NCBI GenBank assembly: GCA_013388635.1
Contig: JACAEX010000082.1
Coordinates: forward strand, 1-38,464
Source of the DNA: Syntrophaceae bacterium
GTDB lineage: Bacteria > Desulfobacterota > BSN033 > UBA1163
Reading direction: 5' to 3'
DNA: 38,464 nucleotides
Position numbers and translations under genes: made by a program. Numbering within the stretch: the stretch's first letter is position 1; every line of letters begins with the position of its first letter. This document shows, piece after piece, positions 1 through 38,464 of the stretch. The notes beneath the pieces were generated by a model. The model was not told the origin of the DNA, did no database searches, and saw only the letters and a program-made list of their open reading frames with translations.

Positions 1-42
1 ACGAACTTCTAAAATTGCTTAAACCGATCGAAAAACCAAGGT

Positions 43-86
43 GTGCACTTTTAAACTTTAAATCCATAAAAACGGTGCACTTTTAA
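43..86. repeat. Direct repeat GTGCACTTTTAA, two copies
   Basis: GTGCACTTTTAA occurs at 43-54 and again at 75-86, a 32-bp start-to-start spacing, about three helical turns. It lies just upstream of the putative asd promoter, so it could be a regulator binding site. It could equally be a chance AT-rich repeat. No regulator is identified. Confidence 0.4.
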
Positions 87-115
87 TTCTTAAATGACAT
101 TTTTCAAATTCCCTC

Positions 116-145
116 TTGACAATTCACGTCTCTTTCCTCTATTTA
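116..145 (+). promoter_or_regulatory. Putative sigma70 promoter of asd
   Basis: A perfect -35 TTGACA (116-121) is followed after 18 nt by TATTTA (140-145). Transcription would start near 152, giving a leader of about 70 nt that contains the hairpin at 171-204. Confidence 0.5.
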
Positions 146-170
146 TATGGGGTACGAGGACGTATCATCG

Positions 171-204
171 GAACAGGGGTGTTCGCGGGAACACCCCTGT
201 TTTT
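171..204 (+). terminator. Terminator-like hairpin in the asd leader
   Basis: ACAGGGGTGTTC (173-184) pairs perfectly with GAACACCCCTGT (189-200) around a GCGG loop and is followed by TTTT. This is an intrinsic-terminator shape lying between the putative promoter and the asd start, 20 nt before the ATG. It may terminate transcription from further upstream or act as an attenuator. No competing antiterminator structure was identified. Confidence 0.65.
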
Positions 205-223
205 GTAGAAGACGGAGGAGGTT

Positions 224-1246
224 ATGAAGAAAGAGAAGTATAATGTCGTAGTCGCAGGGGCCACCGGTGCGGTGGGAAACGAGATGGTCGCCATCTTGGA
301 GGAGAGAAACTTTCCGGTCGACAGGCTGAGGCTTCTGGCCTCTCAAAGAGGGGCGGGGACCAAGATCGAGTTCAGGGGGAAGGAGTATACCGTAGAGGTG
401 ATGGATGAAAATTCCTTTGCTGGGATGGATATCGGACTCTTCTCTCCTGGAGGGGCAGTCAGCCAGAAGTTCGCACCCATTGCCGGGAAGGCGGGTTGCG
501 TGGTCATCGATAATACCAGCGCCTTCCGGATGGATCCTCAGGTTCCGTTGGTCGTCCCCGAGGTGAACGCCCATGCCATTGCTCAGTACAAGAATAAGAA
601 TATCATTGCAAACCCAAACTGTTCAACGATCCAGATGGTGGTGGTCCTGAAACCTATTCATGATGTGGCTCGGATCAAGCGGGTTGTGGTCTCCACCTAT
701 CAGGCTGTTTCAGGGACGGGAAAGAGGGCGATCAAAGAACTGGAAAACCAGGTGCTGGCGATCTACAATCAGCAGGAGATCAAGAAGGAGGTCTATCCGC
801 ATCAGATCGCCTTCAACTGTCTTCCCCATATCGATGTCTTCCTGGAGAATGCCTATACCAAGGAAGAGATGAAGATGGTTAACGAGACGAAGAAGATCAT
901 GGAGGATCCGTCCATCCGGGTGACCGCTACCACGGTGAGGGTCCCTGTCTTTTATGGTCACTCCGAATCGGTCAATATCGAGACGGAGAAGAAGATAAGA
1001 CCGGAGGAGGTGAGGGAGATCCTTTCCAAAGCTCCAGGGGTGGTGGTCGTGGATAATCCCCAGAAGTTCGAATATCCCCTGGCGATCCACGCAGCAGGCA
1101 GGGACGAAACCTTTGTCGGAAGGATCCGGGAGGACGAATCAATTCCCAACGGGATCAACATGTGGATCGTCGCTGACAACATTCGGAAGGGGGCTGCGCT
1201 GAACGCTGTCCAGATCGCCGAGATCCTGATCCAGAAGTATCTATAG
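224..1246 (+). CDS. asd: Aspartate-semialdehyde dehydrogenase
   Basis: Catalyses NADPH-dependent reduction of L-aspartyl-4-phosphate to aspartate semialdehyde, the branch point for lysine/diaminopimelate, threonine and methionine synthesis in the cytoplasm. The 340-residue length is normal. The N-terminal Rossmann motif GATGAVGNEM is at residues 12-21, the catalytic cysteine lies in NPNCST (C133), SGTGKRAI follows at 163-170, and the general-base histidine is in GHSES (H246). The ATG is preceded by GGAGGAGG, a strong ribosome-binding site. It has its own promoter and terminator, so it is probably monocistronic. The terminator-like hairpin in its leader suggests possible attenuation. Confidence 0.97.
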   Translation: MKKEKYNVVVAGATGAVGNEMVAILEERNFPVDRLRLLASQRGAGTKIEFRGKEYTVEVMDENSFAGMDIGLFSPGGAVSQKFAPIAGKAGCVVIDNTSAFRMDPQVPLVVPEVNAHAIAQYKNKNIIANPNCSTIQMVVVLKPIHDVARIKRVVVSTYQAVSGTGKRAIKELENQVLAIYNQQEIKKEVYPHQIAFNCLPHIDVFLENAYTKEEMKMVNETKKIMEDPSIRVTATTVRVPVFYGHSESVNIETEKKIRPEEVREILSKAPGVVVVDNPQKFEYPLAIHAAGRDETFVGRIREDESIPNGINMWIVADNIRKGAALNAVQIAEILIQKYL

Positions 1247-1269
1247 AGATCCTGTCCCCCTTGAAATCT

Positions 1270-1302
1270 AAAATGGCCGATCTTTCTGATCGGCCATTTT
1301 TT
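1270..1302. terminator. Bidirectional intrinsic terminator
   Basis: ATGGCCGATC (1273-1282) and GATCGGCCAT (1288-1297) form a perfect stem with loop TTTCT. An A-run lies on the left and a T-run on the right, so the hairpin can serve asd from the left and the convergent cupin gene from the right. Confidence 0.9.
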
Positions 1303-1316
1303 CTATCCGTTTCTGA

Positions 1317-1751
1317 TCACTCCTCCACCTCTTTCCCAAAATCTATTCTGTAACTGTCTGCCACATCGTAGACTTGAGGACTATATTCCACAACCAGGGT
1401 GTCTTCCAATCCATAGAAGAGATGACCACATCGCGGTTTAATCCTGATCTTATCGCCTCTTTCGAGAAGAAATTCTTCCTTTTCAAAGTTATCCATATCC
1501 ATAAAGAGACCTCTCATCTCTCCGCTGACGACATAGAAGACCTCCTCTTTCCTCTCATGGTAATGATTTCCCCTTGAAAACCCTTTTCTGATTTCAAAGA
1601 GGGCTAGATGTCGGATCTCCTCCCTGTAGGCAATCTGGACGGATTCGCCCCGCTCCTCCTCCCACCTCTTTGCCCCCATCCTTTCCTTCGTATAAGGAAG
1701 TTTTTCAATCTGTACTTTTTCCATCGCTGGGGAACCATCATAAATGTTCAA
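1317..1751 (-). CDS. Cupin-fold protein
   Basis: A 144-residue single-domain cupin. The metal-binding core is visible as GNHYHERKEEVFYVVSG, followed by a second strand block GDKIRIKPRCGHLFYGLE. The pattern resembles small sugar-nucleotide epimerase/isomerase-like cupins (WxcM/FdtA type) and general cupin 2 proteins, but the substrate cannot be read from the sequence. The longest frame starts at a TTG at 1751, with GAAAGG only about 3 nt upstream. The ATG at 1724 (ten codons in, protein starting MEKVQIEKL) is an equally plausible start without a clear ribosome-binding site. It converges on asd and shares its terminator. Confidence 0.8.
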   Translation of the reverse strand: MNIYDGSPAMEKVQIEKLPYTKERMGAKRWEEERGESVQIAYREEIRHLALFEIRKGFSRGNHYHERKEEVFYVVSGEMRGLFMDMDNFEKEEFLLERGDKIRIKPRCGHLFYGLEDTLVVEYSPQVYDVADSYRIDFGKEVEE

Positions 1752-1820
1752 TAGCCTTTCGTCAAGAAGAACCGATACCCTCTCTTATAAATTCGACGTG
1801 GCCTTTTGTCCTCAGCTCTT

Positions 1821-1850
1821 TTGACAGTAAATGGCTTTAAATACTATAAT
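1821..1850 (+). promoter_or_regulatory. Strong sigma70 promoter upstream of UPF0280 gene
   Basis: Consensus TTGACA (1821-1826), an 18-nt spacer and consensus TATAAT (1845-1850). Transcription should begin near 1857, about 40 nt before the ATG at 1898. Confidence 0.8.
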
Positions 1851-1897
1851 GCTTTTGACGACAGGCGCACGGAATTGCAGAAGTTCTAAAAGTTGAG

Positions 1898-2620
1898 ATG
1901 TACGAAAAACGGAACTACCGAAGTTTAGTTAGGACTGACGACCTCGTTAACTATGAGATCATCGTCAGGGAGACAGACCTCCTCATCCGGACAAGTAACG
2001 ATCTGCATGAACAAGCCAGAGAATCGGTCTTGAAGTATCGCCATCAGCTCGAAACGTACATCGCGATGAACCCCGAATTTGGGAGAAGCCTTCTCCCTCT
2101 CGACGATGACCCTTATGCCCCTGAGATCGTCCGTGAGATGATCCGGACCTCCCGATTAGCCCAGGTCGGCCCGATGGCGGCTGTTGCCGGGGCGATGGCT
2201 GAATCGGTCTCAAGAGACCTGCTACGATTTTCAGAAGAGGTGATCGTTGAGAATGGCGGGGACATCTATCTCGCTACCTTGAGAGAACGGATCGTGGGAA
2301 TCTACGCAGGGAATTCCCCTCTCAGCCTTAAAATTGGGCTTATGGTTGCCCCTGAGGATTCCCCCCTCGGCGTCTGTACCTCTTCAGGGACAGTCGGTCA
2401 CTCACTCAGTTTTGGGAAAGCGGATGCGGTCTGTGTTATCTCCAGATCCGCAGCCCTTGCGGATGCCGCCGCCACAGCCGTGGGGAATATGGTTAAAGAA
2501 AAAAAGGATATCGAACGAGGTCTGGAGAGAGGTAAGGAGATCGAAGGGGTATCCGGACTGCTCATCATTGTTGGGGAAAAGATCGGGGTCTGGGGAGATG
2601 TCAAACTGACACAGCTTTGA
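1898..2620 (+). CDS. UPF0280 family protein (ApbE-like fold)
   Basis: A 240-residue protein with the signature of UPF0280: an N-terminal YEKRNYR block, the central GPMAAVAGAMAESVSRDLL and VENGGDIYL motifs, and a glycine- and alanine-rich C-terminal half with CTSSGTVGHSLSFG. The family is distantly related to ApbE FAD:protein FMN transferases, where an ENGGDI-type motif lies in the flavin/metal site, but the UPF0280 function is not established. There is no signal peptide, so it should be cytoplasmic. A consensus promoter sits just upstream and mtaB follows after a 68-nt gap, so these genes may be cotranscribed. The ribosome-binding site is weak (AGTTGAG). Confidence 0.88.
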   Translation: MYEKRNYRSLVRTDDLVNYEIIVRETDLLIRTSNDLHEQARESVLKYRHQLETYIAMNPEFGRSLLPLDDDPYAPEIVREMIRTSRLAQVGPMAAVAGAMAESVSRDLLRFSEEVIVENGGDIYLATLRERIVGIYAGNSPLSLKIGLMVAPEDSPLGVCTSSGTVGHSLSFGKADAVCVISRSAALADAAATAVGNMVKEKKDIERGLERGKEIEGVSGLLIIVGEKIGVWGDVKLTQL

Positions 2621-2629
2621 GTACATTAG

Positions 2630-2676
2630 AATTCAGAAGTCAGCACCCAGAATAAAGCCCGTCCGTTCTGAATTTT
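2630..2676. repeat. Degenerate intergenic inverted repeat
   Basis: AATTCAGAA (2630-2638) and TTCTGAATT (2668-2676) form a perfect 9-bp inverted pair in the gap before mtaB. The intervening GTCAGCACCCAGAATAAAG resembles decayed AT-rich dispersed repeats. A related flavour of sequence occurs at 4711-4765 and 12578-12638. Confidence 0.45.
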
Positions 2677-2688
2677 CGAATTAAAAAG

Positions 2689-4014
2689 ATGACGACAGTT
2701 GCAATTGCTACGCTCGGTTGTAAAGTCAATCAGTTCGAATCTGAGGCTCTTATGAGCGCCTTAGAGCGGAGGGGATACAGCCTGGTCTCCTTTGGAGAGG
2801 GAGCGGATGTCATGATTATCAATACCTGCACGGTCACTCACCGGGCTGATTTTCAATCGAGGCAGATGATCCGAAGGGCCCACCGATCCAATCCACAGTC
2901 CTTGATCATCGTCACCGGATGTTATTCACAGGTGGAGCCTGAGGAGATAGAAAGGGTCGAAGCCACGGCCTATCTCTTAGGGAATAAGGAGAAGCTCCGG
3001 ATTCCAGATCTTCTTCCTCTGATGCAGAAGGGGGAAACTCCCAAAGTCCAGGTTTCTGACATTCAAGAGGAGCGCCTCTTCGAGGAGACTGCCCTTCCCT
3101 CTTTCTATTATCACACCCGGGCCTTCTTAAAGATTCAGGACGGGTGTGATGCCCGATGTTCCTATTGCATCGTCCCACATGCCAGAGGCCGAGGAAGAAG
3201 CCTTCCTCCAGGGAGGGTCATTGAACACCTAAGGGCCTTGAAGGGGAGAGGCTTCAGCGAGGTTGTGCTGACCGGAATCCACATCGGTTCCTACGGGATC
3301 GACCTAAACCCGGCCTCTTCTCTTGAGGAGCTGCTCAAGAGCCTGGAACACGAGGAGACGCCCTGTCGAATTCGGCTCAGCTCAATTGAGCCTTTGGACT
3401 TCTCGAGGGGCCTCCTCTCCTTCCTGATAAGTTCGAAGAAGGTCTGTCCTCACCTCCACCTCCCGATCCAGAGCGGTGATGATGAGATCCTAAGAAAGAT
3501 GAACCGACCTTACGGCCGCTCTTTGATCTCCGAACTTATCCATGAGCTTCACGAAAACCTTCCGGAAGCCTCACTCGGTGCGGATGTGATCGTGGGATTT
3601 CCGGGTGAGACAGAAGAGAGGTTCAGACGGACTTACGATCTGATCGAATCCCTGCCTCTCTCATATCTCCATATCTTTCCTTTTTCAAGGAGAAAAGGAA
3701 CGCCTGCCTCCCAATTGCCTCAACAGGTGAGCGAGGGAGAGATTAAAAAAAGGGCTGGGTTGATGAGGCAGTTGGGCAAAAGGAAACGTCAGGCCTTCTA
3801 CCGCCAGTCGCTCAACAAGGAGTTGAGGGTTCTGGTGGAGGACCGAAGAGGAAGAGAGACAGACAGATGGAGGGGGCTTTCACGAAATTACATCCCGGTT
3901 CTCCTGGCCGGCCGCGGATCAGAACGGGGAGCCGATTGGGTCAACCGGGAATGGACGGTAAGGGTGACCCGGTTGGAAGAGAACGGTGTGATCGGAGAAG
4001 TGGTGGAGAGATAG
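2689..4014 (+). CDS. mtaB: tRNA t6A37 methylthiotransferase MtaB
   Basis: A radical SAM enzyme that converts t6A to ms2t6A at position 37 of tRNAs reading ANN codons. The 441 residues show the standard three-part layout. The N-terminal UPF0004 domain binds the auxiliary 4Fe-4S cluster through C11 (LGCKVNQ), C47 (NTCTVT) and C78 (TGCYSQ). The radical SAM core has C153, C157 and C160 in CDARCSYC followed by IVPHARGRGRS. The C-terminal TRAM RNA-binding domain spans about 375-441. LGCKVNQ is typical of MtaB, as opposed to MiaB or RimO. Start ATG at 2689 with little ribosome-binding site. rnc begins one base after its stop codon. Confidence 0.93.
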   Translation: MTTVAIATLGCKVNQFESEALMSALERRGYSLVSFGEGADVMIINTCTVTHRADFQSRQMIRRAHRSNPQSLIIVTGCYSQVEPEEIERVEATAYLLGNKEKLRIPDLLPLMQKGETPKVQVSDIQEERLFEETALPSFYYHTRAFLKIQDGCDARCSYCIVPHARGRGRSLPPGRVIEHLRALKGRGFSEVVLTGIHIGSYGIDLNPASSLEELLKSLEHEETPCRIRLSSIEPLDFSRGLLSFLISSKKVCPHLHLPIQSGDDEILRKMNRPYGRSLISELIHELHENLPEASLGADVIVGFPGETEERFRRTYDLIESLPLSYLHIFPFSRRKGTPASQLPQQVSEGEIKKRAGLMRQLGKRKRQAFYRQSLNKELRVLVEDRRGRETDRWRGLSRNYIPVLLAGRGSERGADWVNREWTVRVTRLEENGVIGEVVER

Positions 4015-4015
4015 T

Positions 4016-4777
4016 ATGGAAGAGGAGAGGCTTGCGTCGTTAAGGGAATTGGAAGGACGTATCGGTTATCGATTCCATGACATCGAATGGCTGAACAGGG
4101 CCCTCACCCACGGATCTTTTCTTAATGAGAGCGATCCATCAACGAAAAGATCGAATGAGGTCTTGGAATTTCTTGGAGATGCTGTGCTCAACCTGGCGGT
4201 GAGCCACTTGCTTCTTCAGCGATTCCCTGATGCTCAGGAAGGGATGCTTTCTATGAAGAGGGCGCACCTGGTCAAGCAGAGTTCCCTGGCCCTTCTCGCC
4301 AGAGAGATTCGACTGGAGGAACATCTCCTTCTCGGGAAGAGCGAGCTCCTGAACAGGGGCAAGGAGAAGTCCTCGATCCTGGCCAATGCCTACGAAGCCC
4401 TGTTCGGAGCGATCTACATCGATTCCGGCCTCGGGCCCGTCTTAGGGATGTTGAAAAAGCTCCTCGAACCCTATCTCCAATCCGAACCCCCATTTCCTTC
4501 TTTTCAAGATTATAAGAGCCTCCTCCAGGAGAAAGCTCAACCAATCTACGGCCTCTCTCCAGATTACCAGGTACTGAAGGAGTCGGGCCCTGACCATGAT
4601 AAACGATTCCAGGCCTCTGTGGCCATCCACGGAGAGGTGAAAGGGATCGGATGGGGGAAGAGCAAAAAGGAGGCCGAACAGGAGGCCGCACGGAAGGCTT
4701 TGAGCAAACTCGAAATTCGAAACACGAAATCCGAAACAGATCCAGATGTCCAAAACACGAATGACCTTAGCAAATAG
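4016..4777 (+). CDS. rnc: Ribonuclease III
   Basis: Endoribonuclease cleaving double-stranded RNA, for rRNA processing and mRNA turnover. The RNase III signature NEVLEFLGDAVL carries E51 and D55. ILANAYEALFGA supplies N124 and E127, where Asn in place of the E. coli Asp is common. The C-terminal dsRBD (about 163-232) has the usual KSKKEAEQEAARKAL helix. At 253 residues it is slightly long. The last about 20 codons after KALSKLE read through a repetitive sequence at 4711-4765 (see repeat), so the tail is probably an extension acquired from a dispersed repeat. The start codon lies one base after mtaB, so translation is probably coupled. Confidence 0.96.
   Translation: MEEERLASLRELEGRIGYRFHDIEWLNRALTHGSFLNESDPSTKRSNEVLEFLGDAVLNLAVSHLLLQRFPDAQEGMLSMKRAHLVKQSSLALLAREIRLEEHLLLGKSELLNRGKEKSSILANAYEALFGAIYIDSGLGPVLGMLKKLLEPYLQSEPPFPSFQDYKSLLQEKAQPIYGLSPDYQVLKESGPDHDKRFQASVAIHGEVKGIGWGKSKKEAEQEAARKALSKLEIRNTKSETDPDVQNTNDLSK
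4711..4765. repeat. Dispersed-type repeat read through by rnc C-terminus
   Basis: The stretch contains CGAAATTCGAAACACGAAAT, then CCGAAAC and CAAAACACGAATGACC, successive imperfect copies of a CGAAANNCGAAA motif. It encodes the low-complexity tail EIRNTKSETDPDVQNTNDL. This kind of peptide from a repeated AT-rich intergenic sequence is familiar from deltaproteobacterial genomes (recollection, not checked). Confidence 0.5.
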
Positions 4778-4817
4778 AAAGTTTTGAGACTGGATATTTG
4801 GAGGTTCGATTTACAAA

Positions 4818-5918
4818 GTGACTACGACCCCGATCATCATTCCTATTTTCCTTCCCAACCTCGGTTGCCGAGAGCGGTGTCTCTTCTGCAACCAGAAGGT
4901 CACCGCTAAGGAAATCCCATCTCCGCTATCTGTGCGGGGAGTGATTCAAGCCTCCCTTGCTAAACTGCCTTCTGATAAAAAGAGAAAGAAAGAGGTGGCT
5001 TTTTATGGCGGAACTTTTACAGCTATCGAAAAAGAGCGTCAAATCCTTTACCTAAAAGAGGTTCAGCCCTTTCTTTCCTCTGGCCTGATCGATTCCGTTC
5101 GCATCTCCACCCGGCCCGACGCCTTAGACGAGGAGATCCTCTCTCTTCTCTGGGAGTACGGGGTCAGGACCGTTGAGGTCGGAGCCCAGTCGATGATCGA
5201 TCAAGTCCTGATGCTGGCCAGGAGAGGACACAATGCAGAAAATACGATCTGTGCTGTCAGAAGATTAAGAAGCTGGGGATTCGAGGTCGGGATCCATCTG
5301 ATGATCGGGCTTCCGGGTGACAGCCTTCAACATTTTTCGAAGAGCCTCGATCGGCTGACCGATCTCAAACCCGATTTCGTAAGGATCCATCCCACACTGG
5401 TGCTCAAAGGCGCTCCTCTCGAAAAACTGTGGAGGGATGGAGGATATTCTCCGCTTTCCCTGGATGAGGCGGTTCAATGGCTTAAAAGAGGTGTGCTTCA
5501 ATTGGAGAGGGCATCGATCCCGGTCGCACGGATCGGCCTTCAGGCAACCAAAGACCTGGAAAGAAGTCTCCTTGCCGGAGCCTACCATCCTGCCCTTCAT
5601 CAGCTTGTCGATTCCGCAATCTTTTTTGATATGGCCCGCTCTCTTCTCCAGCTCTCTCCGAAGAATGGATCGCGGGTGCGCTTCCTCTGTCATCCCAAGG
5701 AGGTCTCGGACCTAAGGGGGCAGAGAAACGAAAATATTCTGAGGTTGAAGGAGGAATTCAAACCGAGCGAAATCCTGATCCATGAAAGCGAGGTATGGCC
5801 GAAGGGTTCCCTGGGGCTTCAAACCAAGGAGGGAAGAATCCTTTTTCACAGAAGGTCACTCCTGCGATATCACTCTTTACCAGAAGACCGGGATGTTGGG
5901 CCATTTCTAACGGGATAA
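4818..5918 (+). CDS. Elp3-like radical SAM protein
   Basis: A 366-residue radical SAM enzyme. The cluster motif is N-terminal: C17, C21 and C24 in GCRERCLFCNQ, a spacing typical of Elp3/HemN-related proteins. FYGGTFTAI, STRPDALD, EVGAQS and MIGLPGD follow in the order seen in the family. There is no GNAT acetyltransferase domain of true Elp3, so it belongs to the short, bacterial Elp3-like/oxygen-independent coproporphyrinogen oxidase-like group with unknown substrate. The start is GTG at 4818, with GGAGG about 13 nt upstream, which is rather distant. It lies 40 nt after rnc on the same strand and is probably in the mtaB-rnc transcript. Confidence 0.85.
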   Translation: MTTTPIIIPIFLPNLGCRERCLFCNQKVTAKEIPSPLSVRGVIQASLAKLPSDKKRKKEVAFYGGTFTAIEKERQILYLKEVQPFLSSGLIDSVRISTRPDALDEEILSLLWEYGVRTVEVGAQSMIDQVLMLARRGHNAENTICAVRRLRSWGFEVGIHLMIGLPGDSLQHFSKSLDRLTDLKPDFVRIHPTLVLKGAPLEKLWRDGGYSPLSLDEAVQWLKRGVLQLERASIPVARIGLQATKDLERSLLAGAYHPALHQLVDSAIFFDMARSLLQLSPKNGSRVRFLCHPKEVSDLRGQRNENILRLKEEFKPSEILIHESEVWPKGSLGLQTKEGRILFHRRSLLRYHSLPEDRDVGPFLTG

Positions 5919-6303
5919 TCACACGAAGCGGTCCCCCAAACTGTTTCATTTGCCACCGCTGCTCATTGACAGGCTTTCTTGGCACGCCGCTCGGCCAATG
6001 CCTTAGCCATCACCACCCACCGTGGGCATCCATCAATCCTTTCGCAATCTTCTCCCCGGCCTCATTACTCCCCAAGAGACTGTATACAGTTCGAGGACAC
6101 CTGTATCTTTTATAGATAGCCCGGATACAATTGGAAGCAATCCCTCACTCCTCCGTGGAAACTTCCCACAATCGGGCGCCCGATGGCAGCCCTTCTCAAC
6201 GCTTGAGTGACACGTTACGGAAGAACTAATGATTCTGTTGTTTCCAAGAAGGAGGAGTTTTATGCTGGGAGGAAAATTCAAAAGTGTGGGATGCAAGTGC
6301 AAA
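5919..6303. other. Gene-poor stretch, possible decayed coding remnant
   Basis: No convincing full gene. On the minus strand, one frame gives SNEAGEKIAKGLMDAHGGW then stop, and a neighbouring frame gives VVMAKALAERRAKKACQ then stop, near 5970-6080. This resembles a broken gene of unrecognised family with a frame change. On the plus strand, AAGGAGGAGTTTT precedes an ATG at 6262. That 18-codon frame ends at 6318 inside the inverted repeat that follows, and could be the truncated start of a lost gene. Confidence 0.3.
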
Positions 6304-6402
6304 TGGGGTCAGGCATGACCAATCTCTTATTTCTCGCTTCCTTCCGATTCAGTAAAATTGCTCATTCAACTGCCAATATTTAATTATTTATGCCTGACCC
6401 CA
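6304..6402. repeat. REP/MITE-like element with 13-bp inverted ends
   Basis: TGGGGTCAGGCAT (6304-6316) and ATGCCTGACCCCA (6390-6402) are perfect inverted ends enclosing 73 bp of AT-rich sequence. GGTCAGGCATGACC at the left end is also internally symmetrical. GGGGTCAGG ends of this sort are known from REP sequences mobilised by Y1 (RAYT/IS200-like) transposases. No transposase is present here, so it would be a non-autonomous or remnant copy. Confidence 0.6.
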
Positions 6403-6474
6403 ATATCCCAGTCCGCAGCGGGCAGGAGGATGCCTCTCAAATCAGTCATTAACCAACACGCATCGCTCAAGTAC

Positions 6475-7080
6475 TTACAGAGGTTTGACCTGCACCTTGC
6501 GCCACTTGATGGGCCCTCCGGCGTACTGAAGCGCAAACGGCCCTTCGGCGTGCTTGCTGTCCCGGACTTTGACAGTGACGACTCCGTTGAAAATCACGGT
6601 CAATTCCGGTCCCTTGGCCTTGATCTCGAAGGTGTTCCATTTGCCACCGGCCTTATAGATGATGGGGACCGGCACCTTGGCGATATTGACGATGGCCCCC
6701 GTGCCATAGCTGGGGTCGGGCCGCGTATCCCAGATGTTTACTTCATAGGAATTGTCCGCGGTAATCTTGTTGGGGTCTGCGCAGCGGATGAAGATGCCGC
6801 TGTTGGTGTTTGATTCGGCCCAGAACTCCGCCCGAATCACGAAATCCTTGTAGGAGTTCTTTGTGACCAGGAAGCTGCTGCCCTTGGTAGTGCTGCTGTC
6901 GGCCACGATCGCTCCACCCTCCGGCCGCCAGTTAGCTCCGCCTAGCCGGTTCCAGTTTTCAAGACCCTTTTCACCGTCAATCAGCGTGATCCAACCGATG
7001 CCGAACGGCAAGTGAGCACAACCGGCAATGGTGAATACGACGGCCAACAATCCGATGGTGATGCGAGATATACGTTTCAT
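6475..7080 (-). CDS. DUF1080 (3-keto-disaccharide hydrolase-like) lipoprotein
   Basis: A 201-residue exported protein. The first 21 residues form a lipoprotein signal peptide with lipobox IAGC (C21). The rest is a DUF1080/concanavalin-like beta sandwich, with FVIRAEFWAE, NTNSGIFIRC, YEVNIWDT, GAIVNIAKVP and KWNTFEIKAKGPELTVIFNG in the family order. Characterised relatives act on 3-keto-glycosides, but many are uncharacterised, so the substrate is unknown. The ATG at 7080 is preceded by AGGAGGG at ideal spacing, and a near-consensus promoter lies about 95 nt upstream. It is monocistronic, between a REP-like element and the ABC-F operon end. Confidence 0.87.
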   Translation of the reverse strand: MKRISRITIGLLAVVFTIAGCAHLPFGIGWITLIDGEKGLENWNRLGGANWRPEGGAIVADSSTTKGSSFLVTKNSYKDFVIRAEFWAESNTNSGIFIRCADPNKITADNSYEVNIWDTRPDPSYGTGAIVNIAKVPVPIIYKAGGKWNTFEIKAKGPELTVIFNGVVTVKVRDSKHAEGPFALQYAGGPIKWRKVQVKPL

Positions 7081-7428
7081 AGTGCCCTCCTTTTCTTGTG
7101 GTTAATGACGATCAAAAGATCGCAATACTTGCCAATTGTTCATGTTGATAAGAGCTCGCTATGGGATGAGTTGAATATACACACGAGGCAATTGCGTGTC
7201 AATAAAAATCCACAACAAGATATGGGAGAACCCTGCTCATCCCCAGGTATGTGGGGCCATATCAAGGCCGTCGGGTCTTTCCTTAACCCCAAAAGCAAGG
7301 TTAGTCTGCCGAAAGAGATTTGGTCAAAATCTGCAATAGAAAGTAAGAGGGGCGCTTCATTGATTACAACCAGAAAGAGGTAACGCTATGATCGTCAGAA
7401 CGAAATTTCTAAGTTTTGGATCCGTTTT
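7081..7428. other. Intergenic region, leader and promoter of DUF1080 gene
   Basis: Holds the minus-strand promoter at 7174-7202 and the leader of the lipoprotein gene, with a small CGATC-TTTT-GATCG hairpin near 7110. From 7203 to 7428 no gene is supported. An AGAGG-preceded ATG at 7388 opens only 14 codons and may be a remnant. Confidence 0.5.
7174..7202 (-). promoter_or_regulatory. Strong sigma70 promoter of the DUF1080 gene
   Basis: On the minus strand TTGACA (7197-7202), a 17-nt spacer and TATATT (7174-7179). Transcription would begin near 7167, leaving a leader of about 87 nt. Confidence 0.8.
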
Positions 7429-9420
7429 TTAATTGGAACACGACCGTTTGTGATTTGACATCAGATCCATCCTCCTCAGTTCTTCCAGTTCTAAGGCAAG
7501 GGATTCCCAGGCCTGGGTTAACTCTTTTATCTGTTCCTTCACCCGCTTATGGGTCTCGATGGTCTCGAAAGTCTCTTTCTGATTTAGATAGAGATTGGGG
7601 TCAGAGAGCTTCTGATTTAGTCGATCGAGTGTTTGTGTGGCTTCATGTAAAGACCTTTCCACCTCCTGGAACCTTTTTTCGAGACTGGAAAGTTGCCTCC
7701 GATATTGATCCATCTGTTGAGCCGATCTTCTCCTCTCCTCCTTAACCCTGTATTTTGACTTCTCTTTCGGGGATTTTTCCTCAACCTCTTTTTCTACTTC
7801 TTTATTCGGCTGCTCCGATCCGATCTGTTTCTTGTAGAGATAGTCATCGTAATTGCCCAAGAAGAGATGGGGGACTCCGTGATCGATCTCGATCACCTTG
7901 TTTGCAATCTGGTTGATCAGGTGGCGATCATGAGTGATCAGACAGATCGTCCCCTGAAACTGCTCCAGGGCGATCTCCAGGACATTTCGTGAGGGGATAT
8001 CGAGATGGCTGGTCGGTTCATCGAGGAGAAGGAAATTGGCAGGCTTGAGGAGCATCTTGGCCAGGACCAGTCGGCTCTTCTCGCCACCGCTCAATACCGA
8101 GACCCTCTTTTCAATATCCTCTCCGCTGAAGAGGAACATGCCCAGAAGATTACGAAGCTCTGTCTGGCTTTCCTCCGTGGCAATGGAGAGGAGCTCTTCA
8201 AAAACGGTGTTTTCAGGACGGAGGAGATCGAACTGGTGCTGGGCAAAGTAAGCGCGGGTCACGTTCTTTCCCAGATCCACTTTCCCTTCCTCAAAATCGA
8301 GGACCCCGGCCAGGATCTTGAGGAGTGTTGATTTGCCTGCTCCATTTGGGCCGACAAGGGCTACCTTATCTCCTCGGTACAGGGCGAGATCGATTCCCCG
8401 GTAGACCTGGATTTCACCATAAGACTTATGGAGATTCTTCACCTCAATGACCTTATGCCCACTTCGTGGAGGGATGGGGAATCGAAAGCGAACCTCTTTC
8501 CTCTCTTTTGGAAGTTCGATCCGTTCCATCTTTTCGAGCATCTTGATCCGGCTCTGAACCTGACTCGATTTGGTGTTTTTAGCTCGGAATCTCTCAATAA
8601 ACCTTTCTGTCTGCTCGATCTTCCTCTGCTGGGTTTTATAAGTAGCCTCAAGGATTTGCCTTCGGGCTTCCTTTTCCTCCAGGTAGTGGTCGTAGTTTCC
8701 ATAATAGAGATCGACCTTTTGACCCTCAATCTCTGCAATTCGGTCGATCAGGTGGTTAAGGAAGACCCGATCATGGGAAACGATGACCATGGCCCCTGGA
8801 TAATTGATCAAAAATTCTTCGAGCCAGATGAGCGAGGATAGGTCTAGGTGGTTGGTGGGTTCGTCAAGGAGAAGAAGGTCAGGGGACTGGAGAAGGATCT
8901 TTGCCAGGGCAATTCTCATCAGCCAGCCTCCGCTCAGTTCAACCGTTGGTCTTTCGAAATCCCTCTCCTTAAAACCCAATCCCTTCAGAATCCGCCTCGA
9001 CTCCGCTTCCAGGCCATATCCACCGAGGATTGCATACCTCTCTTGAAGTTTTCCGTACTCCTTAGCCAGCCTCTCCTGCTCTTTCGGATCTTTTAGGGAT
9101 AACAGCTCCTCCTCCAGGACCCCCATTTTGTCTTGAAGGGATGTGATGGTCTCCACTCCTTTTAGAACCTCGTTGAGGACCGTATCTCCGGTCAAAGAGA
9201 AGATCTCTTGGGGGAGGTAGCCGATCTTCACACCTTTTGCAATCAGGATCTCCCCGCCGTCAATCGATTCCTCTCCCAGGATCATTCTGAAGAGGGTCGT
9301 CTTGCCCGAGCCATTGGGACCGATGAGACCGATTCGGTCCCTCACCCCGATCTGGAGGGAACAGTCCTTGAAGAGGACTTTGCTTCCAAAAGATTTCTGA
9401 ACACGGCTAAGAGTGATCAT
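7429..9420 (-). CDS. ABC-F family ATPase (Uup/YheS type)
   Basis: A 663-residue soluble protein with two ABC domains and no membrane segments, the ABC-F arrangement associated with ribosome function. The first Walker A is GPNGSGKTT (34-42), followed by signature LSGGW and LLLLDEPTNHLDL. The second Walker A, GPNGAGKST, is near 355-363, with LSGGEKSR and LLLDEPTSHLD. The interdomain linker is rich in charged residues (ARRQILEATYKTQQRKIEQ), as in the ABC-F P-site tRNA interaction motif. Residues about 560-655 form a charged coiled coil like the C-terminal extension of Uup and YheS. It follows fxsA on the same strand and is probably the last gene of the fmdB-fxsA-ABC-F operon. Confidence 0.93.
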   Translation of the reverse strand: MITLSRVQKSFGSKVLFKDCSLQIGVRDRIGLIGPNGSGKTTLFRMILGEESIDGGEILIAKGVKIGYLPQEIFSLTGDTVLNEVLKGVETITSLQDKMGVLEEELLSLKDPKEQERLAKEYGKLQERYAILGGYGLEAESRRILKGLGFKERDFERPTVELSGGWLMRIALAKILLQSPDLLLLDEPTNHLDLSSLIWLEEFLINYPGAMVIVSHDRVFLNHLIDRIAEIEGQKVDLYYGNYDHYLEEKEARRQILEATYKTQQRKIEQTERFIERFRAKNTKSSQVQSRIKMLEKMERIELPKERKEVRFRFPIPPRSGHKVIEVKNLHKSYGEIQVYRGIDLALYRGDKVALVGPNGAGKSTLLKILAGVLDFEEGKVDLGKNVTRAYFAQHQFDLLRPENTVFEELLSIATEESQTELRNLLGMFLFSGEDIEKRVSVLSGGEKSRLVLAKMLLKPANFLLLDEPTSHLDIPSRNVLEIALEQFQGTICLITHDRHLINQIANKVIEIDHGVPHLFLGNYDDYLYKKQIGSEQPNKEVEKEVEEKSPKEKSKYRVKEERRRSAQQMDQYRRQLSSLEKRFQEVERSLHEATQTLDRLNQKLSDPNLYLNQKETFETIETHKRVKEQIKELTQAWESLALELEELRRMDLMSNHKRSCSN

Positions 9421-9465
9421 GATGCATTTGAGCTTTCAACTTTGGCACTTATAATCCTATTATTT

Positions 9466-9875
9466 CTACAGGTGGTGATCGAGGTTAATATGATGAACAT
9501 GGACCTGGCCTTTCTGGATCTTGTGGATCATCCATTTCATCAGAAGCCTTTTCATCAAGACCCTGCTCCAGGGTATGAGGAGGCAAAAACCGATCGAATC
9601 GGTCAGAACCCCTGGTGTCAAAAGAAGAATTCCTCCGCCAAGGATCATGAGGCCATCGACGAGTTTATCAGCCGGGACCCTGCCCTCGGCCACCTCCCTT
9701 CGAATCTTTCTCAATAGCGATATTCCCTGAGACTTCGCCAGAAGAGCTCCCGCCATTCCGGTTGCAATGGTCAATAAGATCACCTCAAAGGTCCCAATGG
9801 CCTTCCCGATTTCGATGAGCAGGAAGACTCAACGATTGGGGTGAAAATAAATGCAAGGAGGAGTCGGCTTAACAT
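9466..9875 (-). CDS. fxsA: FxsA family membrane protein, apparently frameshifted
   Basis: Cytoplasmic membrane protein of the FxsA family, whose E. coli member affects F-exclusion of phage T7. The intact frame covers 9466-9783 and has TGMAGALLAKSQG, a helix and the conserved GGGILLLTPGVLTDSIGF. Upstream, ATG at 9875 opens MLSRLLLAFIFTPIVE, an FxsA-like N-terminus. It then leaves the frame near 9826-9828, while the next frame resumes with FLLIEIGKAIGTFEV. Restoring one base there gives a continuous, normal FxsA protein of about 136 residues. This is either a real one-base deletion that inactivates the gene or a sequencing/assembly error. Without the repair, translation would have to begin internally at the GTG at 9783. 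Confidence 0.82.
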
Positions 9876-9917
9876 GGAAGGGATTTTCAAGGAGCAGTAG
9901 AAGGTTTTATTCCAAAT

Positions 9918-10262
9918 TCAGGTGTCGTATTTATCAAAATTATATCCTGCTTTCTTGTAATTCTCCAGGGCACGGATCTTCAGGTCCTCTCTCTTTGTCT
10001 TCTCCGCCTCTTTATCCGCCAATTCGGCAGCATGGCTCCATTTTCCTTCCTTTTCGTACTCCTTGATCTTCCGATCCGTCTCTGTAACCGGACTCCCTTT
10101 GATGACCACGGTGGGTGCGAAGAGGACGCGGGAGATCGGGTTCTTACATTGAGGACAGACCGTCAAGCCGGGTTCGGTCATCCTCTGAACAACCTCAAAA
10201 CCTGACCTGCAATGATCGCAGCTTCTGTTAGGATCGACAGGCCTGTACTCATAGGTCGGCAT
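9918..10262 (-). CDS. FmdB-type zinc ribbon protein
   Basis: A 114-residue protein starting MPTYEYRP, the hallmark of FmdB/CxxC_CxxC_SSSS regulatory zinc ribbons. The two knuckles are CDHC (after PNRS) and CPQC (before KNPISRVLFAP). The C-terminal half is charged and helical (EYEKEGKWSHAAELADKEAEKTKRED). The frame extends upstream to 10358, but the conserved start fixes the ATG at 10262. Function is unknown; some relatives are named for proposed control of formamidase/amidase genes. It is the first gene of the fmdB-fxsA-ABC-F unit, with a putative promoter at 10336-10366. Confidence 0.88.
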   Translation of the reverse strand: MPTYEYRPVDPNRSCDHCRSGFEVVQRMTEPGLTVCPQCKNPISRVLFAPTVVIKGSPVTETDRKIKEYEKEGKWSHAAELADKEAEKTKREDLKIRALENYKKAGYNFDKYDT

Positions 10263-10335
10263 GATTAAAACCTTACCCCCCTGCCCGTGTCCGGGCTTAA
10301 TTAAGCAACCATGCTCCGATAGACTGAGACCGAAA

Positions 10336-10366
10336 TATAAATTAATATTTCTAAACAAATTGTCAA
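10336..10366 (-). promoter_or_regulatory. Putative promoter of the fmdB operon
   Basis: On the minus strand a perfect TTGACA (10361-10366) precedes an AT-rich block reading TAATTTATATTT. TAATTT at a 16-nt spacing or TTTATA at 19 nt could be the -10. The leader to the ATG at 10262 would be about 70 nt. Confidence 0.5.
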
Positions 10367-10382
10367 GGGAGAAAGAAATTTA

Positions 10383-10420
10383 TTGACTTCAGGCTTCTAT
10401 TGTGTTAAAAAAATCACAAT
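10383..10420 (+). promoter_or_regulatory. Putative cbcL promoter with overlapping inverted repeat
   Basis: TTGACT (10383-10388), a 17-nt spacer and TAAAAA (10406-10411) make a weak promoter. A perfect inverted repeat, ATTGTG (10399-10404) and CACAAT (10415-10420), straddles the -10. It resembles a Rex half-site pair (TTGTG and CACAA), but the gap is 10 nt, not the usual 8 nt. A repressor bound here would block the promoter. Confidence 0.4.
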
Positions 10421-10515
10421 TTTCCTCGCACATTTTTAACTCTTTGATTTTAAAGCTCTTTAGAAACCAGAGGTCCTTGTGTTCTCCCCGGGTAGGAGTG
10501 AGGGCAATTTTCGAT

Positions 10516-10531
10516 CTCATTGCGAAATGAG
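10516..10531 (+). other. GNRA-capped hairpin in cbcL leader
   Basis: CTCATT (10516-10521), GCGA tetraloop, AATGAG (10526-10531). It is in the roughly 180-nt untranslated leader between the putative promoter and the cbcL start. No known riboswitch consensus could be matched around it. Confidence 0.35.
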
Positions 10532-10598
10532 GGCCTGTCCGGTGTCGAGGGGAAACTATCGCATTGATTAAGAGACCAGTTTGCCTTTTGGGGGGATT

Positions 10599-12572
10599 AT
10601 GAAATCGCGATTTAAAATTTTAGTCTTCATCCTTCTCACAGTTTTCGGCCTTCTCTGGCTGACCATCAGTTTTCTTTGGGCTGCGAAGCCACCTGCTGGA
10701 AAAGAAGGGCCTCAAACCGAAGAGGTGGTAAGGCCTCCGGACATCGGGAAAAAAGGGGAAAAGTTTATTATTAAGGGCCGGGAGTATTGCTATGAGTGTA
10801 TCGACAATTCAGAGTGCCTCGGGTGCCACAAGAAGATCAGTGAGAGGAAATTTGCCCAATCCGTTCATGGAGCCAATTCCTGCAACAGTTGCCATTGGGA
10901 TATTACGGATGTGAAGGAACATCTGAAGGCAAAAGGGGGGAGAATTCATACCGAACCCGTAACCTGCCATCGGTGCCATAAGAGGGAAGGTAGAGAACAT
11001 TACGCCAGTGCCCACTTCATCAATGATATCCAATGTAAGGATTGCCATAAGGATATCCATGAGATGACCCGGTGGAAGGGGGACAAGACAAGAGTCATCG
11101 AAAAATGTACCACCTGCCACTCCGAGGATGGTTACTCTGAGAGCGTCCACGGAAAATCGGTCCTCGCTGGCAACGCCGATTCTGCCGCTTGCCATGACTG
11201 TCATGGTCTTCACAAGATCCCCATATTGAAGGGTGAAGAGCCGAAAGTCGTCCAGTTCCGGAAGGAGTTCCATACAGAGGTCTGCCAGAAATGCCATGCC
11301 GATAAGGAGATGATGGAAAGAAACAGAGTCTTCCTTATCGCCACGCAGACCTATTACGAGAGTTACCATGGAAAGGTGGAGCATCTGGGCTACCCGAAAT
11401 TGGTGGCGGGCTGTGCGGACTGTCATGGGTTTCACAGCATTTTGCCGAGGGACGATCCCAAATCTACTATCTCTGATGCCCGTCTTGTCGAAACCTGCGG
11501 AAAGTGCCATCCGGGAGCCAATACCAATTTCGTAATGTGGATCGCCCATGCCACTCATGATGATCCAGAAAGACATCCCGTTTTTTACTGGACCTTTGTG
11601 ATCATGACAGCCCTGCTCGTTTCGGTGTTCAGCATGTTCTGGCTCCATACGATTCTCTGGTGGCGAAGGGACTTCTGGGAAAAAAGGGAATTGAGAGCTC
11701 AAGGGATCTACTTCCCAATTCATCGTGTCAAGCTCGAAGAGGCTGGTCTGATGTATCGACGCTTCAGCCTCTTCGATATCGCCCTTCATTTTACGATGAT
11801 GGTCACCTTCATTGCTCTTGTCCTGACCGGACTGCCCCTGAAATTCTCTCACGCTTCCTGGGCCAAAGGGTTGATGGCTTTATTAGGCGGGGCTGAAATG
11901 GCAGGCTTGATCCACCGAGTTGCGGCGGCGATTACGTTTCTCTATTTTGGAACGGCTCTCGCCTATATCGTCTACTTTCTCTTCTACAAGAGATTACCTG
12001 GAAATCCAAACCCTCTCCAGAAACTTTTTGGGCCCGAATCCCTCTGTCCTCGCTGGAAGGATATTCAGGACATCGTGGGAATGATCCGCTGGTTCTTTAA
12101 TAAAGGCCCCAAACCTCAGTTCGACCGATGGACTTACTGGGAAAAATTCGATTTCTTAGCCGTTTTCTGGGGGATGTTTGCCATCGGGCTCTCCGGTCTG
12201 ATGCTCTGGTTTCAGGAATTTTTCTGCATCTTTCTGCCCGGCTGGGTCATCAATATCGCCCAGATCGTCCATTCAGACGAAGCCCTATTAGCCTCTGGTT
12301 TTATCTTTACCGTCCATTTCTTTAATACCCATTTCAGACCTTCGAAGTTCCCTTTCGACCCGGTCATTTTTACAGGAAGGCTACCTAAATATGAGCTGGT
12401 TGAGGAACGGCCAAAACAGTATGAGAGGCTTCTTGCACAGAAGAGGCTGGAGGTCTATCGAGAAAAATATCCGAGTCCATGGACGGACCTTTTCTCCAAC
12501 GTAATGGGATTTGCCATGCTCGCCATTGGGCTGTTCTGCATCTTCTTGATCGGGTGGGAATTCCTTATGTAA
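10599..12572 (+). CDS. cbcL: CbcL-type nine-heme cytochrome c/b fusion, quinol dehydrogenase
   Basis: Inner-membrane protein predicted to oxidise menaquinol and pass electrons to periplasmic cytochromes. After an N-terminal anchor/signal helix (about 5-25), the periplasmic domain (about 70-305) has nine CXXCH heme sites: CLGCH, CNSCH, CHRCH, CKDCH, CTTCH, CHDCH, CQKCH, CADCH and CGKCH. The C-terminal half (about 335-657) has five to six membrane helices with spaced histidines, as in FdnI/HydC diheme b-type cytochromes. Nine c-hemes fused to such a domain is the architecture of Geobacter CbcL, used with low-potential acceptors. An in-frame TTG at 10581 is less likely than ATG 10599, which has GGGGGG at good spacing. 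It stands alone and converges with the selenocytochrome gene. Confidence 0.88.
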   Translation: MKSRFKILVFILLTVFGLLWLTISFLWAAKPPAGKEGPQTEEVVRPPDIGKKGEKFIIKGREYCYECIDNSECLGCHKKISERKFAQSVHGANSCNSCHWDITDVKEHLKAKGGRIHTEPVTCHRCHKREGREHYASAHFINDIQCKDCHKDIHEMTRWKGDKTRVIEKCTTCHSEDGYSESVHGKSVLAGNADSAACHDCHGLHKIPILKGEEPKVVQFRKEFHTEVCQKCHADKEMMERNRVFLIATQTYYESYHGKVEHLGYPKLVAGCADCHGFHSILPRDDPKSTISDARLVETCGKCHPGANTNFVMWIAHATHDDPERHPVFYWTFVIMTALLVSVFSMFWLHTILWWRRDFWEKRELRAQGIYFPIHRVKLEEAGLMYRRFSLFDIALHFTMMVTFIALVLTGLPLKFSHASWAKGLMALLGGAEMAGLIHRVAAAITFLYFGTALAYIVYFLFYKRLPGNPNPLQKLFGPESLCPRWKDIQDIVGMIRWFFNKGPKPQFDRWTYWEKFDFLAVFWGMFAIGLSGLMLWFQEFFCIFLPGWVINIAQIVHSDEALLASGFIFTVHFFNTHFRPSKFPFDPVIFTGRLPKYELVEERPKQYERLLAQKRLEVYREKYPSPWTDLFSNVMGFAMLAIGLFCIFLIGWEFLM

Positions 12573-12577
12573 TAGTT

Positions 12578-12638
12578 ATGAGTTCGGAGTTCCAGGGTTA
12601 GGAGTAAAAAATAAAAGGATTTAAGACTACGAACTCAT
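12578..12638. repeat. Intergenic inverted repeat between convergent genes
   Basis: ATGAGTTCG (12578-12586) and CGAACTCAT (12630-12638) are perfect inverted copies. GGAGTTCCAGGG and CTCTGAACT nearby extend the resemblance. The sequence resembles decayed GAGTTCGGAGTTC-type dispersed repeats. It lies between the cbcL and selenocytochrome stops and could also form a termination hairpin with a long loop, but it lacks a clear T-tract. Confidence 0.45.
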
Positions 12639-12647
12639 TACTCTGAA

Positions 12648-14231
12648 CTATTTGGAAATCTTACAGCCAATCTTCTCAAGATAGGCAAGGTAGTTAAACG
12701 TGGGGCTTTGATCTTTGGTGTGGCAGTTTCTACATATCCCGAGGGTTACCTTTTTTTGAACTTCTCCCTTTGCAGGATGCCCTTTCCCCGCTCCGTGACA
12801 GGCCTCGCACTGAACCCCTCGCAGGTAGAAAGGGATCTCTTCGACGGTGGCATACTCTCCTATCTTTCCGTAACCGGTAGAATGGCACACAAGACACTCC
12901 TCCTGGGCATATTTAGGCGTGGCGATGATCGTTTGAGAGGCCTTCGCATGCTTGGTTTTCAGCCAATTGTGATAGTTGGCTATGTGGCACCCTTTGCAAG
13001 AAATCGCTCCGACGTAAGGGCTCTCCTTAGGAATCCGGGCGAGCATCTCTTTCTCTGATAAATCTTTTTCGGGTAAGGCTCCCACCGTGGGTCTGTATAA
13101 TTTTGCTGACTCAGCTCGGTAGTTCTCCACTGCCTTGAGGATACAAGGATCGTCCTTCACCGATAGCTGAACGGGAATTGAACGGTGTCTGTAAAAATTC
13201 TTATCCTGGAAGGCTGACAGGCTCCTTTCCAGTTCCTGTCGTTTTGATTCCAAGAACTTCAGCTCTTTGGCTTTCATGGCGTCTTTTTCTCCTGATTTCG
13301 CTATCTCTGATTTGATCTGGATTGACCGCGTGATCAGCCTTTCCAATCTCTTTTCGATCTCATCTCTTTCACTGATAACGACGAATTTGATAGGCCTTTT
13401 CACGTCGACCAAGGAATAATCGATCCGTCCCAGATAGCCCCCCCTTGGTTCCAATCGATAAATAGGGACTTCGTTCACCCTTTCAAGGATTGCCCTTGTG
13501 GCCTCCCCCCCTCCTCCCAGGATCAGATCAATTTCGGGGTTTTGCCTGGCCAATTTCCTATCCTTTGATGCACCAAGTTGTGAGAGGACGACGATGAGAT
13601 CACAATATTCCCTCAACCTCTTGATTACCGCCTTCGATGTGGAAAGGGGCTCTAAAACAGTTACTCCGGCCTCTTGTTCCTGAATGCCGGGGCTGAACTG
13701 GTCATCCATAAGCCCGATAATTCCCACCTTAAGGCCCAGGATCTCTTTGATAACGTGGGGTTTAAAGATCGTCTTTTGATTTCCTTTCTCAATTAGGTTG
13801 GCGGAGATGAACGGAAATTTTGCCTTTTGACTCAGACCGTAGAGGAATTTTAGCCCCATCATCAAATCCTTATCGCCCACATTGACCAGATCATATCCCA
13901 TCTCATTATAGGATTGTATAAGAAGATCAGCTCGAAGGATCGCATCCCTTTTTTTGGTTTCCGTTTGAGGAGGTTTTCGAAACAGGAGGTTTCCGGTGTC
14001 GAGAAGAAGGATCTTTCCCCCCTCTTTTCTAATCTGGGAAATCAGGGTTGATTTCTTGGCAATACCGCCAAGAGGACTTCGAAATCACCCGCAAGGCTCG
14101 ACTTCTCCCATTACATCATTGGTATAGATGATAGTGAACTGGAATTTGGGTACGGCTGAAAAAGAAGTATCATAAAAGAAGAGGACAATCAAAATATCGA
14201 TAAAAATGAAAAGGAATCTTTTAATCTTCAC
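12648..14231 (-). CDS. Probable selenoprotein: 5'-nucleotidase-like domain fused to tetraheme cytochrome c554
   Basis: Exported 527-residue protein if the in-frame TGA at 14085-14087 (codon 49) is read as selenocysteine. The start GTG at 14231 has GGAGG six nt upstream and opens a signal peptide (to about A26). TNDVMGEVEPCG-U-FRSPLGGIAKKSTLI follows, where relatives have Cys in an EPCGC motif. A hairpin starting 11 nt after the TGA matches a bacterial SECIS. The metallophosphatase-like region (about 32-300) lacks the usual metal histidines: NHE is replaced by DKD and GGHSH by GGGGE. A charged coiled segment follows. A cytochrome c554-type domain (about 405-527) has four CXXCH sites: CKGCH, CLVCH, CEACH and CRNCH. 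Without readthrough only a fragment from 13901 would be called. The substrate is unknown, and a redox role is inferred. Confidence 0.8.
14054..14087 (-). promoter_or_regulatory. Candidate bacterial SECIS element with its UGA codon
   Basis: On the minus strand the TGA (14087-14085) is followed by 18 nt and then a loop beginning GGT. The stem TCTTGGC (14073-14067) pairs perfectly with GCCAAGA (14060-14054) around loop GGTATT. The UGA-to-loop distance and the GGU at the start of the apical loop equal those of the E. coli fdhF SECIS, and a guanine among the first two loop bases is the known requirement for SelB. Confidence 0.8.
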
Positions 14232-14278
14232 CAGGTTCCTCCATTCCCGTCTCCTATTATCATTGACACAAAATCAGT

Positions 14279-14307
14279 TTGAAATCAATCATTCCATTTG
14301 TTAAAAT
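14279..14307 (+). promoter_or_regulatory. Putative promoter of first DUF1684 gene
   Basis: TTGAAA (14279-14284), a 17-nt spacer and TAAAAT (14302-14307). The start site would be near 14314, about 25 nt before the ATG at 14339. Confidence 0.6.
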
Positions 14308-14338
14308 TTAACGCAGAATATTTTTCACATCATCACTC

Positions 14339-14977
14339 ATGAACATAAAAAGAATAATTCTTCTGGTCATCTGTTGGACCCCCTTCTTCGCTCCAGTAAC
14401 CTTATCGATAGGGGGAGATATAGAGCAGCAGATTATTTTCAAGCAAGAACAACAGGTCAAACAGTGGCGAAAAGAGAGGGATCAATTTTTTAAAACCCAT
14501 GAACGCTCACCCCTCTCTCCCGCCGAGAGAAGGAGTTTCAATGGCTTAAAATATTACCCTTTTAATCCGCAATATATTTTTTATAGTGAGGTCGAGCGAT
14601 TTATCTTCAATATCAATAACCCTAAATATTATGCCACCTTTCTCACCAATAAAGGGACCAACAAACGTTATATTCGATATGGAAGGTTCTATTTCACGAT
14701 GGATGGGAAAAAATATACGATCGAAATTTATAAATCCATTTTGAGTGACACCCTCTTTATCCCTTTCAAAGATAAGACAAATGGAAAAGAGACCTACGAA
14801 GGAGGAAGGTATATCGATTCGGAAATCCTTCCCGGTTACAAAATGATTTTAGATTTCAATATGGCCTATAATCCCTCTTGCGCCTACAATGATAAATTTA
14901 TCTGCGTTCTCCCTCCAAAGGAAAATATCTTGGATATTCCCATCCAGGCCGGCGAAAAAAATTTCCAATCTTATTGA
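14339..14977 (+). CDS. Exported DUF1684 family protein
   Basis: A 212-residue protein with an N-terminal signal peptide (about 1-25). The rest is DUF1684: WRKERDQFFKTHERSPLSP, RRSFNGLKYYPFNP, then YIRYGRFYFTMDGKKYTIEIYK, LFIPFKDKTNGKETYEGGRY and LDFNMAYNPSCAYNDKFIC, with AGEKNF near the end. All conserved family blocks are present, so it is complete. The molecular function of DUF1684 is not known; its strongly conserved DFN-AYNP-C-Y pattern suggests a binding or catalytic site. It faces a second DUF1684 gene that converges on it with a 34-nt gap and no visible terminator between them. The ATG lacks a strong ribosome-binding site. Confidence 0.82.
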   Translation: MNIKRIILLVICWTPFFAPVTLSIGGDIEQQIIFKQEQQVKQWRKERDQFFKTHERSPLSPAERRSFNGLKYYPFNPQYIFYSEVERFIFNINNPKYYATFLTNKGTNKRYIRYGRFYFTMDGKKYTIEIYKSILSDTLFIPFKDKTNGKETYEGGRYIDSEILPGYKMILDFNMAYNPSCAYNDKFICVLPPKENILDIPIQAGEKNFQSY

Positions 14978-15011
14978 CGAATTTCAAAAACCAAATATAG
15001 AAATTGATCTC

Positions 15012-15659
15012 TTATCGGAAACGTTTCTCCCCGGCACGGATCTCAATGTCCAGCCAGTTTTCTGTCGGAGCGAAGGGGCAAGTATATTTTTCATTATATT
15101 CACAGAAGGGATTATAGGCCCGATTGAAATCGATCAATACCTTTCCTCCTGGCATTGGCTCGATATAGAGATAACGCCCTTCTGGATAGGTCTCCTTTCC
15201 AGAGGTTTTGTCCTTAAACGGTAGGAAGAGATCTCCCCCTCCTAAGGGCCGATAGATTTGAAGGACATATTCTTTCCCTTCCAATTTAAATTTAAATCGC
15301 CCATATTTTACATATTTTTTTTCTCTCCCTTTGTTCGTGGGAAGATTGACATAGAGAGGTTTGGGTTCAGTGGGATATCGTTCAATAGTGCCAACCATGG
15401 CGTATTTAATCTCGATGGGATAATAGGAGAGACCCCTAAACCTTTTCCGATCGGTTTCTTTTAATGGGGAACGAGGATCTTCCTTAAAGAATTTATCCCT
15501 ATTGATGCGAAACGCCTTTAATTTTTCTTCCCTATGATCCCTTGGATCCTCTTCAACCCCTGCGAGAGGGGGCGTCGCCTTTAAGGTGATCAGCAATAGG
15601 CAAAAGTTCAATATTAGGAAAAGAAGCCGTTGGCGTCCTTTGGGAATAATCTTTTTCAT
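15012..15659 (-). CDS. Exported DUF1684 family protein, second paralogue
   Basis: About 215 residues from ATG 15659 (MKKIIPKGRQR), with a signal peptide to about residue 35. The DUF1684 blocks are FRINRDKFFKEDPRSPL, RKRFRGLSYYPIE, YVKYGRFKFKLEGKEYVLQIYR, LFLPFKDKTSGKETYPEGRY and LIDFNRAYNPFCEYNEKYTC. It clearly shares ancestry with the convergent gene at 14339 but is well diverged, so the duplication is not recent or the two came together by transfer. The frame extends to a TTG at 15707, but that start would overlap the -35 of the promoter found at 15679-15707. AGGAAG lies at good spacing before ATG 15659. Confidence 0.83.
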   Translation of the reverse strand: MKKIIPKGRQRLLFLILNFCLLLITLKATPPLAGVEEDPRDHREEKLKAFRINRDKFFKEDPRSPLKETDRKRFRGLSYYPIEIKYAMVGTIERYPTEPKPLYVNLPTNKGREKKYVKYGRFKFKLEGKEYVLQIYRPLGGGDLFLPFKDKTSGKETYPEGRYLYIEPMPGGKVLIDFNRAYNPFCEYNEKYTCPFAPTENWLDIEIRAGEKRFR

Positions 15660-15678
15660 AAGGGGTCTTCCTATAAAA

Positions 15679-15707
15679 AATTTACCAAGGCATTCCTTGG
15701 AAATCAA
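15679..15707 (-). promoter_or_regulatory. Promoter with palindromic operator in its spacer
   Basis: On the minus strand TTGATT (15702-15707), a 17-nt spacer and TAAATT (15679-15684). The spacer is almost wholly a perfect palindrome, CCAAGG-AATG-CCTTGG (15685-15700), placed where a repressor would exclude RNA polymerase. The regulator is unknown. Confidence 0.6.
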
Positions 15708-15742
15708 GTAATCTTTTAATCCCCCCGATGAAAAAATTTTTC

Positions 15743-15771
15743 TTGAAATCTTTCTTTAAGAGTGGTAATAG
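15743..15771 (+). promoter_or_regulatory. Putative promoter of the respiratory operon
   Basis: TTGAAA (15743-15748), a 17-nt spacer and TAATAG (15766-15771). The leader to the ATG at 15889 would be about 110 nt and ends in a small hairpin, CCTTC-AG-GAAGG (15868-15879), whose right half is the ribosome-binding site. Confidence 0.5.
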
Positions 15772-15888
15772 ACTTTTCCTGGATGGGTGGGGTTCAAAAG
15801 CAGCGCGTTTATTTTTCACCTGATTGTTCATCTATCGACAAATTTCAAAGATTTTAAGAAGGTGATTCCTTCAGGAAGGGATTAAATT

Positions 15889-16755
15889 ATGAAAACAGGG
15901 ACAAAGATTGTTCTCATATCGATATTGGCGGTAGTCATAGCTATGTTCCTTTTTATTATCTATCAATTGACAGCTCTTTATCATTATAAATCGGTCGTTC
16001 TTGATCAATTTCCTGTAGAGCCTCCTTCTAAGGAGGTGAAGAGATTTTTTGAAATAGAGAAGGAGAAAAAAGAACAGGCGATTGAGATGGCGAAGAAGTA
16101 TGCAAGAGAGAAAGACGAGCTCTATGGAGATGCCCAAAACCTCGTAGATAAAGTCAAAGGGGATGTGAGGATTATTGGCTGGGATGCGGACAAAGCTATT
16201 CATGTGGGGCAATTATATGATTCTGAAAGATTCGGTGTAAGATTATTGGACGATTTTAGAGCCTCGATGGAGACGATCAAGAGGGGATTGGTCAAACTTA
16301 AGGATTTGGGGTTTCTTATAGAGGGAAGTCCAGCCTCTGAGCTGATCCTTGAAAATGACCCAAAATATTTTGCTTCAAGGATCAAGAGGCTCAAGGAAGA
16401 ATACGTCTCTATTCGATTCTATTTGTTGCCTCGAGGGAAAGGGGTCGTGAAGGCGAAGGAATTATCGGAAGGAGCAAAGAAGGTGGTGGATGAGATCGAT
16501 AAAGAAATAGAGAAGGCTTCGGGCCTGATCAATCATTTTTATCATTACGGTGATTCTCTCTATCTTGTCACTTTTCGTTATCAGACCCAGGACGATAGGG
16601 TCAAGAATAGGACACAAGGTTGGTTCTTTGAGGTCGACCTCGATTCAAAAACAGTGAGAGATGCCAGTTTGGATAAAGAGCTTGGTAAAAAATATCAAAT
16701 CCCTTTGAAGTTAAAATCGGACCAAAAGGAGAACACTTCATGGAAAAAGAAGTGA
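15889..16755 (+). CDS. Membrane-anchored protein of unknown function, first gene of respiratory operon
   Basis: A 288-residue protein of unrecognised family. Residues 7-27 are a single hydrophobic helix (ISILAVVIAMFLFIIYQL), so it is probably anchored with the bulk outside. Charged, helical segments follow, including EVKRFFEIEKEKKEQAIEMA at about 50-70 and another near 195-225. There are no cysteines and no heme or iron-sulfur motifs, so it is not a redox carrier. ATG 15889 has AGGAAGGG upstream. Its last 16 bases overlap the start of the ferredoxin gene, which ties it to the complex. An assembly or accessory subunit role is inferred from position only. Confidence 0.7.
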   Translation: MKTGTKIVLISILAVVIAMFLFIIYQLTALYHYKSVVLDQFPVEPPSKEVKRFFEIEKEKKEQAIEMAKKYAREKDELYGDAQNLVDKVKGDVRIIGWDADKAIHVGQLYDSERFGVRLLDDFRASMETIKRGLVKLKDLGFLIEGSPASELILENDPKYFASRIKRLKEEYVSIRFYLLPRGKGVVKAKELSEGAKKVVDEIDKEIEKASGLINHFYHYGDSLYLVTFRYQTQDDRVKNRTQGWFFEVDLDSKTVRDASLDKELGKKYQIPLKLKSDQKENTSWKKK

Positions 16756-17429
16756 GATGGGGAATGGTGGTTGATCTCAGGCGCTGTGTGGGTTGTCATG
16801 CCTGTCAGGTGGCCTGCAAGGCTGAACACGAAGTCCCTCTGGGGGTATGGAGAATTTGGGTCAAGGTGATTCAAAAAGGGTATTATCCCGAAATGGCGGC
16901 TGTCTCTTTACCCTGGGATTGTCCTTACTGCGAACGGCCTGAAGAGGCAAGATACCCACGAATGCAAACCCTCTTTCTTCCCTGGCTTTGCAACCACTGT
17001 GAACGACCTATCTGCAATACGGTCTGCCCTGTGGGAGCTGCCTATAAACGGAAAGATGGGATCGTCCTGATTGACCCTCACCGCTGTATCGGATGTAACT
17101 ATTGCCGAGCAGCCTGTCCCTACAATGTGAGATTTGCCAACCCGATCACTGGCATGATTCAGAAATGTGATTTTTGCGTTCATCGAGTGGACGCAGGCCT
17201 TCCTCCTGCCTGTGTCGAGGCCTGTCCAACAAATGCCATGGTTTTTGGAAATTTGAGAGATCCAAGTAGCAAAGTCAGCCAGCTGATTTCAAAAGAGAAG
17301 GTGCAGGTACTCAAACAAATTATGGCAACCTTTCCACAGGTCTATTATATCGGCCTGGACAAAGATGTGGCCGATCCGCTGAAGGGATGGGAAAAACACT
17401 TTTATCATAAAGAGTACGAAAGACTATAA
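16740..17429 (+). CDS. Four-cluster ferredoxin subunit (TtrB/PsrB/DmsB type)
   Basis: Electron-transfer subunit of a molybdopterin-type membrane complex, 229 residues. Sixteen cysteines form four [4Fe-4S] sites: C16/19/22/26, C84/87/92/96, C116/119/122/126 and C143/146/158/162, the latter as CDFC with CVEACPT. An additional CPYC pair (C61, C64) lies in the insertion before the second group. There is no signal peptide, as is usual for this family, which is carried across the membrane with its Tat-exported partner. It overlaps the preceding gene by 16 nt, and NrfD follows after 18 nt. The B-C-A gene order matches tetrathionate reductase operons, but the substrate is not proven. Confidence 0.93.
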   Translation: MEKEVRWGMVVDLRRCVGCHACQVACKAEHEVPLGVWRIWVKVIQKGYYPEMAAVSLPWDCPYCERPEEARYPRMQTLFLPWLCNHCERPICNTVCPVGAAYKRKDGIVLIDPHRCIGCNYCRAACPYNVRFANPITGMIQKCDFCVHRVDAGLPPACVEACPTNAMVFGNLRDPSSKVSQLISKEKVQVLKQIMATFPQVYYIGLDKDVADPLKGWEKHFYHKEYERL

Positions 17430-17447
17430 GATGAAAGAGGGAAGATC

Positions 17448-18362
17448 ATGGAAGTGCAAGTCCTCTATAATGTGTTCCATCACGAAGCTGTCAGTCTATT
17501 GATAGCTATCTACTTCCATATCGTCGGGCTCCATGCAGGATGTTCTATTGTATCGATCACCGCTACCTTGCTCGGAAAAACCGAATACAAGCCTGTTGCA
17601 AAGATCGGGGCCATCTTTGTCATCATCCTGTTCTCCATCTCACCGATCTTTCTCCTGACAGATCTCTTCCAGCCCCTCCGCTTCTGGTATCTCTTCCTCC
17701 ATTTCAATCCTACTTCCCCTCTTAGTTGGGGGACTTTCTTTCTCTGTGCTTATCCAACTTTTACTGGTATATACATCTACTTTCTTTTTAAGAACAATGT
17801 CAAATGGTCAAAAATTTTTGGGGTGATCAGCCTTCCCTTTGCTATCAGCGTCCATGGATATACAGGGTTTGTCTTAGGGTTTGCCAAAGCGAGGGTCCTC
17901 TGGAACACTGCGGTCATGCCTTCTTATTTTTTATGCTCCGCAATGATTTCTGGAATGGCCTTTATGCTCATCGTGGCGTTGATTCGTTACAGATTCACCT
18001 ACAAAGATAAAACCGTGGAGGAAAGAGAAAAGGATCTCCATATTATTGATCTTCTTGCCAAGTGGATGGCAGGATTCATGATCCTCAATGTTTTCTATGT
18101 CTTCTCGGATATTACCGTGATGTATTACCATACAGAGGATGCCTTTGAGACGGTTGAACTGGTCCGGCTTGGCAAATTCAGCTTTTTATATATCTGGGTG
18201 GATAATGTACTGGGGAATATTATCCCATCCCTCATCATCATTTTTAAAAAGACCAGGAAGTCTCATCTTTTACTGTTAATTGCTGCCATCTTGGCCTCCA
18301 TTGGCGTTTTTGTTATGAGATACGTGATGGTCTTTGGGGGTCAATACGTCCCGTTAAGTTGA
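17448..18362 (+). CDS. NrfD/PsrC-family membrane subunit
   Basis: Integral membrane quinone-reactive subunit, 304 residues, with eight or nine hydrophobic helices, including SLLIAIYFHIVGLHAG, IGAIFVIILFSISPIFLL, FFLCAYPTFTGIYIYFL and HLLLLIAAILASIGVFVMRY at the C-terminal end. This agrees with NrfD/PsrC/TtrC proteins, which bind quinone and have no cofactor of their own. FQPLRFWYLFLHFNPTSPLSWG is the family's conserved loop. It lies between the ferredoxin and MopB genes with gaps of 18 and 10 nt, so the three should be translated together and form a membrane complex. ATG 17448 has GAGGGAAG upstream. Confidence 0.88.
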   Translation: MEVQVLYNVFHHEAVSLLIAIYFHIVGLHAGCSIVSITATLLGKTEYKPVAKIGAIFVIILFSISPIFLLTDLFQPLRFWYLFLHFNPTSPLSWGTFFLCAYPTFTGIYIYFLFKNNVKWSKIFGVISLPFAISVHGYTGFVLGFAKARVLWNTAVMPSYFLCSAMISGMAFMLIVALIRYRFTYKDKTVEEREKDLHIIDLLAKWMAGFMILNVFYVFSDITVMYYHTEDAFETVELVRLGKFSFLYIWVDNVLGNIIPSLIIIFKKTRKSHLLLLIAAILASIGVFVMRYVMVFGGQYVPLS

Positions 18363-18372
18363 TGGGAGGAGA

Positions 18373-20610
18373 ATGAGGATGAACCGCCGAGAATTTCTTA
18401 AATTATGCCTTGGAGCCCCTCCGGCACTTCTGTTTAACTCTTTTTTTGAGCTCCATGCCTACGCAGAGGCAACGGGAGGAAAACAGATCTCTCGACATAC
18501 GAAGAAACCCCTGAAGGGTATCCCAAGCCTCTGCCAGCTCTGTCCTGCCCGTTGTGGGATCATAGGTTTTTTAGAAGGAGATCAGCTGGTTAAGATTGGG
18601 GGAAATCCGAAACATCCCAACAATCTTGGAAAGTTATGCTCAAGGGGATTAGCCGGTGTGAATATGGCCTACGATCCTGATCGCCTCTCCTCGCCGATGA
18701 TGAGGCGGGGAGAACGAGGGAAAGGACATTGGGAGAGGATTTCATGGGAGAGGGCTTATAGTGAAATGGTCTCAAGGCTAAAAACCATCTATCAGGGGGG
18801 GACAAAGGGAGACTTTGTATTCCACTCAGAGCATGAACCTTATGGTATCCCCCGTCTATTTTTAGATGCTTTTGGGAAGGCTATGATTCTCCATGATGAT
18901 CAGCTTCATTTTAGCAATAGAAACCTTGCCCAATGGCTGACCTGGGGAGAGGAGCGAGGAGTTCCTGATGTGGCGAACAGCCACTACATTCTCAACTTTG
19001 GCTCTAATTTTTATGAAACTCATGAGGATTACACAGGGTTGATCGGGAGGGTGATCGAAGGAAGGCTCACCAAGAAGGCCAAACTAGTTACATTTGATGT
19101 GAGGCTCTCCTATACCGCGGGCAATAGTAATGAGTGGTTTCCTATCACTCCAGGAACCGATGGGATGGTCGCCTTAGCGATGGCCAATGTGATCATTCAA
19201 GATAATCTCTATGATAAGAATTTTATTCAAAGATGGTTCAATATCCCTTTCTCTCAATTGGTCCAATACCTTTCCAACTATACCCCCGAGGCAGCAGAAA
19301 AGGTCAGCGGAATATCCGCAGCAGATATAGAGAGGATTGCTAAAGAATTTGCTATTTCCATGCCAGCCATTGCTATTTCAGGCCCGGGAGTTAGCGGCCA
19401 TTTTAACGGTGTTTATAATGAAAGATGCATCTTCCTTTTAAATGCTATCCTTGGAAACATTGATATTCGAGGAGGGTACTGCTTGCCAAGAACCTACCGC
19501 TTGAGTAGAGGGGACACCACTGCCCTCGACTTAGATAAAGCTCCATTAAATCCTCAGAAGTTTATCTCTCTGGTCAAGCGGAGGAAACTAACGCCTAAGA
19601 TCTATTTTATTAATGAATCTAATCCAGCTTATAGCAACCCGGAAAGTGGTCTGACGTCTGAGGTATTAAAAGATGAAAAACTGATTCCTTACCTGGTGGT
19701 GGCAGATAGCTATATGACTGAAACCGCCATGCTTGCTGACATGGTTCTTCCTGTAGCCTCTTACTTAGAGAGGGGAGGAATCGATTCATCTCCCTCCCTC
19801 GATTTGATTCCATTTGTTGCCCTCCAACAACCCATCCTCCGGCCTTATGCCAAATCTGTTCCCATCGACGATATTTGTATCGAACTCAGTCAACGAATCG
19901 GCAGCGGCATCCGGAGAAGTTTCAGATTTAACTCTACAGAGGAATATATTAAGAAGGTCATCTCCAGTATCCCTAAACTCGAAAAGGTAGGAGGATGGCC
20001 GTATTTAAAGGAGCACGGAGTCTGGTTTGATAAAGATGAAAAACCCAGAATGAGAGGGTATGAATCCAGGGGCTTTAAAACTCCTTCAGGAAAGATTGAA
20101 ATCTATTCAGAGAGATTGAGAAAGAAGGGATTTCAGCCTCTCCCCATTTATGAGCCGATTCCAGGGCATGGAGATTTAAAAGGAAAGTTTGTCCTGGTTA
20201 CCTATGAACCAAATGTTATGGGCCCCAAAACAGCCAATTTTAAATGGCTTGCTGAAATTAAGCACCATAATTTTATCTGGATCAATCGGGATGTGGCTAA
20301 AATTCTTCATATCGAAGAAGGGGATCGTGTCAAAATTACTGCTAAAACAGGAACATTTGTCAGAGAGGTCCGATTTACTTTTGGCATCCATCCCAGAGTG
20401 GTGGCGATTGAAAGAAATTTAGGTCATTGGGGGTATGGCCATATCGCTCAAGCAAAAAGAATTAAGAGCAAGGACCCCAATACCTATTTGGTCTGGTGGG
20501 AAAAAGAGGGCAATGGAGTCTCTCCCAATCAAGTCATTCCGGGTGAATCCGACCCCATCGGGGGAGGAGAAGCCTGGAACGATACGATCGTTACCATTTC
20601 GAAAATATAA
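18373..20610 (+). CDS. Tat-exported molybdopterin oxidoreductase-family subunit
   Basis: Catalytic-type subunit of the complex, 745 residues, close in size to PsrA/PhsA. The Tat signal is NRREFLKLCLGA. The [4Fe-4S] motif is C54, C57, C61 and C89 (CQLCPARC, then KLCSRG). Molybdopterin dinucleotide-binding blocks follow, such as YILNFGSN, TFDVRLSYTAGNSNEWFPITPGTDG and the C-terminal dinucleotide-binding domain from about 600. Where PsrA-type enzymes have the Mo-ligating Cys, an ungapped by-eye alignment puts H179 in LHDDQLHFSNRN and no Cys, Ser or Asp is evident. It may use an unusual ligand or, like QrcB and ActB, have lost the cofactor. Substrate unassigned; candidates are sulfur oxyanions, arsenic oxyanions or a pure quinone/cytochrome oxidoreductase role. 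Confidence 0.88.
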   Translation: MRMNRREFLKLCLGAPPALLFNSFFELHAYAEATGGKQISRHTKKPLKGIPSLCQLCPARCGIIGFLEGDQLVKIGGNPKHPNNLGKLCSRGLAGVNMAYDPDRLSSPMMRRGERGKGHWERISWERAYSEMVSRLKTIYQGGTKGDFVFHSEHEPYGIPRLFLDAFGKAMILHDDQLHFSNRNLAQWLTWGEERGVPDVANSHYILNFGSNFYETHEDYTGLIGRVIEGRLTKKAKLVTFDVRLSYTAGNSNEWFPITPGTDGMVALAMANVIIQDNLYDKNFIQRWFNIPFSQLVQYLSNYTPEAAEKVSGISAADIERIAKEFAISMPAIAISGPGVSGHFNGVYNERCIFLLNAILGNIDIRGGYCLPRTYRLSRGDTTALDLDKAPLNPQKFISLVKRRKLTPKIYFINESNPAYSNPESGLTSEVLKDEKLIPYLVVADSYMTETAMLADMVLPVASYLERGGIDSSPSLDLIPFVALQQPILRPYAKSVPIDDICIELSQRIGSGIRRSFRFNSTEEYIKKVISSIPKLEKVGGWPYLKEHGVWFDKDEKPRMRGYESRGFKTPSGKIEIYSERLRKKGFQPLPIYEPIPGHGDLKGKFVLVTYEPNVMGPKTANFKWLAEIKHHNFIWINRDVAKILHIEEGDRVKITAKTGTFVREVRFTFGIHPRVVAIERNLGHWGYGHIAQAKRIKSKDPNTYLVWWEKEGNGVSPNQVIPGESDPIGGGEAWNDTIVTISKI

Positions 20611-20623
20611 AGGAAGGAAGCCA

Positions 20624-21202
20624 ATGAAAGGGTTGAGCAAGATAAAAGGGTTAATGAGGAAGCTCAGTATCCAAAACATGAAGATCTTATTGAAATCCAA
20701 ATGGGTGATCTTTGGTGTAGGCCCTCTCTTTACCCTTATTGGAGCGGTGTTAGTCATTTGGTTGGGACATTTGCTGACAACCCATCCTGTCATCTGCCTC
20801 TCATGTCATGCAAGGCAGACCAGCCTCTCCATGTGGTCACCCTCTCAGATCCATCCTGATCGTGTCACGTGTGTGAATTGCCATGCCAAACCCGGAAAAA
20901 TTTTCCCACGCGACTTTTTTGCCGATGAAAGGGTAAATGATAATTGCCTCATCTGTCACAACCAGATGGCTTCAAAAGAGATGGAAGAGGCTCACCATAT
21001 GAAGATTGCACATAAGATTCATGTGGAGGAGTCGAAGTTGATGTGTATTGATTGCCACAGAAATATTGTCCATGAAAAGACAGAAGTTGGAACAAACCGT
21101 CCTCGAAGGTTGACATGCATTGAGTGTCACGAAGAAGCGATCAAGGGTGGACCTGAGTCTTGTATGAAATGCCATACGAAGATCCCCGTCACCTCTTCTT
21201 AA
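20624..21202 (+). CDS. NapC/NirT-like six-heme membrane-anchored cytochrome c
   Basis: A 192-residue cytochrome with one N-terminal membrane helix (about 27-50) followed by HPVICLSCH, in the position typical of the NapC/NirT family of quinol-oxidising anchors. There are six CXXCH sites: CLSCH, CVNCH, CLICH, CIDCH, CIECH and CMKCH. The frame extends upstream inside the MopB gene, but ATG 20624, 13 nt after the MopB stop and preceded by AAGGAAGGAAG, is the true start. It should link the MopB complex to the large multiheme cytochrome encoded next. Confidence 0.9.
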   Translation: MKGLSKIKGLMRKLSIQNMKILLKSKWVIFGVGPLFTLIGAVLVIWLGHLLTTHPVICLSCHARQTSLSMWSPSQIHPDRVTCVNCHAKPGKIFPRDFFADERVNDNCLICHNQMASKEMEEAHHMKIAHKIHVEESKLMCIDCHRNIVHEKTEVGTNRPRRLTCIECHEEAIKGGPESCMKCHTKIPVTSS

Positions 21203-21217
21203 TTTAAACAAGCCATT

Positions 21218-23320
21218 ATGAAAAACTATTTGGATTTCTTATTGAATTTCCTTAAAAAGGTTGGATGGGTTTTCCTAAAGAAAAGGAAGGCTATCTTGGG
21301 CCTTCTTTTTTTAATCTTATTTGTATTTGTGGGAATCTTTAAATACTCAGAAAGCCCTTCCTTCTGTGGTCTATGTCACAATATGAAGGAGTATGTAGAG
21401 TCTTGGAGAACCTCCTCTCATCATCAGGTCTCCTGCCTGAATTGCCACCGGAAACCTGGACTGGGAAGTCATCTTAAAGGGAAGTGGGTGGATTTCCAAC
21501 TCGCTGTGACCTATCTTCTGATCGGCAAAGGGATTAAGAAAATCCATTATGAAGTGGATGATGGGAATTGTTTGCAAAAGGGATGTCACCAAAGGAAAGA
21601 CATCAATGGCGATATGATATTTAAAAATGTAAGCTTTCCCCATGGAAAACATCTCGGGGAGTTAAGAAGAGGAATGAGACTTCGCTGCACCTCCTGCCAT
21701 GCTCAGCTCGTTCAAGGGTTGCACCTCACCGTTCATGAGACGAATTGTTTCATCTGTCATTTTTACCAAGCAGGCCAAAAGGGTGAAGAAGAATGTATTT
21801 CTTGTGCGATAGGAAGCTGCTCCTCCTGCCACATTGAGCCTAAGGGAGATATTAAGGTCAAGGGTTGGACCTTCAATCATCGGAAGTATATTGCCAGAGG
21901 AATTGCCTGTGAAAGATGCCATGTCCATATCTTCCAAGGAGATGGCCATGTACCAGAGGGGAAATGTCTTCAGTGTCATCGTGAACCTGAAATCCTCAGG
22001 GGTAAGTTCACATCTCAATTTATGCATAAGAATCATGTGACGGATCATAAAATTGAATGCTCAATTTGCCATACTTCCATTCGGCATGAAATGGTGCCGA
22101 TGATCACCCCTGTCCAATCCACCACTACTTGCCATAAGTGTCATAGCACAGAAATTCATTTAGGACCAAGAGAATTATACCGTGGAAGTGGAGGAATTGG
22201 AGTCCCTGATTCCCCAAGCCTGATGTTTACGACGAATATCGACTGTGTGGCTTGCCACCGAAAGGAAGAGGAAAGTCAGGCTGCACTTCACACCAGCCGA
22301 TATACGGAAAAGGCACTTGGAGAGGCCTGTGTGGACTGCCATGGGGAGGGGTTTGATGATACCTTGAAACATTGGAAGACCCTCCTTTCAAGAGCGGAGA
22401 ATGAGACGAACCAGAGAATTTTTCATGTTCAAAAGGCCTTATACGATCTTGAGACCACGAGAGGAGGACGTCCTGACTTTAAGAGGGCCCAAAATCTTAT
22501 TAACGAAGCTCGTCATAACTATAGTTTTGTGCTTCTTGGTAAGGGGGTTCACAATATTGAATATACCTTTAAACTCCTCAATGCAGCCAACAATAAGGCC
22601 GAACAGGCTCTGGCCACTCTCAATAAAGGTTATAAGCCTCGGGAGGTTAAATTCCAGATGACCTGCACCTCTCTCTGCCATGTAGGGATGGAGAGGCGTA
22701 CCGTTGCATTCAATGATATTCGTTTTTCCCACGAGACCCATGTGGTGGGTAGCGGCCTGAAGTGTTCAGAATGTCATTCCTCTCGTGAGGAGCATGGGAA
22801 GACGTTTCAGAAAAATTGTGGACAGTGCCATCATGGCAGGAGAATCACAAAGGTCAAATGTGAAGACTGCCATATCTCTGTGAAAAGATTAATCCAAGGA
22901 AAGGGAGGGGTCGGGGTCCAAGAAAAACCAAGCAATAAGTTGGATGTGGTTGAATGTGTCGATTGCCATCGTGGGGTGACGGTCAAAAAAAAGGATACAT
23001 TCGATATGATTAAGAAACGTTGTATCGAATGTCATGACCAGAGCTATGGAGAGATGCTGGGTCGATGGAAAGTGGCCTCTGAGGAGTTATTGAAAAAAGT
23101 AGCCCCAAAGATCGATAAGGTCAGGGAGGAGATCAGGCGGATTGAGCTCCGTAGAGGACATACTTTTGTTTATCGGAAATTGTTTGGAGAGGCGGAATTT
23201 AATTACAATTTAGTCAAAAGGGGAAACGGGGTTCATAATTTGGAGTATACAGAAGAGTTATTAGAATTCGCCAACAATCGGCTGGATGAGGCGATCAAAC
23301 AGCTGGCCAAGAAGAAGTAG
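21218..23320 (+). CDS. Membrane-anchored multiheme cytochrome c, up to 18 hemes
   Basis: A 700-residue periplasmic cytochrome with one N-terminal helix (about 25-43). There are sixteen CXXCH sites, plus one CX4CH (CLQKGCH near 118) and one CX3CH (CTSLCH near 482) that may also bind heme. The C-terminal part has an internal duplication: residues about 325-463 and 563-696 share GG-GV, CV-CHR, a CXXCH, a long amphipathic helical block and the ending GVHN-EYT--LL--ANN. That helical ending resembles the region after the last heme in NrfA/HAO-like cytochromes. It is the last gene of the operon, 15 nt after the six-heme cytochrome. An electron conduit role is inferred; no catalytic heme motif (CXXCK) is seen. 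Confidence 0.9.
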   Translation: MKNYLDFLLNFLKKVGWVFLKKRKAILGLLFLILFVFVGIFKYSESPSFCGLCHNMKEYVESWRTSSHHQVSCLNCHRKPGLGSHLKGKWVDFQLAVTYLLIGKGIKKIHYEVDDGNCLQKGCHQRKDINGDMIFKNVSFPHGKHLGELRRGMRLRCTSCHAQLVQGLHLTVHETNCFICHFYQAGQKGEEECISCAIGSCSSCHIEPKGDIKVKGWTFNHRKYIARGIACERCHVHIFQGDGHVPEGKCLQCHREPEILRGKFTSQFMHKNHVTDHKIECSICHTSIRHEMVPMITPVQSTTTCHKCHSTEIHLGPRELYRGSGGIGVPDSPSLMFTTNIDCVACHRKEEESQAALHTSRYTEKALGEACVDCHGEGFDDTLKHWKTLLSRAENETNQRIFHVQKALYDLETTRGGRPDFKRAQNLINEARHNYSFVLLGKGVHNIEYTFKLLNAANNKAEQALATLNKGYKPREVKFQMTCTSLCHVGMERRTVAFNDIRFSHETHVVGSGLKCSECHSSREEHGKTFQKNCGQCHHGRRITKVKCEDCHISVKRLIQGKGGVGVQEKPSNKLDVVECVDCHRGVTVKKKDTFDMIKKRCIECHDQSYGEMLGRWKVASEELLKKVAPKIDKVREEIRRIELRRGHTFVYRKLFGEAEFNYNLVKRGNGVHNLEYTEELLEFANNRLDEAIKQLAKKK

Positions 23321-23554
23321 ATTCACAATCCTCTCTGTCTGCGGGCGGATACGAATAAAAATTGAGTGATTTTCCCCATCTCTATGGAGACTCCCGTCTT
23401 GAGTCAGGGCTGAAAAGGCTTTTAGAGCAACCACCTTCTGATGCACCTCTGCTTTCCTTCAGGCCTGCCGCAGGCAAGGACATAGGATCGCTCAGATTAG
23501 GAACGGTAAAACGGGAAGGAGATATTGGAGTGAGTATCGGTATCAAAAGGATGC

Positions 23555-23583
23555 TTGACAAAGCGGACGGAATTTATTAAATT
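23555..23583 (+). promoter_or_regulatory. Putative promoter of rex
   Basis: TTGACA (23555-23560), a 17-nt spacer and TAAATT (23578-23583). Start would be near 23590, about 25 nt before the TTG start codon. No complete Rex box was found next to it. Confidence 0.5.
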
Positions 23584-23615
23584 TTTTTTAGTTTTTTTGA
23601 AAGGGGCTACAAGAT

Positions 23616-24272
23616 TTGAAATATAATAAGGTTCCTGAGGCCACTATCAGGAGACTGTCACGATATTCAAGGTGCTTGGAGCAGATGGATGAAGCAGGGG
23701 AGAAGGTTGTCTCCTCTGCGCAGCTCGCAGGAAGGTGCATGGTCAATGCCGCTCAGGTGAGAAAGGATCTGGCCTACTTCGGTGAGTTTGGGATTCGAGG
23801 GGTGGGCTACTATGTGAAAGACCTGCTTGCAGACATCAAACGGATCCTGGGTCTCAATAGGGAGTGGAGGATGGCTGTCATCGGCGTAGGAAATCTTGGG
23901 TCCGCCCTCCTCTCGTACAGGGATTTTCTGAAACAGAACTATAAAATTGTGGCAGCCTTCGATATCGATCCTCCAAAGGTGATCGGACGGGTTTCAGAGA
24001 AGTTGGGCAAGCCGGTGGAGATCCTGCACGTCAATCGTCTCAAAGAAGTTGCCAAGGAAAGGCTGATCGAAATCGGGCTGATCACCACCCCTCCGTCAGA
24101 GGCGCAGAAGGTGGCCGATATGTTAGTCGATGCGGAGATCAGAGGTATCCTCAACTTTGCGCCCACCCAGATTACCGTACCAGAAGGATATGTGGTGAAG
24201 GATGTCTTTTTCACCACCATTCTCGACAACCTGGCCTATCTTTTATCCAATTATAATGAAGGTCGTCGATGA
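23616..24272 (+). CDS. rex: Redox-sensing transcriptional repressor Rex
   Basis: Cytoplasmic repressor that leaves DNA when NADH binds, controlling fermentative and respiratory genes in anaerobes. The 218 residues are the normal size. Residues 1-75 form the winged helix with the conserved QVRKDLAYFGEFGIRGVGY. The Rossmann domain carries GVGNLGSALL (about 91-100), and the C-terminal helix DVFFTTILDNLAYLL swaps between subunits. The start is TTG at 23616, with AAAGGGG 10 nt upstream; KVPEATIRRL immediately after is the family's usual N-terminus. It stands alone downstream of the multiheme operon. Candidate target: the inverted repeat at 10399-10420, but its spacing differs from the normal Rex site. 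Confidence 0.96.
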   Translation: MKYNKVPEATIRRLSRYSRCLEQMDEAGEKVVSSAQLAGRCMVNAAQVRKDLAYFGEFGIRGVGYYVKDLLADIKRILGLNREWRMAVIGVGNLGSALLSYRDFLKQNYKIVAAFDIDPPKVIGRVSEKLGKPVEILHVNRLKEVAKERLIEIGLITTPPSEAQKVADMLVDAEIRGILNFAPTQITVPEGYVVKDVFFTTILDNLAYLLSNYNEGRR

Positions 24273-24345
24273 GAGGAAGAGGATTATCCCTCGGAGAAAC
24301 GCCGGAATCGCCCTAAAGATTTTAAGCAACATTTTAAGGAAGGCT

Positions 24346-24396
24346 AAGGCTGAGGTTTAAAGCGAATTTGTGGTCATTCGCCTTGTCCTCAACCTT
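24346..24396. terminator. Nested hairpin between rex and the hydroxylase gene
   Basis: AAGGCTGAGG (24346-24355) and CCTCAACCTT (24387-24396) pair with a single mismatch, enclosing GCGAAT (24362-24367) and ATTCGC (24376-24381). It lies between two convergent genes and may work as a shared terminator, though no T-tract is visible. Confidence 0.4.
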
Positions 24397-24411
24397 AACC
24401 TATCTCACCCT

Positions 24412-26601
24412 TCAGGCCTTCTTCAGGGCCTCAAGGACAGTACTGGGGCTGAGAGGGATACGCCTGATCCGAACGCCCGTCGCATTGAAGAATGCATTTG
24501 CCACTGCAGGCGCTGCAGGAGGTACGCCCACCTCCCCGATGCCACCGATCTTTTCACTGCTTTTGACAATGTGAACCTCGATTTCAGGAACCTCGCTCAT
24601 CCGCATTACTTTATAATCATCAAAATTGGCCGATTTGACGCCACCGTTGGCAAACCTGACCTCCTCCTTCAGTGCTGTGCTAAGAGATATGATGACCCCT
24701 CCTTCTATCTGAGCCACCAGGGGATCTGGGTTCACCACTGGTCCACAATCCACAGCCACCACAATCCGGTGGACCTTGATCGTACCCTCTTTTTTATTCA
24801 CCGAAATTTCTGCCACCTCGGCCACCCAGCTTCCGAAGCACGCATGCTGGGCAATTCCCCGGCCTTCGCCTTTTGGAATGGGTTTTCCCCAACCGGCCTT
24901 TTCAGCGGCAATTTCAAGCACCCGGCGAGCCCGCATATTGTTCTTCAAGTTCTGGAGGCGAAACTCAAGGGGATCCTTTCCTGCTGCGTGGGCTAGCTCG
25001 TCGATGAAGGACTCAATCACAAAGGCATTGGGACCGTTCTGAACCGAACGCCAAGGTGCGACAGGGGCTGGCAGGCCGGAGATAAGGAATTCTATTGAGA
25101 GGTTTGGTATCTCATACTGAATTCGGTTATTCCACATTGTCGACCCCGGAGCATCCGCAAGCCCCCACAGGCAATAGAAATCGATCCCACCTTTTATTGC
25201 AGCAGGAGCGATGTCTTTCAAAATGGACGGGCTGACCACCTTGTGAGACCATCCGACCAACTGCCCCTGGCTGTCGAGCCCGGCCTCGATCCGGTGAGAG
25301 GCAGGGGCACGAAACGCATCGTATCTGATGTCTTCTTCTCTTGTCCACAGAACCTTCACCGGTTTTTCAACCGCCTTTGAAATGGCGACCGCCTCGGCCA
25401 CGAAATCCGGTCTTGCCCTTCTACCTAAGCCGCACCCTAAGAATGTGGTGTTGATATTGATCTTTTCCGGCGGCAGTCCCGATACATTGGAAGCGACCAT
25501 CAGCGCACCTGTCTGAGTTTGAGTGGGCGCCCATACCTCGCATCGGTCACTGCGCACATAAGCCGTGCAGTTTATAGGTTCCATCAGCGCATGGGCGACA
25601 TAAGGGACGAAGTAGGTGGCTTCGATCTTTTTGCTCGCCTCACCAATCACTTTTTTTGCGTCGCCCGTGTTGACCACGGAGGCCATTGGTTTGTTCAGGT
25701 CCTCTAAGAGAGATTTCTCAATAAATTCATTATCCATCTCTGGAAGGACCCCCTTGTCCCACTTCACTTTAAGGGCATCCCGGCCTTTCAAAGCCGCATC
25801 GATAGACGACGCACAGACGGCGATCCCCTGAGGGATCTGGACAACCTTTTTCACCCCTTCGATCTGTTCCGCTGCTTTCTGATCGAACGAAAGGGGTTTT
25901 GCCCCATAAGCAGGTGGCCGTGCAACGACAGCATAATGTAAATCCTTAAGCGTAACATCAAGACCAAACACTGCCTTACCATTCACCTTTGCCGGTACAT
26001 CTACACGGGGCATGGGTTTGCCGATATATCTGAACTCTTCCTCCTTCTTCAGCGGAGGGTCTTTTGGAACTTCCAGTTTGGCTGCTTTTAAGCAGAGTTT
26101 GCCGTAAGTGAGGGTCCGGCCGCTCTTTGCGTGTCTCACCGTATTCATGAAGGCCTTGCATTCTTCCTCGGGAACCTTCCAGGTCTCCGCTGCGGCTTTG
26201 ATGAGCATTGCCCGACCGGCGGCACCTACTTTTCGCAAGGGTTCATAAAACCCTCTCACGCTTGCGCTCGCTACAGTAATTTGGGCAGGTAAGAGTGGAT
26301 TTTTATATTCTGGCCTTGCTCCGCCCTGGCGGATCCGAATCTGTTTCCAGTCTGCTTCTAACTCATCTGCGATGATCATGGAATGCGCGGTCAGGACGCC
26401 CTGTCCCATCTCGGAATTGCCAATGAATATCGTGACCTTGTTGTCGGAGGTGATCTTAAACCATGCGTAGGGGCTGAAACTGTCCATTTCAGACGCATTG
26501 AGAAGCCGATGGCCAAAAGGGGTGGCAGACACTCCGATGGTTAAGCCAGCGGCTGCCAGGGAGCTCTTTAAAAAAGCACGTCTCGTGATCGATGTTCTCA
26601 T
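24412..26601 (-). CDS. Molybdenum hydroxylase large subunit, periplasmic (isoquinoline 1-oxidoreductase beta-like)
   Basis: Xanthine dehydrogenase/aldehyde oxidase-family catalytic subunit, 729 residues. The Tat signal TRRAFLKSSLAAAGL starts a few residues in. Molybdopterin-binding blocks include NSEMGQGV near the start and ATYFVPYVAHALMEPINCTA, GCGLGRRARPDF and APWRSVQNGPNAFVIES later. The catalytic glutamate lies in GIGEVGVPP near residue 690. Tat export, and fusion of the two halves as in IorB, indicate a periplasmic enzyme that hydroxylates an aldehyde or N-heterocycle and gives electrons to a cytochrome. The substrate is not determinable. ATG 26601 follows AGGAGGTG and overlaps the small-subunit stop by 4 nt (ATGA). 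The longer frame to 26682 is not needed. Confidence 0.91.
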   Translation of the reverse strand: MRTSITRRAFLKSSLAAAGLTIGVSATPFGHRLLNASEMDSFSPYAWFKITSDNKVTIFIGNSEMGQGVLTAHSMIIADELEADWKQIRIRQGGARPEYKNPLLPAQITVASASVRGFYEPLRKVGAAGRAMLIKAAAETWKVPEEECKAFMNTVRHAKSGRTLTYGKLCLKAAKLEVPKDPPLKKEEEFRYIGKPMPRVDVPAKVNGKAVFGLDVTLKDLHYAVVARPPAYGAKPLSFDQKAAEQIEGVKKVVQIPQGIAVCASSIDAALKGRDALKVKWDKGVLPEMDNEFIEKSLLEDLNKPMASVVNTGDAKKVIGEASKKIEATYFVPYVAHALMEPINCTAYVRSDRCEVWAPTQTQTGALMVASNVSGLPPEKININTTFLGCGLGRRARPDFVAEAVAISKAVEKPVKVLWTREEDIRYDAFRAPASHRIEAGLDSQGQLVGWSHKVVSPSILKDIAPAAIKGGIDFYCLWGLADAPGSTMWNNRIQYEIPNLSIEFLISGLPAPVAPWRSVQNGPNAFVIESFIDELAHAAGKDPLEFRLQNLKNNMRARRVLEIAAEKAGWGKPIPKGEGRGIAQHACFGSWVAEVAEISVNKKEGTIKVHRIVVAVDCGPVVNPDPLVAQIEGGVIISLSTALKEEVRFANGGVKSANFDDYKVMRMSEVPEIEVHIVKSSEKIGGIGEVGVPPAAPAVANAFFNATGVRIRRIPLSPSTVLEALKKA

Positions 26602-27065
26602 GATTTCTTCACCTCCTTTCTCATCATCTGAACCGCGGTCCTGATGCCCCGTTTGATTCGCGGATAGGTTCCGCACCGGCAAATCACGTCATCCATCTTG
26701 GCGATGACCTGCTCCGCACTGGGAGTGGGCTTTTCTGAGAGGAGGGCTGCTACCTGCATGATCACCCCGGGCTGACAGTAGCCGCACTGAACAACCTGTT
26801 CCTTGATCCAGGCCTTTTTGACAGGGTGATTCTCCGGGAGCCCTTCGATGGTGGTGATCTTCTTTCGCTGGACCTCGCCAACGGTAATGGTGCAGGATCT
26901 CACTGCTTTTCCATCCACATGGACCGTACAGGCCCCGCATTCTCCGATCCCGCAACTGTACTTGGTGCCCTTGAGGTTGAGGTAATCCCTGAGAACCCAG
27001 AGCAAGGGCACATCTTTGGAAACATCCACCTGAAAGACCTTGCCATTGACATTCAGAGAAATCAT
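26598..27065 (-). CDS. Molybdenum hydroxylase (2Fe-2S) small subunit
   Basis: A 155-residue iron-sulfur subunit of the hydroxylase, IorA/CoxS type. The plant-ferredoxin-like [2Fe-2S] site uses C38, C43, C46 and C58 (YSCGIGECGAC, then C). The second cluster in the helical domain uses C94, C97, C129 and C131 (QCGYCQPG, then CRCGTYPRI). It passes electrons from the molybdenum site to an external acceptor. No own signal peptide is present; it would cross the membrane with the Tat-signal-bearing large subunit. No FAD subunit is encoded nearby, consistent with a cytochrome or other periplasmic acceptor. ATG 27065 has AAAGGAGGGG upstream, and the large-subunit start overlaps its stop. Confidence 0.93.
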   Translation of the reverse strand: MISLNVNGKVFQVDVSKDVPLLWVLRDYLNLKGTKYSCGIGECGACTVHVDGKAVRSCTITVGEVQRKKITTIEGLPENHPVKKAWIKEQVVQCGYCQPGVIMQVAALLSEKPTPSAEQVIAKMDDVICRCGTYPRIKRGIRTAVQMMRKEVKKS

Positions 27066-27124
27066 AGTCCCCTCCTTTCTTCTATGGATTCACCGTAAAC
27101 CCTCTAATGACCCGGATGAGGCTT

Positions 27125-27153
27125 ATAATGGCAATAATCAAACATTTTGTCAA
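27125..27153 (-). promoter_or_regulatory. Putative promoter of the molybdenum hydroxylase operon
   Basis: On the minus strand TTGACA (27148-27153), a 17-nt spacer and CATTAT (27125-27130). The leader is about 50 nt. Confidence 0.6.
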
Positions 27154-27174
27154 GAAAAAGTGTAACAGGGAGAT

Positions 27175-27198
27175 CTGACCAGTGGATCAACTGGACAG
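27175..27198 (-). terminator. Hairpin after the isochorismatase-family gene
   Basis: CTGACCAGT (27175-27183) and ACTGGACAG (27190-27198) pair around GGATCA with one internal mismatch, 4 nt past the stop codon of the minus-strand gene. No T-tract, so termination is uncertain. Confidence 0.35.
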
Positions 27199-27201
27199 AT
27201 T

Positions 27202-27819
27202 CTATTGTTCCTTAGAAGACTTCAGCATCTGGGCCAACTCCTCACAAGTGAGAAGGTAGGCGAAGCCAAAACCTAAGTTCTTCAATGTGGCGAGGTGGAG
27301 TTCACGCCTTCGAGTAGCTGTCCCGTCGATCAGAAAGAAGACCCGGTAGTCTTTCATAAAGGCATCCCGGGCCGTGGTCTCGCAGCAAAGGTTGGTCATC
27401 ACCCCTGAGATGATCAGGTCTCGAATCCCTCTGGACTGAAGAATCCTTTCCAGATCGGTCTGAAAGAAGGCGCTGTAACGCTTCTTGGGAAGGACCGTGT
27501 CTTTGGGTCCGATCCTGATTTCCGGAAGGAATTCCCAGTCTTCTGTCCCATCCATGATTAGCTCTCCCCACCAGTCTCGTAGAAGGCCGCCGTCTGAGAC
27601 TGGGTCGGTATGGCCATGCTGGGTGAAGATGACAGGGATCTCTCTGCCCCGACAAAACCGGATCACCTCCAAGATATTCTCCAGAATAGGTAGAACGATG
27701 CGACGAAAATAGTTCTGCATATCGATGACGATCAGGGCCGCATGATCGGGGTCGACCCTCGCCTTTCTCTCGCGGTAGTGCTCCAATTCTATTAAGACGT
27801 CCTGGAGATCAAGTTTCAT
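27202..27819 (-). CDS. Isochorismatase-family cysteine hydrolase
   Basis: About 205 residues from ATG 27819. The catalytic triad of the family is visible: D33 in VIDMQNYF, K112 in KKRYSAFF and C145 in VMTNLCCETTARDAF. This fold includes nicotinamidases, N-carbamoylsarcosine amidases and ureidoacrylate hydrolases, so a soluble amidohydrolase is likely; the substrate cannot be assigned. A longer frame begins at 27831, but ATG 27819 overlaps the upstream isomerase stop in an ATGA junction and is preceded by AGAGGGG, so it is preferred. It is the distal gene of a possible M20 peptidase - isomerase - hydrolase operon. Confidence 0.9.
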   Translation of the reverse strand: MKLDLQDVLIELEHYRERKARVDPDHAALIVIDMQNYFRRIVLPILENILEVIRFCRGREIPVIFTQHGHTDPVSDGGLLRDWWGELIMDGTEDWEFLPEIRIGPKDTVLPKKRYSAFFQTDLERILQSRGIRDLIISGVMTNLCCETTARDAFMKDYRVFFLIDGTATRRRELHLATLKNLGFGFAYLLTCEELAQMLKSSKEQ

Positions 27820-28388
27820 CCCCTCTTCCATTTCGGGTTATCAATGAGTAGGGGTTTTCCATTCCTTTCGACCAAGATTTTGGCAAATCCCGTCCTCTCG
27901 ATATCGCCATAATTATGGCCTGCGTCTCCGGGGTAGACAGCAAAGAAGATAAAGGGCGTTGACCCGGTGTTGACCATACGGTGGCCCCAGTAGGGAGGGA
28001 TGTAGGCCAAGATCCCGGGCCCCATATCAATGGACTCCAGATCTCCCTTCTCCGTTTGTATCAGGAGACAACCCTTGCCTTCCAGACCGAGATAGACCTC
28101 GGAGGTGTCGGGCCGTCTGTGGTAGTGACCCTTGGTCATGAAGTATTCATCGCCAACCTTGCCCGGACTGATCTTGGTGGTGGCCAGCTGGAGATGTCCA
28201 TTTTCTTCGGGCAGCACCCTCTCACTGAAGGAATAGATGATCGGGTCCTCCTTCTCGAGAATTCGGAGTTCCGCATCTGTATCAAGAAACATGCCCCTCA
28301 TGTCGCTCAGCTTTCGTATATTGGTTCGATCATGGGGGAGTAGTTCACCCGTTTTAAAATCGAGATGCATTGAAAAAGGTCTCATCAT
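27816..28388 (-). CDS. Cupin-type (archaeal-type) glucose-6-phosphate isomerase
   Basis: Interconverts glucose-6-phosphate and fructose-6-phosphate using a metal-dependent cupin fold unrelated to classical Pgi. The 190 residues carry the family signature TKGHYHRRPDTSEVYLGLEGKG, with metal ligands H88, H90, E97 and H136 (PPYWGHRMVN). VYPGDAGHNYGDIERTGF is the conserved C-terminal block. The N-terminal segment is typical as well. GGAGG precedes tandem ATGs at 28388 and 28385, the first being slightly better placed. It overlaps the hydrolase by 4 nt and lies 78 nt after the M20 peptidase. This enzyme type is mostly archaeal, so its presence suggests transfer or a gluconeogenic specialisation (inference). 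Confidence 0.9.
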   Translation of the reverse strand: MMRPFSMHLDFKTGELLPHDRTNIRKLSDMRGMFLDTDAELRILEKEDPIIYSFSERVLPEENGHLQLATTKISPGKVGDEYFMTKGHYHRRPDTSEVYLGLEGKGCLLIQTEKGDLESIDMGPGILAYIPPYWGHRMVNTGSTPFIFFAVYPGDAGHNYGDIERTGFAKILVERNGKPLLIDNPKWKRG

Positions 28389-28466
28389 CCCTACCTCCGG
28401 TAAATACGAAATTTAAATATCGGGTGAAGCGCCCGTTCAGAACCAATCCGAAACAAATTCGAATGC

Positions 28467-29678
28467 TCAATGACCAGAATTCAAAGCATGTTTAGAACAT
28501 TTGAATTGATGACCTGACAAAAACCGAAGAACGATCAGCCCATAGATCTGGGCAGCCTGGATCAGAGCCTCCACCTCTACCGACTCGTTCGTCGTATGGG
28601 ATTGATCCGTTCCTCCGGGGCCCAGGATGAGCGTGGGAATGTGGAATTGGTTGACATAGAAGCGGCCGTCCGTGAATCCAGTGAATCCCTTCAGCTCCGG
28701 CCTCTCTCCTCGTATCTCTTCAATTGCATCCAGGGAGATGCGGACGATCTCTTCACCGGAGCCGCTCTCACAGGGTTCAGCAAAATCGATCTCCTCGATC
28801 TGATATTGGAATGAGGGGTCCTGGACTTGAAGCGAATCTAAAGATTCTTCGATTTCTCTCAGAACCCCCTCTCTCTCTTCGTTCGGCAGCATCCTCCGAT
28901 CCAGTTCAATCTCACATCTCTCAGGAACGATATTGATCTTCGTCCCACCTTGAATCGTTCCGATGTTAAACGTCGGCCTTCCGACCAAGGGATGTTCCTT
29001 CTCCAGGGGAATGAAATTTATTTGGTCGATGGCCTTCATCATCTTCTCAATCGCATTGGTACCCAGGTGGGGTTTGGAACCGTGGGCCGATCTCCCGAGG
29101 GTGGAAATCCTCAGCCAGAGAGCTCCTTTCTCGGCGATCACCGGGTCGAGGCCTGTAGGTTCTCCCACAATGGCGGCATCGCCTTGAATCACTCGCCTCC
29201 GAGTCAAAAAACCCATGCCCTGATGACCGTGAGATTCCTCGTCGGAGACGAGATGGAGGATCACGGCGCCCCGATCAGCAGGGGCGTTCGAGCGATTGAT
29301 CATGGAGATGGCGTGAAGAAAGGAGGCGATCCCACTCTTCATATCGGATGCACCCCTGCCATAGATCCTTCCCTTTTCCAGCCTTCCCTGGAAGGGAGGG
29401 TACTTCCATTGACCCGGATCGCCGGCAGGGACGACATCGACATGGCCATTGAAGATGAGCTTTCGACCTCCTCTTCCCCATCTCTTTTCAGCAACGATGT
29501 TCCATCTCCCCTTTGGAGAGAGGAGGGTTTTAATGCTGAAGCCCATCTTTGAGAGAATAGGTTTTAAAAAGAGGAAGGCCCTCTTCTCATTGCCCGGCGG
29601 GTTTTCCGTCGGTATTCGGATCAGCTGGGTGGTCAGGTCGATCAGCTCCCTTTTCCGAACGAGACGATCGAGATTCAT
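28467..29678 (-). CDS. M20-family metallohydrolase (ArgE/DapE-like)
   Basis: A 403-residue dinuclear-zinc hydrolase. Metal and catalytic residues are H79 and D81 in GHVDVVPAG, D112 in GRGASDMKSG, and E147/E148 in SDEESHG. EPTGL and SAHGSKPHLGTNAI, which mark the dimerisation/lid domain, follow, and the C-terminal GPGGTDQSHTTNE carries the last metal histidine. ArgE, DapE and carboxypeptidase-like deacylases share this plan and cannot be separated by eye. The start ATG 29678 has AAGGAG at good spacing. The last dozen residues (FKCSKHALNSGH) look like an unconserved tail. First gene of a probable operon with the isomerase and hydrolase. Confidence 0.9.
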   Translation of the reverse strand: MNLDRLVRKRELIDLTTQLIRIPTENPPGNEKRAFLFLKPILSKMGFSIKTLLSPKGRWNIVAEKRWGRGGRKLIFNGHVDVVPAGDPGQWKYPPFQGRLEKGRIYGRGASDMKSGIASFLHAISMINRSNAPADRGAVILHLVSDEESHGHQGMGFLTRRRVIQGDAAIVGEPTGLDPVIAEKGALWLRISTLGRSAHGSKPHLGTNAIEKMMKAIDQINFIPLEKEHPLVGRPTFNIGTIQGGTKINIVPERCEIELDRRMLPNEEREGVLREIEESLDSLQVQDPSFQYQIEEIDFAEPCESGSGEEIVRISLDAIEEIRGERPELKGFTGFTDGRFYVNQFHIPTLILGPGGTDQSHTTNESVEVEALIQAAQIYGLIVLRFLSGHQFKCSKHALNSGH

Positions 29679-29699
29679 TCTTTGGCTCCTTCAAATTTT

Positions 29700-29728
29700 A
29701 TGTTACAAAGAAAAGAGGTAGAAGGCAA
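29700..29728 (-). promoter_or_regulatory. Putative promoter of the M20 peptidase operon
   Basis: On the minus strand TTGCCT (29723-29728), a 17-nt spacer and TAACAT (29700-29705), 22 nt upstream of the ATG at 29678. Confidence 0.4.
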
Positions 29729-29739
29729 CCTAAAAATCG

Positions 29740-29767
29740 TTGCATTCTTCTTAAAGCATGGTATAAA
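29740..29767 (+). promoter_or_regulatory. Putative promoter of the DUF4124 operon
   Basis: TTGCAT (29740-29745), a 16-nt spacer and TATAAA (29762-29767), divergent to the M20 promoter and about 10-20 nt before the DUF4124 start. Confidence 0.5.
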
Positions 29768-29784
29768 TAGAACATGACCATAGA

Positions 29785-30342
29785 GTGGGAGGCGACCGTC
29801 TGAAGACGATTTCTCTCTCTTTTTTTATTCTGATCTTATTGATCCGATCGGCCTTTGCCTGGGGTGGAGAGGTTTATAAGTGGGTTGATGAAAGAGGCAC
29901 GGTCCATTTTGACGAAGACCCATACAAAGTTCCGGAGATGTTTAGGGACAGGGTCGAAAGAATCGTCGTTCCGGATGCGTTGGATGAGCCCATGAAACCT
30001 CTGGAAGAAACCCCTCCTCCTTCTGTGGCCGAGGCTGAGAGACCGAGGGTCTCGCCATCCCCTCCTCCTTCCGGGTTTGTCCCATTTGATAAGTTCAAAC
30101 ACATCACAGAGGGCATGAGCGAAGCCGAGGTCTTGAGCCGTCTTGGCCCTCCGACTCAGGAAGTGAGAGACGAAGCAGAGGTCAAGGGCTATTACACTCC
30201 AGGGTCGATGGTGAAGAGGGAAGTGGTGATCAAGAGGTACTATTACATCGGGGATCCTGACCTTGGGGAGAGGACCACCGTCATCCATTTTAAGAATGGA
30301 GTGGTCACCAAGATCGAGAGGATCTTCCCTCCCACCTGGTAG
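29785..30342 (+). CDS. Exported DUF4124-domain protein
   Basis: About 185 residues, with a signal peptide (LKTISLSFFILILLIRSAFA) followed immediately by the DUF4124 module GGEVYKWVDERGTVHFDEDP. A proline-rich linker (about 75-105) leads to a C-terminal domain with FKHITEGMSEAEVLSRLGPP and TVIHFKNGVVTKIERIFPP, which resembles small SmpA/OmlA- or SH3-like folds. The first candidate start, GTG 29785, has no ribosome-binding site. GGGAGG lies about 7 nt before a CTG at 29800, so an unusual CTG start just before KTISLS is possible. It is followed 17 nt later by the signal peptidase gene. Function unknown; probably an envelope protein. Confidence 0.75.
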   Translation: MGGDRLKTISLSFFILILLIRSAFAWGGEVYKWVDERGTVHFDEDPYKVPEMFRDRVERIVVPDALDEPMKPLEETPPPSVAEAERPRVSPSPPPSGFVPFDKFKHITEGMSEAEVLSRLGPPTQEVRDEAEVKGYYTPGSMVKREVVIKRYYYIGDPDLGERTTVIHFKNGVVTKIERIFPPTW

Positions 30343-30359
30343 TAACCCCTTGATGGGGG

Positions 30360-30875
30360 ATGGAAGCTTCACGGATGGTTCTGAATAAGAAGATTCGCCA
30401 GTTCTTCCTTCCATCTCTCACCCCCGCATTCCTGGTGAGGGCCCTTGCGGTTGCCCTTGCGGCCTACCTATTTTTTGGATATCTCTGCACCCCCCTCCTC
30501 ATCCATGGCCAGAGCATGGAGCCCGCCTATCGAAACGGGGGATTCAACTTCTGCTGGAGGGGGCGATATCTTTTTTCAAACCCAAAAAGGTACGAGGTGG
30601 TAGCCGTACGTTTTGCCGGAGAAAAGGTGATGCTCCTCAAGCGTGTGGTCGCATTGGAGGGCGAATGGGTGGAATTTCGTGACGGCAAGCTTTTTGTCAA
30701 TGGAAGGGAGATCGACGAGCCTTATGTCCGTTACCCATGTCACTGGAACCTTCCGCCTCGCCGGGTGGAAAGGGATTGCGTCTATGTGGTGGGCGATAAT
30801 CGGAACATGGCCATTGAAAATCATCTCCTCGGACAGGTCTCCATCAGACGCATTGCAGGGGTGCCTTTATGGTGA
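30360..30875 (+). CDS. lepB: Signal peptidase I, S26 family
   Basis: Serine/lysine-dyad leader peptidase that removes signal peptides at the outer face of the cytoplasmic membrane. The 171 residues contain one N-terminal helix (about 23-43), the nucleophile S52 in GQSMEP, the general base K94 in LLKRVVALEGE, and the GDNR box at 145-148. After GDNR the usual SxDSR is replaced by NMAIENHLLGQV, so it is a divergent, short, single-TM member, less than typical LepB length. The gene symbol is therefore used in the broad sense. It follows the DUF4124 gene by 17 nt and overlaps the next gene by 7 nt. ATG 30375 is an alternative start. Confidence 0.88.
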   Translation: MEASRMVLNKKIRQFFLPSLTPAFLVRALAVALAAYLFFGYLCTPLLIHGQSMEPAYRNGGFNFCWRGRYLFSNPKRYEVVAVRFAGEKVMLLKRVVALEGEWVEFRDGKLFVNGREIDEPYVRYPCHWNLPPRRVERDCVYVVGDNRNMAIENHLLGQVSIRRIAGVPLW

Positions 30876-31369
30876 AGTTTCGATCGATCATCATCGGGGT
30901 ATTGGTTGTGGCCGTCGGGATAGGGATGGTTCTCTACCTCTCTCCGAGTGAAGAGAAGAAGATAAAGAAGCAATTTCGTCTGCTGGCGGAATGGGTATCC
31001 AAAGAGCCTGGCGAGACCCCTGTGACCATGGCCCATAAGGCCAAGAGCATCGGGACGCTATTCGATCAGACCTGCGAGTTTAAGATCCCTGCCTATTCAT
31101 TTTCAGGAAGTTACACGCCAGAAGAGATCTCCGGCTATGCCACCCAGGGCAGGCTATCGTTTTCACAACTCGATTTGAGATTTTATGATCTCCAGATCGT
31201 CTTTCCGGAGAAGGAGATCGCCAGAGTAACCTTCACGGCTCGACTGACCGGGAAACTGGCTGTGGGAGAGTCGGTCAATGAGGCCCACGAAGTTGAATCG
31301 ATCTTAAAGAAGATCGAAAAGAGATGGCTCTTCAGCCAATTTGAAGCGGTCGAGGTCTTGAAAAAGTAG
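30869..31369 (+). CDS. Membrane-anchored protein of unknown function
   Basis: A 166-residue protein with one N-terminal helix (about 6-24) and an extracytoplasmic domain that has no recognised motif. Alternating hydrophobic strands (LSFSQLDLRFYDLQIVF, ARVTFTARLTGKL) and a VESILKKIEKRWLFSQFEAVEV ending suggest an NTF2/SnoaL-like alpha-beta fold. It contains one cysteine and no catalytic pattern. The ATG overlaps the signal peptidase stop by 7 nt, so translation is coupled. Convergent with the MBL hydrolase gene 26 nt further on. Confidence 0.7.
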   Translation: MVKFRSIIIGVLVVAVGIGMVLYLSPSEEKKIKKQFRLLAEWVSKEPGETPVTMAHKAKSIGTLFDQTCEFKIPAYSFSGSYTPEEISGYATQGRLSFSQLDLRFYDLQIVFPEKEIARVTFTARLTGKLAVGESVNEAHEVESILKKIEKRWLFSQFEAVEVLKK

Positions 31370-31395
31370 AGGGACTCTCATCCCCTGGGAGTGAT

Positions 31396-32301
31396 TCAGA
31401 GATTCCCTTCGATCACGCTGGCGATATGCCGGACCATCTGGCGATAGACCTCTACAAAGATCTCACGAGAGAGGAAGTAGCGGGGATTTTCATCGTAGAA
31501 AGAGGCGACCAGCTTCTCGGCAGCCCGATCGATATCTCGGGTGCTGCGGTAAGCTTCCTCCATACGACGACGGAGCTGTTTTGCCCTCTCGATCGTCTTC
31601 GGGATGAATTCTTTGGCCTCCTCTCCCGTGACATACCCGTAGTGATCAGCACAGTAATATTCCACTTCAAGAGGTTTAAGCCTCTCGAGACTCTGTTGAT
31701 ACTTGGTGTAGTTGGAATTTCCTGAAGTCACGATCGTCTGATCGAAGGGAATCCCTCCTCCGTCACTTGGGAAGAGGACCTTCCATTCGGGCAGATAGGT
31801 TGTAATGGAGCAGGACGAATGTCCCGGGGTCTCGAGGATATGGGCCTCGATCCCTCCGAGATCGAGCCGATCTCCATCACGGAGGGCCCCTCCCATCACG
31901 TCATCTCGCCAGTCTAAGTCGTAGAGGGAATAGACCTCCCCTCTTCCCATCCGTTTTGCCACCATTCGACTGAACTCGTTGATCGTGCTGATCGCCTTCT
32001 CCATCCGAAGGATCTCCCACCCCCTTTGGGAGGCGTAAACTTCGATCTCGGGATGGCGGCGCTTGAAGAAAGGGACGATCCCTACGTGATCAAAGTGGGC
32101 GTGGAGGATGAGCAGTTTAGAAATTCGCTGCTCATCGATGCCGAATTCCTTGAACTGTTGGAGTACGTCCGTCACAATGTAACTCATCCCTCCACTGATG
32201 AGCGTCGATCCATCCTTTCCTTCAAAGAGATAGACACCGGACTCCTCACAGCCCAAAAACCAGAGTTGATCCCGAACCCTTCCCGGTTTTCGAATTCTCA
32301 C
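31396..32301 (-). CDS. Metallo-beta-lactamase-fold hydrolase
   Basis: About 301 residues. The metal motif HAHFDH is at 67-72, with further ligands in ETPGHSSCS, FPSDGGGI and CADHYGY. It therefore has the complete two-metal site of MBL-fold hydrolases. The C-terminal helical region (FIPKTIERAKQLRRRMEEAY and beyond) resembles the ROO/ETHE1-unrelated hydrolase group and does not point to a substrate. The frame opens at TTG 32352. However, GTG 32301, preceded by AAGGAGGAGAGG, is the likely start, giving VRIRKPGRVRDQLWFLG. It is transcribed alone, divergent from the GntR-type gene. Confidence 0.86.
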   Translation of the reverse strand: MRIRKPGRVRDQLWFLGCEESGVYLFEGKDGSTLISGGMSYIVTDVLQQFKEFGIDEQRISKLLILHAHFDHVGIVPFFKRRHPEIEVYASQRGWEILRMEKAISTINEFSRMVAKRMGRGEVYSLYDLDWRDDVMGGALRDGDRLDLGGIEAHILETPGHSSCSITTYLPEWKVLFPSDGGGIPFDQTIVTSGNSNYTKYQQSLERLKPLEVEYYCADHYGYVTGEEAKEFIPKTIERAKQLRRRMEEAYRSTRDIDRAAEKLVASFYDENPRYFLSREIFVEVYRQMVRHIASVIEGNL

Positions 32302-32543
32302 GAGCCTCTCCTCCTTTATCCCCTGGGCACCGCGCATCAGCCGGTTCCACAAACTTTAAATTTATAACATTTTTGAACCAAAAATGTAAGGATGAAGAAA
32401 AAAATGGTAATATCTTACTCTCTTGGGACGCCGAGGAGAAATTCAATACCCTCCATAATTTCCTGTTGACTTATCCAAACTCAGCCATTAGACTGTTATT
32501 AAGATTCAGACCCTCAGGGCAATCGATTGAAAAAGGAGTTCCT

Positions 32544-32813
32544 ATGAAGAAGAGGATACCAGAGGATGTTCTAAAAGAGATTTTCCAAAAGAGACTGGAG
32601 AGGAGGGACATGAGCCAGGATCTCTATCAAAGGCTCAGGAAGATGATCCTGTCCGGTAAATTAAAGGATGGGCAGAGGTTGGTCCAAGAGCCCCTTGCCC
32701 GTCAGTTCGATGTGAGCAGACAGACTGTCCGGAATGCCTTCGCTCAATTGAAGAAGGATAAGTTGATTAAGATCCACTTCAGGAAAGGGGTATTTGTCTC
32801 TTATAAGCCTTGA
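32544..32813 (+). CDS. GntR-type winged-helix protein, DNA-binding domain only
   Basis: An 89-residue protein from ATG 32544, which has a perfect AAGGAG ribosome-binding site. The GntR HTH occupies residues about 24-89 (LYQRLRKMILSGKLKDGQRL, then EPLARQFDVSRQTVRNAFAQLKKDKLI and a wing, RKGVFV). No effector-binding FadR/HutC/MocR domain follows, so it may need partner proteins or be a stand-alone repressor. The first 23 residues are a charged helix. The upstream frame to 32373 lacks a start signal and is rejected. It is the last gene before the composition changes at about 33.0 kb. Confidence 0.85.
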   Translation: MKKRIPEDVLKEIFQKRLERRDMSQDLYQRLRKMILSGKLKDGQRLVQEPLARQFDVSRQTVRNAFAQLKKDKLIKIHFRKGVFVSYKP

Positions 32814-33056
32814 GCCCCGGATGCGGGACCGTCCATCTCTCTGTATCCCTTGAAAAGGGGGCGGCCGAAATGGCTTCCCCTTCGATTTTCTGGTGGTGTC
32901 TGCTGGACGATGTCAGAACCTTTTTTGAGCAAAATCCAGAGAATTTTGCCGATTGACCCGCCCAGCGTTTTCGCCCGCCTCCGCTTCGCTACGGCGAGCA
33001 AAACAGAAAAATTTTCTTAACATTTTTTTAACCGTCCGCCCACAAAATTTTTTTCA
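32814..33056. other. Intergenic junction before AT-rich island
   Basis: No gene is supported. Contains GCAAAAT (32929-32935) and ATTTTGC (32943-32949) as a 7-bp inverted repeat. From about 32998, an 18-bp segment GCAAAACAGAAAAATTTT is the inverse of AAAATTTTTCTGTTTTGC at 33069-33086, so the left arm of the island carries a smaller inverted repeat on its outer edge. Confidence 0.5.
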
Positions 33057-33280
33057 ATTAAGGAAACGAAAATTTTTCTGTTTTGCCTTTCTGCTTGCCC
33101 CGTAGCGAGCTTTGCTCTGCTACTGGGGCTGACGCAGGAATTGCGGAAACGCTTTCCCACCCCATTCCGCCTTCGGCGGAAAGCAAGCGGGCAAAAATTC
33201 CTGGTGGGGATGACACTCAGACCCCCTTCCTTTTTGCCCGCCCGCTGGAAACCTCCAGCGATTTTTTCGGGTGGCGGCGG
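33057..33280. repeat. Left arm of long inverted repeat
   Basis: Matches the reverse complement of 38293-38464 from ATTAAGGAAAC through GTGGCGGCGG with high identity. It carries two extra palindromes absent from the right arm: GCCCCGTAGCGAGC paired with GCTCTGCTACTGGGGC (33097-33129), and TTCCGCC-TTC-GGCGGAA (33165-33181). Confidence 0.85.
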
Positions 33281-33312
33281 CCTCAAATTGGGTGGTGGGT
33301 GGGGTTAGTTTT

Positions 33313-36300
33313 TTAATAAGGTCTGGTTCCTCTACAATACGGAAACCTTGAACACCCATAAAATTTACCATATCTTCCTTTTCTCAAAATCATCTTTGAA
33401 CTACATCTAGGACAAATCTTATCACCAGCAATTATCGTAGCAGTTTCAGTTTTTCTTTCAATCTTTCTCGTTGAAACATGTCCTTTACAAAATTTACAAA
33501 ATCTTCCGTAGCCGGTTATCAATGAAGTATCCCTAAAATCGTTAGCATCCCTTATTTCTTTACATTTTGGGCATTCCTTCATTTCGCCGTTTTGTAGCCC
33601 CTCAATAGTTTGGTGTATATGGCTTATTAAATTATTTCTGCTAACGCCACCTTTAATTAAGTTCTCAATTCTTTCGTTCAGCGTTTTAATCGGATCGTTT
33701 CCGATATTAAATTTATTTATCCGTAAAAATCTATAGCCGTAGCCCTCTAACACTTTCTCGCGATAAATATCTTCACCTGTATAATAATCTTGATAATTAA
33801 ATTCGTTTATTTCATCAATTTCCTGAAAATGTTCTCTAAAACCATCATATTCAATTATGATTTTATGTTCTCTGTGGGTTTCGTCTTTATAAACCAGCAA
33901 AAAGTCAACTTTGTAATTGGGGTGGTTATAAGTTTTGTACAATTGTTTCAGGTATTTTCCAAGTTCAAATTGCGGGATAAATTCAATATTGTCTTTGTTC
34001 TTTTTCCAAAATTCGGTTTGGTAAAACCAATTCATTACTTCTGGTTCCATCTTTGACCTTTCGTCAACTTCACTCACGCTTCGCTCTTTTTTTGCTTCAT
34101 TCAATATGAAAAAGTAGTGCCTTAACGCTTCGCCAATCGAGCCGGAATATTTTTCGATTGGCTTACTTAAAACGAAATGCATACATTCTTTCGCACGGCT
34201 TAAGCCAACATTTAATCGTTGGACCTTTATTTTTCCGTCTTCCTCTATATCCACATCGTTCAAATTCTTGATGAATACACCCCAAAGATGATCGTCTTCT
34301 TCGGTTGCAACCATGGAATAGAAAATAATATCTCTTTCTTCGCCCTGACACGTATCAAATGTCATTATCTTTAATTTAAGTTTATCGTAGAAATAATCTT
34401 TTTCGGGCAACTTGTTAATTTTTTCAACCAAAATTTTCTGCTGGTTGGTATGAGGTGTAATTATTCCTACGCTTTGATTGCTGTCAATATTTTTTAATTT
34501 TTTCAATTCAGAAATAATAAATTCAGCTTCAAGAGTATTGGTATTTTGTAATAGTTCTTTTTTGCCGTCATGTTTTATAAAAGAGAATTTTAATACCTCA
34601 TCAATAGCTTTGCCCCTAATTTTCATCACCTGTAAGCTGTCTTGATAAAAATATTTATTTGAATAAGAAATGATTTCTTTATAACCTCTGAAATATTTTA
34701 ATAATTGGGTATTGTAATTACTGATAAATTCAAAAAACTCAAGAATAGAAGTTTTTATATTAAATTTATTTAATTTAACCAACTTAGTAGGTTCTTTGGA
34801 AATATTTTTGATGAAGCAATCCCTAAGATTATTTAGATATTCTCGATTTGTGTCTGTTCTGGCTTGTGCAGATTTTACATTACTAAACTGCTTTTTGTCT
34901 CCGAGAATCAAAACCTTTTTGGCCCTTAATAAAGCCGGAAATGCTTGGGCAATGCTGACTTGAGAGGCCTCGTCAATTATTACTAAATCAAATATTTCGG
35001 GTTCAAGAGGGATATATTCAGCGTAATCTCTTATACCTGCCAAAATACAAGGAAATGCTTCTTTTAATTTCAGAAACTCATCTTTTGGGAATCGTTGTTT
35101 TGCTCGAATAATATCTCTTAATACTCTCGCCGTTGCCTTGTTGTTTTCATAAAAATCAATCAATCTTCCATCAAGAAGAAAAGTCATCTGAGCCGTTACT
35201 AAATCCTCAATATTTTTCTTTTGGTCAGCGTAGTTAAGTGCTGGTATGTTCTTAAAATCTTTTTCAATTTTCTGCTTCAAATTTATGTATCTTATTAACC
35301 TATCAAAATCAAGGTTTGATATTTTTATAAGTTCATTTTCACACAATGTTTTGAAAGAAGATAAATCAATTTTTAGTTTTTTATTCGTTTTTGAATATTT
35401 TCCCAAATTAGTGTTTAGAAATTTCAGGTCGTCGCCTAGTTTTTGTAAATCGTTTAATGATGTTAAAATCTTCTCGTCTTTTATCGCCTCGTGAACAAAA
35501 TTGAGATAATCAAAATTGATTTTATATTTTTCATCAAGCTTATTTTTTATTTCATTCGAAAAGCTAAAAATATTAAAAGTATTTTTTAGTTCTACTAAAT
35601 TCTTGTGGGGTTCCAAAGATGATGATAGGTTAAAATGCTTTTTAAATTCTCTGTCTAATTCCTTAATTTTCTCTCTTTTGAACCGATAACCAAAAAGCCA
35701 ATTTCTCTCTTTTTCGTAGCTATCAATAAATTTTTTTAAAATTTCAAGGTCGTTATCGCCGAAATTCTCAAATTTTAATATTGAAAACAAACCAGTGCTA
35801 TAGACCTCTTTTAATTTAGACACCGAAGCAGAAAGGAAATTTAACAGCCATAAATATTTTTGGAAATTGGAAATATTTTTAAATTCATCAAGACGAAAAT
35901 TTAATAATTCAAAAAATCGAGATTCGTTCTCTTTTTGGCTTAAATTAACAACCAACTTATCTTTTAGCGACAAAAATATTTTTCTGAATTCTTCAAGTTC
36001 GATTGCTGATTCTGGCTGATCTAAAACTTCATCAATATCAACCGGAAATCCCTTGTTTTGATAATAAGATTCTAAATCAAAAAGCTCGTGAATTTCTTTC
36101 AGATCAATTTCTTCATAAGCTAAAATTTCCGCTTCTAAATCTTCTTTCAGTGTATTTTCAAGTTTTCCGATGTTGCTTTCAAGAGTGTCATAATCCTTTT
36201 TTATAGCCCTGAAATGGGTTTTAATATTTTCTATGGCACTGCTTGCTAAAATTTGGCTATATGTACTTCCTGTTTTACCAAGTCGCAAAATTGGATTTTG

Positions 36301-37890
36301 AAATTTTTTATCATATCTTACCTTATTCATTGTTTCCGTTATTTTGTCCTCCACAACATCAAGAGCTTCCTTTTTATCAGAAAGGACAAGCACGGATTGA
36401 TTTTTTAGTATTGAATCAAAAGCAATTGCGGTAATTGTGTGGCTTTTTCCTGTTCCGGGGGGGCCTTCAACAATAATATATTTACAACCATCACTTCTTA
36501 TTGCTGACAAAATCTGGAGTTGTTCACTATTCAATGGGATTGGACTCCTAAAGACAAGACGATCGCTTGTTTTAGTATTATCCCATTCTTCCTCAATAGT
36601 TGGATTAAATGGGATGGGATCCTTATGAATAAAATCATCAATTAATTTATTAAAGGCGTCCGCTAAAACATTATTTTCGGAAGCAAGCAATTTTAATATT
36701 TCTTCGTAATCATTAACCAACGCCTCATCTGATTTATCAAACAAAGCAACATAACAAGTATTTGACGCTCTTACTAAAAAGCTCTTGGCAGTCTGCGGTT
36801 CTGATTTATTTATGTCAATACTTTTGTCCAGTTCAAAGAAGTTAGTAATCTCACTTAGAATTTCATTTACTAATTTTTGAAAATCGTTTTGATGTTGTGC
36901 AAGATAAATAATTCTTTCCGTAATGGTTTTTAAATTTCCCTTTTTATCTTTTTCTTGATTGTATTCTTGAGTAATATATTCAAGCGCCTTTTTATTGATA
37001 TAAACTTGAGAGTCAAATTTAATAGTTAATTTATCGTTTTGTTTTTCAACGGAAAAAGGAATGTAGAAAATCGGATATTTTGCTTTATTGAAAGTAATAT
37101 CGCAGAAGTATAAGTAAAATTCTTGTTTATCAAGTATGGTTCTGTTCCTTTCCATCTCATAAATTTCCGCGAACAGATCGCCCACTTGAAAGCTTTCAAA
37201 AAAGGAGGAAATGTTTGATTTAATATCTTGGATTTCAAAAACATCTTTTAATTGTTTGGAAATATCAACTTTTTCCTTTGATAAAAGAAATTTTAAGATT
37301 TCAGAAATTTTATTTTCCAGCAACAAAGATAAAACAGAAGTCAGCTCTTCTTCCATCAAATAAATATTGTTTTCATCACCAAGATTTAGATTTTCTAAAG
37401 GTTTTTCCAAGTTGCTAATAAACGGCAAAACAATATCGGCTTTTATTATTTTAGCTACGGCCTCCAGAGAAACACTTAACGCTTGATCGTATTCTTTTTT
37501 GTACGAAGCGGCAGATTTCTCAATTTCTTCTGCAATTTGCTCAAGTATCCTCGCAATTTGTTTATTGTTTATTTTTTCAGATTGCAGTTTTACTAAATCA
37601 AGAAGATTTTTCGGTATGTTTGTGCGATAAACACTCTTTTGAATTGTATTGAGAACATTTTTATCAAAAGCATGATTTATAGCTTTCCATACAAGGTTAT
37701 TAAAAGACGGGTATTTATTAAGATTTAAGCCGACGAGTAAATTATTGTTGTTCCTAAACGAAACACTTCTTTTTGGATTTCTTCTTTTATGAAAATCTGT
37801 TTCCAAAAAGTCCATAAAATACTTGGCAACTTCTTTGATAAATACCAAGCTATTTTTATTTTCAGTTTTTTCTTTGGTCGTTGAAGACAT
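33313..37890 (-). CDS. SF1 helicase with Vsr/DUF559-like nuclease and zinc ribbons
   Basis: Very large 1525-residue protein, likely acting on DNA or RNA in cell defence. The N-terminal about 450 residues are unrecognised. The superfamily 1 core has Walker A GPPGTGKSH near 472-481, Walker B DEAS near 972, GDKKQF, VGIITPHTNQQ, TFDTCQGEERDII and VGLSRAKE. Between Walker A and B lies a long insertion with coiled-coil-like charge. At about 1290-1400 a PD-(D/E)xK nuclease is suggested by YKVDFLLVY, IIIEYDGFREHF and the ending GYGYRFLRIN. Zinc ribbons follow: CPKC and CKFC near 1440-1470, and a topoisomerase-type CPRC-Cys module at the end. Hhe- or Mokosh-like antiphage function is inferred. It starts 4 nt after the XRE gene. 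Confidence 0.85.
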   Translation of the reverse strand: MSSTTKEKTENKNSLVFIKEVAKYFMDFLETDFHKRRNPKRSVSFRNNNNLLVGLNLNKYPSFNNLVWKAINHAFDKNVLNTIQKSVYRTNIPKNLLDLVKLQSEKINNKQIARILEQIAEEIEKSAASYKKEYDQALSVSLEAVAKIIKADIVLPFISNLEKPLENLNLGDENNIYLMEEELTSVLSLLLENKISEILKFLLSKEKVDISKQLKDVFEIQDIKSNISSFFESFQVGDLFAEIYEMERNRTILDKQEFYLYFCDITFNKAKYPIFYIPFSVEKQNDKLTIKFDSQVYINKKALEYITQEYNQEKDKKGNLKTITERIIYLAQHQNDFQKLVNEILSEITNFFELDKSIDINKSEPQTAKSFLVRASNTCYVALFDKSDEALVNDYEEILKLLASENNVLADAFNKLIDDFIHKDPIPFNPTIEEEWDNTKTSDRLVFRSPIPLNSEQLQILSAIRSDGCKYIIVEGPPGTGKSHTITAIAFDSILKNQSVLVLSDKKEALDVVEDKITETMNKVRYDKKFQNPILRLGKTGSTYSQILASSAIENIKTHFRAIKKDYDTLESNIGKLENTLKEDLEAEILAYEEIDLKEIHELFDLESYYQNKGFPVDIDEVLDQPESAIELEEFRKIFLSLKDKLVVNLSQKENESRFFELLNFRLDEFKNISNFQKYLWLLNFLSASVSKLKEVYSTGLFSILKFENFGDNDLEILKKFIDSYEKERNWLFGYRFKREKIKELDREFKKHFNLSSSLEPHKNLVELKNTFNIFSFSNEIKNKLDEKYKINFDYLNFVHEAIKDEKILTSLNDLQKLGDDLKFLNTNLGKYSKTNKKLKIDLSSFKTLCENELIKISNLDFDRLIRYINLKQKIEKDFKNIPALNYADQKKNIEDLVTAQMTFLLDGRLIDFYENNKATARVLRDIIRAKQRFPKDEFLKLKEAFPCILAGIRDYAEYIPLEPEIFDLVIIDEASQVSIAQAFPALLRAKKVLILGDKKQFSNVKSAQARTDTNREYLNNLRDCFIKNISKEPTKLVKLNKFNIKTSILEFFEFISNYNTQLLKYFRGYKEIISYSNKYFYQDSLQVMKIRGKAIDEVLKFSFIKHDGKKELLQNTNTLEAEFIISELKKLKNIDSNQSVGIITPHTNQQKILVEKINKLPEKDYFYDKLKLKIMTFDTCQGEERDIIFYSMVATEEDDHLWGVFIKNLNDVDIEEDGKIKVQRLNVGLSRAKECMHFVLSKPIEKYSGSIGEALRHYFFILNEAKKERSVSEVDERSKMEPEVMNWFYQTEFWKKNKDNIEFIPQFELGKYLKQLYKTYNHPNYKVDFLLVYKDETHREHKIIIEYDGFREHFQEIDEINEFNYQDYYTGEDIYREKVLEGYGYRFLRINKFNIGNDPIKTLNERIENLIKGGVSRNNLISHIHQTIEGLQNGEMKECPKCKEIRDANDFRDTSLITGYGRFCKFCKGHVSTRKIERKTETATIIAGDKICPRCSSKMILRKGRYGKFYGCSRFPYCRGTRPY

Positions 37891-37894
37891 AAAT

Positions 37895-38104
37895 CTACCT
37901 TATTAAATCATCTAAACTAATGCCAAGAGCTTTGGCGATTTTGTGTGCAGTGTCCATCGTAGGGCTTTTAATCGCCCCTGACTCAATCTTAATTATCGTA
38001 TTATGGGAAATATCAGCCAGTTTGGACAATCTGTCTTGCGACAAACCTCGCTGTTTTCGCAACTTTTTAATATTTTTCGCTATCGTTAATTTTTCGTTCG
38101 ACAT
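37895..38104 (-). CDS. XRE-family helix-turn-helix regulator
   Basis: A 69-residue cro/C1-type protein with the complete HTH (IAKNIKKLRKQRGLSQDRLSKLADISHNTIIKIESG, split as two helices) and no other domain. It is likely the repressor of its own operon and of the adjoining helicase gene, whose start lies 4 nt after its stop. The upstream region contains a good promoter and two TTATCATT direct repeats that could be its operator. Codon use is AT-rich like the helicase. Homologues of this kind often regulate restriction or toxin-antitoxin modules. Confidence 0.9.
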   Translation of the reverse strand: MSNEKLTIAKNIKKLRKQRGLSQDRLSKLADISHNTIIKIESGAIKSPTMDTAHKIAKALGISLDDLIR

Positions 38105-38136
38105 TATGGTATGATAGTATTAGTATTAAAATACAA

Positions 38137-38166
38137 TTATCATTCTATAGGTAAATGGTTATCATT
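38137..38166. promoter_or_regulatory. Candidate XRE operator, direct repeats
   Basis: TTATCATT at 38137-38144 and again at 38159-38166, 22 bp apart (two helical turns), beside the start site of the minus-strand promoter. GTATT-AA-AATAC (38123-38134) is a nearby palindrome. Confidence 0.45.
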
Positions 38167-38172
38167 AACACT

Positions 38173-38201
38173 ATAATACAAAATATAATCGTTTTGGTCA
38201 A
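38173..38201 (-). promoter_or_regulatory. Promoter of the XRE-helicase operon
   Basis: On the minus strand TTGACC (38196-38201), a 17-nt spacer and TATTAT (38173-38178). Transcription would start near 38166, at the edge of the direct repeats, about 60 nt before the XRE ATG. Confidence 0.7.
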
Positions 38202-38292
38202 CAAAAATCATCGAGGGAGTTTCTTTTTGTCGCCCGCGCACGGGAGGGTTGGGGCAAGGGCGACTATTCTTTCTTTTCGTATTTCGGCCCCG

Positions 38293-38464
38293 CCGCCGCC
38301 ACCCGAAAAAATCGCTGGGGGTTTCCAGCAGGCGGGCAAAAAGGAAGGGGGCTGAGTGTCATCCCCACCAGGAATTTTTGCCCGCCCCGTCTGGGGTGGG
38401 AAAGCGTTTCCCCAATTCCTGCGTCAGCAGGAAGGCAAAACAGAAAAATTTTAGTTTCCTTAAT
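38293..38464. repeat. Right arm of long inverted repeat
   Basis: Inverted copy of 33057-33280. It runs to the last base of the window, where the matching sequence has not yet ended, so its true length is unknown. Confidence 0.85.

Follow-up and report, generated by a model that had tools for sequence, protein, structure and literature searches.

A predicted UshA-like selenoprotein with a tetraheme cytochrome domain in a Syntrophaceae genome

Gene layout, reading frame and hairpin

The window, that is, the whole stretch of DNA analysed here, is a 38,464-nucleotide contig from a Syntrophaceae bacterium. Its minus strand carries a gene (14231-12648) that extends from a GTG start at 14231-14229 to a TAG stop at 12650-12648 and includes an in-frame TGA. 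The gene and its parts are listed below.

12648..14231, minus strand: predicted UshA-like selenoprotein gene; 527 aa with a single in-frame TGA (Sec49); match to NF041198
14238..14242, minus strand: ribosome-binding site GGAGG, read from the sequence, with 6-nt spacing to the GTG
14154..14231, minus strand: signal-peptide-like N-terminus, about residues 1-26; hydrophobic leader with a cleavage site placed by eye
14085..14087, minus strand: TGA codon 49, putative Sec in C47-G48-U49, from the sequence and the family column
14054..14073, minus strand: bacterial-type SECIS hairpin with a 7-bp stem and the loop GGTATT; the loop starts 18 nt past the TGA
13370..14150, minus strand: UshA/5'-nucleotidase-like (COG0737) domain, approximate limits; metal-site residues mostly replaced
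12690..13010, minus strand: tetraheme c554-type domain, approximate limits; PF13435 E 2.5e-12, match to 1bvb, four CXXCH motifs

The leader region encodes a hydrophobic stretch and then TIIYTNDVMGEVEPCG, which runs up to the TGA. Past this codon the frame continues from EPCG into FRSPLGGIAKK and meets no further stop until the TAG. The minus-strand sequence thus bears out the outline drawn in the earlier note, namely a GTG with GGAGG, a signal-peptide-like start, EPCG-TGA and a same-frame continuation. An ordinary gene caller would truncate the gene at this TGA. The four CXXCH motifs lie at residues 412, 446, 475 and 500, and the protein scores 48 bits against PF13435 (cytochrome c554), above the Pfam gathering cut-off of 20.8.

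Were the TGA a true stop, the locus would encode a short exported peptide and a separate 417-residue ORF that starts at ATG 13901. Such an ORF does exist, but the frame between the TGA and 13901 encodes conserved protein (LGGLARK, LLLD-G) that is part of the UshA fold. Attachment of c-type haem needs a signal peptide, and a product made from 13901 would have none. We regard a true stop as scarcely credible and treat the gene as one reading frame.

The hairpin is composed of TCTTGGC (14073-14067), the loop GGTATT (14066-14061) and GCCAAGA (14060-14054). This perfect stem, with a GGT-initial loop 18 nt past the TGA, had been noticed from the letters alone and holds up at 14073-14054. A 40-nt fold of the region reaches -11.5 kcal/mol (z -2.76), and 3 of 200 shuffles fold equally well. 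Published criteria for bacterial SECIS elements are a loop of 3-9 nt, a stem of 4-16 bp, a G within loop positions 1-2, a spacing of 16-37 nt and an MFE of at most -7.5 (PMC13188914). The hairpin lies within all of these limits, with a loop of 6 nt, a stem of 7 bp, GG at the loop start, a spacing of 18 nt and the folding energy given above. An Rfam scan of the window at gathering thresholds returned zero matches. In the window, 9 of the 1523 TGA triplets are followed at an allowed distance by a perfect stem at least 7 bp long, a chance of about 0.6%, so that the hairpin taken by itself is unremarkable. The weight of the case lies with the homologues. The SECIS claim also leans on relatives because a synonymous-codon control on the window gene alone gave just p = 0.047.

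Selenocysteine in the family and in the genome

Read through the TGA, the protein matches the curated NCBIfam model NF041198, "UshA-like (seleno)protein" (UshA_like_PCGU), with 484.2 bits against a cut-off of 275. The alignment joins residues 13-514 of 527 to model positions 5-518 of 519, haem part included, and the PCG(U/C) motif of the model is present as EPCG-TGA. This selenoprotein was tabulated as "UshA-like, COG0737, CxU" in 2008 (PMC2398784), again in 2022 (PMC9312934) and in 2026, the last time with the accession NF041198 (PMC13188914). The gene is a further member of a catalogued family and not a new kind of selenoprotein. The earlier note knew of no description of the selenocysteine form, and this claim is wrong because NF041198 models the whole fusion and selenoproteome lists have included it since 2008. 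On the sequence evidence set out here, we are close to certain that the window gene is a genuine selenoprotein of the known UshA-like CxU family. It shares the PCGU motif and C-terminal haem domain of NF041198, and nothing defining differs. The window copy is set apart from the database entry by its convergent nonaheme/cytochrome b neighbour.

NF049981 (UshA-like (seleno)protein family 2) is related but scores 61.3 bits, below its cut-off of 140, and has a CxxU motif in contrast to the CxU of the window gene (PMC13188914). No NF049981 copies above the cut-off were found in the genome. The ExtKL multiheme selenoprotein (NF040886) is likewise a c-type cytochrome with Sec that figures in the list of bacterial selenoproteins (PMC13188914), but it represents a different family and is absent from the NCBIfam matches of the window protein. 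A search of phage records gave matches that were all below 60% identity and covered about half of the query. Literature text searches returned no functional study of the UshA-like selenoprotein family.

The earlier note expected cysteine in relatives at the TGA column and looked to this column as the place where an unrelated residue could overturn its reading. Of 96 non-duplicate relatives, 81 have Sec in column 49, 14 have Cys and one has Arg, which leaves the reading standing. C47 is accompanied by Sec or Cys at position 49 in 86 of these sequences. Across the phylum, 58 of 297 genomes have a match above the NF041198 cut-off, and nearly all of the full-length matches listed contain exactly one TGA. 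One tetraheme homologue (L116/L031, 64% identical) has Ser-Gly-Arg(CGA) in place of Cys-Gly-Sec, and in L116 the SECIS hairpin is gone as well. This is an apparent natural loss of Sec along with its partner Cys.

The hairpin overlaps the conserved peptide LGGLARK, so that the protein could explain its conservation, and codon choice was therefore tested. The GGU at the start of the loop comes from the second Gly codon. Of 80 Sec genes, 70 use GGT there, where their own codon usage predicts 15.2; of 14 Cys genes, 4 do so. The mean stem measures 5.16 bp in Sec genes versus 1.60 +/- 0.18 bp in synonymous shuffles; for Cys genes the values are 1.29 and 1.58 bp, and the hairpin is missing from most Cys forms. 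The loop begins 18 nt past the TGA in 67 of the 80 Sec genes. Covariation in 35 gap-free Sec-gene sequences amounts to 21 double-changed cells, a number reached by 0 of 500 shuffles, although this count is not a strict probability because the sequences are related. The double changes in the stem are U-A to G-C, C-G to U-A and G-C to U-A. Synonymous shuffles of single sequences are weak, with just 16% of Sec genes at p below 0.05 by MFE, and for this reason stem length and codon choice were compared family-wide instead.

The same genome encodes selA, selB, selD and selC (81.3 bits), so that all four genes proposed as a check on the reading are present. The selD gene (G000:C44:47699-48625) carries an in-frame TGA, and SelD itself is thus probably a selenoprotein. 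Family column, SECIS constraint and sel genes together argue strongly for the insertion of Sec at codon 49, as the earlier note had inferred.

The TGA could instead stem from a mistake in sequencing or assembly, or from a genuine nonsense mutation that arose in a Cys gene (TGC/TGT). The assembly consists of 106 contigs, of which the window is one, and Cys forms do occur (14/96), as such an origin would have it. However, TGA at the same codon recurs in dozens of independent genomes from many families, which effectively refutes an error, and both the codon-level SECIS constraint in Sec genes only and the complete Sec machinery in the genome speak against it. We give it almost no credence and retain the selenoprotein reading.

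Two further UshA-like copies occur in the genome. One (contig C20, 26232-27293, minus strand; L010/L050) reads PCPG-TGA, has one TGA and is without a haem domain. It lies about 2 kb from selA and about 6 kb from selC. The other (L011, C52:19217-19480 and downstream) reads PCPT-TGA and has an intact-looking SECIS, and it is split over several frames; this copy is a pseudogene or an assembly error.

Fold and the lost metal site

An AlphaFold2 model built from 52 window- and locus-derived sequences has a pLDDT of 89.7, and the stretch with the CGU loop is less confident (mean about 72). Foldseek returns UshA and CD73 5'-nucleotidases (1hp1, E 9.2e-23). Escherichia coli UshA (1ush, 1hp1) shares the fold of the N-terminal domain, and sequence homology is detectable. 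UshA has a di-metal site and neither a haem domain nor Sec, whereas in the window protein other residues take the place of most ligands and of the catalytic dyad. We take the di-metal ligands and catalytic dyad of UshA to be D41, H43, D84, N116, H117, D120, H217 and H252. Alignment to solved relatives places D, M, N, D, K, M, Q and G at these positions in the window protein. N116, H117 and D120 are retained in 1, 1 and 0 of 95 family members, and the family maximum is 4 of the 6 compared UshA ligands. Cys47-Gly48-Sec49 is predicted to come just after the first strand, at a place that holds metal ligands in UshA. The alignments show that these ligands have been lost next to a conserved Cys-Sec pair.

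The earlier note had described a fusion of a 5'-nucleotidase-like protein with a cytochrome. The UshA-like fold and the tetraheme domain stand. The name 5'-nucleotidase suits the fold but probably not the activity, since the majority of the metal and catalytic residues are absent. We consider it very probable that phosphoesterase activity has been lost.

A selenoprotein could nevertheless be an active metal-dependent nucleotidase or phosphoesterase in which the Cys-Sec pair serves as a regulatory or structural switch. The clear UshA homology and fold and the members that retain up to 4 of 6 compared metal ligands are in keeping with this. Against it stand M, N, D, K, M and Q in the window protein at H43, D84, N116, H117, D120 and H217, the near absence of N116, H117 and D120 from the family, and the fused tetraheme domain, which points to electron transfer. 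We judge an active enzyme unlikely; in place of a nucleotidase, the most likely identity is that of a redox protein which is exported and wired to haems. The Cys-Sec pair is not universal, as Ser-Gly-Arg in L116/L031 shows, and this counts against the reading.

Two known proteins resemble parts of the fusion. SoxB thiosulfohydrolase (TIGR04486; 2wdc) has a related metallophosphatase-like domain and acts in sulfur metabolism, but the window protein scores 61.5 bits, far below the cut-off of 550. SoxB is a di-manganese enzyme without a Cys-Sec pair. Cytochrome c554 (1bvb; PF13435) is homologous to the C-terminal tetraheme domain, which in the window gene is fused behind the UshA-like Sec domain.

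Gene neighbourhood and possible role

The selenoprotein gene lies between a multiheme cytochrome gene and two DUF1684 genes.

10581..12572, plus strand: convergent neighbour encoding nine CXXCH motifs and a membrane portion that resembles cytochrome b561; most close relatives keep it next to the gene
14339..14977, plus strand: second DUF1684 gene, divergent; Pfam PF07920 E 1.3e-39
15012..15707, minus strand: DUF1684-type gene, upstream; its product shares 43% identity with the PF07920 protein encoded at 14339-14977; also upstream in close relatives

The nonaheme/cytochrome b gene adjoins the selenoprotein gene in eight of nine close relatives (L109-L115, L030) at 79-85% identity and is convergent there too. 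It also occurs in another, more distant family of the class (64% identity). The exception is L116, which has lost Cys and Sec: the 4 kb downstream of its gene contain no match to the neighbour. Gene neighbourhood was rejected as a functional clue for the whole family: distant members adjoin aldehyde ferredoxin oxidoreductases, a UvrD helicase and other genes. Their neighbours are unrelated, and the idea of an electron partner is therefore limited to this class.

The window carries two opposite-facing DUF1684 genes; close relatives mostly have one, upstream and on the same strand as the selenoprotein gene. In L125, L126, L127 and L109 the DUF1684 gene is directly followed by that of a 16-haem cytochrome. 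In the window, the DUF1684 genes are separated from a 16-CXXCH protein (21218-23320) by an Fe-S/NrfD/molybdopterin oxidoreductase operon (16740-20610). Across 16740-23320, the Fe-S, NrfD-type and molybdopterin oxidoreductase genes precede those for a 6-haem and a 16-haem protein; together they constitute a respiratory oxidoreductase cluster that was not seen at the corresponding place in close relatives. Further along (24412-26682, minus strand) is a gene resembling the large subunit of xanthine dehydrogenase/hydroxybenzoyl-CoA reductase, which falls under all family cut-offs.

We propose that SelB, charged Sec-tRNA and the hairpin right after the UGA would decode codon 49 as Sec; failing Sec, the product would end after 48 residues. 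The leader suggests that the protein is exported. It would then comprise a UshA-fold domain with Cys47-Gly48-Sec49 and a C-terminal tetraheme c domain, and the Cys/Sec pair, possibly as a selenenylsulfide, could use the haems to exchange electrons with a cytochrome b/c partner in the membrane. The likeliest candidate for this partner in the class is the product of the convergent nonaheme/cytochrome b gene, an assignment that we put forward tentatively. A redox role of the UshA-like tetraheme protein itself appears probable.

It is quite possible, though we favour it less firmly than a redox role as such, that the family as a whole has abandoned a di-metal hydrolase centre and that the same loop now forms a Cys-x-Sec redox centre wired to haems. 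The protein would then be a selenium oxidoreductase linked to haems; its substrates might be compounds of sulfur or selenium, and the adjacent cytochrome b/c gene would feed it.

Raw sequence by itself can thus be enough to recognise a true selenoprotein. The UshA-like family to which this one is assigned is widespread in the phylum. Ligand loss, a retained Cys-Sec pair and attached haems together provide a concrete, testable redox hypothesis for the family.
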